Below, in pieces: positions 1 through 64,000 of a stretch of 64,000 nt of DNA; position 1 is the stretch's first letter, and every line of letters starts with the position of its first letter. The notes under the pieces are model-generated. The model was not told where the DNA came from, did no database searches, and saw only the letters and a program-made list of their open reading frames with translations. A program made the translations under genes and the position numbers. Where the stretch lies: positions 124,001 through 188,000 of the forward strand of contig JACRCV010000064.1 in the NCBI GenBank assembly GCA_016218825.1, given 5' to 3'. This DNA comes from Deltaproteobacteria bacterium. Its GTDB lineage: Bacteria > Myxococcota > XYA12-FULL-58-9.

Positions 1-1
1 G

Positions 2-154
2 ATGGCGGTCGCGGGGCTGCTCGCCTGGGGGATGACGCTGTGGCGCCTGGTGTTGCTCGGCTTCACGCGCCGCGCCGCGACCATCGAGGTGTCGCCGTCC
101 CAGATCCAGCCGCTCACCGGCAAGGGCGCCGGCACCCGCCGCAAGAGTAATTGA
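2..154 (+). CDS. C-terminal 50 residues of a membrane protein (5' end outside window)
   Basis: This frame is open from the window edge to a TGA at 152-154. It encodes a hydrophobic segment of about 20 residues (MAVAGLLAWGMTLWRLVLLG) followed by a basic, polar tail of about 30 residues, as expected for a last membrane helix with a short cytoplasmic tail. The ATG at position 2 lies on the window edge and is probably internal. The family cannot be named from this fragment. The other two forward frames give Arg/Pro/His-rich translations typical of shadow frames. About 140 bp separate it from the envelope operon downstream. Confidence 0.5.
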   Translation: MAVAGLLAWGMTLWRLVLLGFTRRAATIEVSPSQIQPLTGKGAGTRRKSN

Positions 155-293
155 GCAACAACCAGGCAGAGAGTTGACCCTGCCAACCTCCTTTGTTACT
201 GATTTCAAAGCGATCCGCGAAGAGATCGAGGCTCGCCGGTCGCTCAGCTGCCGCGGCAGATGATTGACGGGTGGGACTCGCGAGGAGCGGTGG

Positions 294-659
294 ATGAAGT
301 TCCTGGGTCAGCTCGCAGTGGTGGCAGCGCTCGCCGGTGCCGCCGCCTGTAGCCCGATCGTCGGCGGCGTCGGCATCGTCAACGCCAACATCGCCTTGTC
401 CGCGGCCGAGACCGCCGGGGCCAAGAGGAGCGCGGTCTACGAATACACCGCGGCGCGCGAGTACCTGCAGAAGGCGCGCGAGGAGTACGCCTACTCCGAC
501 TTCTGGGCGTCACGCATCTACGCCGAGAAGGCCGAGAGCTACGCGGTCGCGGCCCGCAAGAAGGCGGAGGCGGTGTCGAGCACCGACCAACCCGTGATCC
601 TCCCCGAGTCCTCCCCGCCGGCGGTGAACGCGCCCCCGGTCATCGTGCCGACCCCGTAG
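294..659 (+). CDS. DUF4398-like lipoprotein, first gene of an OmpA/ExbBD/TonB operon
   Basis: The 121-residue product begins with a lipoprotein-like signal (basic start, hydrophobic core, ...GAAAC at residue 19), so it is probably anchored in the outer membrane; the lipobox has Ala at -3, which is weak but allowed. The mature part is an Ala/Glu/Tyr-rich helical region with a pattern like YTAAREYLQKAREEYAYSDF, resembling the DUF4398 domain that often sits beside or inside OmpA-family proteins. The tail is Pro-rich. The ATG at 294 was chosen over an upstream in-frame start at 264 because AGGAG lies 7 nt before it and the signal peptide begins there. The OmpA-family gene starts 15 bp downstream, which suggests a shared role in linking outer membrane to peptidoglycan. 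Family assignment is by eye. Confidence 0.75.
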   Translation: MKFLGQLAVVAALAGAAACSPIVGGVGIVNANIALSAAETAGAKRSAVYEYTAAREYLQKAREEYAYSDFWASRIYAEKAESYAVAARKKAEAVSSTDQPVILPESSPPAVNAPPVIVPTP

Positions 660-674
660 CGCCAGGAGCCGTCG

Positions 675-2006
675 ATGATTCTGCACACTTGTGTGAGATG
701 GGGGACGGCGGCGCTGCTCGTGGCTGCCACCTGCGGCTGTGTCACCGGCGCCAAGCTGCGCGAGGACGCGAGCCTGATCCAGAAGAAGATCGCCAACGCC
801 CGGGAGCGCGGCGCCTACCGCTGCGCGCCCAAGGAGCTCGCCAAGGCCGAGGCCAACCTCGAGTTCCTCGACTACGAGCTCGAGCAGGGCGACTTCGTGC
901 GCGCCGGCCGCCACCACCGCGCGGCGCTGGAGAACATCGACCGCGCCCTGACGGTCACCGACCCGAACGAGTGCGCCGAGAAGCGCGTCCTCATCAGCGA
1001 CCAGAAGCCGCTGATCATCACCAAGACCGACCGCGACGGCGACGGCATCATGGACGACGTCGACAAGTGCCCCGACGAGCCCGAGGACATCGACGGCTTC
1101 CAGGATGAGGACGGCTGTCCCGATCCCGACAACGACGGCGACGGCGTGCTCGACAAGGACGACAAGTGCCCGAACGAGCCCGGGCCGGCGACCAACCAGG
1201 GTTGCCCGGTCACCGATCGCGACGGCGACGGCATCGCCGACGACGTCGACAAGTGCCCCGACATCCCCGAGGACATCAACGGCTTCGAGGACGAGGACGG
1301 CTGTCCCGAGGGTGGCCCGAACCGCGACCGCGACGGCGACGGCATCATGGACGACGTCGACAAGTGCCCCGACGTGCCCGAGGACAAGGACAGCTTCCAA
1401 GACGAGGACGGCTGCCCGGATCCCGACAACGACCAGGACGGCGTCCTCGACGTGGTCGACGCCTGCCCGCTGGATCCCGGCCCGGCCGCCAACAACGGCT
1501 GCCCGGCGCGCGATCGCGACGGCGACGGCATCAACGACGACGTCGATCAGTGCCCCGACATCCCCGGGCCGGCGCCCTCCGGCTGTCCGAAGAAGGTGTT
1601 GGTGGTCAAGACCGCCGACAAGATCGAGATCAAGCAGCAGATCAACTTCGCCACCAACAAGGCGAAGATCGTCGGCCAGCTGTCGTTCGACATCCTCGAT
1701 CAGGTGGCGGCGGTGATGAAGTCCAACCCGGCGATCAAGATCGTGATCGAGGGCCACACCGACAGCGTCGGCGACGCCGCCCACAACCTGAAGCTCTCCG
1801 ACGGCCGCGCCAACGCGGTGCGCACCGAGCTGATCGAGCGCGGCGTCGACTCGGGTCGCCTCGAGGCCATCGGCTACGGCGAGTCGAAGCCGATCGCGTC
1901 CAACCGCACCGCGAAGGGTCGCGCCGCCAACCGCCGCTCCGAGTTCAAGATCGTCTCGGGCGGCGACGCGCCGCCGCCCGAGGCGCCGCCGGCGCCGACG
2001 CCTTGA
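675..2006 (+). CDS. OmpA-family outer-membrane protein with thrombospondin type-3 calcium repeats
   Basis: The 443-residue protein has a lipoprotein-like N-terminus (LVAATCGC at residues 15-22) and a helical DUF4398-like segment to about residue 115. About seven Asp-rich repeats follow (motifs such as DRDGDGIMDDVDKCPDEPED, residues 118-305); these are thrombospondin type-3 repeats, which bind calcium. A C-terminal OmpA/Pal-type peptidoglycan-binding domain occupies about residues 315-425 (NFATNKAKI, IEGHTDSVGD, LSDGRANAVR, RAANRRSEF). The tail is Pro/Ala-rich. Such proteins tether the outer membrane to peptidoglycan through a stiff calcium-loaded spacer. It lies between the DUF4398-like lipoprotein and exbB on the same strand, so co-transcription is likely. 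Confidence 0.9.
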   Translation: MILHTCVRWGTAALLVAATCGCVTGAKLREDASLIQKKIANARERGAYRCAPKELAKAEANLEFLDYELEQGDFVRAGRHHRAALENIDRALTVTDPNECAEKRVLISDQKPLIITKTDRDGDGIMDDVDKCPDEPEDIDGFQDEDGCPDPDNDGDGVLDKDDKCPNEPGPATNQGCPVTDRDGDGIADDVDKCPDIPEDINGFEDEDGCPEGGPNRDRDGDGIMDDVDKCPDVPEDKDSFQDEDGCPDPDNDQDGVLDVVDACPLDPGPAANNGCPARDRDGDGINDDVDQCPDIPGPAPSGCPKKVLVVKTADKIEIKQQINFATNKAKIVGQLSFDILDQVAAVMKSNPAIKIVIEGHTDSVGDAAHNLKLSDGRANAVRTELIERGVDSGRLEAIGYGESKPIASNRTAKGRAANRRSEFKIVSGGDAPPPEAPPAPTP

Positions 2007-2068
2007 GCTTTGTCTGATCACCGGCCGGGCGCGGTGCGTCCCGGCCGCCGTCACCCGCGAGAGAGTCC

Positions 2069-2725
<657 letters not shown>

Positions 2726-2764
2726 ACCTCGATGCCGGTTCGGCTCACGACCGAGGAGTAGACG

Positions 2765-3196
2765 ATGGCGGGCGGCGCGACTCAGGATCCGGAGGAGATG
2801 ATCACCGCGATCAACGTCACCCCCCTCGTCGACATCATCCTCGTCCTCCTGATCATCTTCATGCTCACCGCGAACATCATCATGTCGCCGGCCATCGAGG
2901 TCGAGCTGCCGCAGGCGGCGACCGGCGAAGGCACCGACCCGACGACGCTGGCGCTCACCCTCACCAAGGACGGCGCGCTGTACTTGAACGGCCAACAGAC
3001 GGACGAGACGCGGCTCGCGGCGTACATCCCGGGCGTGGTCGCGACCGATCCCAAGACCCAGGCGATCATCGCCGCCGACAAGGAAGTCAGCCACGGCGCC
3101 GTGATCCACCTCATCGATCTCGTGCGCCAGAAAGGGGTCTACAAGTTCGCGCTCAACATCGACCCCTCGGTGACCCCGCCGTCGCTCCCACCGTGA
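2765..3196 (+). CDS. exbD: ExbD/TolR-family proton-channel protein
   Basis: The 143-residue protein has a short cytoplasmic N-terminus, one transmembrane helix (about residues 18-37) and a periplasmic domain. The motif NVTPLVDIILVLLIIFM contains the conserved Asp of the ExbD/TolR helix, which carries protons in the ExbB-ExbD stator. Its length matches the family. A GAGGAG Shine-Dalgarno sequence lies 6 nt before the ATG. The gene sits between exbB and the TonB-family gene on the same strand, so it is almost certainly part of the same operon and complex. Confidence 0.93.
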   Translation: MAGGATQDPEEMITAINVTPLVDIILVLLIIFMLTANIIMSPAIEVELPQAATGEGTDPTTLALTLTKDGALYLNGQQTDETRLAAYIPGVVATDPKTQAIIAADKEVSHGAVIHLIDLVRQKGVYKFALNIDPSVTPPSLPP

Positions 3197-3229
3197 GCTT
3201 TGCCGTCAATCGTGCGAAGATGAGGGCTG

Positions 3230-3961
3230 ATGTTCCACCGGCGTGACCTCCTCACCTACGGCATCGCCGTCGCGGTGTCGTTCCTGGTGCACTTCGGCAT
3301 GTGGGGCGGCCTCACCAACGCCGCGCGCCTGGGCATCCACGTGCGTAGCCGCGCCATCGAGTTCTCGGTGGTCAAGAAAGAAGCGCCGCCGCCCGCGCCG
3401 CCCGCCGAGAAGCCGAAGAAGCGCCCGCCGCCCCCGGTCGATGTCCCGATCATCAAGACCCCGGAAGCGGACGTACCGCCACCCCCGAACACCGCCGGCG
3501 ACGTGCCCGCCGAGAAGGCCCGCCCGGTGTTCGGCATCAGCATGTCGTCGGTGGTCGGCCCGGGGAGCGGCTCGGGCTTCGCGGTGCGGGTCGGCAACAC
3601 CTTGATGAAGGACCCGGAGGAGAAGCCGGTCCCGGTCTCCGAGGTCAAGGCCTACAAGCCGGTGCCGCTGCACACGGTCAACAAGCAGCCGCGCCCGAAG
3701 AACGGGCCGTGCCGCATCGATCCGCGCGCCTACCCCCAAGAGGCCAAGGCCCTCGGCATCGAAGGCCGGGTGCAGCTCGAGGTCGAGGTCGAAAGCGACG
3801 GCACGGTCGGCGACGTCAAGGTGGTCCAGGGCCTGGGCCACGGCCTCGACGAGGTGGCGATGCGCAGCCTGAAGAGCTGCGCCTTCGAGCCCGCCGAGAT
3901 CGGCGGCAAGCCCGTCGCCACCATCATCATCTACGGCGTCACGTTCATTATCGAGAGCTGA
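3230..3961 (+). CDS. TonB-family energy-transducing protein
   Basis: The 243-residue protein has an N-terminal membrane anchor (about residues 8-30), a Pro/Lys-rich periplasm-spanning linker (about residues 45-95, including PPPAPPAEKPKKRPPPP), and a C-terminal TonB domain (about residues 160-240). Key C-terminal features are YPQEAKALGIEGRVQLEVEV, the VxSDGTVGDVKVV segment and the terminal GGKPVATIIIYGVTF strand. TonB proteins carry energy from ExbBD to outer-membrane transporters. Two details suggest co-option by an OmpA-centred machine: two Cys residues in the C-terminal domain (GPCRID and KSCAFE) and co-transcription with an OmpA-family gene. The last 60 bp contain the sequence that reappears at 4913-4958. 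Confidence 0.88.
   Translation: MFHRRDLLTYGIAVAVSFLVHFGMWGGLTNAARLGIHVRSRAIEFSVVKKEAPPPAPPAEKPKKRPPPPVDVPIIKTPEADVPPPPNTAGDVPAEKARPVFGISMSSVVGPGSGSGFAVRVGNTLMKDPEEKPVPVSEVKAYKPVPLHTVNKQPRPKNGPCRIDPRAYPQEAKALGIEGRVQLEVEVESDGTVGDVKVVQGLGHGLDEVAMRSLKSCAFEPAEIGGKPVATIIIYGVTFIIES
3901..3943 (+). repeat. Direct repeat A, copy 1: 3' end of the tonB-family gene
   Basis: These 43 bp encode GGKPVATIIIYGVT near the C-terminus of the TonB-family protein. The same sequence recurs in direct orientation at 4913-4958, identical except for one extra ATC triplet. The two copies bracket the prlF-yhaV toxin-antitoxin pair. The native gene continues past this copy to its own stop at 3959-3961, so this is taken as the parental copy. 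Confidence 0.85.
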
Positions 3962-4046
3962 GCGGGGCGAGCCCTTCCAAGCGCCAATGACCGCTCAGGA
4001 AGGGAGAGCGGGGGCGCGGCAACCTTGGCTCGGGTTTGCGTGCCAT

Positions 4047-4535
4047 CTACAGCTTGCTGCCTTTGAGCTTCTCCATCCTGGCGCTCAAAGCCGCAGTTGC
4101 CTTGACCAGCGCATCCCAATCATCGGGTGGATCGCCGCTGCCGAGCATGGCCCTGAACACGCGGTAGGCCTCGTCGGGGCTGTCGTAGGCGCGCTTCGTG
4201 TCCTCGTCGTTCACCCACGCGTAGACGATGACCTTGCTCGTCTTGTGGTAGCGAAAGAAGAGGCGGTACTGCTGAAAGAACTTGGCTCGAAACCAATGTT
4301 TGTAGGCGGCCCCGAGAGTTGAGCCTTGCCGATACTCGGGCCGAGTCGGATCCTGGGGGATCACGTCAAACGCGAGCTTCAAGATCGCCGCGAGGCGCTT
4401 GGCGGCGTTCTTCTTCTTGTAGCCCTTTGGATCCTTGACGCGCAGCTTCTCCACCTTCGCCACCAGTCCCTCGACCTGACCGAGGAAGAGCGGGTGAGCG
4501 AGGATTGTCCAGCCGTTGACGACGGCGGCGTTCAT
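4047..4535 (-). CDS. yhaV: Type II toxin YhaV (ribosome-dependent mRNA interferase family)
   Basis: The 162-residue product matches the E. coli YhaV pattern throughout: VNGWTILAHPLF at the N-terminus, VEKLRVKDPKGYKKKNAAKR, FRAKFFQQYRLFFRYH in the RelE-like core, VIVYAWVNDEDTKRAYDS, and FRAMLGSGDPPDDWDALV. YhaV is a RelE-superfamily endoribonuclease that degrades mRNA and is neutralised by PrlF. The ATG at 4535 overlaps the prlF stop codon by the ATGA arrangement, so translation is coupled and the antitoxin is made first. The length is close to E. coli YhaV (154). The pair sits between the two copies of direct repeat A, which suggests it was acquired. Confidence 0.9.
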   Translation of the reverse strand: MNAAVVNGWTILAHPLFLGQVEGLVAKVEKLRVKDPKGYKKKNAAKRLAAILKLAFDVIPQDPTRPEYRQGSTLGAAYKHWFRAKFFQQYRLFFRYHKTSKVIVYAWVNDEDTKRAYDSPDEAYRVFRAMLGSGDPPDDWDALVKATAALSARMEKLKGSKL

Positions 4536-4855
4536 TCGTCGGCGGGCGAAAGCGGAGCGTCGAGATCGACCTCAACCCCGCGGACCAGCGCCTTCACGCG
4601 GGCCGCAAAGCCGGCATCAACACCCTGGAGGTGCTCGGGATGGGCCTCGAGGTCACGGGCCAGGAAGACCAGGAACTTGCCGAGGATCTGATCGTCCTCC
4701 TCCTCCGCACGGGTGAGCAACACCTTTCCGTCAGCTTGAACCACGTAGCGAAGCTTGTCGCGCTTGCCGAGCTTGAGGACCCTGCGCACACCAGCGGGCA
4801 CCGTGGTCTGGTAGCGGTCGGTAAGCGTCGATTCGAGCTCGAGCGTCGTTGACAT
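4532..4855 (-). CDS. prlF: Antitoxin PrlF (SohA), AbrB-type DNA-binding domain
   Basis: The 107-residue product has an N-terminal swapped-hairpin AbrB-like domain (LTDRYQTTVPAGVRRVLKLGKRD, then LRYVVQADGKVLLTRAEEED). The C-terminal part (LGKFLVFLARDLEAHPEHL, then ALVRGVEVDLDAPLSPADE) fits the PrlF antitoxin region that binds YhaV. The ATG at 4855 is preceded by GGAGG at the right spacing; the frame extends upstream only through repeat sequence. PrlF binds YhaV and, as in other AbrB-type antitoxins, should repress its own promoter; an AT-rich palindrome lies just upstream. Its stop overlaps the yhaV start by 4 nt. Confidence 0.9.
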   Translation of the reverse strand: MSTTLELESTLTDRYQTTVPAGVRRVLKLGKRDKLRYVVQADGKVLLTRAEEEDDQILGKFLVFLARDLEAHPEHLQGVDAGFAARVKALVRGVEVDLDAPLSPADE

Positions 4856-4873
4856 GACGACCTCCACGAATCC

Positions 4874-4902
4874 ATGGTAATGCAAATGCATTACATCGTC
4901 AA
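4874..4902 (-). promoter_or_regulatory. Promoter and candidate PrlF operator of prlF-yhaV
   Basis: On the minus strand TTGACG (4902-4897) and TACCAT (4879-4874) are separated by 17 nt, a good sigma-70-type pair. Inside the spacer and overlapping the -10 is a perfect inverted repeat, TAATGCA-AA-TGCATTA (4878-4893). It is AT-rich against a very GC-rich background. Its position would let a bound antitoxin block RNA polymerase. Binding is inferred from position and from how AbrB-type antitoxins behave. Confidence 0.6.
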
Positions 4903-4912
4903 GGCGTGAGGG

Positions 4913-4958
4913 CGGCGGCAAGCCCGTCGCCACCATCATCATCATCTACGGCGTCACG
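4913..4958 (+). repeat. Direct repeat A, copy 2: displaced copy of the tonB 3' end
   Basis: These 46 bp repeat positions 3901-3943 with one extra ATC in the Ile run, so the encoded peptide would be GGKPVATIIIIYGVT. The copy is not attached to a tonB gene; it starts abruptly upstream of prlF and runs into the transposase element end at 4959. With copy 1 it brackets about 970 bp that hold only the toxin-antitoxin pair. Confidence 0.85.
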
Positions 4959-4975
4959 GAAAAAGGGGTCACGGA

Positions 4976-4992
4976 AAAAGGGGTCAGGTACC
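4976..4992 (+). repeat. Left 17-bp inverted repeat of the RAYT element
   Basis: The sequence AAAAGGGGTCAGGTACC is the exact reverse complement of 5728-5744. A truncated extra copy precedes it at 4960-4971. RAYT proteins are thought to act on short palindromic end sequences of this kind, so this is probably part of the transposase recognition site. Confidence 0.8.
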
Positions 4993-5031
4993 TTTATTGA
5001 CATCCAGACCGCATTATGGGGACGTACCTGG

Positions 5032-5736
5032 ATGCCGCGCGCCCCGCGTGTTTCTATTGGCGGGTATGCCTACCACGTCCTCAACCGCGCCAGCGCGCGA
5101 GGGCAGCTGTTTCGCGACGACATTGAGTACGAGCGGTTTGAATCCTTGCTTGCCAGTGGCGTGGAGCGCTTCGGCATGCGCGTACTGGGCTACTGCCTGA
5201 TGCCCAACCATTGGCACCTGGTATTGTGGCCGGTCGACGACGGCGACCTTTCCCGGTTCATGCAGTGGCTCACGGTCTCTCACACCCAGCGGACGCACGC
5301 GGCTCGCCGCACCATCGGCCAAGGGCACGTGTACCAAGGCCGCTTCAAGTCGTTTCTGATCAGCTCCGACGAGCATCTGCTCACGGTGCTTCGCTATGTG
5401 GAGCGCAACGCTCTCAAGGCTGGGCTGGTGGGTCGGGCTGAAACGTGGCGCTGGTCGAGCCTCTGGCATCGTTGCCATCGCCGCCGCCACGAGGGTGACC
5501 TGCGCCTTGCGAGCTCGCCCATAGACATGCCACGGAATTGGGTAGAGTGGGTGAACGCGTCACAGACCGAAGCAGAGGAGCGAGCACTGGCGACAAGCGT
5601 CGCGCGCGGACGCCCGTTCGGGGCGGAGGACTGGGTGCAAAGGCTCGCGTCCAAGCACGGTTTGGAGCAAACGCTACGATCGCGCGGAAGACCGAAAGTG
5701 AAGGACTCCGGAGCGGAATCTGCAAATGGTACCTGA
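5032..5736 (+). CDS. REP-associated tyrosine transposase (Y1_Tnp / IS200-like)
   Basis: The 234-residue protein shows the RAYT signature: YHVLNRA near the start, the HUH metal motif within CLMPNHWHLVLWP (about residues 56-68), GHVYQGRFKSF, and the Tyr helix LRYVERNALKAGLVGRAETW that supplies the nucleophile. A basic C-terminal extension follows. HUH/Tyr transposases nick single-stranded DNA at hairpin ends and handle REP sequences. The ATG at 5032 was chosen because homology starts at MPRAPRVS; the open frame upstream is repeat sequence. The TGA stop at 5734-5736 lies inside the right inverted repeat, so gene and element end together. The gene looks intact. Confidence 0.9.
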   Translation: MPRAPRVSIGGYAYHVLNRASARGQLFRDDIEYERFESLLASGVERFGMRVLGYCLMPNHWHLVLWPVDDGDLSRFMQWLTVSHTQRTHAARRTIGQGHVYQGRFKSFLISSDEHLLTVLRYVERNALKAGLVGRAETWRWSSLWHRCHRRRHEGDLRLASSPIDMPRNWVEWVNASQTEAEERALATSVARGRPFGAEDWVQRLASKHGLEQTLRSRGRPKVKDSGAESANGT

Positions 5737-5744
5737 CCCCTTTT
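5728..5744 (-). repeat. Right 17-bp inverted repeat of the RAYT element
   Basis: GGTACCTGACCCCTTTT is the exact reverse complement of 4976-4992. It contains the transposase stop codon. A truncated second copy, TGACCCCTTTTC, follows at 5748-5759, mirroring the left end. Confidence 0.8.
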
Positions 5745-5750
5745 CATTGA

Positions 5751-5936
5751 CCCCTTTTCATCGACTGTGTCGCGGGCTACCTGTGCAACGGCGCCCTGTG
5801 CCTTCCACAGGACGAGACGCTGCCGGAGAAGAACCCGCGGCACGGCTGTTCGTGTCAGGCGACCACACCGGTATCCGGCTTGGCGTTGGCGGTCGTCGCG
5901 GTCTTCAGATGGAGCCGCAGGCGGCGCGAGAGCTGA
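5751..5936 (+). pseudogene. Headless C-terminal remnant of a MYXO-CTERM surface protein
   Basis: Directly after the RAYT element, one frame reads through about 60 codons to a TGA at 5934-5936. It encodes DCVAGYLCNGALCLPQDE, a short linker, then the tripartite tail HGCSC, a hydrophobic run (SGLALAVVAVF) and RWSRRRRES. This matches the MYXO-CTERM sorting signal of myxobacterial surface proteins, in which the Cys is thought to be processed and the rest removed. There is no start codon or N-terminal part: upstream is a stop at 5748-5750 within the element end. The gene was therefore cut by the insertion or an associated rearrangement. Confidence 0.7.
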
Positions 5937-5941
5937 TCCCC

Positions 5942-5976
5942 ACACCCCCTCACCCACATCAGGCTCCATCACCAGG
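5942..5976 (+). repeat. Direct repeat B, copy 1, left of the fic gene
   Basis: These 35 bp match 7280-7314 in direct orientation with one mismatch (A at 5961, C at 7299). Read on the minus strand they encode the end of the CAP-like lipoprotein (LVMEPD.GEGV). Here the sequence is detached from any gene and lies 6 bp after the MYXO-CTERM stop. With copy 2 it brackets the fic gene. Confidence 0.8.
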
Positions 5977-6051
5977 GTTGGCGTCCCTTCTGCCTGACTC
6001 TGCAGCGAGGTGCATTTACGAGTCTCAGACCTGTTCCCTTCGCGGGTACGC

Positions 6052-6110
6052 TATGATACCTGTGCAGCACTAAGTATCACAGCACCTTTCGTTGCGTACT
6101 TGGGTATCAT
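6052..6110 (+). promoter_or_regulatory. Candidate fic control region with inverted repeat
   Basis: ATGATACC at 6053-6060 and GGTATCAT at 6103-6110 form perfect 8-nt inverted arms, and a related GTATCAC lies between them. TATGAT at 6052-6057 could serve as a -10 element, but no good -35 is visible. The right arm ends 4 nt before the ATG of fic at 6115. The arrangement suggests an operator that would cover promoter and start. This is inference from sequence only. Confidence 0.35.
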
Positions 6111-6114
6111 TGCC

Positions 6115-7329
6115 ATGGAACAGATTTCGTTCAGTCGCAAGGCTCCGGGTCGGCTGATTCGAGCCCCGCAGGGCTTCGTTGCTTTCGTGCCCGACCCGCT
6201 TCCCCCGGACCTCGCTGCGTCGTGGGAATTGACGACGGCGCTCTCGGCCGCAGATCGGGCCTTGAGCGAGCTTGGCGGCGCTGCCCGCAACATCCCGAAT
6301 CCACATCTGCTCATCCGGCCGTTCGTCAGTCGCGAGGCTGTGCTATCGAGCCGCATCGAAGGCACACAGGCGTCGTTGTCCGACCTCTTCTATTTCGAGG
6401 CCGCGGCAACCGTGGCCGGCGGCGCCGGCGACGTTCGGGAAGTCGCCAACTACGTGACGGCATTGGAGTACGGTCTCGGGCGCCTCGACACCCTGCCGTT
6501 GAGCGTGAGGCTCATCCGCGAGCTCCATGGCCATCTGATGAAAGGCGTGCGCGGCGAGCAGGCGACGCCGGGGGAGCTCCGGCGGTCGCAGAACTGGATC
6601 GGGCCGCCCGGCAAGAGCCTGGCCGACGCCACGTACGTGCCGCCCCCGCCCCACGAGATGACGGAGGCCCTGGGCGCTCTCGAGAAGTTCTTGCACGGGC
6701 GCGCGACCTTGCCGCCGCTCGTTCGCCTCGCGCTCGTGCACTACCAGTTCGAGGCGATCCACCCCTTCCTCGACGGCAACGGTCGCGTCGGCCGTCTGCT
6801 CATCACCCTCCTCCTGTGCCACGAGGGTCTGCTGCGCGAGCCACTCTTGTATCTATCGGCCTTTTTCGACGCCAACCGGGACGATTACTACCGCCTGCTC
6901 CTGGCCGTGAGTCAGAAGGGCGCCTGGTCGGATTGGATCTTGTTCTTCCTCACCGGCGTCGAGACGCAGGCCAAAGACGCGGTGGCGCGCATCGGCGTGC
7001 TCCTCGACCTTTGGAGGTCGTATCGCCACCGGTTCGAGGCCGCGCGCTCGTCGGCCCTCATCTTGCGGCTCATCGACCGGCTGTTCGAGCAGCCCGTGAT
7101 CACGATCCCGGGCGCGGCGAAGCTCATGCGAGTGACCCACCGGGCGGCCTCGATGAGCATCGAGAAGCTCTGCCATGCCAAGATCCTGACCGAGACGACG
7201 GGCAAGAAACGTGACCGCGTCTTCGTTGCACGGGGAATTCTCGAGGCCGTGGATGCGAGCATGGCGACACCGCTTTGCTACACCCCCTCACCCACATCCG
7301 GCTCCATCACCAGGAAGAACGCGACGTAG
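6115..7329 (+). CDS. Fic-domain protein (AMPylator-type) with N-terminal inhibitory helix
   Basis: The 404-residue protein has a Fic_N-like region, the inhibitory-helix motif SSRIEG (residues 78-83, pattern S/T-xxx-E-G/N), and the catalytic Fic motif HPFLDGNGRVGR starting at His216. A C-terminal winged-helix-like segment (residues about 330-380) follows. Fic proteins transfer AMP or other phosphate-containing groups to protein hydroxyls; the Glu82-type inhibitory helix keeps the active site shut. The ATG at 6115 was chosen over 6010 because family homology begins at MEQISFSRKAPGRL. The last 17 codons (from about 7280) lie in direct repeat B, so the C-terminus is partly made of neighbour sequence and overlaps the 3' end of the convergent gene by 52 bp. 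Confidence 0.88.
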   Translation: MEQISFSRKAPGRLIRAPQGFVAFVPDPLPPDLAASWELTTALSAADRALSELGGAARNIPNPHLLIRPFVSREAVLSSRIEGTQASLSDLFYFEAAATVAGGAGDVREVANYVTALEYGLGRLDTLPLSVRLIRELHGHLMKGVRGEQATPGELRRSQNWIGPPGKSLADATYVPPPPHEMTEALGALEKFLHGRATLPPLVRLALVHYQFEAIHPFLDGNGRVGRLLITLLLCHEGLLREPLLYLSAFFDANRDDYYRLLLAVSQKGAWSDWILFFLTGVETQAKDAVARIGVLLDLWRSYRHRFEAARSSALILRLIDRLFEQPVITIPGAAKLMRVTHRAASMSIEKLCHAKILTETTGKKRDRVFVARGILEAVDASMATPLCYTPSPTSGSITRKNAT

Positions 7330-9032
7330 TGCCCCCAGGGCTGGCCGGCGGCGCGGTAGAACGCCACTGCCACCGCGACGTCGATCTTGCCGCGCGTCAA
7401 CAGCTCCTTCGGAAACTGGATGGCCTCGAGGCTGCTCGCCCCCGCCATCCAGCCATAGAAGCGCCCGGTGAGGCTGGCGCTCGCGGTGTGCATCATGTCG
7501 TCCATCACCTGCTGCTCGTCGACCCGACCGCTCTCCAACAAGCTCGCGGCGTTGGTCACGAGCGGCAGCGCGCGGCTGAGGTCGCCCGCAGGCCCCTTGC
7601 CGTTCGCCCGGCGCTGCTGGTCCAAGCGCAGCCGCACCGCCAGCGCCGTCTGCTCGTGGCTCTGGACGTCGAACAGGTCGTAAGAGCTCACGAGCGCCGC
7701 CAGCACCTTGCCGTCTTCGGCGACGAGGGGCCCGATCGCGATCAGGGCGGCGTTCGGCGCCAACAGCACGTCGCGCCCCGAGGGCCGCTCGAGAAAAGCC
7801 GCGAGCAGGTCGCCGACGTCGGCGGCGTTGCTCACCAGGCCCGAGGCGAACCGGCCGGTCTGCACCAGGCCGCGCACCTGCCAGCCCGCCTGCAGCCCGA
7901 GCGCCACGGTGTCGGCGACGAGCGGCGAGAGGTCGCCCGCGATCGCCGCGAAGTAGTGCGGCACCACCCGGGTCGCGGTGGCGCTCTGTTCGGCCGCGGG
8001 CTTGAGCGGCTTCAAGCCGGCCTTGGCGCGGGTCTCGTTCAACAGGGTGAGCAGATCTGACGCCAGCGCCTCCGAGGTCGAAGCCGCTTTGCCGGCGGCG
8101 TAGCGCGGCCGCACGAAGGTCACAGGCGCGGCGCCGCTCGGCCAGACGAACAGGCTCATCAGCGGTGTCCCGAGGATGCGGCCGGTGGGAAAACCCGCGA
8201 GCTCGATCCACGCGACCTTGTCGCTCGCGGTCGTTGGGCAGTCGATGGCGAACGCCGGCATCCGCACCGCCCGGTCGACGGTGCACTCGCTGACGCCGTA
8301 GGCGCCGCGGGTCACCAGGGCGCGCACCTTCTCGAAGGCGCCGGTCACCTCGCCGCGCAAGTGAACCACACCTTTGGCGTCCGGCTGCGGGTGGGTCTGC
8401 TCGACGAACAGCAGGCGCTCGGCGGAGGTCAAGATCAAGACCGCCTTGCCGTCCTTGCGCCCGAACCACATGCCGACGTAGCGGTTGCCCGACCCGAGCC
8501 GGGTCTTGACCCCGTCGCTCAAGCGCTGCTGCCAGTTCTGCAACAGGCGCTCGTCGCTGATCTTGTCGTCGACCTTGGCCGAGAGCGTTTGGATCTGAGG
8601 CGGCGCGCTCGGCGAGCCACAACGACTGGCGATGAACTCCTTCAACCCCAGCCCCGGGTGCGCGTCGTGCGCCAGATAGAACAACCCCACCTCGCGCGCC
8701 GTGCAGTACATCGCCTCCGACGGCAAATACGCCCCCGGCCGCGCGACGATCGCGTCCGCAAACGGCTTCGCCCACCCCGCGTCGTACGCGTGCGGCACGT
8801 ACGCGAGACTGTCGGGAAACGGCCCCTGCAACGTCCACGTGTCTACTTCCTTGATTTGTCCGTAGAAAGAGGACGCGGGCGGGGGCGCTGCGGCCAGCTT
8901 CGTGAGCGCTTCGGCGTCGGGGAACGGGGAGCCGGCGGCGGCGGTGGCGCCCTTGGTGCCGGGGGACCGGCTGGCGGCGCAGGCGACCGACAGGAGGAGG
9001 GCGATGGCTGGCAGAGCGAGCTTCGCGAACAT
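7278..9032 (-). CDS. Lipoprotein with a divergent CAP/SCP-like domain
   Basis: The 584-residue product starts with a clear lipoprotein signal (MFAKLALPAIALLLSVAC). Around residues 330-380 a segment LLTLLNETRAKAGLKPLKP resembles the first helix of CAP/SCP domains, and the C-terminal GHYVAFFLV resembles their last strand. The N-terminal half is unassigned. The start at 9032 was chosen because the signal peptide begins there, not at 9110. The terminal TAG (7278-7280) comes from sequence next to direct repeat B. In the detached copy at 5942-5976 the frame continues beyond GEGV, so the natural C-terminus may have been altered by the insertion of fic. CAP assignment is tentative. Confidence 0.6.
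   Translation of the reverse strand: MFAKLALPAIALLLSVACAASRSPGTKGATAAAGSPFPDAEALTKLAAAPPPASSFYGQIKEVDTWTLQGPFPDSLAYVPHAYDAGWAKPFADAIVARPGAYLPSEAMYCTAREVGLFYLAHDAHPGLGLKEFIASRCGSPSAPPQIQTLSAKVDDKISDERLLQNWQQRLSDGVKTRLGSGNRYVGMWFGRKDGKAVLILTSAERLLFVEQTHPQPDAKGVVHLRGEVTGAFEKVRALVTRGAYGVSECTVDRAVRMPAFAIDCPTTASDKVAWIELAGFPTGRILGTPLMSLFVWPSGAAPVTFVRPRYAAGKAASTSEALASDLLTLLNETRAKAGLKPLKPAAEQSATATRVVPHYFAAIAGDLSPLVADTVALGLQAGWQVRGLVQTGRFASGLVSNAADVGDLLAAFLERPSGRDVLLAPNAALIAIGPLVAEDGKVLAALVSSYDLFDVQSHEQTALAVRLRLDQQRRANGKGPAGDLSRALPLVTNAASLLESGRVDEQQVMDDMMHTASASLTGRFYGWMAGASSLEAIQFPKELLTRGKIDVAVAVAFYRAAGQPWGHYVAFFLVMEPDVGEGV
7280..7314 (+). repeat. Direct repeat B, copy 2, right of the fic gene
   Basis: These 35 bp lie inside both the 3' end of fic and the 3' end of the convergent CAP-like lipoprotein gene. 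They match 5942-5976 with a single mismatch. Because the minus-strand gene uses this copy as its C-terminus, it is the copy still in its original gene context. Confidence 0.8.
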
Positions 9033-9112
9033 GGTGTGGCCCCAGGCTAAGGAGGCGTTTTTTGTATCAAACTCGCGCCACATTGTCAGACCCCTGATCA
9101 AAACTCTCAACC

Positions 9113-9985
9113 ATGCCGCTCAGCCAGAAGAAGCGCGTCAGCGTCGGGGTGCAAAACGCCCCGGTGTTGCCGTTGTTCGCGGCGGCGATGCGGCAGAAGG
9201 CGGTGGAGGCGGCGCCGCCGCTCGCGCTGACCGATCACGTCTCGACCGGGCTCCGCGGGCTGGACGCGGTGTTGCGCGGCGGCTTCCCGGTGGCGGCGTC
9301 GAGCCTGGTGGCGGCGCGGCCGAAGGTCGGGGCGACGTCGTTGCTGTTCGGCGCGGCGCTCCACTCCCTGAAGAATGATCTGCGGGTGGCCTACTTCTGC
9401 GACCACGTCCGCGAGGACCAGATCCGCGGCCGTCTGGTCATCCTCGAGTCCCGGGTCAACGGCTTCCGTTTTCGCGCCGGCTTCGTCTCCCCCGAAGATC
9501 GGCTGTCGATGACCGCGGCGCGCGAGCGCATCAACTGGTCGGCGCTGTCGATCGTCGCCCAGAAGAAGGTGCGCCTGATCGACATCGACAACCACCTGTT
9601 CGCCTACCACTCGCACCTCGCGGTGATCGACCTGCAGGAGCGCGCCACCTCCGGCTACGCCCACACCGCCGAGCTCATTCGTTGGATCGAAGACCTGACC
9701 AGCATCGCCAAGCGCTACCACGTCGCCATCGTCGTGCGCCTGGTGCTACCGACCGCCACCCACCCGCCGAACCGGCTCGAGCTCCCCGGGGTGGGCGGCG
9801 TCGCCACCCGCTTCGCGAGCGTCGTGCTGGTGCATCGCGAGGAGGTCACCGACCCGTCGCACGTGCCGGAGAGCGCGGTCGGCGCCGCCGAGGCCCAGGT
9901 GGTGCGACTCGGCGGCCACGACCTCGAGCCGCGCTTCGTCGGCCTGCGCTTCGACCCGCGCTACGCCGGGTTCCTCGATCCCTGA
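9113..9985 (+). CDS. RecA/DnaB-helicase-like protein with degenerate Walker A motif
   Basis: The 290-residue protein resembles the C-terminal ATPase domain of replicative DnaB helicases. STGLRGLDAVLRGGFPVAAS matches the entry segment, SLVAARPKVGATSLLFGAAL matches the P-loop region, HLAVIDLQE fits the Walker B strand, and the helix-strand LTSIAKRYHVAIVV matches the following core. In the P-loop the catalytic Lys of GKT/S is Ala (residue 74, GAT), so normal ATP hydrolysis is unlikely. There is no DnaB N-terminal domain. The likely start is the ATG at 9113, divergent from the lipoprotein gene at 9032. It may be a structural or regulatory relative of RecA-fold ATPases; partners are unknown. Confidence 0.6.
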   Translation: MPLSQKKRVSVGVQNAPVLPLFAAAMRQKAVEAAPPLALTDHVSTGLRGLDAVLRGGFPVAASSLVAARPKVGATSLLFGAALHSLKNDLRVAYFCDHVREDQIRGRLVILESRVNGFRFRAGFVSPEDRLSMTAARERINWSALSIVAQKKVRLIDIDNHLFAYHSHLAVIDLQERATSGYAHTAELIRWIEDLTSIAKRYHVAIVVRLVLPTATHPPNRLELPGVGGVATRFASVVLVHREEVTDPSHVPESAVGAAEAQVVRLGGHDLEPRFVGLRFDPRYAGFLDP

Positions 9986-10039
9986 CGCCGGCGCGCCTTT
10001 CGCCTTAACCGCCCGTCGGCCGCCGTGCTACAAGACGGC

Positions 10040-10702
10040 ATGAGCCCAAAGGACGATCGCCCTTCGGATCGCGATGACACCACCGACGAGCCGCTCGCCA
10101 ACCTCGCCGGCGCCCCGGAGGACGACGACGACCTGGACGTCGGCGCTCGCTCCATTCGCCTGCGGATCATTTATGTCGTGGTCGGCCTCGTGCTGCTGGT
10201 CCTGGCGTTCGTGGTCGGCCACTGGAACGAGACCTACCGCGGCGTCGTCCTCGAGGTGAAAGACGACCGCATGCTGCTCGGCTTCGCCAGGCGCCCCCCC
10301 GATTGGGTGGACGGGGTCATCACCGAGCCCGGCCACGTCGTCAAGAAACAGGCGTGGCGCTGGGACCCGGAGCCCGAGGCGCTCGGCGCCGACGACGAAG
10401 AGCTCCGCGCGCTCTACGAGCGCTACGCGAGGACTTACCGCGGCACCGTGGTCGAGATCCGCGCCCCGAAACAACCCGGGAAGTTTCCAGTCGCCGAGAT
10501 CCGCACCGACGACGGCGAGCGGGTGTTCGTCAACCTCGTCGACACCGTGCTGATGGGGGTCCAGATCAATCGCCGGGTCGAGAAGGTCGCCGGCACCTGG
10601 GACCCGCGCCTGGTGCCTTTGGCGCAAGGAGTCGTCGAGCTCTTGACGCCCGCGGCCGCGGGCGGTGATCCCGGGCCGCGCGCCGTCGACGGCGGTCCCT
10701 GA
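10040..10702 (+). CDS. Single-pass membrane protein of unknown function
   Basis: The 220-residue product has an acidic cytoplasmic N-terminus (Asp-rich, residues about 5-38), one strong transmembrane helix (about residues 45-65, IIYVVVGLVLLVLAFVVGHW), and an extracytoplasmic domain with two similar beta-rich halves (YRGVVLEVKDD... and YRGTVVEIRAP...). The internal similarity suggests two copies of a small beta-barrel-like fold. No family is recognised. The ATG at 10040 is preferred over the GTG at 10025. No Shine-Dalgarno sequence is evident, but a TGCTACAAG extended -10-like element ends 5-6 nt before it, so it may be leaderless. Confidence 0.6.
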   Translation: MSPKDDRPSDRDDTTDEPLANLAGAPEDDDDLDVGARSIRLRIIYVVVGLVLLVLAFVVGHWNETYRGVVLEVKDDRMLLGFARRPPDWVDGVITEPGHVVKKQAWRWDPEPEALGADDEELRALYERYARTYRGTVVEIRAPKQPGKFPVAEIRTDDGERVFVNLVDTVLMGVQINRRVEKVAGTWDPRLVPLAQGVVELLTPAAAGGDPGPRAVDGGP

Positions 10703-10748
10703 CGCCGAGCGTCAGTCGCCGCCAATCTCGAATGCGACCGGAGTCGGA

Positions 10749-11726
10749 CTACGGCGCCGGCGCCGGTAGGACGGGCGGCGGGGCCGCGGGCTCGACCGCG
10801 GGGGCGGGGGCCGCGTCGGGCGCCGCTTTCGCCTCGGCCGGGGGCGGGGCCGCGCCACCGAAGTGGACCGAGTAGCCGAGGTTGAAGGTCAGCACCTTGC
10901 CGCCGAAGCCGGTCTCGTCCTCGCGGTTGAGCGCCAGGATCGCGCCGAGGGAGACGGCGTCCTCGAAGCCGCGCCCCAAGAAGGGCGGGGCCCAGAGGAG
11001 ATCGGCGCCGAAGAACGGATACGGCGCGTCGCCGCCGCTGATCGAGGCGACCTGGGCCGCGCCGCCGGTCACGGTGTCCTCCCGTTCACCGCTGAACCTG
11101 ACACCCTCGACACCCCCGAACCCGGCGACGAACAAACCGCGCCACAGATAGACGTGCGCCGCGGCGCCCAATCGATACTCCAGAGAGCGCTCGCTGAAGT
11201 CGGTGCGAAACAGGGGCTCGACCTGTTCCTGGGCGAACAGGTCGCCGAGCACGCGACCAAAGGCGTAGACCGACAGCTCACCCGGCGTCGGCTCGTCGCC
11301 GCCGCGCTCGAAGTGAAACACTTTGAAGTTGGCCTGCGCCGCGACCTTGAAGGCGTTGCCGGTCACGTCGGCGCGGGTGCGCTTGCTGAAGTCGCCCGGG
11401 CTCGGTCCGGTGATGCTGCCGAGCTTTTGATAGGCCTCGACCCCGAGGTGGACGGCGAGGCGCTCGGCGAAGGCGTGCTGCCCCTCGATCGCGACGCCGA
11501 GGGAGTCGATGGCGTATTCCTGTGTCTGGCCGGGGAGGTCGGGGACGGTGAGGGTGTCGCGGTAGCGGGCGTAGACGAGGCGCGGCGCGACCACCCAGTG
11601 CCCGGGCGCGAGGCCCACGGTGGTGATCGGCGAGGGCGTGGGTCGGATCTCGTTGGACTTCTCCGCGCCCGCCGTCGCCGCGCTGCCGACGACGCCCACC
11701 GCAATGACAAAGCCCAAGATCTTCAT
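10749..11726 (-). CDS. Predicted outer-membrane beta-barrel protein
   Basis: The 325-residue protein has a Sec signal peptide (MKILGFVIAVGVVGSAATAGA). A long series of alternating amphipathic strands rich in Tyr, Phe and Gly follows (for example HWVVAPRLVYARYRDTL, YRLGAAAHVYLWRGLFVAG, FNLGYSVHFGG), typical of outer-membrane barrels. The C-terminal 35 residues are Ala/Pro-rich and likely disordered or periplasmic. The ATG at 11726 was chosen because GGGAGAG precedes it and the signal peptide starts there. It lies 10 bp downstream of the Cys-rich lipoprotein gene on the same strand, so the two are probably co-transcribed. Substrate or role is unknown. Confidence 0.65.
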   Translation of the reverse strand: MKILGFVIAVGVVGSAATAGAEKSNEIRPTPSPITTVGLAPGHWVVAPRLVYARYRDTLTVPDLPGQTQEYAIDSLGVAIEGQHAFAERLAVHLGVEAYQKLGSITGPSPGDFSKRTRADVTGNAFKVAAQANFKVFHFERGGDEPTPGELSVYAFGRVLGDLFAQEQVEPLFRTDFSERSLEYRLGAAAHVYLWRGLFVAGFGGVEGVRFSGEREDTVTGGAAQVASISGGDAPYPFFGADLLWAPPFLGRGFEDAVSLGAILALNREDETGFGGKVLTFNLGYSVHFGGAAPPPAEAKAAPDAAPAPAVEPAAPPPVLPAPAP

Positions 11727-11736
11727 CGCGCTCTCC

Positions 11737-12744
11737 CTAGTCGGGGCGGCGTACCGCGATCGGCACGCCGATGTTGGCCATGGTGCAGGTCCGCGAGTGG
11801 TGCAAGTCGAGCCACGCACGGCAGGCGCTGCAGGTCACGTCGAGACAGACCCCGGGACAGCCCCCCCAGACGGTCATGCAACCCTCGCCGCTCTCGCAGT
11901 CGGCGTCCTGCACGCACTCCTTGAGCGACGGCGCGCAGGTGGCGCTCGCCTTGCAGCCGTCCGGCAGGCACGCGGTCCGCGCGAGGCGCGAATCGTGGGG
12001 GGTGAGCGCGGGGACCATGGTGACCGCGGCACAGGAGAAACCGGCGCCGCAGCTCGACGGGCTCGAGGTCTGGCAGGCCTGGTCGCCGCACATGCCCCAG
12101 CCCATGAACAACGCGTGCGGGCTCAAGCCGGCCTCGAGCATGTCCTGCACCATGTACTTGGCGCCGCACTCCGCCGCGGTGCCGCAGCGCCTGCCGGCGG
12201 CCGCCGAGCCGGTGGCGCTCTGATACGCCCAGCAGATGTTGGTGCGGCACGACACCCAGTCGCGGCACTCGGCGTCGCTGTAACACTCGCAGCCCGGGCC
12301 CTGACAGGCGGGGTTCGGCGGCTCGGGCTGGCGAATGCAGGCGCCGTTGATGCACTGGTCGCGGATGTCGGGGCAAGCGCCGCCGGCGCCACAGGCCGGC
12401 GCGCATTGACGATAGGTCGGGTTGCAGGGCACGCCGCTGCGGTCGGGGATGTAGTGGTTGGCGCAATCGGCCGTGCTCAGGCATTCGTAGTCCACGCAGA
12501 CGTTGTTCTCGCACTGCCAGACGAAGGGCAGCTCCGCGAGGCGGCCGCCGTCCCGCTTCGGCACGATCTTCTGGCAGTCGGCGGCGGTCTGGCAGGGGAC
12601 CTGACAGGTCGACAGCGCCGCGAGGTCCACGCCCGAGGCCCCGAGCACCTCGCCGCCGTCGTTGCTGCAGCTCATCAGGCCCGCCGCCGCGACAACGGCC
12701 GCGAGCGCCGTCGTGATGACCGGGTTGCGCATTGGTGAAGCCAT
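11737..12744 (-). CDS. Cys-rich lipoprotein of unknown function
   Basis: The 335-residue product has a lipoprotein signal ending in LMSC (residues 23-26). It then carries about 35 Cys residues in patterns such as CQVPCQTAADCQ, CPDIRDQC and CVQDADCESGEGC. These look like short disulfide-bonded EGF- or Dickkopf-like units common in myxobacterial surface proteins. GGAGG lies about 10 nt before the ATG at 12744; a second ATG at 12732 is possible. It is first in a likely two-gene unit with the barrel protein. No enzymatic motif is seen. Confidence 0.65.
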   Translation of the reverse strand: MASPMRNPVITTALAAVVAAAGLMSCSNDGGEVLGASGVDLAALSTCQVPCQTAADCQKIVPKRDGGRLAELPFVWQCENNVCVDYECLSTADCANHYIPDRSGVPCNPTYRQCAPACGAGGACPDIRDQCINGACIRQPEPPNPACQGPGCECYSDAECRDWVSCRTNICWAYQSATGSAAAGRRCGTAAECGAKYMVQDMLEAGLSPHALFMGWGMCGDQACQTSSPSSCGAGFSCAAVTMVPALTPHDSRLARTACLPDGCKASATCAPSLKECVQDADCESGEGCMTVWGGCPGVCLDVTCSACRAWLDLHHSRTCTMANIGVPIAVRRPD

Positions 12745-12794
12745 GGTCTTCGAGCCTCCGTCGCCCCGGGGGCCGACGTTCTAGGTGATGACGC

Positions 12795-15182
12795 TCAGTC
12801 GTTGCGGTGGCCGGCGGTCGCGCTCCAGTCGCCTTGGATCGCCGAGGTCTCGGCCACCGGCACGTTCATCCGAATCGCCTGATGCACGCCCTCTTGGTAC
12901 AACAAGCGGTAGACGCCGAACGACGCCAGGACTTTCTTGACATAGGCGCGCGTGGTCGTGAAGGGGATCTCCTCGATGAACTCGTCGGGCTCGAGCTCCG
13001 ACCGGGTCTTCAACCAGCGGTCCACGGAGGTCTCGCCGGCGTGGTAGGCGGCGACCGCCGCCGGGACGTTGCCGTTGAAGCGCCGCAGGAGCTCGGCGAG
13101 GTACTGGGTGCCGAGCCGGATCGCCAGCGTCGGCTCGAAGAGCTGCCGCATCTGGACCTTGCCGAGCTCGGCCTCCTCGGCGAGCCGGACCGCCGTCGGT
13201 CGAATCATCTGCATCAACCCGAACGCCCGCCGCGGCGACACCGCGCGCGGATTGAAGGCGCTCTCCTGGCGAATGACGGCGTACACCAGGTCGACCGGGA
13301 CGTCGTACGCCGCCGCCGCGCTCAACACCACGTCGGCGTAGGGGCGCGGGTAGGCGAGGTCGAGCAGCACCGGATTCTGAGGCTCGTTGGACTCGTCCGC
13401 GAGCCGCCAGGTGAGCACCGTCGCCTTGTGCACGTCGCCGCAGCGCCGATACAACCACGCCGCCACGGTCTTGTCGGTCGCCGACAGCGCCTGCGGCGGC
13501 AACAGCCTCACCAGGCGCTGCGCCTCGCTCGCCAGGCCGTAGCGGTAGAGCACCAGGACCCCCGCGAGATCCTGGGCCTTCACCGCCGGCGGCGGCGGCA
13601 GGCTCACCTCGGTCGGCCCCAACACCGGCAGGTCGACGCGCACGTCGCAGCCCGGGTTCACCCGCCGCAACAGGTCGGCGACCGCGAGGGCGTAGAACGA
13701 CGTGCTCTTGGTCTTCGCGAGCAGGTTGCCGAACACCTCGGCGTCGGCGACGTCGCCGCGCTCCGCGGCCAGACGGGCGCGCCAATAGAGGGCCGCGGCG
13801 CCGAGCGGGCTTCGAAGGTCGATCTGCGCCAGGTGGCTGTCGGTGACGGCCGCGGGCGCGCCCCGCCGCCGCTCGATCCACGCCAACAGCCACACCGCGT
13901 AGTCCTGGATGCTGTCGTGACCCGCCTGCAGCGCGCCGTCGCCACCGACGATCGCGAGGCTCCCGGTCGCGCGCCGCGGCGCTTGCACCAACCACAAGGC
14001 GATCTCTTTCGCCCGCTCCAAGTCGCGGGTGTTGTAAGCCAGCCGCGCTCCGGCCAGCGCCGCCTCGGCGGCGTAGGCGGTGTCAGGATGCGAGGTGCGC
14101 ACCAGCTCGTAGGCGTCCATCGCCGGCTCCACCTGGCCGCGCCGCGACAAGATGTCGGCCTTCAGATAGAGAGCGTGCGCCACGAGCTCGTCGTCGGTGC
14201 AGGTCGACAGGAGCTGCTCCAGCCGCCGCAGCGCCCGCGGGTAGCGGCGATCGACGACGTCGAGCTCCACGATCCCGAGCTCCGCCGCCTGGCGCAGGCT
14301 CCGGCCGCCGCCGCCGCGGCTCTGGTTGATGATCGTGCGGTACAACCGCCGCGCCCGGCCCGACCGCTGTGCGACCCGCTCGCCCTCGGCTTGCGGCAAC
14401 AGCTCGGCCGCGGCGAGCGACCGAACCGGCATGCCGTCCTGGCGCAGCTCGTCGAGGCGGGCGCTGGCGCTGCGCCCCGCGGCGGTCAACGGAAAGCGGA
14501 CCAGGATCTCGCGATAGGCGTCGCGCGCCGGCCGGCGTTCGCCCTTGGCCTCCAAGAGCCGGGCACCGAAGAGCGCCGCCTCGCCACGCCGGGCGTCGCT
14601 GTCGGCCGCCGCGGCGACTCGCGCGATCGCGGCCGCGCCCTGCTCCAAGTCGTGCGCCGTGAGGAAACACTGCGCGACCCGGACGGCGCTCGGGTAGACG
14701 AAGCTCGAATCGGCGGGGAGCGCGCCGGCCACCGCCGCCGCGGCCTCGCACTCCCCCATCGCCGCCGCCACCGACTGCTGCAGAAACGACCGGTAGGTGC
14801 CGAGCTCCGGGCCGTGCGCCTCGAGGTCGGCGAGCGCGGCGCGCGCCTCCTCGCTGCGCTTCAGGCGCAACAACGCGAACGCCACCACCAGCCGAGCGGT
14901 GGCGGCCGCGGCGCTCTCCGGCGCGGCGACGGCGAGGACGGCTCGGGCGCGACGCAGCGCGGTCGCGGTCTTGTTCTGCTCCATCAAGTCGGCGAGGGTC
15001 AGCGAGGCGTCGTCGGCCTCCGCCGGATCGACGGCAGGCGCCGCCGCCGCGCGCACCGATGCGAGCGCGAGCCCGATCGCGATCGACATCGCGATGCCTC
15101 GGAGGGGCCGCGGTCTCTCAACCATCCCGAATAGCGTCGCAGATCCAGACAGATCCGTCGAGAAATCGGCGCCGACGCTCAT
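12795..15182 (-). CDS. slt: Soluble lytic murein transglycosylase (Slt-type) with helical repeats
   Basis: The 795-residue protein has an Ala-rich N-terminal signal (the stretch MSIAIGLALASVRAAAA near residue 32, so an internal start is possible). A long TPR-like alpha-helical superhelix follows (about residues 60-600). The C-terminal goose-lysozyme-like SLT domain carries VIRQESAFNPRAVS with the catalytic Glu, then RRAFGLMQMIRPTA and NGNVPAAVAAYHAGE. Slt enzymes cleave peptidoglycan with formation of 1,6-anhydroMurNAc. The ATG at 15182 overlaps the stop of the upstream mltF-like gene (ATGA), so the two transglycosylases are translationally coupled. The layout matches E. coli Slt70, with a longer helical part. 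Confidence 0.88.
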   Translation of the reverse strand: MSVGADFSTDLSGSATLFGMVERPRPLRGIAMSIAIGLALASVRAAAAPAVDPAEADDASLTLADLMEQNKTATALRRARAVLAVAAPESAAAATARLVVAFALLRLKRSEEARAALADLEAHGPELGTYRSFLQQSVAAAMGECEAAAAVAGALPADSSFVYPSAVRVAQCFLTAHDLEQGAAAIARVAAAADSDARRGEAALFGARLLEAKGERRPARDAYREILVRFPLTAAGRSASARLDELRQDGMPVRSLAAAELLPQAEGERVAQRSGRARRLYRTIINQSRGGGGRSLRQAAELGIVELDVVDRRYPRALRRLEQLLSTCTDDELVAHALYLKADILSRRGQVEPAMDAYELVRTSHPDTAYAAEAALAGARLAYNTRDLERAKEIALWLVQAPRRATGSLAIVGGDGALQAGHDSIQDYAVWLLAWIERRRGAPAAVTDSHLAQIDLRSPLGAAALYWRARLAAERGDVADAEVFGNLLAKTKSTSFYALAVADLLRRVNPGCDVRVDLPVLGPTEVSLPPPPAVKAQDLAGVLVLYRYGLASEAQRLVRLLPPQALSATDKTVAAWLYRRCGDVHKATVLTWRLADESNEPQNPVLLDLAYPRPYADVVLSAAAAYDVPVDLVYAVIRQESAFNPRAVSPRRAFGLMQMIRPTAVRLAEEAELGKVQMRQLFEPTLAIRLGTQYLAELLRRFNGNVPAAVAAYHAGETSVDRWLKTRSELEPDEFIEEIPFTTTRAYVKKVLASFGVYRLLYQEGVHQAIRMNVPVAETSAIQGDWSATAGHRND

Positions 15183-16657
15183 CGGTCCCGTTCACCGGCG
15201 TCGTGCCGATAGGCGCGGTAGGTGCCCCACACCCGGTCGACGTACGCCACGACCTCGCCGCCGCGGACGTAGCCGTGCTCGGCCTTGGCCGCGGTCTCGG
15301 CGCGCGACAACAGCCGCAGGCCGCGCGCGACGTTGGCCCACTTGTCGGGATCGAGCTTCTCGCTCGTCGCCACCAGCCGGGCGTCGGCGACGTGGCCGGC
15401 GCCGCAGGCGAACGAGGCCAAGGTCAGGCGCTGGCGCTCGTCGGCGTCGCTGACGCTCGCGAACTGGCCGCCCAGGCGCTGCAGGTAGATGGCGGCGGCG
15501 CGCGCCGCTTCGGCGGGGTTCTTCAGATCTTCGACGCCGAGCTCGCGGCCGGTGGCCGGTAACATCCCGAACAGGCCGACGCCGCCGTTCCACACCTCGT
15601 TCTTCGGATCGAAGCCGCTCTCCTCGACGGCGATGGCGGCGAGCAGGCGCCAGTCGAGTCCGTGCGGCTCCGCGGCGGCGCGCAGCACCGCGTCGTAGGG
15701 TGAGATCGGGCCGCTGTGCCGTGACCGCGCCCGCGGCAGGTCGCGGGCCTTGCGCCGCGGCGTCTCGTAGTAGCGCTTGAGGATGACGTCGAGCTCGCCG
15801 TTCTTCCTGAGGTTGTCCATGAAGCGATCGATCTCGGCGGCGAGGTCGTCGGCGCCCTGCGCCACCGCCCAGGCGAGCGGCTGCGGGTCGCTGACCCGCG
15901 GCCCGATCACCAGGTCTTGCAGGTACGACTTGTTCTCCATGCAGATGGGATAGTCGCACAGGGTGTAGGGGATGCGGCCGGCGGCGACCTCTTCGAGGAT
16001 CTGCTCGGTCTCCAGGCTCTCGCTCTCGAGGACGACGTCGATCGCCGGCTTGCGCGCCGCCTCGAACAAGCCGTTCAGCTCTTGCAGGCGACGGTAATAC
16101 GCCGAGTTCATCCGCACGTGCACCGGGCGGCCGGCGAGATCCTCGGGATCTTTCAGGCGCTTGTGCCCCCTGCCCCAGACGACGCGCATGTGCGTCAGGG
16201 TGTAGGGCTGCGCGAACCGAACCTCTTTGTCGCGCTCCGGAGTCACCGTGAGCCCGGCGGCGATGAGGTCGGCCTTGCCGGCCTGCAAGGTCGGGATCAA
16301 GTCGCCCCAGTTCAGCGGCACGATGACCTCGAGGCTCAGGTTGAGACTCGCCGCGAAGCGCTGCGCCAGCTCGTAGTCGAAGCCGAGGCGCCGTCCGTGC
16401 CACACGAAGTAGCTGATGCCGTTGTTGCGCGTCAGAAGCCGCAGGCGGCCGCGGGCGCGCACCGCGCCGAGGCCGACCGTCCTGTCCACCGCCGCCGGCG
16501 CGCTCCCGGTCGGCGTCGCGACCGGCGCCGCCGCGGACGGCGCCCGGGGCTCACAGCCCGCCGCCAGCCCCAGCGCCCACACCAGGACGACGGCGCGCCG
16601 GACGTAGGGGGCGGTTGCTGCCGCTCTGCTCAGCGCCGAACCGGGCATCGGGTTCAT
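15179..16657 (-). CDS. mltF: MltF-type membrane-bound lytic transglycosylase (solute-binding + SLT domains)
   Basis: The 492-residue product has a lipoprotein signal ending in LAAGC (Cys35), then a family-3 solute-binding domain (about residues 65-300: RLRLLTRNN, FDYELAQRFA, GKADLIAAGLTVTPER, GELDVILKRYYE). A C-terminal SLT domain follows (about residues 320-480: AIAVEESGFDPKN with the catalytic Glu, GLFGMLPATGREL). This is the MltF architecture, in which the binding domain controls the lytic domain, by muropeptides in Pseudomonas. Its start overlaps the stop of the REC-GGDEF gene (16654-16657) and its stop overlaps the slt start, giving a tight three-gene operon. Confidence 0.9.
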   Translation of the reverse strand: MNPMPGSALSRAAATAPYVRRAVVLVWALGLAAGCEPRAPSAAAPVATPTGSAPAAVDRTVGLGAVRARGRLRLLTRNNGISYFVWHGRRLGFDYELAQRFAASLNLSLEVIVPLNWGDLIPTLQAGKADLIAAGLTVTPERDKEVRFAQPYTLTHMRVVWGRGHKRLKDPEDLAGRPVHVRMNSAYYRRLQELNGLFEAARKPAIDVVLESESLETEQILEEVAAGRIPYTLCDYPICMENKSYLQDLVIGPRVSDPQPLAWAVAQGADDLAAEIDRFMDNLRKNGELDVILKRYYETPRRKARDLPRARSRHSGPISPYDAVLRAAAEPHGLDWRLLAAIAVEESGFDPKNEVWNGGVGLFGMLPATGRELGVEDLKNPAEAARAAAIYLQRLGGQFASVSDADERQRLTLASFACGAGHVADARLVATSEKLDPDKWANVARGLRLLSRAETAAKAEHGYVRGGEVVAYVDRVWGTYRAYRHDAGERDR

Positions 16658-18432
16658 CCTCGAAGACCGAGGCGGCGCAGCTTGTCCCGGACCTCGACGG
16701 CGAGATCGGCGCGGGCAAAGGGCGGCTCGGGATGGCCGAAGAAGAAGCCCTGCAAGAGCGGACAGCCGAGCTTCAACAGCAGCTCGACCTGCGTTTCGGT
16801 CTCCACGCCGACCGCGACCACGCGCTGGCCCTCGCCGGCGGCGTACTCCATGATGTGCTTCAACAGGCGGGCGCCGCGACCGCCGGCCGGCAGGTTCGAG
16901 AACAGCGCCGGCCCGATCTTGACGTAGTCGACCTCCAGGCGCGCCAGCGCCTCCAGCCCGGCGTACCCCGAGGTCAGGTTGTCGAGCGCGACCTCGAAGC
17001 CGTGGTCGCGAAGCCGACGGAGGGTCGCGTAGATCCGGGTGTCCTCCGCGAGCAACGTCTGCTCGGTCACCTCCAACACCAGCTTCGCGGTGCCGGCGCC
17101 CAAGCTCGCCCCGTCCTGGAACAGCAGCGGGTCGTGCAGCTCGGCGACGTGGAGGTTCAAGAACAGCTTGGCGTCGCGCCCCAGGTCGGCGAGGGGCGCC
17201 AAGGCGAGGGGACGGATCATCCGCCCGAGATCGGTCACCCGCCCGCCGCGCTCGGCGACGGCGAACAGCTCGCGGACGTTGGCGAACGCCCCGTGTGTCG
17301 GGCTGCAGAGCGCCTCGTAGCCGACCACCTGCCAGCGCTTGGCGTCGACGACCGGCTGGTAGAGAAGACGGACCGCGCGGCTGACGAGCGTCTCCTCCAA
17401 CGCCAGCACGCGCTTCTCGGCGTCGCCCACCGGCAACCCGGCAGGTGCGTCCGCGGACGCCAACGACGGCTCGTAGCTCATCACCCGGTTGCGCCCCATT
17501 CTCTTGGCGGCATAGAGCGCCGCGTCGGCGGCCCGGACCACCGCGGCGCGGTCGGCGCCGTCCTCCGGGAAGCCGCCGACGCCGATCGACAGCGTGATCG
17601 AGGTCTCGACGCCGTCGAAGCGGGTGCCCTCCATGCAGCTGCGGAGGCGCTCGGCCTTGATCGCCGCACCCGCCTTCGCGGTCTCCGGGAGCAACAGCAC
17701 GAACTCGTCGCCGCCGTAGCGCGCCGCGATGTCGTGCTCGCGGAGACGGAAGCCTTCGTCCGAGCTCCGGCAGTTGCCGCGAAACAGATCGGCGATGCCG
17801 CGCAGGACGCGGTCGCCCACCTGGTGGCCGAAGGTGTCATTGATCTCCTTGAAGCGGTCGACGTCGATGAACACCAGGCCGACGTCGTGACCGTGGCGGT
17901 CGCTGCGCTTGATCTCGCTCTCGAGGCGCTCCTGCAGGTAGGCGTGGTTGAACAGCCCGGTGAGGCCGTCCTTCACCACCAGCTCTTGCAGCCGGGCGTT
18001 CTTCTCCGACAGCTCGGCGACCAGCGCCCGGTTCTCGCGCTTCAGGTTGAGGTGCTCGACGACGCGCCGGATCCGATCGGCCACCACGTCGATGCTGTCG
18101 AAGGGCTTCACCAGGTAGTCGCCGACCCGCATGCGGATGGCCTCGACCGCGGACTCCAGGCTCGCGAACGCGCTCATGATGATGACTTCGCAGTCCGGCG
18201 CTTCGGCCAGGACTTGGCGTACCAGATCCAGGCCGCTGCCGTCCCCGAGGTTCTTGTCGCAGATGACGAGATCGAAACGGCCGGCGACGAAGCCGGCCTT
18301 GCCCGCCTGCAGACCGTCGGCGGTGTCGATGACGAAGCCGGCGTCGGCGAGCAGCTCCTGGAGCACCACCCGGACGCTGGCGTCGTCGTCGACGACGAGC
18401 ACCCGAAGGCCCTGGCCGAACCGCTCGCTCAC
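16654..18432 (-). CDS. Response regulator with GGDEF and degenerate EAL domains
   Basis: The 592-residue protein has an N-terminal receiver domain (VLVVDDD, phospho-acceptor Asp in LVICDKNLGDGSGL, LVKPF), a short coiled coil and a GGDEF domain with intact RYGGDEF. This last should make c-di-GMP. A C-terminal EAL-like domain follows. The EAL triplet is present in GYEALCSP, but downstream catalytic positions are lost: LDNLTSGYAG replaces DDFGTGYS, VKIGPALF lacks the KID Asp, and AVGVETE lacks the usual first Glu. It is probably a diguanylate cyclase with a sensory EAL remnant. The GTG at 18432 has GGGAGG 6 nt upstream and is preferred over the ATG at 18468. It leads the operon with two lytic transglycosylases. 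Confidence 0.88.
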   Translation of the reverse strand: MSERFGQGLRVLVVDDDASVRVVLQELLADAGFVIDTADGLQAGKAGFVAGRFDLVICDKNLGDGSGLDLVRQVLAEAPDCEVIIMSAFASLESAVEAIRMRVGDYLVKPFDSIDVVADRIRRVVEHLNLKRENRALVAELSEKNARLQELVVKDGLTGLFNHAYLQERLESEIKRSDRHGHDVGLVFIDVDRFKEINDTFGHQVGDRVLRGIADLFRGNCRSSDEGFRLREHDIAARYGGDEFVLLLPETAKAGAAIKAERLRSCMEGTRFDGVETSITLSIGVGGFPEDGADRAAVVRAADAALYAAKRMGRNRVMSYEPSLASADAPAGLPVGDAEKRVLALEETLVSRAVRLLYQPVVDAKRWQVVGYEALCSPTHGAFANVRELFAVAERGGRVTDLGRMIRPLALAPLADLGRDAKLFLNLHVAELHDPLLFQDGASLGAGTAKLVLEVTEQTLLAEDTRIYATLRRLRDHGFEVALDNLTSGYAGLEALARLEVDYVKIGPALFSNLPAGGRGARLLKHIMEYAAGEGQRVVAVGVETETQVELLLKLGCPLLQGFFFGHPEPPFARADLAVEVRDKLRRLGLRG

Positions 18433-18593
18433 AGTGGCCTCCCGCCCTGGTTCGCGCCATTGAAACACTCACCGCCGGCCGTTTCAAGGGCCGTGACGCA
18501 CTGCATCTTACCGCAACTTCTCGCAAAATCCGCCGAAAACCTACCTACTACCGAGTGCACGGTCCGGCCGCACCGCGGCAGTTGGAGAGGGTC

Positions 18594-20801
18594 ATGCCGA
18601 AGGTCTACGACGTCAAGCTCAACGAGCTCGCCGGCCGCCTGTCCGCCGACGGCACGCTCTCCGAAATCGACGTCAACGCGCTCATCGACCAGGCGATGGC
18701 GGACGGCGCGCTCTCGAGCGCGGGGCGCAACGAGCTCAAGATCCTGCTCTGCCGCTATGCCGATCAGCTGGAGTCGCCGGCGGCGCGCGACCGGCTGCAG
18801 GGCTTCATCGGCATCGTCGACAAGTCGATCCGCGAGCTCGCCTCCCGCACCGAGAAGGACAAGGGCGTCATCGACGTGGCCGAGGCCGAGGCGCTCCTGG
18901 CGCTGGCCCGCAACAACCCGCGAATCTCCAAGCGCGAGACCCTGTCGCTGCAGGGCGTGATGATCGCGATGCACCTGACACCGGCGGCGCGCGCCGAGCT
19001 CGAGCGCGGCCTCGCCAAGACCGGCGCCCCGAGCCTCGACTTGAAGCTGCCGCCGATCCTCGGCCGCACCTACGTCCTGTCCACCGAAGGTCACTTCAGC
19101 ACCGGCAGCGGCGCCGCGCCGCGCTACGACGAGAACGGCGCCCTGACCGTCTACCGCGCCGCCGCCGCCCTCGCCCGCGCCCCCGCCGACGTCCTCAAGG
19201 ACGTGCCGACCGCGGTCAAGGAGAAGCTCTCGGCCCACCTGCAGCGCGCCCTCGCCGCCGGTGAAGACGCCGGGCCGCTGCCGCAGCTCTGGAAACAACG
19301 CCTGCGCGCCGGCGCCGCGACGACCCTGCTGGCGCTCATCGAGGGCTGTGGCGCCGATGACACCGCGGTCCGCGCCCAGGCGCTCGACCTGTACTTCGCC
19401 GCCGCCGACCGCGAGCCTGACGGCGGCCTGCGCGCTTCGATGTTCTTCAACCTCGAGCGCCTCGAGGCGTCGCTGACGCCGGCGGACCAGGCGCGGCTCC
19501 AGGCGCTCGGAAACCTCGTGATCCCGACGCGGCCGCCGTACGACAAGTGGCTGGCGGACGGCAAGCGCGAGATCCACGTCAAGCACTACGCGCACGCCGA
19601 CTGTTGGGCGAACAACGCCGAACCGGTCGCCGCCTACCGCGCGCGGGGCTTCCAGGTCGTCGAAGACCACTCGGCAGAGACCCCGAAGCGCTGGATCCTC
19701 GAGGGCACCAACGCCGCCGCGCCCGGCGGGCCGATCAAGGTCAAGGTGGACCTGGTCCAGAGCCACGACGGCATCTTCCAGAGCATGAGCGATCCGGACA
19801 ACCAGGTGATCCTCTACACCGGCCACTCGAACCTGGGCGGCAACGTCTCCGAGGAGCTGCGCCTCGGGCCGCAGGAGAAGGGCGCCAAGCTGATCTTGCT
19901 CGCGATGTGTCGCGGCAAGCAGAACATGTTCGAGGTCGCCAACAAGTACTCGGCGTCGCACTTCATCACCACCAACCACCCGTCCTACTTCACCTCGATG
20001 ATGCCGATGACGATGGGGGTGATCGACGGCATCATGAACCAGTGGGACTACGACACCATGCGCGCCCACATCCCCGCGATCTGGGACACCGATCAGATCG
20101 ACAACTACTTCTTCCCCAACCAGCGCCGGCGCTACGCGCTCTATGACCTCGACCGCGACGGCGTCGTCGACGGCCGCGGCCCGGGCGTCGACCGGATCTA
20201 CAACGTCGGCCTGAAGGTGCCCGCCGGCGCCAAGGCCGACGGCGTGCCGCGCGCCAACGACTACGCTCCCGAAGACCTCGACGGCTCCAAGGTGCTGCAC
20301 GCGGTGCAGTTCCTGAACACCTTGATGACCTACCACGTCGAGCACGGCCCGGGCAGCTCGGCCTTCGGGGCAGCGGACGCCGACGCGTTTCTCTCCGGCG
20401 GTTGGTTCGCGGGCAGAGACACCGAGCTGGTGCGCCTGACCAAGGAGACGGTCGGCGACCGCGACCTGGTGCGGGTCCAGGTGAACAAGGCGCTCGCAGA
20501 TCAAACGTGGCCGGTCCTCGGCGCCATCGTGCAGTGCGAGGTCGCGAAGCTGCTCGCCAAGGAACGCCGCGGCGGGGCGCTCTCCCGCGAAGACCTCGGC
20601 CGCGCGCTGCTGTTCGCCGGCGAGTACCTGTCCTACATGTACTGCAGCGCCGAAGAGGCCGAGGCCGCGGTGCGCGCCATCGGCCGCGACGCCGGCCTGC
20701 CCAAGCTCAGCTTCGCGAAGCTCGCCGAGGCCATCGACACCGACGGCCACGGCTACGCCACCGACCAGCAGCTGCAGGCGCTGCTCGCGCGCCTGCAGTA
20801 G
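18594..20801 (+). CDS. Large caspase-like protein with EF-hand-like segments
   Basis: The 735-residue product has no signal peptide. Its centre fits a caspase/gingipain-like hydrolase: HADCWANNAEPVAAYRARGF, then VILYTGHSNLGGN with candidate catalytic His411, then LILLAMCRGKQN with candidate Cys439. EF-hand-like Asp-rich loops occur at the N-terminus (LSADGTLSEIDVNALID, EKDKGVIDVAEAEAL), after the dyad (YDLDRDGVVDGRG) and at the C-terminus (AIDTDGHGYATDQQLQ), so calcium control is plausible. The ATG at 18594 has GGAGAGG before it. A second caspase-like gene follows after 6 bp. Protease activity is inferred from the His/Cys layout only. Confidence 0.6.
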   Translation: MPKVYDVKLNELAGRLSADGTLSEIDVNALIDQAMADGALSSAGRNELKILLCRYADQLESPAARDRLQGFIGIVDKSIRELASRTEKDKGVIDVAEAEALLALARNNPRISKRETLSLQGVMIAMHLTPAARAELERGLAKTGAPSLDLKLPPILGRTYVLSTEGHFSTGSGAAPRYDENGALTVYRAAAALARAPADVLKDVPTAVKEKLSAHLQRALAAGEDAGPLPQLWKQRLRAGAATTLLALIEGCGADDTAVRAQALDLYFAAADREPDGGLRASMFFNLERLEASLTPADQARLQALGNLVIPTRPPYDKWLADGKREIHVKHYAHADCWANNAEPVAAYRARGFQVVEDHSAETPKRWILEGTNAAAPGGPIKVKVDLVQSHDGIFQSMSDPDNQVILYTGHSNLGGNVSEELRLGPQEKGAKLILLAMCRGKQNMFEVANKYSASHFITTNHPSYFTSMMPMTMGVIDGIMNQWDYDTMRAHIPAIWDTDQIDNYFFPNQRRRYALYDLDRDGVVDGRGPGVDRIYNVGLKVPAGAKADGVPRANDYAPEDLDGSKVLHAVQFLNTLMTYHVEHGPGSSAFGAADADAFLSGGWFAGRDTELVRLTKETVGDRDLVRVQVNKALADQTWPVLGAIVQCEVAKLLAKERRGGALSREDLGRALLFAGEYLSYMYCSAEEAEAAVRAIGRDAGLPKLSFAKLAEAIDTDGHGYATDQQLQALLARLQ

Positions 20802-20807
20802 GTCGAC

Positions 20808-22298
20808 ATGCGCCGTCTCGCCCCCTCGCGACGCCGCGGCTCGCGCCTGATCTCGTCCGCGCCCGGCGCGGCGCTGCTGGCGGCGATCTGCGGGCCGGCC
20901 TGCACCGGCGGTCGGGCGCCCGAGCGACAAACCGAGACGCCGCGCGCGCTCGCGGCCGCGATGCAGTGGCTGGCGGCGGGGGGCGGCGACCTGCCGGAGA
21001 CCAACCAGCTGTCGATCGAGCAGGACCTGGCCCTGGCCGCCAAGGTCTTCGGACCGCAGGGGCGGCTGTTGTTTGCCGGCGGACCGGAGACCGAGAGCGT
21101 GCAGATCGCGACCCGCCTGCCGCCGCACAGCCTCCGCCTCGAGCTCGGCGCGCTCTTCGACCCGCGTCCCGGCCGCGACGCCCGCTACCGCAAGACGACG
21201 CTGCGCCCGGTCGGCCCGGCGACCGTCGAGCGCATCGCCGACCTGCTCCGCCAGGCCACCGCCACCGGCGACGGCGACCTCCTGGTCTACCTCGCCGGCC
21301 ACGGCTCGCTCGCCAAGCAGCCGAAGGACAACGGCTTCCTCACCTGGGGCAACGAGGTCTTGACCTCGATCGACCTGGCGCAGGTGTTGGACGCGGCGGC
21401 GCCGGCGCGGCGCGTGCGCCTGGTCGTGACCTCGTGCTTCTCGGGCGGCTTCGCCGAGACCTTGTTCGTCGGCGCCGCGAGCGAGCGCGGCCCGACGCCG
21501 CTCGATCGCTGCGGCCTGTTCGCGGCCACCGCCGATCAGGAGTCGAGCGGCTGCGATCCCGATCCGGATCGGCGGCGCCACGACGGCTACGGGGTCCACT
21601 TCCTGCACGCGCTCGCCGGTGAAGATCACCTCGGCCGCCCGCTCGCCGCCGGCAGCGCCGACCTCGACGGCGACGGCAAGATCTCGTTGCTCGAAGCGCA
21701 CACGCTGGTCGCGGCCCGCGCCCGCACCTTCGACGTCCCGACCACCACCTCGGAGCGCTGGCTCCGCGCCCGCGCCCCCAGCGAAGGCCCGAGCGCCGCG
21801 GTGGACCTGGTCGAAGAGGAGTGGCTGCTCACGGAGCTGTCGCGCCGCGCCGCGGACACCTCGATCGCCGGCGCCCAGGACGAGCTGGCGCAGCTGGACC
21901 TCGACCTGACCGCCGCGCGCGACGCGGTCGAGGAGGCGCGCGCCGCCGAGACCGACGCCTTCCGCGTGGTCGCGGCCGAGATGCTGTCCCGCTGGCCGGT
22001 CGTCAACGACCCGTGGCACCCGCTCTTCGACTCCACGCTGGCGGGCGAAGCGGCGCGCATCCGTCGCTATCTCGCCCGCGCCGACAGCGTCGCCGAGCAC
22101 CGCCAGGCCGCGGCCGCGGTCGATGACGCGGAGGCCGAGGTCGACCTGCTGCTGCGGCAGAAGGCGCTGGTGGAGAGGCGGGTGCGGGCGTTCGAGACCC
22201 TGCAGCGCGCCGGGCGCCTGCGGCACGTGGGCGGACGCGACTGGGAGATATTCGCGCGCCTCCGCGCCTGCGAGCGCAGCTTGCCGCCCCGACCCTGA
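20808..22298 (+). CDS. Secreted caspase-like (C13/C14-type) protein with EF-hand and coiled coil
   Basis: The 496-residue product has an N-terminal export signal, possibly lipoprotein-type. It contains a caspase-fold core: LLVYLAGHGSL with His165 and RLVVTSCFSGGF with Cys210, the legumain/caspase dyad pattern. A canonical EF-hand loop (DLDGDGKISLLE, residues 285-296) follows, then a long Ala/Glu/Arg-rich helical region likely to form a coiled coil. The dyad, EF-hand and gene order parallel the preceding gene, from which it is separated by 6 bp. A calcium-regulated proteolytic cascade is an inference. The start at 20808 is the only well-placed ATG. Confidence 0.7.
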   Translation: MRRLAPSRRRGSRLISSAPGAALLAAICGPACTGGRAPERQTETPRALAAAMQWLAAGGGDLPETNQLSIEQDLALAAKVFGPQGRLLFAGGPETESVQIATRLPPHSLRLELGALFDPRPGRDARYRKTTLRPVGPATVERIADLLRQATATGDGDLLVYLAGHGSLAKQPKDNGFLTWGNEVLTSIDLAQVLDAAAPARRVRLVVTSCFSGGFAETLFVGAASERGPTPLDRCGLFAATADQESSGCDPDPDRRRHDGYGVHFLHALAGEDHLGRPLAAGSADLDGDGKISLLEAHTLVAARARTFDVPTTTSERWLRARAPSEGPSAAVDLVEEEWLLTELSRRAADTSIAGAQDELAQLDLDLTAARDAVEEARAAETDAFRVVAAEMLSRWPVVNDPWHPLFDSTLAGEAARIRRYLARADSVAEHRQAAAAVDDAEAEVDLLLRQKALVERRVRAFETLQRAGRLRHVGGRDWEIFARLRACERSLPPRP

Positions 22299-22304
22299 GA
22301 CTCC

Positions 22305-24200
22305 ATGGTGCTCATGAATACCATCCATATCGCGCGCCGCCCCCTGTGGGCATTCATCCTGTTCTTGCCGGGCGCACTCGTCCTGTCGGCGTGCTCGACC
22401 TCGAAGCCGTCGATCGGCGCGACGCCGGACCCTTGCCCCGCGCCGGCGACGATCGAGGTGGAGACCCTCGGCGACTTGACGGCGGCGCCGCCCTGCCCGG
22501 GAATGACGGCGCTGGTGCGCGGCTTCTACGCCGCGGGCGACTACGGCGGCGGGGCCTGGTATTGGGACGACGGGCGCTCGAAGGCGGAACACAACGGCGG
22601 CACGGTGGTCGACCCCACCCATTCGATGGCTCCAGGCAGCCCCGGCTGGTGGGACGCCGAGCACGACGGCCGGGGGGTCTGGATCCGCGAGCTCTCTGAG
22701 CCCGTCGACGTGCGCTGGTTTGGCGCGGTCGGCGACGGCGCTCACGACGACACCCAGGCACTGCAGAAAGTCATCGACTTCGGGACCGACGAGCGGCAGG
22801 CGATCTTCGTGCCCGGCTCCGACGCGTATTACAGGACCACCTACCATCTGGTCGTCACCGGACCGGTATCGATCTCCGGCGATCCCGGCCGAAGCGTCAT
22901 TCGCAATGAATTCGACCCGCGATGCACCGCCGACTGCTACTGGCCGGCGGTGCCGATCATCATCGGCACCTATGGCGCCCACGAGAAGCCCGGATCCGCG
23001 ACTGCCGCCTACGCTTTCCTCGAACACGGCTGCGCCATCGAAGCAGTCCTCGCTGCGAGCCCCGCGGCGCCCGTCTATCAGGTTGCGCTGAGAAGTCCTG
23101 ACGACGCTTCTCGCTTTACGCCGGGCGGCCTGGTTGCGCTGCGGGCCCAGCGCTTCATCCATTCCGGCGCGGGAGCCCATTTCTTCTCGACCGCGGTGGT
23201 GAACGAGGTGATCGCGGTCGATGCGACAACTGACGAGGTGAAGCTCACCCTGAAGCATCCTCTCCTCGATGATTTCGAACGCTGTGTCCCCTGCTCCCTG
23301 CCGGACGACGATCTGTGCGACTGCGCGCCCACGGCCGGCGCCGGCGCGGTCCCTACCGACGGCTATCCTACGATTCACCCCCTCAACACCGGGAGCCTCT
23401 TCAATTCCATGGTTGATGCCAGGCCGGCCGCGCTCGCCCGCGGCGTCACGATATACGGCATGACCTTCGAACGGGACCCGAGCGCCGGCCAGACGAAGGC
23501 GATTCATCTCGCGTGCTACGAGTGCTCGCTCACCAAGGTGGTCGCGAGGGGATACAACGGCATCACCGGCAACCCCGTGGCGTATTCGCGATTCGATCAC
23601 GTGGTGGTCGAGCACCGCTCTCGCGGTATCGAGCTCGCCTACCTGACGAGCAACAACCTGTTCCGAGGCCTGACCGTCAACCGGATCGCCGACAACGCGA
23701 CCAACGACGACTATCAGTTCGCGATTAGAGTCGGCACGGAGGACGGCGGCGCCGACAACATCTTGGAGGATTTTACGGTCTACGAGTGGGGCGAGCACGC
23801 GGGGAGCCAAGGCGTCGTGGCCGTGCTGGGGCCGCGCGGCGTCGTGCGAAACGGCGCGATCACGAACACGGCGTCGTACCCGAGCGCGGCCATCTCGATC
23901 GAGACCGCCTCGGCCCCGTTCACGGTCGACGGCGTGACGCTGACCGCGACCACACCCCGAAACGGACTCGTCATCAGCGGGCAGGATGTCAGCGTTTCGA
24001 GGCTCACGACGCAGGGAACGAGCGAGACGTTCCATGCGATCGTGGTCAACCCCTCGGCACAGCGCGTCTCCATCCGTGATTCAGTCTTGGGGATTGATGG
24101 CGCTCGGAGTGCGGCCGACTCGATCTACGAAAAGCCCGACATCAACGACAAGACCTGCGGCTGCGTCACGACCACGAACGTCGTGCAGTACCTTCCCTGA
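22305..24200 (+). CDS. Lipoprotein with pectate-lyase-3-like right-handed beta-helix
   Basis: The 631-residue product has a lipoprotein signal ending in LVLSAC (about residue 30). At about residues 130-160 it has VRWFGAVGDGAHDDTQALQKVI, the entry motif of Pectate_lyase_3 / tailspike-like beta-helices. Repetitive beta strands follow, with short turns such as VTIYGMTFER and GIELAYLTSNNLFRGLTV. Such folds occur in polysaccharide lyases and in phage or surface adhesins. Base composition is visibly less GC-biased than neighbouring genes, hinting at transfer. It follows the caspase-like gene by 6 bp. The ATG at 22314 is an alternative start. Polysaccharide cleavage is not shown. Confidence 0.7.
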   Translation: MVLMNTIHIARRPLWAFILFLPGALVLSACSTSKPSIGATPDPCPAPATIEVETLGDLTAAPPCPGMTALVRGFYAAGDYGGGAWYWDDGRSKAEHNGGTVVDPTHSMAPGSPGWWDAEHDGRGVWIRELSEPVDVRWFGAVGDGAHDDTQALQKVIDFGTDERQAIFVPGSDAYYRTTYHLVVTGPVSISGDPGRSVIRNEFDPRCTADCYWPAVPIIIGTYGAHEKPGSATAAYAFLEHGCAIEAVLAASPAAPVYQVALRSPDDASRFTPGGLVALRAQRFIHSGAGAHFFSTAVVNEVIAVDATTDEVKLTLKHPLLDDFERCVPCSLPDDDLCDCAPTAGAGAVPTDGYPTIHPLNTGSLFNSMVDARPAALARGVTIYGMTFERDPSAGQTKAIHLACYECSLTKVVARGYNGITGNPVAYSRFDHVVVEHRSRGIELAYLTSNNLFRGLTVNRIADNATNDDYQFAIRVGTEDGGADNILEDFTVYEWGEHAGSQGVVAVLGPRGVVRNGAITNTASYPSAAISIETASAPFTVDGVTLTATTPRNGLVISGQDVSVSRLTTQGTSETFHAIVVNPSAQRVSIRDSVLGIDGARSAADSIYEKPDINDKTCGCVTTTNVVQYLP

Positions 24201-24338
24201 ACCAGGCTGCACAAGCCTTCAAGAAGCTTGGCGCCATCCAAGGTCCGACCTCTAGCGCCGCCGTGCCCCCGCCGGGAGCGCAACCGTCGCAGCGCTCCGG
24301 ACAACATCGAGATGCCGCCGGTGACGGTCACTTCGCGG

Positions 24339-24366
24339 TTGCTCATTCCTGTCGGAGCCGTACAAT
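24339..24366 (+). promoter_or_regulatory. Sigma-70-type promoter of the 24404 gene
   Basis: TTGCTC (24339-24344) and TACAAT (24361-24366) are separated by 16 nt. A transcript starting near 24373 would place the GAGGGGG ribosome-binding site (24391) and GTG start (24404) normally downstream. The rest of the 203-bp gap after the pectate-lyase gene shows no gene. Confidence 0.45.
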
Positions 24367-24403
24367 AGGACGAGCAGCGACTCCGCGTACGAGGGGGCGA
24401 GCG

Positions 24404-25126
24404 GTGGTTCAACGGTCCAAGCTTCTAGGTGCGCTCGTCCAGCCGAAGGGCGGTGGCGTGCCGAGCGGCGGTCAGGCGATGGCGCCGGCCGCAACCACGC
24501 ACGCCGTGGGTGGTGCCAAGGACGCACCGGCCGTCATGCGGCGCGCCGATCCGATGGTCGACCTGGAGCGCGGCTCCGACCGCTATGGGGTCCGGAACCC
24601 GGCCAAGGCAAGGGAGTTCGCCGAGCGGGACGGCGCGGCGACGCATCAGACGCGGGCCAGGATCGACCAAGCCAAACGTGAACTGAAGAAGCTGACGCCC
24701 CTGGTAGGCCAAGCCGCGAGCGCCGAGCCGCGCGTCTGCGGTCCGGGCGTCATCAAGCTGGCGTGGCTGCTGGCGAGCGTCGGGCCGGACGATCTCGACG
24801 CGCCGACCCGCGCCGACGTCCAACGCGGTCTCGACCGGTTTCTCAGCGCCGTGCTCGCTCGGGTTCCCGCCGGCCAATCGATCGCCATCGACGTGCCCCG
24901 GGACGGGGTGACCTCGCTGCGGGCGGCCCACAACCGCCAGGTCAACGTGTTCGACACCGACGGCTTCGCGCGCGGCTTCGAGTTCCTGATCAACGAGGCC
25001 CCGGCGAAGTTCGGCCTCGAGGAACGCCACCACGCCGAGGCGAAAGTCGCGACCGTCGAGGAAGATCTGCGGCACGGTCTCGGCACCGACGACGTCCAGC
25101 GGGTCGTCATCGCGATGAAGTCGTAG
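24404..25126 (+). CDS. Hypothetical protein, soluble
   Basis: The 240-residue product has no signal peptide or membrane helix. It has a disordered N-terminus (residues 1-60), then a helical region (VQRGLDRFLSAVLARVPAGQ) and a mixed alpha/beta C-terminal half (QSIAIDVPRDGVTSLRAAH, VNVFDTDGFARGFEFLINEAPAKF). No family is recognised. The GTG at 24404 follows GAGGGGG by 7 nt and is preferred over the open frame upstream to 24263. It stands alone, with its own promoter, convergent with the oxidoreductase gene. Codon use looks normal for the genome, so it is probably a real lineage-specific gene. Confidence 0.55.
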   Translation: MVQRSKLLGALVQPKGGGVPSGGQAMAPAATTHAVGGAKDAPAVMRRADPMVDLERGSDRYGVRNPAKAREFAERDGAATHQTRARIDQAKRELKKLTPLVGQAASAEPRVCGPGVIKLAWLLASVGPDDLDAPTRADVQRGLDRFLSAVLARVPAGQSIAIDVPRDGVTSLRAAHNRQVNVFDTDGFARGFEFLINEAPAKFGLEERHHAEAKVATVEEDLRHGLGTDDVQRVVIAMKS

Positions 25127-25164
25127 CGCGCTGTTCTCGCCCCAGCGTTTCGTCGCGCCGCTGG

Positions 25165-26187
25165 CTAGTCCGGGGCCAGAATGATCTTGCCGACGTTCTC
25201 GCGGCCCTGCATCCGGCGGTGCGCGGCCGCCGCCTCGCTGAATTGGAAGACCTTGTCGATGTGCGGCTTGATCTTGCCGGCGGCGTAGAGCGACAGCAGG
25301 GCCCGGAGCGTCTCGGCAACGAGCTCGGGCTCGTGCCAGAGATGCCCGACGTGGACGCCCGCGACCGAGCGGTTCTTGACCATCAAGGACAAGGGGCTCA
25401 GGAGGGGCACCGACAGAAGCTGGCCTACCGCGTGGATCCAGCTGCGAGTGTCGCCGCGGCTCAGGTTGGCGAAGCCGAAGGCGACGAGCATGCCGAACGG
25501 CTTGAGCAGGGTCAGGCCCTTCTTCCAGTCCTTGCCGCCGAGCGGGTCGAGGACGATGTCCACGCCGCGGTTGTCGGTGAGCCGCATGACCTCGGCGGCG
25601 TAGTCGAGAGTGTGGTAGTCGATCGGGTGGGTGCAGCCGGCCTGCCTCAAGAAGTCGTGCTTCGTGGCCGACGCGGTGCCGAAGATAGTCACGTCGGGCA
25701 CGGTGCGGCAGAGCTGAATCGCCGACAGGCCCACGCCGCCCGCGGCCATGTGGATGAGCACGCTGCCGCCGGGTCGGAGCGCCGCCGCCCGAAAGAGCAT
25801 GAGATGGCTCGTCATATAGTTGACCGGAATGGCCGCGCCTTCTTCGAAGCTCATGGCCGGCGGCATCGGGAAAGCCTGGCCCGGTGCAGCGATCACCGTG
25901 TCGGCGTGGGCGCCGAACTTGACCATGACGACCACCCGGTCGCCGACCTTCACGGAGGTAACGCCCTCGCCGAGCAGGTCGACCACGCCCGCAGCCTCGT
26001 AGCCGACCACGCACGGCGGCTTCGGCGCGTCGGGGTACATGCCTTTGCGCGCCATCATCTCTGCGAAGTTCAAGCCGCAGGCTTTGACCCGCACGCGGAT
26101 CTTGCCGGGGTCGGGAACAGGGTCGGGCGCTTCGCGCACTTCGAGGACGTCGGGCCCGCCGTAGCGGGTGATCCAGATGGCGCGCAT
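25165..26187 (-). CDS. Zinc-independent MDR-family oxidoreductase (quinone reductase / VAT-1-like)
   Basis: The 340-residue protein shows the medium-chain dehydrogenase/reductase fold. The N-terminal catalytic domain has RAIWITRYGGPDVLEVREAP, ACGLNFAEMMARKGMYPD and VGYEAAGVV. The nucleotide-binding domain has VLIHMAAGGVGLSAIQL, in which AxxGVG marks NADPH-type quinone reductases. The zinc-ligand Cys/His set of alcohol dehydrogenases is absent. It likely reduces quinones or enones with NADPH. The ATG at 26187 gives GGAGGGG a better spacing than the ATG at 26193. It stands alone, divergent from the beta-CASP gene. Confidence 0.88.
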   Translation of the reverse strand: MRAIWITRYGGPDVLEVREAPDPVPDPGKIRVRVKACGLNFAEMMARKGMYPDAPKPPCVVGYEAAGVVDLLGEGVTSVKVGDRVVVMVKFGAHADTVIAAPGQAFPMPPAMSFEEGAAIPVNYMTSHLMLFRAAALRPGGSVLIHMAAGGVGLSAIQLCRTVPDVTIFGTASATKHDFLRQAGCTHPIDYHTLDYAAEVMRLTDNRGVDIVLDPLGGKDWKKGLTLLKPFGMLVAFGFANLSRGDTRSWIHAVGQLLSVPLLSPLSLMVKNRSVAGVHVGHLWHEPELVAETLRALLSLYAAGKIKPHIDKVFQFSEAAAAHRRMQGRENVGKIILAPD

Positions 26188-26357
26188 TGGCATCCCCTCC
26201 AGGTGCCCGGAATGTGCGCCCGCTACCCAGGCAGCGCAAGTCCGGGTGTTGCCGGAGGCCGGCGCCTTCCAGCGTCCCGCCCCGACCCTGAGATTCCACT
26301 CGGGCGCCACGCCCGGTCGGCGTATAGTCGGGCGTCGTCTACGATTCCGGAGGGTCG

Positions 26358-27770
26358 ATGCAAGCCGAGCTCTATTCTCATGGTGCCGCCGGCGAAGTGA
26401 CCGGCTCGAAGCACTTCCTCAAGGTCAAAGACACCACTCTGATGGTGGACTGCGGCGCCTTTCAGGGGCGGCGTGACGAGTCAGATCGGAAGAACCGCGA
26501 GTGGCCCTTCGATGCGCGAGAGATCAGCGCCGTGGTGCTGTCGCACGCGCACTTCGACCACTGCGGCCTGTTGCCGCTCGTCGCCAAGCGCGGCTTCGCG
26601 GGTAACGTCTACAGCACCCCGGCGACCCGCGACCTCGCGAGCCTGGTGATGATGGACTCGGCGAACATCCAGGCCAAAGATCTCGAGTACCTGCGCAAGC
26701 GCGCCCGCAAGCGCGGCCAAAGCTTCGACAAGCAGCCGCTCTACGGCGAGAACGAGGTGGTCGCCGCCCTCGAGCGCTTCATGACCGTGTCCTACCACCG
26801 CCGTTTCGCGTGCGCCGACGGCATGACCGCGACCTTCTACGACGCCGGCCACATCCTCGGCTCGGCCGCAACCGTGATCGAGGCGCGCCACAACAACCAG
26901 GTGCTCAAGGTCGGCTTCACCGGCGACCTCGGGCGGCCGGGGCTGCCGATCCTCCGCGATCCGGAGCAGATCCCCGCGGTGCACTACCTGGTCATCGAGA
27001 GCACCTATGGCAACCGCCTGCACAAGCCCATCGACCAGGCGGCGAGCGACCTCGCCGCGGCGGTGACCAAGACCGTCGAGCGCGGCGGCAAGGTCATCAT
27101 CCCGGCGTTCGCGATCGAGCGGGTGCAGGAGCTGGTGTACTACCTGCACCTGTCGGTGCGCGAGCGGAAGATCCCCAAGGTGCCGATCTACGTCGACAGC
27201 CCGATGGCCTCGAACGCCACCGCGATCTACCAGGTGCACCAGGAGTGCTACGACGACGAGACCCGCGCCCTGTTCCTCTCCGACCACAAGAACCCGTTCG
27301 GCTTCGACGACCTGACGTATGTCAGCAGCGTCGCGCAGAGCAAACGCCTGAACGACCTGAAGAAGCCGGCGATCATCATCGCCAGCTCCGGTATGTGCGA
27401 GGCCGGCCGCATCCTGCACCACCTGCTGAACAACATCGAAGATCCGAAGAACACCATCCTCGTGGTCGGCTACATGGCGGCGGGCACGCTCGGCCGCCGG
27501 ATCCTGGAGCGCGAGAGCCCGCTGAACATCCTCGGCGAGCTCCGCACCCCCGCGGCCGAGGTCAAGGTCCTCAACACCTTCAGCGCCCACGCCGACTACA
27601 ACGACATCCTGGCCTACGTCGGCAGGCTCGACCGCGCCGAGCTCCGCGAGGTCTTCCTGGTGCACGGCGAGGCCGACTCCCAGACCAACCTCAAGCGCCT
27701 CCTCGAGGCCCAGCACACCAAGACGACCATCGTCAAACCCGGCGAGCGCTACCCGCTGTTCGCCGATTGA
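26358..27770 (+). CDS. Beta-CASP metallo-beta-lactamase-fold hydrolase (RNA/CPSF-type)
   Basis: The 470-residue protein has the metal motif SHAHFDHCG (HxHxDH), the second-metal loop DAGHILGSA, the Asp in FTGDLG, and the beta-CASP cap and terminal motifs (SGMCEAGRI, NTFSAHADYND, LVHGE). Proteins of this kind are zinc-dependent nucleases acting on RNA, related to CPSF-73 and bacterial RNase J relatives. The length is standard. GGAGGG precedes the ATG. It appears monocistronic; the HPr-like gene begins 190 bp downstream with its own promoter candidate. RNA as substrate is inferred from the family. Confidence 0.92.
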   Translation: MQAELYSHGAAGEVTGSKHFLKVKDTTLMVDCGAFQGRRDESDRKNREWPFDAREISAVVLSHAHFDHCGLLPLVAKRGFAGNVYSTPATRDLASLVMMDSANIQAKDLEYLRKRARKRGQSFDKQPLYGENEVVAALERFMTVSYHRRFACADGMTATFYDAGHILGSAATVIEARHNNQVLKVGFTGDLGRPGLPILRDPEQIPAVHYLVIESTYGNRLHKPIDQAASDLAAAVTKTVERGGKVIIPAFAIERVQELVYYLHLSVRERKIPKVPIYVDSPMASNATAIYQVHQECYDDETRALFLSDHKNPFGFDDLTYVSSVAQSKRLNDLKKPAIIIASSGMCEAGRILHHLLNNIEDPKNTILVVGYMAAGTLGRRILERESPLNILGELRTPAAEVKVLNTFSAHADYNDILAYVGRLDRAELREVFLVHGEADSQTNLKRLLEAQHTKTTIVKPGERYPLFAD

Positions 27771-27885
27771 CGCCGCGCCCGTCCGCCCCACGTTGACGGC
27801 GGCCCCCGGCGGGGGCGTCTGGATGCCCACGATCCGGAGAACGTGGTGGAAAACGCGCGAGAAAGTGGCTGTGTTCGTCGTCGCC

Positions 27886-27894
27886 TGCTATGAT
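27886..27894 (+). promoter_or_regulatory. Extended -10 promoter of the HPr-like gene
   Basis: TGCTATGAT is an extended -10 element (TGn plus TATGAT at 27889-27894), about 65 bp upstream of the GTG start at 27960. No convincing -35 is seen, as is usual for extended -10 promoters. The remainder of the 189-bp gap (27771-27959) holds no gene. Confidence 0.45.
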
Positions 27895-27959
27895 CCGCCT
27901 GCGGAAGCGCCATTCGGTGGTGGGCGGCGGGAGGGTTTGGATGAGAAGGGACGCGAGCC

Positions 27960-29096
27960 GTGCACGCGATGGTCGACCGGGATACTTACGGCGTCCTTGA
28001 GCATCTGGAAGACATCAACTTCCGGGTCACGCTCGACGAGCCGGGCGCGGTCGTGCTGCACACCACCCTGGACTACGATCTCCACGTTCGCCCCGCCGCC
28101 TACATCTTCGGCCGGCTGCGCGACTGCGGCGTCGTCGAGCAACTGGCGCTGCGCCGCCCGGCCACCGAGCACTGGGTCGACCTGCAACCGCTGTCGCTGG
28201 TGGCGATGGCCATCCACCGCGGCGAAGAGGTCGAGGTGCGGGTGCGCGGCCCGTTCACCAAGGCGACCTTGCGGACGGTGATCGAGGCCTTCACCAGCTG
28301 CCCGCTCTACCGCGACTACAGCGGCCGACCGGAGCGGCCGCTCTCCGCCCCCGACGTCGTGATGGCCGACACCTCGGAGTTTCAACGCGAGTTCGAGTCG
28401 GAGAACAAGGGCTTCTGCCTCATCAAGCTCAACATCGAGAACTTCATCATCGGCCACCTGACCGAGATCGAGGGCTACATCGTCCGCCACTCGCCGGCCG
28501 CGGCCCTCAACTGGAGCGGCCTGCACGACAACTTCAAGCGTCTGCTGTTCGGCGAGTTCGAGAACTTCGGCATCCTGTCGCTCGACATCCCGCTCGACAA
28601 CCTGATGCAGACCCGCGACATGTGCTACCACCTGCACTTCAAGCAGCTGGAGCGCAAACGCAAGATCCCTTACGCGCTGTTCGGCGTCGAGTGGGGGCGC
28701 GAGTTCGGCCTGAGCTGGCGACGTAAGCAAACCCAGCGGCATCGCTACTTCTACGAGCGCGAGAGCGACTACTACCGCGACCTGTTCCTGGTCCTGGTGT
28801 TGCGCGAGCGCGGCCGCCTGGAGCGCTTCGTGTCGCAGTGGCACGACCGCCTGAGCTACTCGCTGCAGCTGCGCCGCAACCTCGCCAAAGAGATCTCGCT
28901 GTTCGAGAGCGAGATGGAGAATTTCTGCCCCAACTTCGAGAACCCCGACGAGTTCCGCAGCCACATCCACCTGATGGGCGAGATGGCGATCAAGGACATC
29001 TCGCGCCTGTCCCCCTACCTCGAGCTGGTGCTCGACAAACGCATCTGTCAGACCGAGGTCCCGGAGATGCCGGCGTTCCCGCGGACCGGACGCTAG
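27960..29096 (+). CDS. HPr-like domain fused to an uncharacterised helical domain
   Basis: The 378-residue protein has an N-terminal region (about residues 28-112) that aligns by eye with the phosphocarrier HPr. LDYDLHVRPAAYIFGRL matches the LHARPA active-site motif, with the phospho-accepting His at residue 42, and LVAMAIHRGEEVEVRV matches the second conserved half. The regulatory Ser46 position appears to be Gln. Residues about 130-378 form a charged helical domain with many aromatic and Arg residues that is not recognised. No signal peptide or membrane helix is seen. The GTG at 27960 follows GAAGGG at good spacing; ATG at 27969 is an alternative. A signalling role linked to phosphotransfer is inferred. 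No EI or EII genes are in the window. Confidence 0.6.
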   Translation: MHAMVDRDTYGVLEHLEDINFRVTLDEPGAVVLHTTLDYDLHVRPAAYIFGRLRDCGVVEQLALRRPATEHWVDLQPLSLVAMAIHRGEEVEVRVRGPFTKATLRTVIEAFTSCPLYRDYSGRPERPLSAPDVVMADTSEFQREFESENKGFCLIKLNIENFIIGHLTEIEGYIVRHSPAAALNWSGLHDNFKRLLFGEFENFGILSLDIPLDNLMQTRDMCYHLHFKQLERKRKIPYALFGVEWGREFGLSWRRKQTQRHRYFYERESDYYRDLFLVLVLRERGRLERFVSQWHDRLSYSLQLRRNLAKEISLFESEMENFCPNFENPDEFRSHIHLMGEMAIKDISRLSPYLELVLDKRICQTEVPEMPAFPRTGR

Positions 29097-29117
29097 CGAG
29101 AACGGCCCGCCGCGCCC

Positions 29118-29369
29118 CTGTACGACGCGGGCCGGTGGAGATATCACCGCCTGACATGGCTGCTGCCGCAGGTGGTCGACGACGAGATCTGTCCCGCTCC
29201 TTGCGGTGGTGACACGAGCGGCGCCGACAACACCCCCGGCGCTCGCAACACCGGCGCTGCCTGGCGCGATCCCGCCGGCAACCTCTGGCTCTTCGGCGGC
29301 GACCTCGGCTTCGACAGCGCCGGCAACAGCGGCGAGCTCGACGATCTCTGGCGCTACGGCTCTCGGTAG
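29118..29369 (+). pseudogene. Fragment of a kelch-repeat protein
   Basis: One frame, open to a TAG at 29367-29369, encodes a last kelch-type blade: PGARNTGAAWRDPAGNLWLFGG, a short loop, then GELDDLWRYGSR. This is the usual terminal pattern of bacterial kelch proteins. Upstream residues (LYDAGRWRYHRLTWLLPQ) do not look like kelch, and no start with a ribosome-binding site exists. It is probably the 3' end of a gene whose body was lost, lying between the HPr-like gene and the next operon. The 29097-29383 gap contains nothing else recognisable. Confidence 0.5.
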
Positions 29370-29383
29370 CGTAGAGGCCGGTT

Positions 29384-30400
29384 GTGAGTGCCTTCCTGCT
29401 CTTGGCGGCGGTGCATGCGGCGGCTGCCGGCCACGTCGTCATCTGCGTGACGGTCGACGAGGCCGGCCTGAAGTCCGGGGCGGCGCTGTCGGCTGCGGAG
29501 CTTCGGCAGGCGCTCGCGGCCCGTATCGGCAAAGCGGTGACGGTCGTGAGCGGCTGCGACCCGAAGGCCGAGCCGGCGTCGTGGCGGGTCCTGGCGGTGC
29601 CACAACGGGAGCTCGTCGCGATCTCGATCCGCGGCGCGGGGAGCGAGCTCCGCAAGCGGATCTCGATCGAAGGCCTCGACCAACACCAAGCAGCCCAGGT
29701 CGTGGCCCTCGCGGTGGCGGAGACGATTCGCCCGTCTCTGCGCCTGCCGCGGCTCCCGGAGGCCGCGCCCCCCACCACCCCGGAGCCCGAGCCGACGCGC
29801 CAGCTCGCGCCCCTCGGGCTCCCGAGCGGTCCCGACGCCGGCGACCGGCCCGAGCCCGGCTCCGGAGGCGGGGCCGCGGTCGGCGATATCTCGCGCCGCG
29901 CGCCGACCGAGCTCGGGCTGGAGCTCGGCGGAGAGCTGCCGTTCGCCTCGGGCCGCGCGGCGCCGCACCTGCGGCTGTACGGGTCGTTCTCGCTCGGAGT
30001 CCTGGATCCAATCGGATCTGTGGGGTTTTCCGAGCATCTCCGCCGCAGCCGGAACCTGATGATGGTGGGGGGTGAAGAGCTGCACGCCGCGGTGGGGGTC
30101 GGTCGGCGATGGCAACCGGTCGCAGTGAGTGTGCTCGGCAAGGGTCGGCGCACCTCGTTGCGCTTCGATTCGCCGCGCTTCGCGGGTCGGGTGCGGCGCA
30201 GCTATTGGGACGCAGGTCTCGGCCTCGGGGCGCGCGCCTGGGTCCTCGACCTGATGGATTTCCAGCTCGGCGTGGCGGCCGATTTGACGCTCTGGTGGCG
30301 GCCACGGCGGGTGACCTTCGGCGGTCACGAGGTCTTCGCTCAGGACACGTTGAGCGTCTTCGTCGCCGCCGCGATCGCGTGGCACGACGAGATCATTTGA
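29384..30400 (+). CDS. Predicted envelope protein upstream of an ECF sigma operon
   Basis: The 338-residue product begins with a short signal peptide (MSAFLLLAAVHAAAAG). The N-terminal half (about residues 20-125) is a mixed alpha/beta domain. A Pro/Glu-rich linker (130-170) follows, then a C-terminal region of amphipathic strands (GLELGGELPF, LHAAVGVGRRWQPVAVSVL, DAGLGLGARAWVLDL, LGVAADLTLWWRP) like an outer-membrane beta-barrel. It is followed by the sigma factor gene after 9 bp, so it is probably co-transcribed and may be part of the sensing system. The GTG at 29384 has AGAGG before it. The barrel assignment is by pattern only. Confidence 0.6.
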   Translation: MSAFLLLAAVHAAAAGHVVICVTVDEAGLKSGAALSAAELRQALAARIGKAVTVVSGCDPKAEPASWRVLAVPQRELVAISIRGAGSELRKRISIEGLDQHQAAQVVALAVAETIRPSLRLPRLPEAAPPTTPEPEPTRQLAPLGLPSGPDAGDRPEPGSGGGAAVGDISRRAPTELGLELGGELPFASGRAAPHLRLYGSFSLGVLDPIGSVGFSEHLRRSRNLMMVGGEELHAAVGVGRRWQPVAVSVLGKGRRTSLRFDSPRFAGRVRRSYWDAGLGLGARAWVLDLMDFQLGVAADLTLWWRPRRVTFGGHEVFAQDTLSVFVAAAIAWHDEII

Positions 30401-30409
30401 GAAACCACG

Positions 30410-31021
30410 ATGTCCGGGGACAATATCCGTGGAGGTCTTGCCATCGACAAGGAGCGGCGCGACGTCTCAGACGACGAGCTTGTCGCCGCCGCGTTGCGAG
30501 GTGACGATGGTGCGTTCAAGACCCTGTACTTTCGCCACGCCCCGGTGCTCGCGCGGCGCTTGCGCATGGTGCTGCGACAGCCCCAGGAGGTCGAGGACGT
30601 GCTGCAGATGACCTTCCTGGAGGCACATCGCTCGCTGCCGCGGCACCGGCGCGACTGCTCGTTCGCCGCCTGGCTCTCCCGTATCGCGTACCACGTCACC
30701 GGCAAGCACCTGCGCTCCCGCCGGCGCCGCGCCTGGCTGTTCTTCGACACCGAGGCGGTGCCGCGCTCGCCGGCGCCGGATGCGATCGCGTCGCCGGAGC
30801 AGGCCGCCGGCCGGCGCCAGCTCGTCGATCGGCTGTTCGCGGCGATGCAACGCCTGCCGTTGAAGCAGCGCGTCGCCCTGGTGATGCACGACATGGAGGG
30901 GCTCGGCGTCACCGAGATCGGCGCGCGCGTCGACGCGTCGCCGCAAACCGTCTGGGCCCGGGTCCAGAAGGCGCGACGCGTCGTCCGCGCGGCGTTTGCC
31001 GAGAAAGACGAGGGCAAATGA
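30410..31021 (+). CDS. ECF-type RNA polymerase sigma factor
   Basis: The 203-residue protein has sigma region 2 (DDELVAAALRGDDGAFKTLYFRHAP, then VEDVLQMTFLEAHRSLPRHR, matching the DxxQ-type -10 recognition helix) and region 4 (MQRLPLKQRVALVMHDMEGLGVTEIGARVDASPQTVWARVQKARR, a helix-turn-helix). Length and layout fit extracytoplasmic-function sigma factors. It overlaps the next gene by ATGA; that gene encodes a FecR-like membrane protein likely to be its anti-sigma factor. Confidence 0.93.
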   Translation: MSGDNIRGGLAIDKERRDVSDDELVAAALRGDDGAFKTLYFRHAPVLARRLRMVLRQPQEVEDVLQMTFLEAHRSLPRHRRDCSFAAWLSRIAYHVTGKHLRSRRRRAWLFFDTEAVPRSPAPDAIASPEQAAGRRQLVDRLFAAMQRLPLKQRVALVMHDMEGLGVTEIGARVDASPQTVWARVQKARRVVRAAFAEKDEGK

Positions 31022-32718
31022 CCGCCCGCCCCAAAGACGCGCCAAGAGATCTCGAGGACGCTATCGCCGGCCTGGTCGAAGAGTGCACCCCGGGGCTCGA
31101 GCCGGAGCGGCTGCGGGCAGTCTACGCGCGGGTCGAGCGGGAGCTGCGAACACCGCGCGAGCCGGCACGCCCCTGGTTGTGGCTGTTTAGCGGCGCGGCG
31201 CTGTCGGCCGCGGCGGCGTTGATCGTGGTGCTGACGATGCCCGAGCGCGCGGTGCCGCCGCTTCCGCGCCAAGCGCCGGCGAGCGGCGTGCAGCTGCTGT
31301 TGACGAGCGGTGACGTGGTCGTCGAGAGCGCGCCCGATCGCGGCAGCGCCGGCAGACCGAGCCCGACGCCGCGGGCGCTGCGGCTCGGGGCGCGGGCGGC
31401 GGTCGAGCTCGTCCTCGACGGTCGCGCCCACGTCGCGCTGCTCGGACCGGCGGAGCTGCGCTTCGACCGGGGACCACGGCCGCAGATGACCGCGGGCCAC
31501 GCGGTCTTCGAGGTGCGCCACAGCGACGGCCCGGCGTTCACGGTGCGGGCCGGCGACGTCGAGGTGCGGGTCCTCGGTACGCGCTTCGCGCTGGCGGTGG
31601 GCGACAACGTCTTTCGCGGCCTCACGGTCAGCGAGGGGACGGTCGAGCTCGTGCGCCCGGACGGCCACGGCGAGCGGGTGACCGCCGGCAAGAGCTCGAT
31701 GCGCGAGCCCCAGGATGCCGCCGCCGTGGAGGCGCTGGCGGAGGAGCTCGAGACCGGGTTCGCGGCGCTCGACCTCGATCCCACCGCGCCATCCGGCACG
31801 CTGCGGCTGCTGAGCGCACCCGACGGCGCGCGCGCCCGGGTCGACGGCGAGCGCGTCGGGGTCACGCCGCTGTGGCTGCGGCTGCCGGTGGGCCCGGTCG
31901 AGATCGCCCTCGACAAGCCCGGGTTCGACGATTGGCAACAGACCGTCCAGATCTCGCGAGACGCCGAGCTCCCGGTGACCGGGACCCTGGAGCAGAGCCG
32001 CCGCAAGACGAGCGACGCGCGCCGCCTCGCCGAGCTGTGGAGAGAGGCGCAGAGCGCGCTCGCCGCGGGGGCGTGTCGGCGCCTCGACACCGCGGTGCAG
32101 GCCCTGGTCCCGCGGCTGGCGTCGACCGCCGACGAGGCGCGCGCCTGGATGCTCGCCGGCGAGTGTTACGTGCGCGCCGGGCAACGGCGGCGCGGGCTCG
32201 CGATCTACGAGCGCGTCGTCGACCGCTACGCCGACACCGCGAGCGCCGAGCTGGCGTTGTTCGAGACCGCGAAGCTCAATGAAGATCTCGGCCGCGTCCG
32301 CCGCTCCCGGGTACGCTTCAAGCAATACCTCGCCGCGTACCCCGACGGCCGCCTCGCCGACGCCGCGACCTTGAGGCTCTGCGAGTCGCTGTTGAAGAGC
32401 GGCGCGCTCGATGACGCCAAGCACTGCCTCGAGGGCTATCGCGGCGCGTTCGGCCGCAGCCCGCGTGCCACCCAGGCCTGGCAGGCGCTGGCGGCGCGCT
32501 ACCACAGCCAGGGAAGCTGCGCCGCGGCGCTCCCCCTCTATCGCGACCTGCTGGCGCAGAGCGCGCCGGACCTGGACGTCGAGGCGGTGAGCTACGCGGT
32601 TCTCCTCTGCCTCGCGGCGACGCACGACAAGGGGCTCGCGGCCGCGGTTCAAGACTACCTGCGCCGCTTCCCGCAGGGCGAGCACCGCGAGAGCATCGAG
32701 GGCTTGGCGCCGAAGTGA
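31018..32718 (+). CDS. Membrane anti-sigma-type protein: FecR, PEGA and TPR domains
   Basis: The 566-residue protein has an N-terminal cytoplasmic segment (1-50), which in this class binds the sigma factor, and one transmembrane helix (about 52-72). A FecR-like beta domain (about 95-230: HAVFEVRHSDGPAFTVRAGDVEVRVLGTRFALAV) precedes a PEGA domain (about 260-320: GTLRLLSAPDGARARVDGER). TPR-like helices (about 345-560) complete it. FecR proteins relay outer-membrane or periplasmic signals to an ECF sigma factor; PEGA/TPR additions are common in myxobacteria. Translation is coupled to the sigma gene by a 4-nt overlap. The regulatory pairing is inferred from order and domains. Confidence 0.82.
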   Translation: MTARPKDAPRDLEDAIAGLVEECTPGLEPERLRAVYARVERELRTPREPARPWLWLFSGAALSAAAALIVVLTMPERAVPPLPRQAPASGVQLLLTSGDVVVESAPDRGSAGRPSPTPRALRLGARAAVELVLDGRAHVALLGPAELRFDRGPRPQMTAGHAVFEVRHSDGPAFTVRAGDVEVRVLGTRFALAVGDNVFRGLTVSEGTVELVRPDGHGERVTAGKSSMREPQDAAAVEALAEELETGFAALDLDPTAPSGTLRLLSAPDGARARVDGERVGVTPLWLRLPVGPVEIALDKPGFDDWQQTVQISRDAELPVTGTLEQSRRKTSDARRLAELWREAQSALAAGACRRLDTAVQALVPRLASTADEARAWMLAGECYVRAGQRRRGLAIYERVVDRYADTASAELALFETAKLNEDLGRVRRSRVRFKQYLAAYPDGRLADAATLRLCESLLKSGALDDAKHCLEGYRGAFGRSPRATQAWQALAARYHSQGSCAAALPLYRDLLAQSAPDLDVEAVSYAVLLCLAATHDKGLAAAVQDYLRRFPQGEHRESIEGLAPK

Positions 32719-32762
32719 GCGCGAGTGGACCGCCGCCGGCAGAGGCTCGGGGGCGTCGCCGC

Positions 32763-33770
32763 CTAGCGATCGGCGATGACGTCGGCGAGCTGAACAGCGT
32801 TGAGCATGGGGCGGTCGAACGCGGCGCGCGCCGCGTCGGCGTAGGTGTCGAAGAGGATCACCTTCGGGTGGCGAAGGATGGCGTCGGGGATGTTGAACTT
32901 GCCCACCCGATGAATGAACACCGCCTCGATGCGGTCGCCGTAGGTGTTGATCATGTCGTAGTACACCGCGGCGTCGGCCTGGGTGCTGTCGCCGACCAGC
33001 ACCGCGCGGCTCTGCGGGTTCCTCTGCAGCAGCTTGTGGATGCTCTCTTTCTTGCGGCGGGCGATGGCGTCGTGCTTCGCCGCGGTGCTCGGGTAGCTGC
33101 CGAGCGGCCGGCTGTAGGCGACGCTGCCCCACTCGATGCCGGTGCCGCGCAGGAAGTGCTCGGCTTCGCCGGCGCACGAGATCCCGCGCGCGGTGACCAC
33201 GTGCACGTCGCCGAGCACCCCGGCGCCGTCGTTGCCCAGGTCCAGCGCCCGGAAGAACGCCGCCTCGCCCGGGTAGCGCTTCTTGTTGCCGGGCTCGGGG
33301 TGGTAGTCGGACGGCACGATGGTGTCGTCCAGGTCGGTGATCATGATCCGCTCGCCCTTGGCCATGTGCGGCCGCGCCGCGTCGACCAGCTGCAACAGAC
33401 GCACCCGCAGCGCCGGCTCGGTCACCGCGCGCGTCAGCAGGTGGTCCACCCGACGCTCGTTCGCCTCGCCGTCGATGAGCCGCAGACACTGGCCGCGGGC
33501 GTCCGGGCGAAGCGCCGCGAGCACGGTCACGATGGTCGCCTGCCCGTAGGCGTCCGCCGACGCCTTCATCAGGTACTCGACGACGGTGCGCGCCTGGGTC
33601 GGCGTCAGATCGATGAGGTTGCCCGGATAGTTGCAGAAGTCCTTGAGCTGCTGCGGGGTGATGGCCTTGCGCTGCAACGCTTCGAGCGCCGCCGCGAGCC
33701 GCGTCTCCGGCGTCCCGCCGCCCTTCACCAGATGGCCGCCGACGTAGAACGTGTGGATGGGGTCTGCCAT
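32763..33770 (-). CDS. APP1-type (DUF2183) HAD-like phosphatase
   Basis: The 335-residue protein has an N-terminal helical region (1-140) and a C-terminal HAD-like domain. Motif I is MITDLDDTIVPSDY, motif II is VHVVTARG, and the later acidic motif is VLVGDSTQADAAVYYDMI. This set, with AEHFLRGTGIEW and RVGKFNIPD, matches the catalytic domain of yeast phosphatidate phosphatase App1 and its bacterial relatives. It probably removes phosphate from a phospholipid or small metabolite. AGAGG precedes the ATG. It is monocistronic, and no substrate clue comes from the neighbours. Confidence 0.8.
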   Translation of the reverse strand: MADPIHTFYVGGHLVKGGGTPETRLAAALEALQRKAITPQQLKDFCNYPGNLIDLTPTQARTVVEYLMKASADAYGQATIVTVLAALRPDARGQCLRLIDGEANERRVDHLLTRAVTEPALRVRLLQLVDAARPHMAKGERIMITDLDDTIVPSDYHPEPGNKKRYPGEAAFFRALDLGNDGAGVLGDVHVVTARGISCAGEAEHFLRGTGIEWGSVAYSRPLGSYPSTAAKHDAIARRKKESIHKLLQRNPQSRAVLVGDSTQADAAVYYDMINTYGDRIEAVFIHRVGKFNIPDAILRHPKVILFDTYADAARAAFDRPMLNAVQLADVIADR

Positions 33771-33841
33771 TCGAGCACCTCTGGTCGTCGTCGGTCCCTC
33801 TCTCTAAGTGTCGGTGCTGAGGGCGAAAAGTTGCGGCGAAC

Positions 33842-35125
33842 CTAGAGCTGATCGTCGCAGGGCGTGCCGAGACGCTGGCCGGCGTAGACGCCGAGCTTCA
33901 CGTACACCAGCTCGGTGTTGTCCTCGACCACGAGCGCGGTCAGGGGCAACGTGCGCCCGCCATCGAGCCACTCGGCGACCGGCTTGCCCTCTTTGTCCCG
34001 ACCGAGGCGGAGCTTGCCGCGCTCGGTCAGGAACAGCTCGCCGGCCTTGTCGGTGAGCGCGCCCTTCACCCCGAGAGGCGCCAAGCGCCCCTTCGGCCCG
34101 ACGAACAGCCGATAGTCGCCGTCGTGCACCGGCTTGCCGGCGGCGTCGCGGGTGCCGTCGACGAAGTAGTAGTTGCCGTCGTCGTCGCGGGCGAGCGCGT
34201 GCGCGTAGCGTCGCCACCGCGGCCGCAGGAACGTCGCTTTGTCGAGGAGCTTCTTGGCCTCGGCGGCGGCGACCGGCGCGAAGTCGACGTCGCGCTCACC
34301 ACAGGAGAGCGTCACCTTCCCCGATTGCAACCCGAAGGTCGGCGTCGAGCGCGCCACCCGCGGGTCCCAGAACGACAGGCTGAAGTAGGTGTCCTTGTCG
34401 TGACCGCCGCCATGCACCCGTTGGAGATAGAAGCGCTTGCCGTCGCCGGACAACAGCGGCAGGTCGGTGCCCGCGAACGGGACCACGGCCACGTAGTGAC
34501 CCTTGCCGTCGGTGTACAACGCCAACCGGCTCTTCACGCGCTCGGGGTCGAGGGTCATCGGCTCGTCGACCGCGGCGGGCGGACCGGAGGGCACGGGGTT
34601 GGACGCCGCCGCCGGAGCAGCCGGCGCCGCGGCTACCGGCGCGGGAGCCGGTGCGGACAGGGTGGCGGGCTTGGCGATGTCGGCCACGAGCTTGGCGACG
34701 AGAGCCGGCAGCACGTCGAGCACGTCGTCGATCGAGCCGCCCTTCAGGCGGCGGTCGGCGGCGGCCGCGATCGCGACCTTGTGCAGATCGACGCGCCGCA
34801 GCTGAATCAGCCAGCTGGCGCCGAGCTTGGCGATGTCGCCGACGATGAGGCCGTCGGCGTTCAGGGCGTTGCCGATGTCGGCCCAGCAGGTTTCGGCTTG
34901 GCAGCTCAAGATTTGCTTCTGCGCCTCGAGCGACAAGATCGCCGACACCTCGCGCTCGCTCATCACCTCGACGCCCGGCGCCCGCCCGGCCTCCGCGACG
35001 ACCGCCCCGGTCAGTGCCGCCGCGGTGGACGCCGGCACCCCCTCGCCGGCGACGATCGGCATCACCGCGAGCTTCACCGGGGTCACCGCAACCAGGAACA
35101 GAGGGCCGAAGACCATCGCCGTCAT
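33842..35125 (-). CDS. Envelope protein with N-terminal TolB/CsgG-like domain
   Basis: The 427-residue product starts with a hydrophobic segment. It then has a TolB N-terminal-like domain (about 17-150): KLAVMPIVAGEGVP, VEVMSEREVSAILSLEAQKQ, LSCQAETCWADIGNALNADG, LIVGDIAKLGASWLIQLRRVD. The same module, including the two spaced Cys, occurs in the protein at 50696-52033. A Pro/Ala linker (160-195) precedes a beta-rich C-terminal half of unknown fold. A role in outer-membrane sensing or assembly is typical for such proteins but unproven. AGGAG lies 8 nt before the ATG. The MBL hydrolase gene lies 25 bp upstream on the same strand. Confidence 0.65.
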   Translation of the reverse strand: MTAMVFGPLFLVAVTPVKLAVMPIVAGEGVPASTAAALTGAVVAEAGRAPGVEVMSEREVSAILSLEAQKQILSCQAETCWADIGNALNADGLIVGDIAKLGASWLIQLRRVDLHKVAIAAAADRRLKGGSIDDVLDVLPALVAKLVADIAKPATLSAPAPAPVAAAPAAPAAASNPVPSGPPAAVDEPMTLDPERVKSRLALYTDGKGHYVAVVPFAGTDLPLLSGDGKRFYLQRVHGGGHDKDTYFSLSFWDPRVARSTPTFGLQSGKVTLSCGERDVDFAPVAAAEAKKLLDKATFLRPRWRRYAHALARDDDGNYYFVDGTRDAAGKPVHDGDYRLFVGPKGRLAPLGVKGALTDKAGELFLTERGKLRLGRDKEGKPVAEWLDGGRTLPLTALVVEDNTELVYVKLGVYAGQRLGTPCDDQL

Positions 35126-35150
35126 CAGAAAGACTCCTGCCGGGCAGCCT

Positions 35151-35783
35151 CTAGGGAGCGCCCATGAAGGTCGTGAACTCCTGCAGCGTTCGGCGCTTCA
35201 GGGTGTAGTTGTCGCGCTTTTCTTCGCCGAGAGTGCGCTGCGGCAACGGCCCGTAGTTGTGTCCCGGCATCACCACGAGCTCGTCGGGCAGGCCGTAGAG
35301 CACGGTGAGCAGCGAGTGATACATCGCGGCGACGTCGGCGCCCGGCAGATCGACGCGCCCGCACTCGCCGATGAACAGCGTGTCGCCGGTGAACACGTAG
35401 CCGTCGGCGACCACGCAGATGCCGTCGGCGGTGTGCCCCGGGGTGTAGACCACTTGCAACGACAGGCTCCCGAGCGGCAGCTGGTCGCGGTGCGCGACCG
35501 GGACGTCGGGCTTGGTCGGCGCCTGGGCGTGCGCCACGAGCTTGGCCCCGGCCTTGCGGAAGTAGCCGTTGCCGCCGATGTGATCGTGGTGCGAGTGGGT
35601 GTTGATGACGTAGGCGAGCTCGAGCCGGTGCCGCGCGGCTTCGGCGGCGATGCGGTCGTACTCCGCGGCCGGATCGATGACGGCCCCGGTCCCACCCTCG
35701 CGGTCACCGATGAGGTAGGCGAAGTTGCGCATGCTGCCGACCTCGAGCTGGCGGACGATCGGCGGGGTCTTCGCTGTGGGCAT
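35151..35783 (-). CDS. Glyoxalase-II-like metallo-beta-lactamase hydrolase
   Basis: The 210-residue protein contains THSHHDHIGG (HxHxDH metal motif), YTPGHTADGICVVAD, FTGDTLFIGECGRVDLPGAD, and MPGHNYG. This is the compact glyoxalase II / persulfide dioxygenase-like layout, which binds one or two metals. Likely substrates are thioesters or persulfides. The GxCGRxDLPG segment is like the ETHE1/persulfide group, but the family cannot be fixed by eye. GGAGAGG precedes the ATG. It lies between the HEAT-repeat gene and the TolB-like gene on the minus strand, and the three may be one transcription unit. Confidence 0.82.
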   Translation of the reverse strand: MPTAKTPPIVRQLEVGSMRNFAYLIGDREGGTGAVIDPAAEYDRIAAEAARHRLELAYVINTHSHHDHIGGNGYFRKAGAKLVAHAQAPTKPDVPVAHRDQLPLGSLSLQVVYTPGHTADGICVVADGYVFTGDTLFIGECGRVDLPGADVAAMYHSLLTVLYGLPDELVVMPGHNYGPLPQRTLGEEKRDNYTLKRRTLQEFTTFMGAP

Positions 35784-35807
35784 CGCGCCTCTCCTTCGCT
35801 CCAGACG

Positions 35808-37229
35808 CTAGGGACCGATCTTCTCCAGCGCCCGTTTGGCCGCGTCGGCGACCTGGTGGTCGGGATCTGCCTGCAGCCGCTGCAACTGCGGCGCCGCGGT
35901 CGCCGCCGCGCGCCCCACCATCCCGAGCGCCTGCGCCGCCGCCGCGCGCACCGACGCCTCGCGATCACCGAGCGCCGCGGTGAGCGGCGCCAACGCCGGG
36001 GCCGCTCCCGGCCCCATCCCTGCCAGCGCCTTGATGGAGCTCGACCGCGTGCCGAGGTCGACGTCGTTGACGTGGCGGGCGAGCGCCGCCACCGCACCCT
36101 CCGCCTTGACCCCCAGCGTGCCGAGCGCCTCCGCCGCACACCAGCGCACCCCGGCGAGCTCGTCGTCGAGCGCGCGGATGATGGCCGGCAGCGCCGGCTC
36201 GACGTTGGGCGCGATGCTGCGCAGCGCCGAGGCCGCGCCGAAGCGGACCTCCGGGCGCCGATCCCCGAGCGCCTTGGCGAGCGCCGGCACCGCCGGACGG
36301 CCGATCCTGCCGAGCGCCCGGGTGGCGGCAAAGTCGTTCTCCAGGTTGTCGTAGGGCAGAGCCCTGATGAGCCCGGGCACGCCCTTGACGCCGCGCGCCT
36401 CGAGCTGCGCCGTCGTCAGCCCGGAGCGCGGACCGGACAGGTAGCCTGCCACCCACCAAGTCGACGCCGCGGCGGCGAGCACGGCGGCGACGAGCGCCCC
36501 GGCCCGGTAGCGCCAGCGCTCGCGCGCGAGCTCGTCGCGCTCCGCCGGCGACACCACCCGCGGCGGCACCACCCGACCGCAGTTCTCGCAGCGATAGCTC
36601 ACGCCTTGCGCGTACACCGCGGTCGCGAGCGCCAGCAGGCCGGCGCTCACCGCGAGCACCGCCTTGAGCCCCGCGAGCACCCCGGCGGCGACGGTAGAGA
36701 GCACGATCAGCACCGCCTGCACCGACAGCGGCAACGCCGCGACGTTGAGGGTCACCAGGCTGCCGCACTTGAGGCAGGAGCGCCGGGCCCGCGGTCCATC
36801 CCAACCACAGCGACCGCAGACCCCGGTCTCGCTGCGGATCGGCGCGCTGCACTTGTAGCACTGCGCGCCCATCGTCCCCGGCGGCAGCGGCGTCGCCCGC
36901 CCGATCGGCCGCGGCGTGGTCCGAACCCCGGGCGTCGGCGTCGTCCGAATCGCGGCGGCCGGGGTGCCGGGGGGCGGGGCCGGGGTCAGCCGCGGCTGCA
37001 CCGGCGTCACCATCACCGGCAGCGGCGTGGCCCGGACCCCGGGCGACACGGCAGACGGAGTTGACACCGGAGCCGCGCCCGCGTCGGCGCTCGGCCGGCG
37101 TTGGCCGCAGAACGGACACACGAGGACGCCCGCCGCAAAGGTCTTGCCGCAGCTCGTGCACGGTGTCCCCGGACCTGGCACGTCGTCTCTCTTGGCGGGT
37201 CCGCCCCGGGACCGCGCCGACCCATCCAT
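35808..37229 (-). CDS. Zinc-ribbon membrane protein with C-terminal HEAT repeats
   Basis: The 473-residue protein has zinc-ribbon Cys pairs (CTSCGKTFAAGVLVCPFCGQ at the N-terminus; CYKCSAPI/CGRCGWD; CLKCGS; CENCG), a Pro/Thr-rich linker, and two or three membrane helices (about residues 170-215 and 255-275). The C-terminal HEAT-like domain (about 295-470) has repeated units such as AVPALAKALGDRRPEVRFGAASALRSI. HEAT repeats usually serve protein binding. The ATG at 37229 is chosen because the zinc-ribbon region starts just after it; the open frame to 37508 is antisense to the cNMP gene. Partners are unknown. Confidence 0.75.
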   Translation of the reverse strand: MDGSARSRGGPAKRDDVPGPGTPCTSCGKTFAAGVLVCPFCGQRRPSADAGAAPVSTPSAVSPGVRATPLPVMVTPVQPRLTPAPPPGTPAAAIRTTPTPGVRTTPRPIGRATPLPPGTMGAQCYKCSAPIRSETGVCGRCGWDGPRARRSCLKCGSLVTLNVAALPLSVQAVLIVLSTVAAGVLAGLKAVLAVSAGLLALATAVYAQGVSYRCENCGRVVPPRVVSPAERDELARERWRYRAGALVAAVLAAAASTWWVAGYLSGPRSGLTTAQLEARGVKGVPGLIRALPYDNLENDFAATRALGRIGRPAVPALAKALGDRRPEVRFGAASALRSIAPNVEPALPAIIRALDDELAGVRWCAAEALGTLGVKAEGAVAALARHVNDVDLGTRSSSIKALAGMGPGAAPALAPLTAALGDREASVRAAAAQALGMVGRAAATAAPQLQRLQADPDHQVADAAKRALEKIGP

Positions 37230-37323
37230 GCCCTGGAAACGGCCGCGGGGGAAGAGGGATCGAGCGCCGGCCTTGCGACCGTCGGCACCATCGACGATGA
37301 TGCGCCGCCCGTAGGAGGACACC

Positions 37324-37881
37324 ATGGACGTCGCCACCCTGGGAAAGATTGGATTCTTCGCCGACCTCAAGCCCGCCCACCTCGAGGTGCTGGCGAAGAA
37401 CCTGCGGCCGCTGCACATGGAGGCCGGAGAGCTGTTGATCGCCGAAGACGCCCCCACCCGCGCGCCGCTGTTCGTGATCGACCGCGGCCGGCTGCAGGTC
37501 AGCCGCAAAGACGCCGCCGGCCACGCTCACCCCATCGTCACCCTCGAGCCGCCCACCGTGGTCGGCGAGCTGGAGTTTCTCGCCGACGTCCCGTCCAGCG
37601 CCTCGGTGATGGCGGTCGAAGAGCTGAGCGGCGTGCTGTTGCCGCGCGAGCGCTTTCAAACCCTGTTCGAGGCCGGCGAGGCCGCCGCCTACGCGCTGGC
37701 GCTGTCGATCGGCCGCTTGGTCTCGAAGCGGCTCGCCGAGACCAACAAGCTCCTGATCCGCGCCCTGGTCACCGAGCCCGACCGCCTCAAGAAGACCGCG
37801 GGCGCGAGCGCGAACACCGCGGCCCTCGCCGGCGTCGACGCCGAGCTCGACGCTCTCCTCAAAGGCACGAGCGGCCGCTGA
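37324..37881 (+). CDS. Cyclic-nucleotide-binding-domain protein
   Basis: The 185-residue protein is essentially one cNMP-binding (CAP_ED) domain. It has LGKIGFFADLKPAHLEVLAKNL, ELLIAEDAPTRAPLFVIDRGRLQV, and VVGELEFLADVPSSASVMAVEE, in which GELEFL matches the phosphate-binding FGE(L/I)A cassette. A short Ala-rich helical tail follows. There is no DNA-binding domain, so it is not a CRP-type transcription factor; it probably acts as a small regulatory subunit. AGGAGG lies 6 nt before the ATG. It is divergent from the HEAT-repeat gene. Confidence 0.8.
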   Translation: MDVATLGKIGFFADLKPAHLEVLAKNLRPLHMEAGELLIAEDAPTRAPLFVIDRGRLQVSRKDAAGHAHPIVTLEPPTVVGELEFLADVPSSASVMAVEELSGVLLPRERFQTLFEAGEAAAYALALSIGRLVSKRLAETNKLLIRALVTEPDRLKKTAGASANTAALAGVDAELDALLKGTSGR

Positions 37882-38028
37882 GCCGCCCAGGTCTCCCCCC
37901 CCCAGTAGGACGACTCGTCCCCTCCGCCGGAGACACCACGGCCCCGTGCGCCCCCCGGCGCCACGCGGTCGTCGCCATAACGACTTGTTATTACACATTA
38001 ATTACCGCGGAACCGAGGCTCGGTCGGG

Positions 38029-38044
38029 CGGCACCGACGTTGCA
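38029..38044 (+). promoter_or_regulatory. Sigma-54 promoter of the first MopE-like lipoprotein gene
   Basis: CGGCACC-GACG-TTGCA matches the sigma-54 consensus TGGCACR-N4-TTGCW at nearly every position, with GG (38030-38031) and GC (38042-38043) exactly 10 nt apart. The predicted start lies near 38056, followed by GAGGAGG and the ATG at 38077. An AT-rich patch (37984-38004) about 30 bp upstream is unusual for this genome and could be an activator site. Confidence 0.7.
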
Positions 38045-38076
38045 CTGGTGCCGAACACCTGCAGAGGAGGCTTTCG

Positions 38077-39720
38077 ATGGGCGCGAGTCGTTCGCAGTTG
38101 GCGTCGCTGGTCTGGCTGTCGTTCGCGGTGCTCGGGGGTGTCGGTTGCGCCGAGGACGTCCTCGTCGGCCCATGCGACGGCAAGCCGTCCACCGACGACG
38201 ATGGCGATGGTCGCTACGCGCCGGGCTCCTGCATGACCCCGAACGACGACTGCGACGACGGCGATGTCGCGGTGTATCCGGGCGCGGTCGAGCTGTGCGA
38301 CGGCGTCGACAACAACTGCGACGGGCTTTCGGACGAAGGCTTCCCGATGCTCGGCAAGCTCTGTCCGGCGGGCGAAGGGCTGTGCGGGCGCTATCAGTGT
38401 GATACGGCCGGCACCGGCGTGTCGTGCGCGGCGGTGAACACGCAGCCGTCGCCCGAGATCTGTGACGGCGACGACAACGACTGCGACGGCCAAATCGACG
38501 AAGGCTTCACGCTCACCCAGAGCTGCGCGGCCGGCGTCGGCGAATGTCACCGGACCGGCGTCACCGTCTGCAACGCGGCGCACAACGGCGTCGAGTGCTC
38601 GGTCATTGGCGGCGCGCCGCAGCCCGAGATCTGTGACAACCGCGACAACAACTGCGACGGCCAGGTGGACGAAGGGGTGACCGAGAGCTGTTTGGACTGT
38701 CACGGCAACGTGATCGGAGCGCGCAGCTGCAGCGCCGGCGTGCTCGGCGGCTGTCCGGCGGTGATTGAGATCTGTGACGGCATCGACAACGACTGCGACG
38801 GCCAGATCGACGACGGCTGTGAGATCTCAACGACCGAGCTCGCCAAGCTCGGCGCCATCGAGGCCGAAGACGGCGGCGCGCCCGGCTGCGGGCTCGCAGC
38901 CTACGCGGGCAACGTGGCCGGCACCATCATGGTTCGAACTGCCGCGCTCCCGGGCCTCGCGGATCAAATGGTGACGCACCCCGAGCGCTACGGTGTTTAC
39001 ATCCTCGACGGCACCTTCTACGGCCCACAGAGCACGTTGTTCAACCCGCCGTACGCCGGCGAGTCCCCCACGAGCTGGTGCGGCCGCGCCACTTTCAGCT
39101 CGCCCATCCGAGGTCAAACCCTGGTCGAGCGCGGCGGCAGCGGCGGGACCGGCTACGCGTACTTCGCGGTGCAGAAGGCGGACCCGCAGTTCGTCTGCAA
39201 CGATCGCGAGCACATGCCGCTCTCCTGCTTCGGCAACCCGATGGCGGACCCGTTGTGGCTCTGCGGTCACGGCGAGGTGGACGGCAACTGCAGCGACACA
39301 TCGCCGCAACGGTACTGGGACGCGGACGCCGCGATCATCTCCTGCGCCCGCGACGTCGAGACCCATCGCCCGAGCCCCTGGAGCATCGCCCTCGTCCTGA
39401 CCACCGGCAACATCCTCGGCACCGTCGACTTCGGCGACGGAGTCTCGGTGACCTTCCCCGAGTATTGGCCGAACGGTTCCGACCCAACCCCGTGGCCCGC
39501 GCCCCGCACCGAGGCCCTCACCGCGCTGGCCGTCTATCAGCAGGCCGTCATCTTGGTCCACACCTACCCGCAGGGAAACACCACGTACACCATCCGCGCC
39601 AACGCCAACTTCACCAGCTACCTGAACGGCACCGACCACGAGACCTGGATGAGGTTCAAGACCACCCCCACCAACGACCCGACCCAGTGCCCGGTGCTGT
39701 TCTATCCGACGCCCCCGTAG
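38077..39720 (+). CDS. MopE-like metal-binding-repeat lipoprotein, paralogue 1
   Basis: The 547-residue product has a lipoprotein signal (GGVGC, Cys24). About four Asp/Cys-rich units (residues about 55-260) follow, such as DCDDGDVAVYPGAVELCDGV, DNDCDGQIDEGF and DNNCDGQVDEGV. These are the putative metal-binding motif found in methanotroph MopE and many myxobacterial surface proteins. The C-terminal half (about 265-547) is a distinct globular domain with several Cys and Trp residues. It is paralogous to the next gene over the repeat region. A sigma-54 promoter precedes it. The protein is expected at the cell surface; the ligand is unknown. Confidence 0.8.
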   Translation: MGASRSQLASLVWLSFAVLGGVGCAEDVLVGPCDGKPSTDDDGDGRYAPGSCMTPNDDCDDGDVAVYPGAVELCDGVDNNCDGLSDEGFPMLGKLCPAGEGLCGRYQCDTAGTGVSCAAVNTQPSPEICDGDDNDCDGQIDEGFTLTQSCAAGVGECHRTGVTVCNAAHNGVECSVIGGAPQPEICDNRDNNCDGQVDEGVTESCLDCHGNVIGARSCSAGVLGGCPAVIEICDGIDNDCDGQIDDGCEISTTELAKLGAIEAEDGGAPGCGLAAYAGNVAGTIMVRTAALPGLADQMVTHPERYGVYILDGTFYGPQSTLFNPPYAGESPTSWCGRATFSSPIRGQTLVERGGSGGTGYAYFAVQKADPQFVCNDREHMPLSCFGNPMADPLWLCGHGEVDGNCSDTSPQRYWDADAAIISCARDVETHRPSPWSIALVLTTGNILGTVDFGDGVSVTFPEYWPNGSDPTPWPAPRTEALTALAVYQQAVILVHTYPQGNTTYTIRANANFTSYLNGTDHETWMRFKTTPTNDPTQCPVLFYPTPP

Positions 39721-39798
39721 GCGGGGCCGTCGAGCAACTCGACGACACCGGCGGGACAAAGCAAGGCAATCCCGTGCTACCATCCACGAGGAGGCGCG

Positions 39799-41592
39799 AT
39801 GGTTTCTCGACCGATTTCCTGCCGAATTTGCGCGCTGACGACCGCCGGGGTTTGCTGGGTCATGCTGCTCGCCTCAAGCGCCTGCGGCGACGACGTCCTC
39901 GTGGGCCCCTGCGACGGCAAGCCTTCGACCGACAGCGACGGCGACGGGCGCTTCGCGCCGGGCTCGTGTCTGACGCCGAACGACGACTGTGACGACGACA
40001 ACGCCGCGGCCTATCCGGGTGCGGTCGAGCGCTGCGACGGGGTCGACAACAACTGTGACGGCCTGGTCGACGAGGGCTTCCGGGTCGGCAGGTTGTGCGC
40101 CGCTGCTGCCGGCGGCTGTGGTCGCAACGTCTGTGCCGACGATGGCGCGAGCGCGGTGTGCGAGGCCACGACCGACCTGCCGGCGCCCGAGATCTGCGAC
40201 GACCAAGACAACGACTGTGACGGCCAGATTGACGAGGGCTTCGGGCTCGGTGCTTCGTGCGACACCGGGGTCGGCGAGTGTCACCAGAGCGGTCTCACGA
40301 TCTGCAACGCGGCGCACACCGGCGTCCTGTGCTCGGCCAAGGGCGGCACGCCGCAGACCGAGATCTGTGACGGCAAAGACAACGACTGCGACGGTCAGAT
40401 CGACGAAGGCATCAGCGAGAGCTGTCTGGACTGTCACGGCAACGTCATCGGCGAGCGCACCTGCTCGGCGGGTGTGCTCGGCGTTTGTCCGGTGGCAACC
40501 GAGATCTGCGACGGCATCGACAACGACTGCGACAACCAGACCGACGAAGCCTGCACCGTGCCGCCGACCCGGTTCGTGCGCTTCGTCAGCGGTCTGCGCG
40601 CCGAGGAGTTCTACGCCGGCGAAGCAACCGCGGCGGCCGTCGACTGTGGCGGTCTGTTCGTGGACCACAACCTCACCGGCCTCGTAGACTACATGGCGGC
40701 AAACCCCGCGAAGCTCGGCGTCATCGACCCCAGCAGCAACACCCCGCGACTGCTAGGCGACCTGGGCTGCAACGCCTCGACGCCGGCGAACAGCAGCGTC
40801 TTCGGCTTTCGCACCTGCGCGCTCGACGCGGCCGATGGGTTCTGGTCCGGCAAACCGACGACCTCTTATCTCGCGTGGTGGCCGCCGAACCCCAGCCACA
40901 CTTTGAGCTGCGGTGAACCGGTCCCAGTATTCGGGCTGGCGCTGTGCGACTACGGCAACCCGCTGCCGAGTGGAAACAACGCTCAATACGGCTACGCGAC
41001 CTGCAGCATGAACGGGCCGCTGCCGGGCGTCGTGGTCGGCAATCCAAAGACTGATCCCTTCTGGCTGTTCTCCAGCGACGAGGCGCTAGGGTTCTTCCTT
41101 TGCGACAACAACGTCGCCCGCGACGCGGCGCTCGGCTACAGCGACTCCGAGATCGTGGCGTTCAACTGCTCGCCGGACCCGGACACCGGGCGACCGTCAC
41201 CGTGGGCGGTGACCATCAGCGACACCCACACTGGGTTTCACTTCGCCAGCTGTGGCGATGAAGACACGATCCTGGACTTCGGCGACGGCGCGGAGCTGCC
41301 GATCAATTGCCGCGGCGCCGTCACGGGCTCGACGCCGCCGGCCCGCACCAAGCTGCACGCCTGCCCCGGCGCCGACGCCCTGTCGTGCTTCGCCCCTTAC
41401 GCTTGCATGGGTGACGGCGACAGCGGCTACTCGCCGACCATCGTCCACAAGTACACCTCGGGCGGGGCGAAGAGCATCACCGCTAGAAACCGCGGCACTC
41501 GGCCGGACCTCACGATCGTCGAGTTCAACCTGCCGGCCACCGACGACCCGTCGCTGTGCCCCGTCGAGATGTACGCGGTCCAACCGGAGTAG
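39799..41592 (+). CDS. MopE-like metal-binding-repeat lipoprotein, paralogue 2
   Basis: The 597-residue protein has a lipoprotein signal ending in LASSAC and then the same start as paralogue 1 (DVLVGPCDGKPSTD, DGDGRFAPGSCLTPNDDCDD). It has four DNDCDGQIDEG-type units and the shared SCLDCHGNVIGERTCSAGVLG segment. The C-terminal half differs strongly from paralogue 1 but keeps short matches (SPWAVTISDTHTG versus SPWSIALVLTTG, DFGDG). The two genes are 78 bp apart and arose by tandem duplication followed by divergence of the C-terminal domain. GAGGAGG precedes the ATG. It is a surface-exposed protein with unknown ligand. Confidence 0.8.
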   Translation: MVSRPISCRICALTTAGVCWVMLLASSACGDDVLVGPCDGKPSTDSDGDGRFAPGSCLTPNDDCDDDNAAAYPGAVERCDGVDNNCDGLVDEGFRVGRLCAAAAGGCGRNVCADDGASAVCEATTDLPAPEICDDQDNDCDGQIDEGFGLGASCDTGVGECHQSGLTICNAAHTGVLCSAKGGTPQTEICDGKDNDCDGQIDEGISESCLDCHGNVIGERTCSAGVLGVCPVATEICDGIDNDCDNQTDEACTVPPTRFVRFVSGLRAEEFYAGEATAAAVDCGGLFVDHNLTGLVDYMAANPAKLGVIDPSSNTPRLLGDLGCNASTPANSSVFGFRTCALDAADGFWSGKPTTSYLAWWPPNPSHTLSCGEPVPVFGLALCDYGNPLPSGNNAQYGYATCSMNGPLPGVVVGNPKTDPFWLFSSDEALGFFLCDNNVARDAALGYSDSEIVAFNCSPDPDTGRPSPWAVTISDTHTGFHFASCGDEDTILDFGDGAELPINCRGAVTGSTPPARTKLHACPGADALSCFAPYACMGDGDSGYSPTIVHKYTSGGAKSITARNRGTRPDLTIVEFNLPATDDPSLCPVEMYAVQPE

Positions 41593-41675
41593 CGCAGCAC
41601 ACGGCGAAAAACAGTTGACGCAACCGCGACCCGCCTGGCGGCGATAACCTGACGTCCTGCCCAGGAGGTCCCTCC

Positions 41676-43034
41676 GTGTCCAAGTCCTTGATCTCGTGCC
41701 TCGCGGTCCTCGTCGTGGCGGCTGCCGGCTGCAGCTCCAAAGACAACAACGGCAAGCCCTCCGGCTCGGGCGGCGGCGGCGACGTGGCGTCGATTGGCGA
41801 CGGCAACGGCGGCGGTGACTCCGAGAGCGGCATACCCGGTTGGCACTGCAACGCCGACTACTACGGCACCGACGACGGCTGTGACTGCGGCTGCGGCCTC
41901 GTCGATCCGGACTGCACCGACGGCTGCGCCGCGGTCGGCTGCGGCGCCGCGAGCTGCCAGTACTGCTACGACGAGACCGGTCAAGGCGTGGACCAGTGCC
42001 CGGCGCCACCGCTGCCGAGCGGCTGGACCTGCGACAGCGCCCTCTGGGGAGACAGCGGCTGCGACTGCGGTTGCGGCGTCGAGGACTTCGACTGCTACGC
42101 CGGGAGCTGCACCACCCCGGGCTGCAAGGCCGACGTCTGTGACCTCTGCCACAACGGCGCCAGCGTCATCAGCTGCGCCCCGGACGGCTGGCTCTGCTCC
42201 CAGGCCGAGTGGCAAGACACCAGCTGCGACTGCGGCTGCGGCCTCGCCGACGAGAGCTGCTACAGCGGCGGCTGCACCGTCGCCGACTGCAAGGACAACG
42301 CCTGCGACGTCTGTCACGCCGCCGCTGGGGCGGTCGCCGGCTGCGCGCCGCGCGACTGGACCTGCACCGAAGACGAGTGGCAGGACTACGGCTGCGACTG
42401 CGGCTGCGGCGTCCCCGACAAGGGTTGTGGTGATGCCGCCAGCTGCACCACGGCGGGCTGCCTGGCCAACAGCTGCGACGTCTGCCACAACGGCGCGACC
42501 CCGGTGAGCTGCGTGCCTCCGACCTTCACCTGCGGCGAGGATGCGTGGTTCGACTACACCTGCGACTGCGGTTGCGGCGCCGAGGACCGCGGCTGCACCG
42601 GCGGCGCTGGTAGCTGCTCCACTCCCGGTTGTTTGGCGCCGTCCTGTGACATCTGCCACAACAACACCACCGAGGTCAGCTGCATGCCTCGCGAATACAC
42701 CTGCGGCCCGGAGGCTTGGGATGACTTCTCCTGCGACTGCGGCTGCGGCGCCGTCGACCATGGTTGCCTCGCCGGCAGCTGCACCGCCGCGGGGTGCAAG
42801 GCCGACGTCTGTGAGATCTGTCACGACGGCGTGAACGTCATCAGCTGCCTGCCCACCGGTTGGACCTGCCCCGAGAGCTACTGGGTAGACAACTCCTGCG
42901 ACTGTGGCTGCGGCGCGCCTGACGCTCACGATTGCGGCGCCGCCGGCTGCTCCACGCCGGGGTGCACCGCCACCGGTTGTCAGTACTGCTGGGACACGAG
43001 CACCCCGCCCACCAACATCTGCCCTGCGCCCTAG
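41676..43034 (+). CDS. Lipoprotein with seven Cys-rich CDCGCG repeats
   Basis: The 452-residue product has a lipoprotein signal (VVAAAGC, Cys19), a Gly/Ser linker, and then seven tandem repeats of about 55 residues from residue 55 to the end. Each repeat has W-x-C, about eight residues, CDCGCG, D-x-x-C, two further Cys, then C-D/Q-x-C-H/Y and a final Cys. This gives about ten Cys per repeat. The pattern could form disulfide knots or bind metal. The GTG at 41676 has AGGAGG upstream. It follows the two MopE-like genes on the same strand and is probably part of the same surface-protein cluster. No known family is recognised. Confidence 0.75.
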   Translation: MSKSLISCLAVLVVAAAGCSSKDNNGKPSGSGGGGDVASIGDGNGGGDSESGIPGWHCNADYYGTDDGCDCGCGLVDPDCTDGCAAVGCGAASCQYCYDETGQGVDQCPAPPLPSGWTCDSALWGDSGCDCGCGVEDFDCYAGSCTTPGCKADVCDLCHNGASVISCAPDGWLCSQAEWQDTSCDCGCGLADESCYSGGCTVADCKDNACDVCHAAAGAVAGCAPRDWTCTEDEWQDYGCDCGCGVPDKGCGDAASCTTAGCLANSCDVCHNGATPVSCVPPTFTCGEDAWFDYTCDCGCGAEDRGCTGGAGSCSTPGCLAPSCDICHNNTTEVSCMPREYTCGPEAWDDFSCDCGCGAVDHGCLAGSCTAAGCKADVCEICHDGVNVISCLPTGWTCPESYWVDNSCDCGCGAPDAHDCGAAGCSTPGCTATGCQYCWDTSTPPTNICPAP

Positions 43035-43050
43035 CCTCGATCGGCTCCAG

Positions 43051-43599
43051 GTGAGCCCGTTCGTCCTTTCTGTCGCTCTGCTCTACGGCGCCGCCCCGGC
43101 CGACGCCGCCGCGTCGGACGTCGACCGCGCCGGCCGCCTGGTCGAGAAGGAGCTGCGCTACTCCGAGGCGGTTCCTCTGCTGCGCTCGCTGTCGGCGAAC
43201 CCGGCGTTGACTGAGGCCGAGCGGGCACAGGTGTACTGGTGGCTGGGGGTGGCGCTCGTCGCCCAGGGCGCGACCGCGCCGAGCGAGGCGGCGTTCGGCG
43301 AGCTCTTGCGGCTGCGGCCGGACTACGCCGTCGACCCGATGGTCTCTCCCAAGATCCGGAGCGCGTTCGAGACCGCCAAACGCCGAGCCGCCCAGAGCTC
43401 CGGCGTCAACGCCATCCTCCAGGCCGCGCCGCCGCCGCCGGTCGCGAGCGCGACCGGGCCGCCGTGGTACCGGCGCTGGTGGTTCTACACCGCGCTCACC
43501 GTCGTCGCTGTCGCGGCGGTGACCACCTCTGTTATGCTGCTGCACCGTGATGCGGACCCGACGCCCACCGGCACCCTCCCGGCGATCCAGCTGGAGTAG
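43051..43599 (+). CDS. TPR-like exported protein with C-terminal membrane helix
   Basis: The 182-residue product has a short N-terminal signal (SPFVLSVALLYGAAPADAAA), a TPR-like helical region (residues about 25-100: GRLVEKELRYSEAVPLLRSL, YWWLGVALVAQGATAPSEAAF), a Pro-rich spacer, and a C-terminal hydrophobic helix (about 145-168). It resembles small periplasmic TPR proteins that accompany regulatory kinases in myxobacteria. The GTG at 43051 is chosen because the signal begins there. Its 3' end overlaps the next gene by about 50 bp, which suggests coupled expression. Confidence 0.6.
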   Translation: MSPFVLSVALLYGAAPADAAASDVDRAGRLVEKELRYSEAVPLLRSLSANPALTEAERAQVYWWLGVALVAQGATAPSEAAFGELLRLRPDYAVDPMVSPKIRSAFETAKRRAAQSSGVNAILQAAPPPPVASATGPPWYRRWWFYTALTVVAVAAVTTSVMLLHRDADPTPTGTLPAIQLE

Positions 43600-44329
43600 C
43601 CGCGCCGCGGCCGCCGTGGTGCTCGCCGCGCTCTCGATGGCGCCCGGCGCCTGCGCCGAGGCGAACGCCAGCCTGCAGGTCGAGCTCAGCTCGCCGCTCT
43701 CGATCCCCGGGGAGACCAACGAGCTGAACGTGCAGGTGAGCGCCGCGGGCACCGTCATCGGCCGCGGCAACTACCTCCTCGGCCCGGCGCCGCGGGACCG
43801 CTGGCCGCAGACCCTGCCGATCGTCGGCAAAGACCGCGAGGCCCAGACGGTGGCGATCGTCTTCGAGCTGCGGATGAGCATCCCGGGGGTCGCCGCCGCG
43901 GTGGTGGGCTACGCCGAAGCCCAAGGCGAGCTCGACCGCGACGGCGAGAGCGTGCTCCCGGTCGTCGTGCCACGACAGTGCATCGACGCCGACGGCGACG
44001 GCTACGGGGTCGGGGCCGGCTGTCTCGGGCCGGACTGCGCCGACGATCTCCCTGAGGTGCCGGCAGTGACCGCGTGCGCGGTGGTCGGCTGCGCCACTGC
44101 CAATCCGTGCGGCGGCGATCGGGTCTGCTTCGACGGCGTCTGCACCGCGCGCTGTGCGGTCGCCGCCGACTGCGGCGGCAGTCACCTGACCTGCCAGCTG
44201 CCGGAGGGCGCGTGCGTCTGCCAGAAACCCTGCAGCCTGAGCTCGGAGTGCGGCTTCTGTTTCCCGGCCCCCGACAACTGCCAGGTCACGATCGGCTGGA
44301 CCTGCAAGAGCAGCTGCTGTGCCCCCTGA
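43550..44329 (+). CDS. Cys-rich lipoprotein
   Basis: The 259-residue product has an Arg-rich N-terminus, a hydrophobic core and a lipoprotein-like MAPGAC. A beta-rich domain (about 40-140) follows, then an Asp-rich calcium-type motif ([10 protein letters not shown]) and a Cys-rich C-terminus ([33 protein letters not shown]). The start is ATG 43550 or GTG 43547, inside the preceding gene in another frame. Its stop overlaps the start of the sigma-54 activator gene by 11 bp, so the three genes 43051-45635 form one operon. Function is unknown; a surface or periplasmic sensor is possible from context. Confidence 0.6.
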
Positions 44330-45635
44330 GCCGCCCGCCACCACCCTGCTCTTGACCGCCGCCGACACCGGCGAGCTCGCCGCGCGTCGCTGGCGCATCG
44401 AGGTGATCGCGGGCCCGGACCGCGGCCGGGCCATCGACCGCGAAGGTGGCACCATCATCGTCGGCACCCACCCCGACACCGACCTGGCGCTCACCGACGG
44501 CACCGTGTCCCGCTATCACGTCGAGCTCCGCTTGCTCGCCGAGGGCGTGCTGCTGCGCGATCTCGACACCACCAACGGCACCAAGGTGGGCGGCGTCCGG
44601 GTCGCGAGCGTCTTGCTGACGCCGCGCGCCACCTGCAGCCTCGGCCACACCACGTTGAGGGTGGTGCCCGACGATCGGCCGGTCGAGCTGGGCCACGACG
44701 ACCCGTCGCGCTTCGGCGCCTTCGTCACCCAGGCGCCGGCGCTGCGGCGGATCTTGGCGCAGCTGCAGCGCGTCGCGACGACCGAGGCCACCGTGCTCTT
44801 GCAGGGCGAGACCGGCACCGGCAAGGAAGTCCTGGCGCGGGCCATCCACGCCGCCTCGCCCCGAGGCCGGGCGCCGTTCGTGGTGGTGGACTGCGCTTCG
44901 GTGGCGGCGACCCTCGTGGAGAGCGAGCTCTTCGGCCACGTGCGCGGCAGCTTCACCGGGGCCGTCACCGACCGCGCCGGCGCCTTCGAGGCGGCGCGGG
45001 GCGGCACGGTCTTCCTCGACGAGATCGGCGAGCTCGCCCCCGACCTGCAGGCGAAGCTCCTGCGGGTGCTCGAGGCCCGCACCATCCGCCGCGTCGGCGA
45101 GACGGTGGAGCGGCCGGTGGACGTGCGCTTCGTGGCCGCGACCCACCGCGACCTGAAGGCGCTCGCCGACCGCGGCGGTTTCCGTGCGGACCTCTACTAC
45201 CGCATCGCGGTGGTGTCCGTCCTGATCTCGCCGCTGCGCGAACGGCCCGAAGATCTGGCGCCTTTGGCCCGTGCCTTCGCGCTGCGCCTCAAACCCGACG
45301 CCGAGCTCACCGACGCCGCGGTCGCCGCGCTCGGTCACTACGACTGGCCCGGCAACGCCCGCGAGCTGCGCAACGTGGTCGAGCGCGCCCTGGCGCTCGC
45401 CGCGACCGCGACCATCACCGCCGCCGACCTGTTCGGCGCGCCGGCCGCCGCGGCGCCCGCCGCCTTCCACGCCGCCAAAGAAGAGGTCATCCGCGAGTTC
45501 GAGGCCCGCTACGTGCGCCGCCTGCTCGCCCTCTGCCAGGGCAACATCAGCCAGGCCGCCGCCAAGGCCGGCTTGTCGCGCAACGCGTTCTACGCGCTGA
45601 TGCGACGCACCGGGGTCGAGACGCCGGACGCTTGA
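44319..45635 (+). CDS. FHA-domain sigma-54-dependent transcriptional activator
   Basis: The 438-residue protein has an N-terminal FHA domain (about 25-115: [36 protein letters not shown]) that reads phosphothreonine. The AAA+ domain (about 130-365) has Walker A GETGTGKE, the sigma-54 contact loop GSFTGA, Walker B FLDEIGEL, and sensor [16 protein letters not shown] Fis-type helix-turn-helix closes it ([21 protein letters not shown]). Such activators couple Ser/Thr kinase signals to sigma-54 promoters. A kinase gene follows at 45685 and two sigma-54 promoters lie nearby (38029, 47424). The regulon assignment is inferred. The start is a GTG. Confidence 0.92.
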
Positions 45636-45671
45636 GCCGACAGGTGATGGAGCCGGCGCGCACCGCGGGGC

Positions 45672-45677
45672 TATACT
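45672..45677 (+). promoter_or_regulatory. -10 element for a leaderless kinase transcript
   Basis: TATACT ends 7 nt before the GTG start at 45685, so transcription would begin at or next to the start codon. No Shine-Dalgarno sequence lies upstream of the GTG. No clear -35 is seen. Confidence 0.4.
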
Positions 45678-45684
45678 CCGCGAC

Positions 45685-47097
45685 GTGAAGGCCGGCGTCC
45701 CTTACGGTGACTATTTCCTCCAACGCCGCATCGGCCTCGGCGGGATGGCCGAGGTCTTTCTCGCGAAGCGGCTCGGGCCCGGGGGCTTCGAGAAGCGGCT
45801 GGTGATCAAGAGGATCTTGCCGCACCTGTGCGCCTCCCCCGAGTTCGTCGACATGTTCCTGCGCGAGGCCAAGATCGCGGCGAGCCTCGACCACCCCAAC
45901 CTGGCGCACGTCTCCGACTTCGGCAAGGTCGCCGACAGCTACTACCTGGCGATGGAGTACGTCGACGGTCTCACCATCGCCGACCTCTTGGGGCAAGTCG
46001 GCCAGCTCGCCCCCGGCCCCGCGTGCCGCATCGCCGCCGACGTCCTCGAGGCGTTGCACGTCATCCACACCACGACACCGACCGGGCGGCCGCTGGTGCA
46101 CCGTGACGTCAGCGCCAAGAACGTCATGGTGTCGCCGGGCGGCGCCGTGAAGCTGTTGGACTTCGGCCTGATCTCCTCGGGCACCGACCCCGGCCTGGTC
46201 GGCGCCGGCACCCGGCGCTACATGTCGCCCGAGCAGGCCCGCGGCGAGCCGCTCGACTGCCGCGCCGACCTCTACGCGCTCGGGGTGTTGCTGTATCAGA
46301 TGTTGTGCGGCACGGACCCGCCGGCGCCGGTGTTGGCGGCCGCGCCGCCGCAGCCGGCGGCCGTCGATCAGGGCTTGTGGTCGATCTTGCAGCCCACCCT
46401 CGCGTTCGAGCGCCGCGGCCGGCCGGAGAGCGCCCGGGTGCTGGTGGCGGCGCTGGAGCTCTACGTGGCGAGCCTCGGCGCCCAAGGCACCCGAACCCAC
46501 CTCGCCGAGCTCGTGACCGCGCTCTGCCCGAAACGCGAGCGCCCCGCGCGCCGCCCGATCCCTGGCACCCAGGCGCTCGCCACCCTCATCACCACGTCAC
46601 GTTCGTTTCGCCGCCGCTTTGTCGTCGCCGGCACCATCGTCGCCATCGTGCTGGCGAGCGGCGTCGCCGCCGTCGGTCTCCGCAACACCCGCCGAACGCC
46701 CGCCCCGAAAGACCACCCGCCGGCCCTCGCCACCCACGACCAGACCCCACCTCCGGCCCAGCCGCCAACTTTCGCTGCGCCAACTCCCGCTGAGCCGGTC
46801 GCCGACAAGCACCCGGCCGCACCCGCGGCGTCCGTGGCGGTCCGAAGTCCGCCGCGCGCGCCACCAAGACCTTCGGGCCGCGGGCATCCGAGCACCGGCT
46901 TCCTGACGATCGACACCAAGCCGTGGACCGACGTGTTCCTCCGTGGTCGCAAGCTCGGCACCACGCCGATGGAGAACGTCGTCGTCCCGGCCGGCGAGCT
47001 CGAGCTGGAGCTGAAGAACCCGCCGCTCGGCCTGGCAAAGAAGACCAAGGTGACCGTGCGCCCCGGCCAGGTCGCGCGCCTGAACCTGTCGTTCTAG
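45685..47097 (+). CDS. Membrane Ser/Thr protein kinase with C-terminal PEGA domain
   Basis: The 470-residue protein has a Hanks-type kinase domain (about 8-275): RRIGLGGMAEVFLAKR, the ATP Lys in VIKRI, HRDVSAKNVMV as catalytic loop, LLDFGLISS as the DFG motif, and TRRYMSPEQARGE. A juxtamembrane region, one transmembrane helix (about 312-332, VVAGTIVAIVLASGVAAV), a Pro/Ala-rich linker, and an extracytoplasmic PEGA domain (about 410-470: GFLTIDTKPWTDVFLRGRKLG) follow. It likely senses an envelope signal and phosphorylates targets such as the neighbouring FHA activator; that link is inferred. The GTG start appears leaderless. Confidence 0.9.
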   Translation: MKAGVPYGDYFLQRRIGLGGMAEVFLAKRLGPGGFEKRLVIKRILPHLCASPEFVDMFLREAKIAASLDHPNLAHVSDFGKVADSYYLAMEYVDGLTIADLLGQVGQLAPGPACRIAADVLEALHVIHTTTPTGRPLVHRDVSAKNVMVSPGGAVKLLDFGLISSGTDPGLVGAGTRRYMSPEQARGEPLDCRADLYALGVLLYQMLCGTDPPAPVLAAAPPQPAAVDQGLWSILQPTLAFERRGRPESARVLVAALELYVASLGAQGTRTHLAELVTALCPKRERPARRPIPGTQALATLITTSRSFRRRFVVAGTIVAIVLASGVAAVGLRNTRRTPAPKDHPPALATHDQTPPPAQPPTFAAPTPAEPVADKHPAAPAASVAVRSPPRAPPRPSGRGHPSTGFLTIDTKPWTDVFLRGRKLGTTPMENVVVPAGELELELKNPPLGLAKKTKVTVRPGQVARLNLSF

Positions 47098-47099
47098 AG

Positions 47100-47171
47100 C
47101 GGGGGGACCGCCCGCCGGCTCGATACCCGAGGCTCTCTCGGGACGCGGCGCGCCGGCTCTGCGTCCCCCCG
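47100..47171 (+). other. Nested stem-loop after the kinase gene
   Basis: CGGGGGGAC (47100-47108) pairs perfectly with GTCCCCCCG (47163-47171), and inside lies a second perfect hairpin, CCCGAG-GCTCT-CTCGGG (47126-47142). It begins 2 nt after the kinase stop. There is no T-tract, so it may be a terminator-like or stabilising structure rather than a classical intrinsic terminator. The rest of the 380-bp gap to 47477 contains another imperfect hairpin (47239-47246 with 47259-47266) and the sigma-54 promoter at 47424; no gene is seen. Confidence 0.5.
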
Positions 47172-47423
47172 AACCCCCGCACCTCGCACCGGCAGAGCCG
47201 GATGCTCGATGCCTCCTGCCACGCGTCGCGACCCCGCTCGGATTGCGCAGTCCACTGAGCAGTCCGAAAGGCCGCAACAACGCCCCGATCTTGCACGTGT
47301 TCTTGCGAGACGACGGGCGCCGCCCTCGCATCGGTGTGAGGCGGTGCTGACAGTCGGGCCGGCGTCGTCCGGTGGCTGCGCCGGAAGGCACCGGAGTTGT
47401 TGAGGTCGCCGCGCGGCCGCTCG

Positions 47424-47439
47424 TGGCTTGGTTCTTGCA
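47424..47439 (+). promoter_or_regulatory. Sigma-54 promoter of the calcium-repeat lipoprotein gene
   Basis: TGGCTTG-GTTC-TTGCA fits TGGCACR-N4-TTGCW, with GG (47425-47426) and GC (47437-47438) separated by exactly 10 nt. The expected start near 47451 is followed by AGGGAGAG and the ATG at 47478. An inverted element about 160 bp upstream (47239-47266) could be an activator site. Confidence 0.7.
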
Positions 47440-47477
47440 ATGTCGCCGGGACCGTTTCTTTGACCAGGGAGAGAACC

Positions 47478-48293
47478 ATGCAGGCTCGTTGTCTCGTCGT
47501 TTTGGGTGCCGGCCTCGTCGTGTGCGGTTGCAGCGAGGGGACGGTGGACGCGTCCGCGACTCAGGGGCTCAGGCAGGAGACCGCCCTCGACACCAACGGT
47601 GACGGGGTGGCGGACTGCATCGACTTGAACCAGGACCAGGCCTGCACCGGCACTGATTTGCCGGTGCCCTCGGCGTCCGGCTGCGCGAGCGGCGCGACGA
47701 CGATCGACGGCAACGCCGACGGCACGCCGGACAGCCTCGACGTCGACTGTGACGGGGTCGCGGACTTCGGGTTGACGCAGCTCGGGGGCGGCGACGGCCA
47801 GCAAGATCCGGCGACGCCTCCCGCCGCAGACCCCACGGGCTGCGCGCTGGCGCCGATCGACACCGACGACGACGGCGAGGCCGACTGCCTCGACCTCAAC
47901 TGCGACGGCACCGGCGACCTCTGCGGCTCGGGCGGCGGCGGCCAGAACGGCGCGGCCTGCTTCTTCCAGGGCATCGACAGCGACGGCGACGGCGGCATCG
48001 ACTGCATCGACGTCGATTGCGACGGCGCCGGTGACACCTGCTCGACCGGCGCGGAGCCCGGGCCCTCGAGCCCCGGTTCGGCGACGCCACCGTCAGGGTG
48101 TCAGACGGCGAGCGCGACCCCCGGCTGTTTGGATCTGAACTGCGACGGCGTCCCGGAATTCTGCGCCCCGAGCGGCGGCGGCAACGGCCAGGGGTGCAGC
48201 GCGACGCAGCTCGACAGCGACGGCGACGGCAGCCCCGACTGCTTCGACGTCAACTGCGACGGCGTCGGCGACTTTTGCTTCCCACGCCCGTGA
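47478..48293 (+). CDS. Lipoprotein with Asp-rich calcium-binding-type repeats
   Basis: The 271-residue product has a lipoprotein signal (LVVCGC). About eight short repeats follow, of the form DTNGDGVADCIDLN, DVDCDGVADFG, DTDDDGEADCLDLNCDGTGD and DSDGDGSPDCFDVNCDGVGDFC. The DxDGDGxxD core is like dockerin/EF-hand calcium loops, with Cys residues added at fixed positions. The spacers are Gly/Ser/Pro-rich. It is probably a surface protein stiffened by calcium. The ATG at 47478 was chosen for the signal peptide and the GGGAGAG upstream. It is controlled by the sigma-54 promoter at 47424. Confidence 0.75.
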   Translation: MQARCLVVLGAGLVVCGCSEGTVDASATQGLRQETALDTNGDGVADCIDLNQDQACTGTDLPVPSASGCASGATTIDGNADGTPDSLDVDCDGVADFGLTQLGGGDGQQDPATPPAADPTGCALAPIDTDDDGEADCLDLNCDGTGDLCGSGGGGQNGAACFFQGIDSDGDGGIDCIDVDCDGAGDTCSTGAEPGPSSPGSATPPSGCQTASATPGCLDLNCDGVPEFCAPSGGGNGQGCSATQLDSDGDGSPDCFDVNCDGVGDFCFPRP

Positions 48294-48323
48294 GCCGCCC
48301 TGCGGCTCGCACTGGAAGACCGG

Positions 48324-50687
48324 TCAATCGAGCAGCTTGAACGCCCGCGAGCGGCTGGGCTCGACCGCGCCGCTGGAGAAGTCGGACTCGTACGGGTAGC
48401 CGACCGCGCCCTTGCAGTGCACCACCGCGGTGCGGTTCACCGCGTCGACGCTCATCTCGGCCGGCCGCATGCAGGTCGCGGCGTAGCGCACCGAGCCCGC
48501 GGCGGGATCGTAGATCGCGATGTCGTCGCCCATCAGATCCAACACGTAGACCAGCGGCCCCGCCGCGCGACCGCGATCGACGAAGACGCTGACCGGCATG
48601 CGGCCGACGGCGACGCTGCCGACGACCTCCAGGCGGTCGAGATCGAGGATCGACAGGGAGTCGGCGCCGCGGTTCGCGACGTAGACCCGGCTCACGCCGT
48701 CACCGGCGATGGACACCGGCGTCTTGCCGACCGCGACGTGCTTGGGTGCCACGCCGAGGTCGCGGCCGTCGAAGACCAGGATCTCGTCGGCGCCGCTCTG
48801 AGTCACGAGCAGCAGCTCGCGAGCGGCGTCCAAGAACAGCGGCTTGTAGGGCAGCAGATCCGTGCGACACTGCACCTGGCCGTTGCTGGTGAAGCTGTCG
48901 CCGTCGTTGGTGTTGAACAGCTGACACTGGTTGTTGTTGGACGTCGAGTTGTTGTTCTCGTCTCGGTCGTCGAAGCGGTTTTGAGTCAGCAAGACGGGAT
49001 CGGCAGCGGCGGTCGGCGCGAGCTTGGCATAGGTGAGGCCCGCGGCGGCAGCGGAGACATCGAGGCCGACGAACGGGTCGGGGGGGTTCGCGAAGCTCGC
49101 GCCACGACTGCAGACGGTGACGTCTCGCCCGGCGGGAGGCGACAGCGAAAACGCCGCCAAGAGCGCGAAGCCCACGTCGTTCTGGAAGGGGTACCGCCAG
49201 GAGTCCGCAGCCAGGTCGGCCGGCGGCATCCATCGATTGACGAACAGGTAGCCACGCTGGTGGCTCTCGTCGACGAGCAGGCGCGGCGGCGCCGGCGCGA
49301 CGTGCGGCGAGAATAGCGTGTCCGCCATCATGAGCCGGTCGTTGCCGAAGTTACCTGCCGGGTGGCCGAGGCCGTTCACGTCCATCAGGCGCGGATCGAT
49401 CCTGATGACTCCGTTGTTGATGTTGTTGTTGCCGGTCGGCAGATTCACGGACGGGACGACGGCGTCCATCTGCGGCGCCGCCGCGGCCGGGTCGGTCCAC
49501 ATCTCCAGGGGTAAGTCGATCAGCCACGCCGGCTCCGTCGTCGGGATCGGGACGTTGCCGGCCGGCGTATTGGCGGAGAGCTCTGCCCCCTGGGTCGCAC
49601 AGTCGGTGCCGGGGCTCTTCCAAGTCGAGGTCGGGGCATCACAGACCTCGAGGATCGTCCCGTTGCAGCGCTTCTCGCCGGCGGCGCAGGTCGTGCTCGA
49701 GCCACACGCCGCGCTCGTCCCGGCCGTCGAGCATCGGTCGCTGTTGCAGTCGGTGCCGTCCACCCACCGGGTGCCGTCACACATCTGGATGGTGTCGTTG
49801 TTGCAGCGCTGGTACCCGCTCTCGGCCGGCGTACAGGCCGCTGGGCTGGTCGGGGTCGGGCGCGGCTGGCAGGACGCCGTCGTCCCGGAGGCGATGCACG
49901 TCGAGCCGCAGCTGTCGACGAGCCGGCCGCGGGCGTCGAGGGTGAACAGCGCCAACGCCCGGTGATAGTAGCGATAGGTGTTCGTGCAGTTGCGGTCGGT
50001 GTTGGGCGCGGTAGCCGTTGGGTCCGCGAGACGGCCGTGCGGCAAGAACGCCAGCATCCGGTCGACCGACGTCGCGCCGGTGGCGTCGCGGACGATCGCG
50101 GCCGCCAGCGGCACCTGACCCCCTCTGGGCTGACCGCAGTTGGCGGAGGAGGAGTAGGCCGCAGGATCGTAGGGCGAGCTCGTCGGCGAACCGCCGGTGA
50201 GCGTCGCTGAATGAATGAAGATCTCGGTGGCCTGCGCCGCCACGCCGCCGTTGGCGTCGGCACGAAAGCGCTGCAGGCTCGGCACCTGACCGGAGCTGAC
50301 CTCCTCGTAGACGCCACCCAGGTTGTAGAAGGAGCCGCCGTGCGGGCTCACCACCGGGTTGATGCGATAGGGCTGCGACCTGTTGTTGTCCGTTGGCACC
50401 GCAATCGACAGCTGCGCCGGGGTGGTGCCGGGCTCCAGCACGCCGTGCGAGACCGTGAAGCCGAGTGACAGGGACGAGCTGAACGGCGCGCTGTCGTTGA
50501 AGCCCGGCTCATCGGCGCCGATGGCCCAAAACCCGCCGCCGTCGCCGCCGGCCGGCACGACCGCGGTCCTGACGGTGAACGGGACATCGAAGGGGTTGAG
50601 GTCGACGAGCGGACCTTTGTGGTCGCTTTGGGTGACCCCGCAGCCGGCGACCGACGTCATCGCCACGAGCGAAATACAGCAGCGCAT
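48324..50687 (-). CDS. Lipoprotein with C-terminal YVTN-type beta-propeller repeats
   Basis: The 787-residue product begins with a lipoprotein signal (MRCCISLVAMTSVAGC). The middle (about 240-310) has Cys-rich units of the type GYQRCNNDTIQMCDGTRWVDG, like those in other myxobacterial surface proteins. The C-terminal part (about 600-760) has beta-propeller-like repeats (VAVGKTPVSIAGDGVSRVYVANRGADSLSILDLDRL). The ATG at 50687 follows AGGAG; the open frame upstream to 51569 overlaps the next gene in another frame and is not coding. It lies 8 bp downstream of the TolB-like/PEGA/barrel gene, so the two are an operon and may form one envelope complex. Confidence 0.72.
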   Translation of the reverse strand: MRCCISLVAMTSVAGCGVTQSDHKGPLVDLNPFDVPFTVRTAVVPAGGDGGGFWAIGADEPGFNDSAPFSSSLSLGFTVSHGVLEPGTTPAQLSIAVPTDNNRSQPYRINPVVSPHGGSFYNLGGVYEEVSSGQVPSLQRFRADANGGVAAQATEIFIHSATLTGGSPTSSPYDPAAYSSSANCGQPRGGQVPLAAAIVRDATGATSVDRMLAFLPHGRLADPTATAPNTDRNCTNTYRYYHRALALFTLDARGRLVDSCGSTCIASGTTASCQPRPTPTSPAACTPAESGYQRCNNDTIQMCDGTRWVDGTDCNSDRCSTAGTSAACGSSTTCAAGEKRCNGTILEVCDAPTSTWKSPGTDCATQGAELSANTPAGNVPIPTTEPAWLIDLPLEMWTDPAAAAPQMDAVVPSVNLPTGNNNINNGVIRIDPRLMDVNGLGHPAGNFGNDRLMMADTLFSPHVAPAPPRLLVDESHQRGYLFVNRWMPPADLAADSWRYPFQNDVGFALLAAFSLSPPAGRDVTVCSRGASFANPPDPFVGLDVSAAAAGLTYAKLAPTAAADPVLLTQNRFDDRDENNNSTSNNNQCQLFNTNDGDSFTSNGQVQCRTDLLPYKPLFLDAARELLLVTQSGADEILVFDGRDLGVAPKHVAVGKTPVSIAGDGVSRVYVANRGADSLSILDLDRLEVVGSVAVGRMPVSVFVDRGRAAGPLVYVLDLMGDDIAIYDPAAGSVRYAATCMRPAEMSVDAVNRTAVVHCKGAVGYPYESDFSSGAVEPSRSRAFKLLD

Positions 50688-50695
50688 GTGAGCTC

Positions 50696-52033
50696 CTAGA
50701 AACGCACCGTCATGCGGGGCGACAGCGACACGGCGCTCTCGCTGCGGTGCTCGGTCTTGCCGTTGAACTCGGTGGTGTAACCCGGCACCCAGTAGTAGCG
50801 CGCCCCGAGGCCGAGGGTGAACGCCGGCGAGATGTGGTAGTCCGCGAGGGCGCCGATATGAAACCCGAGGAGCCAGCGGGCGTCTTCGCCCTTGCGGTTG
50901 ACGTCGAAGGTGTCCGGCAGGGTGTAGTGGATGATCTCCAGCATCGAGCGGTGCAGATCGAGGCCGAACTCGCCGCAGATGTCGTAGACGTTCTCGCGAT
51001 ACAAGGGCGAGCTGGCGACGAACGCGCCGGCGTTGAAGGCGCCGTAGCTGAGCTCGCGGCTCGGCCAGGGCCTGTTGAAGTAGATCGGCGAGCCATCCTG
51101 CGGACTGGCGAAGGCCCGCCCGCCGACGCGCACCCACTGCGAGAACCGATAGCTCGCCTCGAGCGAGAACCCGAGCATCTGCACCGGGCCGGCCCGGTTG
51201 GTGTCGCTGCCGAAGGCGTCGAGCAAGCGCTGCACCTCGAGCTCGAGGCCGACACCGAAGCGTTTGACGTCCAGCGGCTTCTCTTCGACGACCTTCAGCG
51301 AGCCGTCGAGCGACACCTCGGCGCCGCTCGTCACCACGAAGCGAATGGTCTTCTCTTGAAAACCGTCGGCCGCCACCTTCAGGACGTGCGGCCCGATCTC
51401 CAAACCGGCCACCTTGGCGCCGGCGGGCTTGTTGTCGACGAAGATCCGCGCCGCCGCGGGTGTCTGCGTCACCTCGAGCGTCCCGGGCTTCTTGTCGCGC
51501 ATCGGCAGCACCAAGCTCTCGGCGGCGGCGGCGATGACCTGGATGACTTGCGCCTCGCGTCCGTCCCACTGCATCGACACCCGATTCTCGACGTTGCCGT
51601 ACGTCGAGTTGATGAGCTGCAGGTTGACCACGAAGCCGTCGCCGACCTTGGACACCGAGCCCGACACGATGCGGTCGACGCCCAAGGCGCCGCCGATCTC
51701 GGCCATGCAGCTCGCCTGGTCGCAGCCCACCATGTCCTTGGCCTTCTCCAGGCCGAGGATGGCATTGATCTCGTTCTTGGAGATGACCTCGAAGATCCCG
51801 GTCTTCGCCAACCCGGTCACCAGGACGTCGAGGTAGGTCGCCGACAGCGACGGATCGTCGGCGTTGATGCCCAACACCGCGAGCTTCGACTTCGGCGTCG
51901 ACGCCGCCGGCGGTGGGCTCGGCGCCGGAGTCGCGGTAGCCTCCGGCGCCGGGGCGGCGGCGGGCGGCGCGGGTTCGGAGGGAGGAGGCTCGAGCTGGGA
52001 GAAGAGGAGGGCGGTGACGACGATGGGATTCAC
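50696..52033 (-). CDS. TolB-like / PEGA / outer-membrane barrel protein
   Basis: The 445-residue protein starts with a short signal-like segment and a Pro/Ala linker. A TolB-N-like domain (about 48-175) has FEVISKNEINAILGLEKAKDM, MVGCDQASCMAEIGGALGVD and RIVSGSVSKVGDGFVVNLQLIN. A PEGA domain (about 183-250) has GTLEVTQTPAAARIFVDNKPAG. A C-terminal barrel-like domain (about 265-445) is rich in amphipathic strands and ends in Phe (SPRMTVRF), a typical outer-membrane signature. The first domain is shared with the protein at 33842-35125. The GTG at 52033 lies 7 nt after TAATAT and may be leaderless. It leads the operon with the propeller lipoprotein. Confidence 0.75.
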   Translation of the reverse strand: MNPIVVTALLFSQLEPPPSEPAPPAAAPAPEATATPAPSPPPAASTPKSKLAVLGINADDPSLSATYLDVLVTGLAKTGIFEVISKNEINAILGLEKAKDMVGCDQASCMAEIGGALGVDRIVSGSVSKVGDGFVVNLQLINSTYGNVENRVSMQWDGREAQVIQVIAAAAESLVLPMRDKKPGTLEVTQTPAAARIFVDNKPAGAKVAGLEIGPHVLKVAADGFQEKTIRFVVTSGAEVSLDGSLKVVEEKPLDVKRFGVGLELEVQRLLDAFGSDTNRAGPVQMLGFSLEASYRFSQWVRVGGRAFASPQDGSPIYFNRPWPSRELSYGAFNAGAFVASSPLYRENVYDICGEFGLDLHRSMLEIIHYTLPDTFDVNRKGEDARWLLGFHIGALADYHISPAFTLGLGARYYWVPGYTTEFNGKTEHRSESAVSLSPRMTVRF

Positions 52034-52040
52034 GCCGCGG

Positions 52041-52046
52041 ATATTA
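52041..52046 (-). promoter_or_regulatory. -10 element for a leaderless transcript of the TolB-like gene
   Basis: On the minus strand TAATAT (52046-52041) is followed by CCGCGGC and then the GTG at 52033. The spacing of 7 nt equals that before the kinase gene at 45685, where the linker is CCGCGAC. No Shine-Dalgarno sequence is present. Confidence 0.4.
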
Positions 52047-52129
52047 GGTCATCGGACGAGGTTGGGGAAGACCTGACCGCGGCGGCGACCCCGCCGTCCT
52101 ACACCGGCGCACCGGCCAGGGCGTAGGCC

Positions 52130-53563
52130 TCAAGCGGGGCGCAGGCGCGCGAGCTCGGCGTCGAGGCCGGCCAACACCGCGGCGTGCGCCGGGTCGCCGA
52201 TGAGGTTCACGAGCTCGAAGGGATCGTTTTCCAGATCGTAGAGCTCGTCGGTGTCGTCGGTCACGTCGGGATAGCGGATCAACTTCCAGTCGGACGTCCG
52301 CACGCCCTGGATCCGGGCGATGCCGGGCACCCAGCCCTCGGGGAAATACTCGTAGAGGAACGCCTGCCGCCAGCCGCCGTCGTCGCCGGCAAACAGCGGC
52401 AGCCACGACGCGCCCTGCATCACCTCGGGGATCGGGGCGCCGGCGAGCTCGAGCAGAGTCGGCGCCAAGTCGATCGTCAGCGCCATCGCGTCGAGGCGGG
52501 CGCCGGCGGGCACCAGCGGCGGGAATCGCACCAGCATCGGGATCCGGATCGACTCCTCGTACATCAAGCGCTTGTCGCCGCGGCGATGGGCGCCGAGCAT
52601 GAAGCCGTTGTCGCTGGTCACGAACACGAAGGTGTTGTCGAGCTCGCCCTGCGCCTCGAGGGTCTGCAGCACCCGGCCGACGCTGTCGTCGAACGCCAAG
52701 AGGCAGCGCATGTAGTCCAAAGTCGGCGGGTCGTGGGGATCGAACACCGCGGGCGGCAAGGTGTCCGGCACCTGGTAGCCGGCGCTCGCGGCCCATGACA
52801 CCTCGTCCTCGCCCCACAGCGTCGCGCGTCGCAGCCAGCGTGGCTTGGTCGCGTAGTCGTCGTCGAAGCTCTCGGGCTTCGGCAGCTCGGCGTCCGGGAA
52901 GGCGCCGGCGTGGCGGGGCGCGGGTGTCCACGGCCCATGCACCGCCTTGTGCGACAAGATCATGCAGAACGGGCTCGGGCGCGGTCGCTCCAGCCAGCGA
53001 ACGGCGTAGTCGGTGAGGAGGTCGGTGGTGTAACCGGGCACCAGGGTCTCGACGCCGTTCTCGTTCAGCGTCGGGTCGAGGTAGGGCCCCTGGCCGAAGA
53101 AGCTCAGCCAGTAGTCGAAGCCGGGGCGGGGCTCGGCGCCGCGGCGCATTTGCCACTTGCCGATGAGCGCGGTCTCGTAGCCCTGTTGTTGCAGCAGCTG
53201 CGGGTACTGCGGGATGGCCGGATCGGGATCGTTGACGCCGTTCGCGAGCACGCCGTGGCGATGGGCGTAGCAGCCGGTCAGCAGGCTGGCACGACTCGGC
53301 GAGCACAACGACGTGGTGCAGAAGCCGTTGTCGAAGGTCGCGCCCTCGGCGGCGAGGCGATCGAGGTTCGGCGTCGACAGGAACGGATAGGCGCCGGCCC
53401 CGCCCCAGGCGCGCCACGCGAGATCGTCGGCGAGGATCACGACGACGTTCGGTCGGGCCGCGCTCGCGACCGGTCGCGCCTTGCCACAGGACGACAACGC
53501 CGCGCCGGCGCCGAAGGCCGACAAGCCGCAGAGCACCTCGCGCCGACTCGGTCTGCGGCTCAT
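52130..53563 (-). CDS. Tat-exported Cys-type sulfatase
   Basis: The 477-residue protein has a twin-arginine signal (PSRREVLCGLSAFGAGAALSSC) that also ends in a lipobox, so it is probably a Tat-exported lipoprotein. The sulfatase core starts at PNVVVILADDLAW. The signature CSPSRASLLTG contains Cys87, the residue converted to formylglycine, with Arg91 in the CxPxR motif. Later motifs are GKWQM, FVFVTSDNGFMLGAH and ELYDLENDPFELVNLIGD. It hydrolyses sulfate esters, probably extracellular polysaccharide or small molecules. Its ATG overlaps the stop of the radical-SAM maturase gene (ATGA). Homology fixes the start at 53563. Confidence 0.92.
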   Translation of the reverse strand: MSRRPSRREVLCGLSAFGAGAALSSCGKARPVASAARPNVVVILADDLAWRAWGGAGAYPFLSTPNLDRLAAEGATFDNGFCTTSLCSPSRASLLTGCYAHRHGVLANGVNDPDPAIPQYPQLLQQQGYETALIGKWQMRRGAEPRPGFDYWLSFFGQGPYLDPTLNENGVETLVPGYTTDLLTDYAVRWLERPRPSPFCMILSHKAVHGPWTPAPRHAGAFPDAELPKPESFDDDYATKPRWLRRATLWGEDEVSWAASAGYQVPDTLPPAVFDPHDPPTLDYMRCLLAFDDSVGRVLQTLEAQGELDNTFVFVTSDNGFMLGAHRRGDKRLMYEESIRIPMLVRFPPLVPAGARLDAMALTIDLAPTLLELAGAPIPEVMQGASWLPLFAGDDGGWRQAFLYEYFPEGWVPGIARIQGVRTSDWKLIRYPDVTDDTDELYDLENDPFELVNLIGDPAHAAVLAGLDAELARLRPA

Positions 53564-54690
53564 CGGCGGCCCACCAGGGTCCGGCGGCGAATGGTCGCGG
53601 CGAGCGCCTCGAGGTCCGGCAGGCCGTGCTCGAGCCACATCCTGGTCGACTGACAGACGTGTGAAACGGCGTCTTCGGCCGGGCGATGCTTGGGACAGCC
53701 GCCGTGGCAGAAACGCAGGTAGTCGCAGTCCTCACACGCCGGCGCCTGCGGCTCCTTGCGTGCGGCAAAAGCGTCGAAGCGCTCCCAGTCGAGCGCCGCG
53801 AGCCAGTCGCCGTGTTCCTGCACGCTGCCGAGCTGCCAGGCGTCGACCATGAAGTGGTCGCAGGGGTACACCCGACCGTCGGCGGCGACCGTGAGCTGCG
53901 CGCTGCAGCGGCTGGCTTGGGTACACTGGGACGCGCTGCCGTAGACCAGGGTGCGGATCGCCGAGTCGAACAGGCGCACCGAGATCTGTTGGCGGCGCTC
54001 GAACCACAGGTCGAACAGCTCGCAGAGAAAATCCCCGTAGGCCTCCGGCTCGACCACGAACGACGCCGGTTGCCCGGGGTGGGCCGGATCCCACTCGACC
54101 GCCGGAATCATCTGGAGCCAGCGGGCACCGAGGCTCGTCAGCGCGTCCCAGGTCCGCTGCGGCTCCTTGACGTTGGCGTCCGTCACCACCGTGAGTACGT
54201 TGTAGGGGATGCGACGCCGGCCCAGGCGGTTGACCCCGGCGACCGCGGCGTCGTAGCTCCCGCCGCTCGCGCCAACGCGATAGCGATCGTGCGCGACAGC
54301 GCTGCCGTCGATCGAGGCCCCCACCAGAAACCGCTCCGTGGCCACGAATCGCGCCCATTCCTCGTCGATGAGGGTGGCGTTGGTTTGGATCGAGCTGAGG
54401 ACGCATTGCCCGCGCCGCTCGTGCCGGCGTTGGATCGCGAGCATCTCGCGGAACCACTCGACCCCCATCAGCGTCGGCTCGCCGCCCTGCCAGCAGATCG
54501 AGACGTCCTCCCCCGCGATCGGCAACACCGCGGCGAAGAACGCCTCGAGGGTCGCGCTGCTCATTCGCGGCTCATGGTCACGACGCGCGTAGCAGTAGCC
54601 GCAGTCGAGGTTGCAGCGCCCGCCCGCGGGCTTCAGCATCCAGGTGACCGCCGCGAGCCGGCGTGAAACCTCTGACGACGAGAGCGGCAC
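53560..54690 (-). CDS. Radical-SAM anaerobic sulfatase-maturating enzyme (anSME)
   Basis: The 376-residue protein has the radical-SAM cluster motif CNLDCGYC (Cys26, Cys30, Cys33). The downstream motifs ICWQGGEPTLMG, SIQTNATLID, GASIDG and a C-terminal SPASM-like Cys set (CTQASRC, YPCDH, CEDCDYLRFCHGGCPKHR) that would bind two more Fe-S clusters follow. This is the anSME layout; the enzyme oxidises a Cys or Ser in sulfatases to formylglycine without oxygen. Coupling by ATGA to the Cys-type sulfatase gene makes that protein its substrate. The GTG at 54690 is chosen because the conserved region starts about 17 residues later at WMLKPAGG; the frame upstream is not coding. Confidence 0.88.
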   Translation of the reverse strand: MPLSSSEVSRRLAAVTWMLKPAGGRCNLDCGYCYARRDHEPRMSSATLEAFFAAVLPIAGEDVSICWQGGEPTLMGVEWFREMLAIQRRHERRGQCVLSSIQTNATLIDEEWARFVATERFLVGASIDGSAVAHDRYRVGASGGSYDAAVAGVNRLGRRRIPYNVLTVVTDANVKEPQRTWDALTSLGARWLQMIPAVEWDPAHPGQPASFVVEPEAYGDFLCELFDLWFERRQQISVRLFDSAIRTLVYGSASQCTQASRCSAQLTVAADGRVYPCDHFMVDAWQLGSVQEHGDWLAALDWERFDAFAARKEPQAPACEDCDYLRFCHGGCPKHRPAEDAVSHVCQSTRMWLEHGLPDLEALAATIRRRTLVGRR

Positions 54691-54749
54691 CGCCCGATGG
54701 TCGCAGGCGGCGCTGCGAATCGTCAAGGTGTGCAAAGCCGGCGCCGCGC

Positions 54750-56288
54750 TCAGCGCTTCTTCTTCGGCTTTCTTTTCGGCGGCGTCTCGGGTTTCGCCGC
54801 CCCCGGCGTGTAGTCGCCGGGCTTCGCGGCCGCTGCCTTGGGGTCGAGGTTCGCCTTCACCACCTGCAGGAGCTTGTCGCCCTTTTGCTGCTCGGCGCGG
54901 CATCGGGCCGCGAGGTCGCGCACCGCCTGCAGCTCGCCCGCCGCCGGTTTGGCGTCGCGCCGGCGCTCGTCCTTGAGGCCGTAGAGCCCCTTCGCCTGCG
55001 CCTCGCAGCGCTCGTAGCCGGTGATGGCCGCCTTGAGCGCGGTCGCCTTGGCCTTTTGGTCGGCCTCGGCGGCGGCCTCCTGCATCTCGCGGTTGGCCTC
55101 TTCGAGCTCGGCGCGCGCTTGCTCCGCCGCGATCCGCCAATGCCACGACGGTCGCAGCCCCAGGGCCTTCTTGGCCTCGGCGCCGCAGGCCTCGGCGAGC
55201 TTCGTCGCCTGCAGCTTGCCGAGCGGCGTGGTGAAGAGCACCGCGGCGTCGAAGCCCGCCTTGTCCCCGATCCGATTCAACATCTGCTCGCAGGTCTTGA
55301 ACAGCGGCACCGCGGCCTCGTTGCCGGCGAGCGCCAACGCCGGCGTCTTGGTGTCGCCGAGCTTGTCGACCGCGGCCGCGACCTTCGCCACCACGCCCTG
55401 CACGTAGACCATCCAGGTGGCCCGCTTCTCCTGGACCGCCGCCTGCTTGTCGCGCTCGCTGCAACCCGCCTCGGTCTCCTGCAAGGTCAGAGTGCCGAAG
55501 ACGGTCGTGAGCTTCAGCGCCGGCGTGACGTCCTTCTGGCCCTTGGCCGCGGTGACCGCCTCGAGGCAGCGGGCGAGCGCGGCGCGGTTCTTGGCCAGGC
55601 GGTCGAGCGCCGCTTCGAGATCCTGATCCGGACTCACCGCTTTGTCGGCGTCGGCGAGGTCAGCGAGCGCCGCGGTGAGCGCGGTCGTAGCCTCGAGCTG
55701 CCAATGGTGCTTGAGGGCCCGATCGCTCAAGGCCACGAGCCGCTTGTCGAGGTCGGCGGCGAAGTCCCGATAGCTCGGGGTCTTGCGTTGCGGGCGGCCT
55801 TCGTCCGCGAGCTCACGAAGACGGTCGAGCGTGGCGTCGAGGCGCTTCAAGCGCTCCGCGCTCGGACCGCCGTCGGCGATCTCGGTCAGGAGCTTGTCCG
55901 CCGCCGCCAGCTGCGCCGCGGTCGCGGCGATGAGCTTGGCAGCGACGCTGTCGCGCCGGGCGTTCGCGAGGTTCTCCCGCGCCGCGCGCACCGCGGCCGC
56001 GAGATCGTTGTAGTCGCGGTGGGTGATCATCTGGACGTCGGCGTTCTTGATCTGCCGCTCCAACCCCTGCAGCACGTCCGCCGCCGCGTCGAAGCTGGCG
56101 CTCTTCAGGGCCGCGTCGAAGTCCGCGAGGGATTGCCGGAGCGCCACGATGCCGGGGTTGTCGACCGGGCGCTCGGCGGCGGCGGCGCGGCTCCGCTCCG
56201 AGCGCCGGGCGCGACTTGTGCTACAAGCGGCGGCGACCCCGACGAGGAGCACGACGACGCCGAACAGGTAGACCCGTGCCCGATCCAC
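54750..56288 (-). CDS. Coiled-coil lipoprotein of unknown function
   Basis: The 512-residue product has a lipoprotein signal (VVVLLVGVAAAC, Cys22). A long Ala/Lys/Glu/Leu-rich region follows with heptad-like spacing (about 45-440), ending in a Lys/Pro-rich basic tail (KPETPPKRKPKKKR). The composition suggests a helical rod in the periplasm, perhaps touching peptidoglycan or DNA with its basic end. Five scattered Cys may form disulfides. No known family is recognised. It lies 8 bp after the ubiE-like gene on the same strand, so it may be transcribed with it. It has no obvious link to quinone synthesis. Confidence 0.6.
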   Translation of the reverse strand: MDRARVYLFGVVVLLVGVAAACSTSRARRSERSRAAAAERPVDNPGIVALRQSLADFDAALKSASFDAAADVLQGLERQIKNADVQMITHRDYNDLAAAVRAARENLANARRDSVAAKLIAATAAQLAAADKLLTEIADGGPSAERLKRLDATLDRLRELADEGRPQRKTPSYRDFAADLDKRLVALSDRALKHHWQLEATTALTAALADLADADKAVSPDQDLEAALDRLAKNRAALARCLEAVTAAKGQKDVTPALKLTTVFGTLTLQETEAGCSERDKQAAVQEKRATWMVYVQGVVAKVAAAVDKLGDTKTPALALAGNEAAVPLFKTCEQMLNRIGDKAGFDAAVLFTTPLGKLQATKLAEACGAEAKKALGLRPSWHWRIAAEQARAELEEANREMQEAAAEADQKAKATALKAAITGYERCEAQAKGLYGLKDERRRDAKPAAGELQAVRDLAARCRAEQQKGDKLLQVVKANLDPKAAAAKPGDYTPGAAKPETPPKRKPKKKR

Positions 56289-56296
56289 GACACGCC

Positions 56297-57070
56297 CTAG
56301 GGCACGACACCGACGAACAACGTCGCGGCGCCGAAGCTCTGCCGATAGACGTCGACCGGCGCGAGCCCGGCGGCCCGCATCATCTCCGCGAACACCTCGG
56401 CGTCCGGGAACTGGGCGATCGACCGCCGTAGATAGCCGTAGGCGTCACTGCCGGTGAGCCAGCGCCCGAAGAGCGGCACCAGGTGATGCACGTGAACGCG
56501 GGCGAGCGCGGCCATCGGCCCGCCTTTGGGCTCCGCCAGCTCCAAGACCACCACCCGGCCGCCGGCGCGCGTCACCCGCCGCATCTCGGCGAGGCCTTTG
56601 GCGCGGTCCGGGACGTTGCGGATCCCAAAGCTGATGCAGGTGGCATCGAAGGCGCCGGCCGAAAACGGCATCGCCTGCGCGTCGCCGGCGACGAGCGCCA
56701 CCCGCTTGTCGAGGCCCAAGGCGGCCACCTTCTGTCGACCGACGTCGAGCATCCGCGGGCTCGGGTCCAACCCGGTCACGTGCGCGGTCGCGTGCAGGGC
56801 GGCGATCGCCAACGCGACGTCGGCGGTGCCGGTCGCGACGTCGAGGACCCGGGCGTCGTTGCCGATGGCCAAGGCGCGCACCAAGCGGCGCCGCCACAAG
56901 CGGTCGAGGCCGAGGCTGATGAGGCGGTTCAGGAGATCGTAGCGCGCCGCGATGCTGTCGAACATCGCGCCGCTGCCGTCTTGCGAAGTGGGGGGGATGC
57001 CGTCGCCGGGTGACACGCTGAGACCTCGAACGTGAGGGTCTAGCTTGCCTGCAGATCGAGGGGCGTTCAA
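56297..57070 (-). CDS. ubiE: UbiE/MenG-type quinone C-methyltransferase
   Basis: The 257-residue protein has the UbiE signature: MFDSIAARYDLLNRLISLGLD, VLDVATGTADVALAI as SAM motif I, GLDPSPRMLDVGRQK, FDATCISFGIRNVPDRAKGLAEMRRV and GYLRRSIAQFPD. It methylates demethylmenaquinone or a ubiquinone precursor; in Myxococcota, menaquinone is the likely product. The first 35 residues precede the conserved region and are weakly supported. It is divergent from the TfuA gene with about 100 bp between. The downstream lipoprotein gene may be cotranscribed. Confidence 0.93.
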   Translation of the reverse strand: MNAPRSAGKLDPHVRGLSVSPGDGIPPTSQDGSGAMFDSIAARYDLLNRLISLGLDRLWRRRLVRALAIGNDARVLDVATGTADVALAIAALHATAHVTGLDPSPRMLDVGRQKVAALGLDKRVALVAGDAQAMPFSAGAFDATCISFGIRNVPDRAKGLAEMRRVTRAGGRVVVLELAEPKGGPMAALARVHVHHLVPLFGRWLTGSDAYGYLRRSIAQFPDAEVFAEMMRAAGLAPVDVYRQSFGAATLFVGVVP

Positions 57071-57171
57071 GCGTCAGGTCGACGTCCAGACCGACTCGCG
57101 GCCGGGAGCGCCGGCCGACGACCGGCGTCCGTGCCGTTGGCACCGCGGTCGAGGTGTGCCACCGTGCCGGG

Positions 57172-58455
57172 GTGCAAAGCGCCACCTGCAAACCGATCGC
57201 GGTCTTCCTCGGACCGTCGTTGCCGCGCGCCGAGGCCGAGTCCCTCCTCGACGCCGACTACTACCCGCCGGCCCGTCACGGCGACGTCTATCGGCTGCTC
57301 GCCTCCGGCGTCCGCCTGATCGTCCTCATCGACGGAGTGTTTCACGACACCCCGTCGGTGTGGCAGCGGGAGCTCCTCGCGGCCCTCGACGAAGGGATCG
57401 CGGTCATCGGCGCCGCCAGCATGGGCGCGCTCCGGGCCGCGGAGCTGCATCCGTTCGGGATGCGCGGCTGCGGGACGGTCTTCGAGTGGTACAAGAACGG
57501 CGTCATCGAGGCCGACGACGAGGTGGCGCTGCTGCACGCCGAGGCCGACTACGACTACCGGGCGTTCTCGGAGCCGCTCGTCAACATCCGCGCCACGCTC
57601 GCGAGCGCGCGCGACGCCGGTCTGCTCTCCGCCGCCGCCGCCCAGGCCCTCGTCGGTCACGTCCGCGCCCGGCACTACTCCGAGCGCTCCTACGACGCCC
57701 TCTGGGACGCGCCGCTCTTGAAGTCGTGGCCGACGCCACAGCTCGAAGGCCTGCGGGCGCGGGTGACCGCGGCGCCGGTGAACGTCAAGGCGGCGGACGC
57801 CCGCGCGGCGCTGCGGCTGGCGCGCACCGAGGTAGATGCCGCTCCGGCGCCGCTCGGGGCGCGGCGCGATCGCTCGATCTGGGACCAGATCCGGGCGCTC
57901 TACACCGGGGTCTTCGCCGACGGCCGCGTCGTGACCACCGCGGCGATCGTCACCCAGGCGTGGAAGACGCCCGAGCTCTGGGCCGCCGTCGTCGTCCCCG
58001 GCGCCGCCGCGCCGCGGCAAGCGGTGACCGCGCTGCTCTACACCCGGTTCTTCGCGCTCCGCTGGGCCGAGCGCGCCCGGGTCTCGCCTGCAGATACCGA
58101 GCTCGCGCCGCTGCAGCGCGCCGTGGAGGCCCGGCTCGCGGTGCGGCCGACGCCGCTGCATCTGGCGGCGAACGGGCTCACCGCCCGAACCTACACCGAG
58201 ATCCTCGCCGAGCGCGCGCGCTACGAGTGGCTGCTGGCGCGCCCCGGGGTCTTTGGCGGCCCGGCGCTGGTCGCGCTGTGGGCCGACGCTCACGGCGTGA
58301 CGCTGCCGCAGGTGGCGCCTGCCGGCCTGGTGGCCGCGATCATCGACCGCGGCCCGCTGCACTTCGGCTACGACTGGAACTTCGAGGTCGCGTTTGCCCG
58401 CGAGCTGCAGCTCTGCGGCCTCGCCGCCACCATCCTGCGCTCGGTGCCATCGTGA
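57172..58455 (+). CDS. tfuA: TfuA-like protein
   Basis: The 427-residue protein starts with the TfuA core: IAVFLGPSLPRAEAESLLD, YYPPARHGDVYRLLASGVRLIVLIDGVFHD, and VIGAASMGALRAAELHPFGM, then GTVFEWYKNGVIEADDEVALLHA. TfuA proteins partner with YcaO enzymes; in methanogens and in thiovarsolin biosynthesis the pair makes a backbone thioamide. The C-terminal 220 residues form an extra helical domain beyond the core. The GTG at 57172 is chosen because the core strand begins seven residues later; a GTG at 57154 is possible. Its stop overlaps the start of the ycaO gene. No precursor peptide or sulfur-donor gene is seen beside it. Confidence 0.9.
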   Translation: MQSATCKPIAVFLGPSLPRAEAESLLDADYYPPARHGDVYRLLASGVRLIVLIDGVFHDTPSVWQRELLAALDEGIAVIGAASMGALRAAELHPFGMRGCGTVFEWYKNGVIEADDEVALLHAEADYDYRAFSEPLVNIRATLASARDAGLLSAAAAQALVGHVRARHYSERSYDALWDAPLLKSWPTPQLEGLRARVTAAPVNVKAADARAALRLARTEVDAAPAPLGARRDRSIWDQIRALYTGVFADGRVVTTAAIVTQAWKTPELWAAVVVPGAAAPRQAVTALLYTRFFALRWAERARVSPADTELAPLQRAVEARLAVRPTPLHLAANGLTARTYTEILAERARYEWLLARPGVFGGPALVALWADAHGVTLPQVAPAGLVAAIIDRGPLHFGYDWNFEVAFARELQLCGLAATILRSVPS

Positions 58456-59624
58456 GCCACGAGGCGCTCGACAAAGGCTACACTCTCGGCACCCACCGCC
58501 TGGTGCCCCCGGAGACGACGCTCACGACCATCACGCCGCACCTCTCTGCGATGGGCATCACCCGCCTCGCCGACGTCACCGGGCTCGACCGCCTCGGCAT
58601 CCCGACCTTCTGCGCCATTCGCCCGGGCGCGCGCCTGGTGCAGGTGGCGAACGGCAAAGGGCTCGTCGACGCCGACGCCCGGGTCTCGGCCCTGATGGAG
58701 GCCATCGAGGTCTTCCACGCCGAGGAGCCGACGCTGCCGGTCGTCACCTCGAGCTTCGCCGCCCTCTGCGCCGCGGGGCAGGCGGTCGCAAAGCCGCAGG
58801 CGCTGCCCGGCTTCGTCACCGGCCACCATTATAATGATGATTACGTGGTCGACTGGGTGCCGGCCGAGGAGCTGCACTCCGGCGCGCGGGTGCTGGTCCC
58901 GGCGTCCGCCGCCTACCCGGTGTCGCCGTCGCTCTACCTCTGGTGGACGAACGGTCTCGCGAGCGGCAACCACCTGGTGGAGGCGACCCTGCATGCCCTC
59001 TACGAGATCATCGAGCGGCACGCGATGGCGACCGCGGTGCTGCCGGACCCCGACCCGCTGGCGCTGTTGCGGCCGCGGGTGAGCTACCTGCGCCTGGCGA
59101 CCATCACCAGCGCCCCGGTCGCCGAGCTCTGCGAGCGCATCGCCCGTCACGACCTCAAGCTCCTCTTGGCGACCGTGAAGAGCGCGGTGCCGGTGCACAC
59201 CTTCTGGGCGATCTTGCTCGACAAGAAACCCCAGGCCCTCACCACGCTCGTCAACACCGGCTACGGCACGCACGCGAGCCCTACGGTCGCCGCGATCCGC
59301 GCCATCACCGAGGCGGCGCAGTCGCGCCTCGCGATGATCCACGCCAGCCGCGAGGACGTAGCGCACAAGCCGGCGTTCACCGACCACGACAAGCTCTCCC
59401 GCGGCTACGCGTTCTTCGACAACATCATCGGCGGCGGCGACTGGCGGTTCCTCTGCGACTACAGCCGCGCCTCGCTGCGCGACGACTACGAGCGCCTGGT
59501 CGCGGCGCTCGCGACGTGCGGCGCCGGCCAGATCTTGCGCGTCGATCTCACCCGCGCGCCGTTCAATATCCCGGTGGTCAAGGTCATCGTGCCGGGCTTC
59601 CGGTTCGACGACCGTCTGGTGTAG
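58452..59624 (+). CDS. ycaO: YcaO-domain protein paired with TfuA
   Basis: The 390-residue protein covers a full YcaO domain: MGITRLADVTGLDRLGIPTF, RVSALMEAIEVFHAEE (first Glu cluster for ATP/Mg), LHALYEIIERHAMATAV (second), AAIRAITEAAQSRLAMIHASR (third), and a C-terminal PFNIPVVKVIVPGFRFDD. YcaO enzymes activate peptide amide oxygens with ATP; with TfuA the expected chemistry is thioamide formation. The GTG at 58452 lies within the tfuA stop (GTGA), so the two are co-translated. The target could be a short RiPP precursor elsewhere or a housekeeping protein; none is visible in the window. Confidence 0.92.
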   Translation: MSHEALDKGYTLGTHRLVPPETTLTTITPHLSAMGITRLADVTGLDRLGIPTFCAIRPGARLVQVANGKGLVDADARVSALMEAIEVFHAEEPTLPVVTSSFAALCAAGQAVAKPQALPGFVTGHHYNDDYVVDWVPAEELHSGARVLVPASAAYPVSPSLYLWWTNGLASGNHLVEATLHALYEIIERHAMATAVLPDPDPLALLRPRVSYLRLATITSAPVAELCERIARHDLKLLLATVKSAVPVHTFWAILLDKKPQALTTLVNTGYGTHASPTVAAIRAITEAAQSRLAMIHASREDVAHKPAFTDHDKLSRGYAFFDNIIGGGDWRFLCDYSRASLRDDYERLVAALATCGAGQILRVDLTRAPFNIPVVKVIVPGFRFDDRLV

Positions 59625-59636
59625 CGTCGGCGCGCC

Positions 59637-60746
59637 TCAGGGCCAGGTGGTGATCACGAGCTCGGAGCGGCCCTGCAAGCCGCCGCGGCAGCCGCCGCGA
59701 CACATGCTGCTGATCATGAACGCGACCTTGTCGCCCGCGGCCGGGTACCAGGAGTTGATCGGATAGGACTCCGCCTGGATGAACGGCGCCTGGGTCCCGA
59801 CCCACTCCAAGCGCGAGCACTGGCGCGTCCAGTCGGAGCGCAGCCACTCGAAGGTCGCCGCGTACCACCGACCGTTGATGTAGCCGAACACCCAGGCGTT
59901 GCCGTTCACCATGTGCCCCACCGTTCCCTCCTCGGTGTAGGCGGGCTTGGTCATGTCCCAGCAGATGTTGCGATGGGCGCTATCGATCGTGACGTTGGTC
60001 ATCGTGGCGTTCACCGGAAAACCGGCCGGACTGCCGTGACCCCAGGTCACGGTGCTCAAGTTCGGGTCGGGAACCGCATCGGGCGGCGGCCGATCGCCGA
60101 TGCACACGCCCGCGCCGTTGCAGCGATCGTTGTTGGTGCCGGCGTTGCCGTCGTTGCAGCTGACCGTGCCGTCCGGGAAGACCTCGGCGCAGGCCGCGGT
60201 GCCGTCGCAGGTGCGATTGGCGCCGCAGGTGGTGCCGTCATCGACACAGGAGATCGCGACACCGGCGCAGCCGCCGGCGCCGTCACAGACGTCGTGATGG
60301 GTGCACAGCTCGCCGTCGTTGCAGGCGACGGCGCCGCCGGCAAACGTCTCGCTGCAGGTCGCGGTGCCGTTGCAGGCACGACGCGCGCCGCAGACCCCGG
60401 GGTCGTCGTCGCAGACCAGCTCGGCTCCCCCACAGCTGCCGTGGTCGTCGCAGGTGTCGTCGAAGGTGCAGGGGTCGTTGTCGTCGCAGGCCTCCCCCGG
60501 TCGGCAGGGCGCGCAGGTCCCGTCCGGGATGCACACCGTGCCTGCGGTCGTACACTCGCCGCAGGACTGGTGGCAGACCGGATCGAGCCCGCAGTGCAGC
60601 CCGCGACAATCGGGGACGCAGGCCGGCGGCTCGTCGACGGGATCCAGCGACACGTTGATCGGCTCGCCGAGCTCGCCGCTCGCCATCTCGGCACAGCCGA
60701 CCACGCTCGCGAGAAGACACAAGGCGGGGATGCGAAGGTCCGGCAC
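59637..60746 (-). CDS. Cys-rich repeat lipoprotein with unknown C-terminal domain
   Basis: The 369-residue product has a lipoprotein signal (LCLLASVVGC). About ten short Cys/Asp-rich units (residues about 35-230) follow, such as CDDNDPCTFDDTCDDHGSCGG and CNDGELCTHHDVCDGAGGC, the DxDPCT-like pattern of many myxobacterial secreted proteins. The C-terminal domain (about 240-369) is Trp/Asn-rich with two Cys pairs (NICWDMTKPAYTEEGTVG, CRGGCRGG). The GTG at 60746 has AGGAGG at good spacing; the frame to 61046 upstream is not coding. It is convergent with the TfuA-YcaO pair. It might be a modified target only by proximity. Confidence 0.7.
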   Translation of the reverse strand: MPDLRIPALCLLASVVGCAEMASGELGEPINVSLDPVDEPPACVPDCRGLHCGLDPVCHQSCGECTTAGTVCIPDGTCAPCRPGEACDDNDPCTFDDTCDDHGSCGGAELVCDDDPGVCGARRACNGTATCSETFAGGAVACNDGELCTHHDVCDGAGGCAGVAISCVDDGTTCGANRTCDGTAACAEVFPDGTVSCNDGNAGTNNDRCNGAGVCIGDRPPPDAVPDPNLSTVTWGHGSPAGFPVNATMTNVTIDSAHRNICWDMTKPAYTEEGTVGHMVNGNAWVFGYINGRWYAATFEWLRSDWTRQCSRLEWVGTQAPFIQAESYPINSWYPAAGDKVAFMISSMCRGGCRGGLQGRSELVITTWP

Positions 60747-61008
60747 GGGGCCTCCTGTAGGCCAGCGGTGGGCCGCGGCGCGCGACTGCCGCGACCCACC
60801 ACCGGTCGTGTGCCCTCCTGATGAGCTCCGGGATGCACGGACGGTGCCAGGCGCGTGCCGTGGGACAACCCCGCGAGATCTCGAGAGGCCACGACGAGTG
60901 CGAAGTGGTGAGCGGAGCGCGCGCCTCCCGCGGGTCAACCCGCCGGTTCCGGCTGCCGGCGGCGCGCCGGCGCTTGGTCTGTCGCCGCCCTGAGCGTAGG
61001 CTCTCGAG

Positions 61009-61446
61009 ATGACCCTCTTCTCCCGCCGCTTGCCCCACGTGCTCACTCACGCCGACCTGGCGGTGCTCATCACCCCCACCTACGCCGAGGCGACGGGCGT
61101 CGACGAAGACGAGGCGCTCGAGCGGCTGCAAGAGGCCGTCCAAAGAGCCGACATCGCCGACGAGCTCTACGACTGCGTGTCGACGGCGCTCGCCGCGGCG
61201 CAGGGCACGCGCACCGAAGATCAGCTGATGGACAAGTTGTCGAAGGGGGTCCAGAAGCGACGCGGCAAGCTGAAGGCGCTGCCGCCGAGCACGGCGCTCT
61301 CGGCGTTCATGGTCCGCATCAACGTCGCGCTCGGTCACGCGCCGGAAGCGCTGCGTGGCACCCTCGACACCGAGAAGGGCAGGGCGCTCTTGAAGAGCGG
61401 GCTGCGGGAGCTCGGCGAGTTTCTGGTGGACAATCTCCTGCGGTAG
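61009..61446 (+). CDS. Small helical protein of unknown function
   Basis: The 145-residue protein is soluble, with no signal peptide and no Cys-rich region. It is mainly helical: EDEALERLQEAVQRADIADELYDCVST, TEDQLMDKLSKGVQKRRGKLKAL, RALLKSGLRELGEFLVDNLL. No family is recognised. TAGGCT, a -10-like sequence, ends 6 nt before the ATG and there is no clear ribosome-binding site, so a leaderless transcript is possible. The 262-bp gap upstream (60747-61008) holds no recognisable gene. Confidence 0.5.
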   Translation: MTLFSRRLPHVLTHADLAVLITPTYAEATGVDEDEALERLQEAVQRADIADELYDCVSTALAAAQGTRTEDQLMDKLSKGVQKRRGKLKALPPSTALSAFMVRINVALGHAPEALRGTLDTEKGRALLKSGLRELGEFLVDNLLR

Positions 61447-61545
61447 CGCGCGTCTGCGCCGAGGCGCGGCGGCGACGGTTGCTTCGCCGGGCAAGCCTGC
61501 GTACGCTCGGCGAGGAGGACGTGACCGGACTGCGAGGAGGCGCCC

Positions 61546-62379
61546 GTGCGCGACGACCATGACCGTAGGCCTGGCGACGAGCGGCGTCCGAACCTCGACG
61601 CGACCGACCCCGACTCGGCAGGGCCGCCGCTGTCGGTGACATCGAGACCAGGGCAGGCCCGACCGTGGCTGCTCCTGCTCCTGCTCGGAGCGGTTGGCGC
61701 GGCCTGGTTCTATTACGACGTCTTTGTCCCGCTCGAGGACGAGCTTCGCGCCACGGAGCACCAGCGCCTCGCGAGTGAAGAGACCGTGGTCCGCCTCCGC
61801 CGGCAGATCGAGACCCTCGACCGACAGCTCCAGGAGGCCCTCGGCACGACGAACACCCTCGCGGCCCAGGTGGCACAGCGGGAGCGCGAGCTCGACGAGC
61901 TGGTCGGGGCGCAGGAGGAGCTGCAGGAGGAGCTCTACTCCCAGATCGCCGAAGGCGACATCGCCGTGCGCCAGAGCCGCGGCCAGCTGGTGGTCGATCT
62001 CGTCGACAAGATCCTGTTCCCGTCGGGCGAGGCCGACCTGAGCGACGCCGGCAAGACCGTGCTGCGCAAGGTCGGTGAGGCCTTCGTCAAGGTCCCGGAC
62101 AAGCTGATCCAAGTCGGCGGCCACACCGACGACGTCCCGATCTCCGCGAAGCTCAAAGGTCGCTTCCCGAGCAACTGGGAGCTGTCGGCGGCGCGGGCGC
62201 TGAACGTGGTGCGCTTCCTCGAGGACGAGGTCAAGGTCCCGGGCGGCCGCCTCCTCGCCGCCGGTTTCTCGCAGTTCCGGCCGGTCGGCGCCAACGTCAC
62301 CAAAGAGGGCCGGCGCCGGAACCGGCGCATCGAGGTGGTGCTGTTGCCGACCGACGCCCTCAAGGTCACGAGCCCCTGA
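61546..62379 (+). CDS. OmpA/MotB-type peptidoglycan-binding protein with membrane anchor and coiled coil
   Basis: The 277-residue protein has a polar N-terminus, one transmembrane helix (about 42-63, LLLLLLGAVGAAWFYYDVFV), a coiled coil (about 70-135) and a C-terminal OmpA-family domain (about 145-270: DKILFPSGEADLSDAGKTVL, VGGHTDDVPIS, SAARALNVVRFLEDE, GRRRNRRIEVVL). The anchoring in the inner membrane makes it a MotB/OmpA-like protein rather than a barrel. It probably links the inner membrane to peptidoglycan. GAGGAGG precedes the GTG at 61546. The ABC exporter gene follows after 39 bp on the same strand. Confidence 0.85.
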   Translation: MRDDHDRRPGDERRPNLDATDPDSAGPPLSVTSRPGQARPWLLLLLLGAVGAAWFYYDVFVPLEDELRATEHQRLASEETVVRLRRQIETLDRQLQEALGTTNTLAAQVAQRERELDELVGAQEELQEELYSQIAEGDIAVRQSRGQLVVDLVDKILFPSGEADLSDAGKTVLRKVGEAFVKVPDKLIQVGGHTDDVPISAKLKGRFPSNWELSAARALNVVRFLEDEVKVPGGRLLAAGFSQFRPVGANVTKEGRRRNRRIEVVLLPTDALKVTSP

Positions 62380-62418
62380 GCCGCGGCGGTTGGCGACGTG
62401 CGTGAGGAAGGCAATTTG

Positions 62419-64000
62419 GTGAGCGCCACGAGCGACGTGTTCTCGCGGCTGCCGGACGCCTTGCGCCAGGCCCTGGTCGATTCGCTCGCCGCCGCCGACA
62501 CCGTGGTCGCGCTCGTCGTCCTCGACCTGGACCAGGACCTCAGGTTCAGAGATGGGCTCATTGTGCTCACCCGCTCCAGGCTGGTCGCCGTGCAGTCGAC
62601 CGACGCCGGCGCCAAGGTCCAGGGGTGGCCGCTCGCCGAGGTCGACCTGTTGCGCTGTGAAGACCGCGGTGGTCTCGGGACGCTCGAGGCCACGACCAAG
62701 GACGCGCTCCTCGGTCGGTGGCACTACACCGTCGGGCTCGCGAAGCAGGTGGCGGTGCTCGTCGATTTAGTGTCGCAAGCGAAGGCCGGGGTGCGGCTCG
62801 ACGAGGCCGGCGCGGCGCTCGAGCCCGAGATCCCCGAGGCCGTGGCGCCGGAGACCCCGCCCAAGGTCGGCGTGCTCTTCAAACTACTGCGCTTTGCCCG
62901 GCCGCACATCGCGACCTTGATCTTCGGCGTGCTGCTCAGCCTGGCGACCACCGCCGCCGGCCTGGTGCCGCCCTACTTGACGTGGCCGCTCGTCGACGAC
63001 GTGCTGGCGCCGTACCAGAACGAGGTGCGCGAGCTCCGCGCCGCGCCCGAGCAGAGCGACAGCGCCAGAGCCACCAAGCTCGAGGCGCTGCGCCACGAGC
63101 ACCACGAGCCGTTCGCCAGGGTTCCCTGGTACCTCGGCGGCATGCTCGCCGCCGCGCTGTTGGCGTGGGTGCTGGCGTGGGCGCAGGGCTGGGTGCTGGC
63201 GCGGCTCTCGGAGCGGGTCAGCGCCGACTTGCGCAACACCACCTACGCGCATTTGCACAAGCTGTCGTTGGACTACTTCAGCGCCAAGCGCACCGGCGAT
63301 TTGGTGGCGCGCATCAGCAGCGACACCGATCGGATCTGCAACTTCCTCTCCGACACCCTGATGGACTTCGCGACCGACATCCTGATGATCGCCGGCACCG
63401 CGGTGATGCTGTTCGCGATGGATCCGGTGCTGGCGCTCGCGACCTTGACCACCTTCCCGCTCGTCGCCTGGTTGACGCTCTACACCCGCAACCGCCTGAC
63501 GCACGGGTTCTTGCACGGCAGCCGCGCCTGGGCCGACATGACCAGCATCCTCGCCGACACCATCCCCGGGGTGCGGGTCGTCAAGGCGTTCGCGCAGGAG
63601 CAGCGCGAGATCGAGCGCTTCCGGGCCGCGAACGACCGCATCGTCGCCGCCAACGACCGCGTCAACCGGCTGTGGACCTTCTTCTGGCCTCTCGTCGCGC
63701 TGCTCAATCAGATCGGGCTGCTCGTCGCCTGGGCGCTCGGCGCCTGGCGGGTCTTCGACCAGCGCATCACCGTCGGCGTGCTGACCGCGTTTCTGGCCTA
63801 CATCGCCCGCTTCTACACCCGCCTCGAGTCGATGACGCGGATGGCCGGCAACACCCAGCGGGCGGCGGCGAGCGCCCAGCGGATCTTCGACGTCTTGGAC
63901 CGCACGCCGAGCGTCCCCGAGCCCGCGCATCCGGTCCACCCCGAGAAGCTCGCGGGCGCGATCGCCATCAACGGCGTCAGCTTCCGCTTCGGCAACCGCC
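62419..64000 (+). CDS. ABC exporter (type 1), N-terminal part; truncated by window end
   Basis: The frame is open from the GTG at 62419 (GAGGAAGG 7 nt upstream) to the window edge, giving 527 codons. Residues 1-135 are a soluble beta-rich domain, perhaps PH-like (LRFRDGLIVLTRSRLVAVQS, LLGRWHYTVGL). The six-helix exporter membrane domain follows from about residue 155 (FARPHIATLIFGVLLSLATT), with family motifs LSERVSADLRNTTYAHLHKL, YFSAKRTGDLVARISSDTDR and GVRVVKAFAQEQREIERF. The last visible residues (AIAINGVSFRFGNR) begin the ATP-binding domain. It exports a lipid, peptide or drug; the substrate is not predictable. The N-terminal domain is unusual for this class. Confidence 0.9.
   Translation, partial: MSATSDVFSRLPDALRQALVDSLAAADTVVALVVLDLDQDLRFRDGLIVLTRSRLVAVQSTDAGAKVQGWPLAEVDLLRCEDRGGLGTLEATTKDALLGRWHYTVGLAKQVAVLVDLVSQAKAGVRLDEAGAALEPEIPEAVAPETPPKVGVLFKLLRFARPHIATLIFGVLLSLATTAAGLVPPYLTWPLVDDVLAPYQNEVRELRAAPEQSDSARATKLEALRHEHHEPFARVPWYLGGMLAAALLAWVLAWAQGWVLARLSERVSADLRNTTYAHLHKLSLDYFSAKRTGDLVARISSDTDRICNFLSDTLMDFATDILMIAGTAVMLFAMDPVLALATLTTFPLVAWLTLYTRNRLTHGFLHGSRAWADMTSILADTIPGVRVVKAFAQEQREIERFRAANDRIVAANDRVNRLWTFFWPLVALLNQIGLLVAWALGAWRVFDQRITVGVLTAFLAYIARFYTRLESMTRMAGNTQRAAASAQRIFDVLDRTPSVPEPAHPVHPEKLAGAIAINGVSFRFGNR

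What the first reader, a model, noticed from the sequence alone, without database searches (positions are those of the whole stretch)
18594..22298. Two adjacent caspase-like proteins, both with EF-hand-type loops
Both proteins show a caspase-fold dyad pattern (His411/Cys439 in the first, His165/Cys210 in the second) and Asp-rich calcium loops. The second has a canonical EF-hand DLDGDGKISLLE. One lacks a signal peptide and the other seems exported, and they lie 6 bp apart. A calcium-controlled protease pair, perhaps a cascade or an enzyme with its pseudo-enzyme partner, is a plausible undescribed module. The pectate-lyase-fold lipoprotein 6 bp downstream may be part of it.
Basis: partly seen in the sequence, partly recalled or inferred. 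Interest (0 to 1): 0.62.

Follow-up and report, generated by a model that had tools for sequence, protein, structure and literature searches.

The report
Caspase-like protein with shared effector module
Two neighbouring bacterial genes encode caspase-like proteins that are not a conserved pair, but the first belongs to an unnamed protease-like family whose front end is shared with calpain-like and transglutaminase-like enzymes, suggesting a common way of steering a set of cutting and cross-linking enzymes.

Summary
Both open reading frames, both His/Cys pairs and both Asp-rich loops are real. P1 (18594-20801) matches no Pfam, NCBIfam or PADLOC family at cut-off, yet His411 and Cys439 are invariant in 72 of 72 aligned homologues, and profile comparison puts them on the catalytic His and Cys of Peptidase_C14. 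P2 (20808-22298) is a distant Peptidase_C14 relative, probably exported; its 'EF-hand' sits where neighbouring C14 proteins carry the same loop. The proposed module fails: P1 and P2 are adjacent only in this genome and one congener, their co-occurrence over 195 genomes is not significant, and the pectate-lyase-like gene is not conserved. The unexpected result is P1's N-terminal helical module. It recurs without a signal peptide in front of Peptidase_C2 (calpain) and TGase_elicitor domains whose catalytic motifs are mostly intact. I read P1 as an active, probably Ca2+-bound, leaderless caspase-like cysteine peptidase, one of a set of cysteine enzymes steered by a common adaptor or export module. 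Activity, calcium binding and the module's role are inferred. The structure models were too poor to test dyad geometry.

The parts
18594..18833 (+). P1 residues 1-80: N-terminal helical module, shared with calpain-like and transglutaminase-like proteins
   Evidence: HMM of A5: copy 1 at residues 1-80, i-E 1.6e-26 (the profile was built partly from it); A5 search of 16 genomes
18822..19007 (+). P1 residues 77-138: second, diverged copy of the module
   Evidence: i-E 3.8e-7; also found at G000:C40:142822-143013
18594..20801 (+). P1, 735 aa caspase-like protein, no signal peptide; H411 codon 19824-19826, C439 codon 19908-19910
   Evidence: H411 72/72, C439 72/72; hhalign to C14
20145..20192 (+). 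P1 Asp-rich loop, residues 518-533 (DxDxDGxxD...D)
   Evidence: D518/D520 70 of 72, D522 69, D526 67, D533 69; predicted, not shown, to bind Ca2+
20808..22298 (+). P2, 496 aa, probably exported caspase-like protein (H165, C210), long C-terminal helices
   Evidence: hhalign to C14 E=2e-10; NCBIfam caspase_w_EACC1 5.8e-7, under its cut-off; H165 19/20, C210 20/20
21660..21695 (+). P2 EF-hand-like loop, residues 285-296 (DLDGDGKISLLE)
   Evidence: D285 20/20; the same kind of loop is present at this site in C14 domains of the same order
22305..24200 (+). P3, pectate-lyase-fold lipoprotein-like protein; not considered part of the system
   Evidence: Pect-lyase_RHGA_epim 1.4e-6; match in 3 of 195 genomes, two of them marginal partial hits; absent from the syntenic locus in G006

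Best explanation
P1 is an intracellular or leaderless, caspase-like (clan CD type) cysteine peptidase of a family not described by Pfam or NCBIfam. His411 and Cys439 form the catalytic dyad at the ends of two adjacent strands, and the Asp-rich loop about 80 residues later binds Ca2+ and orders the active site. Its N-terminal helical module is a common handle, an adaptor or an export tag, that steers it and the module-bearing calpain-like and transglutaminase-like enzymes of the same phylum to one partner or machine. P2 is a separate, probably exported caspase-like protein of the C14 type that happens to sit next to P1 in this genus. Shown by computation: conservation of the dyad and loop, remote similarity to C14, sharing of the module. 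Inferred: proteolysis, calcium control, the role of the module.
For: H411 and C439 in 72 of 72 homologues, most at 24-56% identity, no pseudo-enzyme seen. hhalign of the P1 core against C14 domains: E=8e-4 (37 sequences) and 0.0015 (72 sequences), with both catalytic residues in register; with gappy columns removed 0.0069, and 0 of 150 column shuffles reach it. Accepted clan CD pairs score C14-C11 0.0053, C14-CHAT 0.0052, C25-C11 0.2. Against C25 the His is in register: 0.019, 0 of 150. Strands are predicted just before H411 (405-409) and C439 (432-435), at low confidence. Module: 34 of 72 P1-family members carry it. Of 44 other module proteins, 13 match TGase_elicitor and 11 Peptidase_C2. Calpain Cys motif in 11 of 11, His motif in 10, RNP motif in 10; WWGxC in 15 of 46; no hydrophobic leader in 46 of 46.
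Against: No Pfam, NCBIfam, PADLOC or PDB sequence match for P1. hhalign probability is only 16-24%, and the E-value weakens to 0.0069 when gappy columns are removed. CHAT and C11 are near chance (3 and 10 of 150). Structure models are poor. The P1 homologue of the congener G006, the one other genome with the P1-P2 pair, has lost the module. Only 34 of 72 P1-family members have the module, and the four P1 paralogues of the window's genome do not. 20 of 46 module proteins are neither calpain-like nor TG-like by motif.
Confidence: 0.55

Rival explanations
1. The shared module is an export tag: P1, the calpain-like and the TG-like enzymes are leaderless effectors delivered out of the cell, for example in predation.
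For: No signal peptide in 46 of 46 module proteins. One module protein has a C-terminal match to T3SS_needle_F, 2.2e-4 but below cut-off. One module protein in the window's genome matches a chagasin-type cysteine peptidase inhibitor, 1.2e-4, below cut-off. The enzymes are of kinds often found outside cells (general knowledge).
Against: The T3SS match is 1 of 3 similar proteins, and no secretion genes were recognised by eye around them (neighbours not scanned). The module genes are dispersed, with no machine seen nearby.
Confidence: 0.3
2. The module is an adaptor of the kind of the effector-associated domains (EADs): small helical, non-catalytic, homotypic, coupling effectors to a sensor inside the cell in a death or counter-invader response.
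For: Same organisation as described for EADs (passages of PMC8195603 and PMC7159879): small, predicted helical, terminal, several copies per genome, in front of different effector enzymes. One weak EAD9 match, 0.024, in L312.
Against: None of 14 module sequences scanned alone matches an EAD. No NTPase-based core system or other module protein was recognised next to P1. The enzymes are scattered in the genomes.
Confidence: 0.3
3. One reading: P1, P2 and P3 form one calcium-controlled protease module or cascade.
For: 6-bp gaps, same strand; P1-P2 also adjacent in G006.
Against: Co-occurrence p=0.12; P3 not conserved; four more distant P1 orthologues (G018, G019, G191, G193) have no P2 next to them.
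Confidence: 0.1
4. P1 is not a peptidase: the invariant His and Cys serve another chemistry or metal binding on an alpha/beta fold.
For: VIA-align gave small-GTPase-like matches at Z 5.5-6.2 over residues 319-488, from a poor model and within the range its own note calls common.
Against: Motif context and register with C14; low-confidence model.
Confidence: 0.2

Closest known systems
Peptidase family C14 (caspases, metacaspases, prokaryotic orthocaspases), clan CD
   Same: His and Cys at the ends of adjacent strands; Asp-rich loop after the Cys; P2 aligns over 149 columns
   Different: P1 shares only a 38-39 column block; H-C spacing 28-32 against 37-43 in the 23 of 24 local C14 domains where both were found; no Pfam C14 match
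Peptidase family C25 (gingipain type)
   Same: P1 His in register, 0 of 150 shuffles as good
   Different: Only a 23-column match around the His; the Cys was not aligned
NCBIfam caspase_w_EACC1 (NF047832)
   Same: P2 matches over 138 positions, E=5.8e-7
   Different: 29 bits against a cut-off of 140; no EACC1 partner examined
Effector-associated domains (EADs; PMC7159879, PMC8195603, passages read)
   Same: Small, terminal, predicted helical, repeated in a genome on different effectors
   Different: No EAD profile matches it reliably; no known core system seen nearby
Bacterial calpains, family C2 (PMC4631099, start of abstract and passages read)
   Same: 11 module proteins are Peptidase_C2; that paper also places the peptidase domain mostly C-terminal
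   Different: The N-terminal module is not mentioned in the passages read; the myxobacterial names I searched there gave 0 hits

Membership tests
Clan CD / Peptidase_C14 (P1) | Invariant His and Cys dyad | tested here: met
   72/72 each
Clan CD / Peptidase_C14 (P1) | Sequence similarity to the C14 profile at Pfam's cut-off | tested here: not met
   No C14 match; remote hhalign similarity only
Clan CD / Peptidase_C14 (P1) | Caspase-type alpha/beta/alpha fold | tested here: inconclusive
   Model mean pLDDT 54.8 from two sequences; Foldseek E>=0.019
Clan CD / Peptidase_C14 (P1) | Proteolytic activity | not testable with these tools
   needs protein
Peptidase_C14-like (P2) | His/Cys dyad and profile similarity | tested here: met
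   H165 19/20, C210 20/20; hhalign E=2e-10, probability 97%
Peptidase_C14-like (P2) | Curated family cut-off | tested here: not met
   caspase_w_EACC1 29 of 140 bits; Peptidase_C13 11.7 of 22.8 bits
EF-hand | 12-residue DxDxDG loop | tested here: met
   P2 285-296; Asp positions conserved. Weak Pfam scores, 14.3 of 25.9 bits
EF-hand | Paired helix-loop-helix that binds Ca2+ | not testable with these tools
   no reliable model, no binding data
EAD (effector-associated domain) | Small non-catalytic terminal domain on several different effectors in one genome | tested here: met
EAD (effector-associated domain) | Match to a described EAD family | tested here: not met
   none among 14 modules; one EAD9 at 0.024 in L312
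EAD (effector-associated domain) | Homotypic interaction with a core system | not tested
   no core system looked for genome-wide
Type III secretion effector/needle | Secretion genes linked to the module proteins | tested here: inconclusive
   none recognised by eye in three neighbourhoods; genome-wide search not done

The most novel reading that the evidence does not exclude
An undescribed N-terminal helical module steers a set of leaderless cysteine enzymes, caspase-like, calpain-like and transglutaminase-like, to one common partner or secretion machine in a bacterial phylum (probably Myxococcota). That would be a prokaryotic counterpart of the caspase, calpain and transglutaminase set of eukaryotic cell death, under one adaptor.
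Probability: 0.3. Interest if true: 0.8.

Novelty: new variant of a known kind. Interest (0 to 1): 0.6.

Why it matters
P1 defines a caspase-like family that the profile libraries searched here miss, with an unbroken dyad in 72 homologues. If the module is confirmed, one tag predicts which bacterial calpains, transglutaminases and caspase-like proteins act together, and gives a handle (pull down the module, or fuse it to a reporter) on what bacterial caspase-like proteins do, which is an open question.

Tried and rejected
Foldseek and VIA-align on the P1 model listed no caspase, only weak GTPase-like and helical-repeat matches, so I draw nothing from them. The P2 model was not searched.

P3 as part of the module: rejected. 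Pseudo-enzyme partner: rejected from conservation. L077_8 entered the P2 alignment by my mistake (it is a dehydrogenase-like protein) and was dropped before counting (recount). Six weak rows of 26 (L059-L062, L064, L065) were left out of the P2 counts. In the P1 set L011 (fragment), L043 (same place as L014), L039 and L040 (overlaps) were dropped, and the short or partial rows were not fetched.

Type III secretion link: kept as a lead only. Plasmids and phages: no P1 match. Viral contigs: none for P2. A link to TGL through L081_9 was considered and not claimed, since the module search did not find it. Papers: 9 searches. None of the listings I saw describes P1 or the module; most subscription papers are not held.
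Full report
What is there. The window holds three co-directional genes with 6-bp gaps: P1 18594-20801, P2 20808-22298, P3 22305-24200. Upstream and divergent lies a response regulator with GGDEF and EAL domains at 16654-18468. P1 matches no Pfam family above cut-off, no NCBIfam or PADLOC family, no PDB sequence at better than E 0.38, and none by profile. P2 has a weak Peptidase_C13 match (0.19) and an NCBIfam caspase match at 5.8e-7, below its cut-off.

P1 family. A protein search over 195 genomes of the phylum finds P1 relatives in 37; the profile finds 38. The phylum is unnamed; one orthologue record is a 'Deltaproteobacteria bacterium', so Myxococcota is my inference. Thirty-seven homologues aligned: H411 37/37, C439 37/37. 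With 35 further places fetched, 72 aligned: H411 72, C439 72, G410 72, G415 72; D518 and D520 70, the other two rows being gaps. H411 and C439 are the only His and Cys at that level; the next is H719 at 29 of 37. Spacing H-C is 28-32, and Cys to the Asp loop 72-103.

Is it a caspase-like protein? I built profiles of C14, CHAT, C25 and C11 domains from the same phylum (searches; C14 24 of 26 and CHAT 8 of 9 tried, the rest dropped for stops; C25 22 and C11 20). The P1 core aligns with C14 at E 8e-4 (37 rows, probability 24%) and 0.0015 (72 rows, 16%), with His on His and Cys on Cys. With gappy columns removed it is 0.0069, and 0 of 150 column shuffles are as good; C25 0.019, 0 of 150; C11 0.1, 10 of 150; CHAT 0.14, 3 of 150. 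Accepted clan CD pairs in the same set-up score between 8.5e-6 and 0.74 (that these four families share a clan is recalled). So the similarity is remote but specific. Direct P1-P2 comparison is weak: 0.051 full length, 0.014-0.019 core, and it is the Asp loops that align. P1 and P2 are thus not recent duplicates.

P2 family. Twenty homologues after dropping the rows named under Tried and rejected: H165 19 (L041 has F), C210 20, D285 20. P2 against C14: 2e-10. Its EF-hand-like loop is where 10 of 24 C14 domains show the same pattern, so it is a caspase-domain feature, not an added regulatory domain. Ten of 20 have a lipobox-like motif, P2 itself not. Three relatives (L046-L048) carry an AHH nuclease domain.

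Neighbourhood. P1-P2 adjacency occurs in the window and in G006:C434, where a gene similar to window 26358-27770 follows P2 directly. That makes P3 and the ORF at 24263 later arrivals here or losses in G006. Four other close P1 orthologues and four other close P2 orthologues stand without the other gene next to them (gene calls by a simple GC-position script, which did not work on the low-GC locus L075). Co-occurrence 7 genomes, p=0.12. P3: 3 of 195, two marginal.

The module. Several P1-profile hits covered only the N-terminus. These belong to other proteins: L260 is a calpain (Peptidase_C2 2.3e-33), L259 a TGase_elicitor protein (3.1e-11), L256 has DUF533 and a sub-threshold T3SS_needle_F match. 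A profile of 14 module sequences (A5, which included four such proteins) searched in 16 genomes, chosen because they already had P1 or module hits, finds it in 15 at E<=0.01, up to 13 matches per genome. I fetched 40 regions for non-P1 places; the weaker rows were mostly not fetched. Of 44 module proteins scanned, 13 match TGase_elicitor, 11 Peptidase_C2, 4 DUF533, 1 Inhibitor_I42, 1 T3SS_needle_F, 1 TSP3 and 1 DUF4332. NCBIfam gives only three marginal names. Catalytic motifs: calpain Cys 11 of 11, His 10, RNP 10; WWGxC in 15 TG-like, HVW in 12 of these 15; no hydrophobic leader in 46 of 46 (motifs recalled). By coordinates about 22 of the proteins hit are P1-family. P1 has two copies (1-80 and 77-138), 34 of 72 P1-family members have at least one, and the window genome's four P1 paralogues have none (some rows were cut to the matched stretch, so 34 is a lower bound). 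The congener G006 lacks it. Scanned alone, the module touches GA_3 in 4 of 14 (best 2.9e-4) and TerB in 2 of 14: probably a small helical bundle, unnamed.

How it works, most likely. P1 is a caspase-like cysteine peptidase (dyad conserved: shown; fold and activity: inferred), with an Asp loop that probably binds Ca2+ (conservation shown, binding inferred). The module is a shared handle (sharing shown). Whether it is an EAD-like adaptor or an export tag is open; I give the two equal weight. For EADs I read passages of PMC7159879 and PMC8195603; for prokaryotic caspases passages of PMC3501461 and PMC6426788; for bacterial calpains passages of PMC4631099. PMC6426788 reports an EF-hand motif in 7 archaeal orthocaspases, so the combination of caspase and EF-hand is not new.

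Verdict.

Noticed in passing
L046, L047, L048 (P2 relatives in G106, G108, G071): P2-type caspase-like proteins fused to a C-terminal AHH nuclease domain (E 1e-14 to 3e-10).
   Followed up: partly
L329:393-1238 (window's own genome, C66): Module protein with a sub-threshold match to chagasin-type cysteine peptidase inhibitor I42 (1.2e-4, full domain length): possible inhibitor carrying the same handle.
   Followed up: partly
L256, L328, L330: Module proteins with a similar C-terminal tail; one matches T3SS_needle_F at 2.2e-4, below cut-off. No secretion genes recognised nearby.
   Followed up: partly
L299, L305, L314, L315: Short module proteins with Gly/Ser/Pro-rich tails and a shared HLPxxD-like motif; no family found.
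   Followed up: no
L031 (G190): P1-family member with an inserted proprotein convertase P-domain (2.2e-20).
   Followed up: no
L081:12016-14055 (own genome): TGL transglutaminase-like protein (3.7e-21) convergent with and abutting a P1 paralogue (L002).
   Followed up: no
L041 (G002): P2 relative in which the catalytic His position is Phe: a possible natural pseudo-enzyme.
   Followed up: no
window 24263-25126: 287-aa ORF with no Pfam match downstream of P3.
   Followed up: no

Follow-up and report, generated by a model that had tools for sequence, protein, structure and literature searches.

Pairs of YcaO and TfuA proteins are known to thioamidate peptides (PMC13174530, PMC6511847), with TfuA being a hydrolase that acts on ThiS carriers (PMC13063428). 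Thioamidation of proteins by YcaO is also established, for McrA (PMC5589413) and for the ribosomal protein uL16 (PMC13063428), and these two are the only proteins known to carry backbone thioamides among the systems compared here. Because so few protein targets are known, any TfuA–YcaO pair that lacks a precursor peptide offers a clue to another. Such a pair lies in the window, that is, the whole 64,000-nucleotide stretch of DNA analysed, which belongs to contig C40 of a Myxococcota genome of 6.5 Mb (121 contigs, 96.5% complete).

The tfuA gene occupies positions 57172 to 58455 of the forward strand and encodes 427 residues between a GTG start and a TGA stop (PF07812, E=2.5e-45 with Pfam). Translation could also begin at a GTG at 57154, which would lengthen TfuA by six residues, so the start of the protein is uncertain by that amount. 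The ycaO gene follows on the same strand (58452 to 59624; 390 residues, GTG start, TAG stop; PF02624, E=8.7e-67 with Pfam) and is of the thioamide type in the tree. The tfuA stop and the ycaO start share four bases, GTGA, at 58452 to 58455, an overlap that an earlier note on this DNA had described, that the sequence confirms and that suggests translational coupling. The same note had called the family motifs intact, and indeed both proteins retain the columns that are invariant in the alignments of their whole clade and align to solved relatives, TfuA to 6xp8 (E 9e-39) and YcaO to MJ1094 (6pe3, E 1e-31). In an AlphaFold2 model, residues 7 to 224 of TfuA (57190 to 57843, forward strand) form the catalytic domain, which superposes on 6xp8 over 215 residues (VIA-align Z 26.7, rmsd 2.7). 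The locus therefore has the features of a TfuA–YcaO thioamidation pair, a PF07812 protein with the catalytic fold adjacent to a PF02624 protein with the conserved residues, and backbone O-to-S exchange is the chemistry to be expected of it. This TfuA is the only one in the genome, which also encodes ThiS-family proteins. A second, distant and stand-alone YcaO is encoded on contig C108 (L038 9315-10928); it has 537 residues, shares about 24% identity with the YcaO of the window, has no adjoining TfuA and scores under all NCBIfam equivalog cut-offs.

The relationships of the pair were assessed in trees of 67 YcaO and 67 TfuA rows and by a GTDB-wide scan with the YcaO proteins of the window and of a genome of the same family, G002. 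The scan gave 42 loci, selected by sequence and not by context, and is not exhaustive, since only two short peptide patterns were used. Loci L049, L065 and L069 yielded no usable gene calls. The window pair falls in a clade of 16 rows (YcaO 100/99, TfuA 99) that comprises Cyanobacteria, one Chloroflexota, Acidobacteriota, one gammaproteobacterium and a few Myxococcota, and tfuA precedes ycaO in every member. An extra member, L154 from Myxococcota family f13, was detected through its C-terminal module. Most of the Myxococcota TfuAs sampled belong to a separate clade, with 28 TfuA rows, in which YcaO comes before TfuA. Judged by these sequences, the window clade is a horizontally scattered, cross-phylum group that stands apart from the Myxococcota core pairs. 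This cross-phylum distribution speaks against a target peculiar to Myxococcota, for which the earlier note had left room, as does the lack of conserved neighbours of the window pair even within its genus. In the same-genus genome G001 (86% complete) the tfuA–ycaO pair was not found, and pieces of the window region are scattered over different contigs of a fragmented assembly with other neighbours, so that a conserved neighbourhood within the genus was rejected. A sulfatase beside a radical SAM/SPASM protein resembling an anaerobic sulfatase maturase (window 52130-54660; 316 bits, cut-off 349) is adjoined by the same partner in G001 too.

The loci of the clade are rich in the marks of ribosomal peptide (RiPP) biosynthesis, which lie beside 15 of the 17 other members. 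A leader-type precursor is present in 11 of the 17, nine found by a uniform small-ORF scan for GG-leader precursors and the others at L090 and L093, the latter an NHLP precursor above cut-off. Across the Myxococcota core clade (24 loci) the same scan gave two matches, neither of them credible, and seven loci of the methanogen type gave none. The precursors and associated enzymes are of several kinds. Nif11 matches occur at L091 (above cut-off) and at L078 and L086 (below it); precursors of this type are already on record from TfuA clusters, in Anabaena among others (PMC8120280). L084 has a lantibiotic precursor of the mersacidin/lichenicidin type, L088 has a LanM of 790 bits with a C39-peptidase transporter, and L080, L081, L085 and L079 have genes that fall in BLAST clusters with LanM or C39/NHLM-type transporter genes. 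The Myxococcota precursors of the clade (L088 13956-14135, L090 8585-8833 and L154 16085-16252) share the motif GG[AM]IP at the junction of leader and core. Genes for ThiS-like carriers adjoin two of the pairs (L059 2200-2475 and L154 4043-4333). L154 4043-17736 is an apparent RiPP cluster of the thioamide type, with the ThiS carrier and a 55-residue GG-leader precursor, and also with an MvdD-type pre-ATP-grasp protein, a glycosyltransferase and JmjC/cupin oxygenases. Only two members, L092 and the pair of G002 (L059, the same as L089), have neither a precursor nor a LanM or transporter hallmark. At L092, from Sulfidibacter corallicola, no precursor was recognised in the locus, and a methylase-like protein (7581-8381; weak match to YabN methyltransferase) encoded directly 5′ of the pair possibly acts on the same peptide as TfuA and YcaO. 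Precursor genes adjoin most of the closest relatives, a finding that by the earlier note's own account counts against its reading.

At the window pair itself no precursor gene was found. The uniform scan, which recovered the precursors in three control loci, detected no small ORF of the GG-leader precursor kind either in the window, where the earlier note had seen no short peptide gene, or in the 20 kb of contig that flank it to the left and to the right; precursors of other types may nevertheless lie near the pair. Searches of the window genome with Nif11, NHLP and LanM models gave no match. The pattern GG[AM]IP was tried as a route to the precursor and rejected, because its two matches in the genome both lie inside long frames and are attributable to chance. 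The partial ABC exporter at window 62398-64000 best matches a cyanophycin-associated ABC transporter model, below cut-off, and on this sequence match is not a peptide exporter. This accords with the earlier statement that no transporter dedicated to a peptide lies nearby. The further statement that no methanogen enzyme adjoins the pair is also borne out. Since no precursor gene was found, the pair is classed as a RiPP-type enzyme pair and not as a RiPP cluster, and the empty searches leave three choices: that it is fed in trans by something unrecognised, that it has been repurposed, or that it is orphaned.

The C-terminal part of TfuA offers a clue to how a substrate might be handled. In the AlphaFold2 model (pLDDT 86.9) the catalytic domain ends near residue 224 and a helical domain follows (residues 231-427; 57862 to 58452, forward strand), which has a pLDDT of 89.7 when folded alone. 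The long C-terminal addition reported earlier is thus real, but it has about 200 residues, not about 220, and it is not a peculiarity of this protein, being common to long TfuAs generally. In the clade it is a tandem repeat of one helical module (hhalign 99.9%; catalytic-domain controls at most 0.5), matched in the window TfuA at residues 290 to 362 and 385 to 423, approximately, of the 427-residue form, the second copy being partial. In a search of 8,884 ORFs the module was essentially confined to the TfuAs of the window clade, although a comparison of profiles shows that the core Myxococcota TfuAs have C-termini related to it (96%). Against a SurA_N profile built here the module gives 80.6% in hhalign, compared with at most 4.9% for 32 unrelated control families and 7.2% for the TfuA catalytic domain, and two relatives have weak Pfam matches to SurA_N (0.0058 and 0.07). 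A structure search with the full model matched the catalytic domain only, and Foldseek with the C-terminal domain alone gave no match below E 0.9. In the structural comparison that the earlier note had proposed, chains of the SurA/PrsA/PPIase type do take the first five VIA-align rows, yet with Z at most 3.8, which is meaningless alone, so the C-terminal fold is not assignable from structure alone. By profile, the module resembles, remotely, the N-terminal chaperone domain of SurA. A protein with a SurA-like domain is an essential partner of a RiPP synthetase in rosaritide biosynthesis (PMC13097080). Taken with the profile similarity, this precedent suggests a substrate-holding role, in which the SurA-like modules of TfuA probably bind the peptide or keep it in place. 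No literature linking TfuA with SurA or a chaperone was found among papers available without subscription.

The trees and the neighbourhoods together group the enzymes of the window pair with pairs from RiPP clusters, and this kinship makes a peptide the likeliest substrate. We therefore favour, with a probability of roughly 0.55, a backbone thioamidation pair of the RiPP type whose peptide is encoded elsewhere or has gone unrecognised. In such a system YcaO would activate a backbone amide of the peptide at the expense of ATP. TfuA would free sulfide from a thiocarboxylated carrier of the ThiS type, the presumed route of the sulfur, and pass it to the activated amide, completing the exchange of oxygen for sulfur. 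The SurA-like modules would hold the peptide and so do the work of a separate recognition domain, and the precursor, encoded away from the pair, would act in trans or be of a kind missed by the scans.

A tenable, if doubtful, alternative is that, in this Myxococcota family, a captured RiPP enzyme pair has come to thioamidate a cellular protein, as occurs with McrA or uL16. G002 is the only other genome of the family with a TfuA, and no precursor was seen near the pair at its locus, as is the case for the window pair. The G002 block (L059 1168-9466, the contig ending at MoeA) unites MoeA, a transporter of binding protein, permease and ATPase that resembles tungstate uptake, a ThiF upstream of TfuA and YcaO and, downstream of them, a ThiS-like protein and a convergently encoded ThiF/MoeB. 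This arrangement is as expected if a ThiS carrier delivers the sulfur, but the cofactor genes could hint at a metalloenzyme target instead. That the family pair lost its precursor and was redirected onto a cellular protein, with the ThiS/ThiF and Mo/W-cofactor genes of G002 pointing to a metalloenzyme, seems unlikely. The neighbours of the window pair and the G002 pair differ. A molybdenum or tungsten link was rejected for the window, since the genes next to its pair include none for Mo/W that could be recognised and a search of its genome found no aldehyde:ferredoxin oxidoreductase. In a joint analysis of YcaO and TfuA a sister relationship of the two pairs is not rejected (p-AU 0.105), the placement inside the clade not being fixed, whereas the tree of YcaO alone joins the window with Cyanobacteria and Chloroflexota (99/95). 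The rest of the clade is found beside peptides, and the window YcaO, with a pI of 6.5, is unlike the acidic YcaO of the uL16 type, which has a pI of 4.4 in Escherichia coli (PMC13063428).

It is improbable that the pair is an orphaned remnant, transferred without its precursor or outliving it, and now without a substrate. Its apparent absence from G001 would suit such a history, as would surroundings that are unrelated and not conserved, with no precursor found. However, both frames are intact with their conserved residues, and the GC3 values of the pair (0.93 and 0.95) match those of the window genes (0.911, sd 0.039), so recent transfer as judged by base composition was rejected: the pair did not arrive recently, and both of its genes appear to be under selection. 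Least probable is a nearby precursor that is non-GG, unannotated or an adjacent protein such as the Cys-rich product of the convergent gene at 59637-60746, since, although clade members use several unrelated leader types and a Cys-rich protein lies near the G002 pair as well, the gaps to the divergent ubiE/menG-type methyltransferase gene on the other flank and to the Cys-rich gene (about 100 and 12 bases) are too short for any gene, the few leftover small ORFs are not precursor-like, and Cys-rich proteins of this kind are encoded elsewhere in the genome.

The idea of a housekeeping target fits the Myxococcota core clade much better than the window pair. The core clade spans at least five Myxococcota families (f13, f17, f21, f24 and f26; examples are L061 8458-11051, L067 8358-10723 and L068 5222-7233, from the set L040-L075). 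With no credible precursor at the loci scanned, and with neighbours that are family-specific, none being common to different families, it looks like a system for housekeeping protein modification. It is thus a candidate for housekeeping protein thioamidation and a good place to seek a new thioamidated protein. The SurA-like domain of the long TfuAs, for its part, could explain how substrates are held. These two by-products of the analysis matter more than the window pair.

The window pair shares with the thioamidated RiPP clusters, those of the thioviridamide-like compounds, thiovarsolins and thioamidated thiopeptides (PMC6511847, PMC13174530), the adjacency of TfuA and YcaO, and its relatives likewise have Nif11, NHLP or lanthipeptide precursors, the Nif11-type clusters of Anabaena (PMC8120280) being an example. 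It differs from them in having TfuA first, in its duplicated SurA-like modules and in having no adjoining precursor or peptide transporter. The YcaO–TfuA pair that forms the thioglycine of McrA in methanogens (PMC5589413) is of the same families, and its models give the best NCBIfam matches of the window pair, TIGR03266 (McrA-glycine thioamidation) for YcaO and NF033432, but the scores of 204 and 203 bits fall short of what these models require (365 and 235 bits), no McrA adjoins the window pair, the gene order is reversed and the tree branch is separate. The E. coli YcaO that acts on uL16 (PMC13063428) shares the YcaO family and proves that protein targets exist, yet it is acidic and works without a TfuA, and the window YcaO reaches only 28 bits against the NF040716 cut-off of 700. 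In the rosaritide system (PMC13097080) a SurA-like domain also serves a RiPP enzyme, there on a separate protein, MirC, that partners an ATP-grasp synthetase and is not fused to TfuA, whereas in the window the SurA-like modules are part of TfuA itself.
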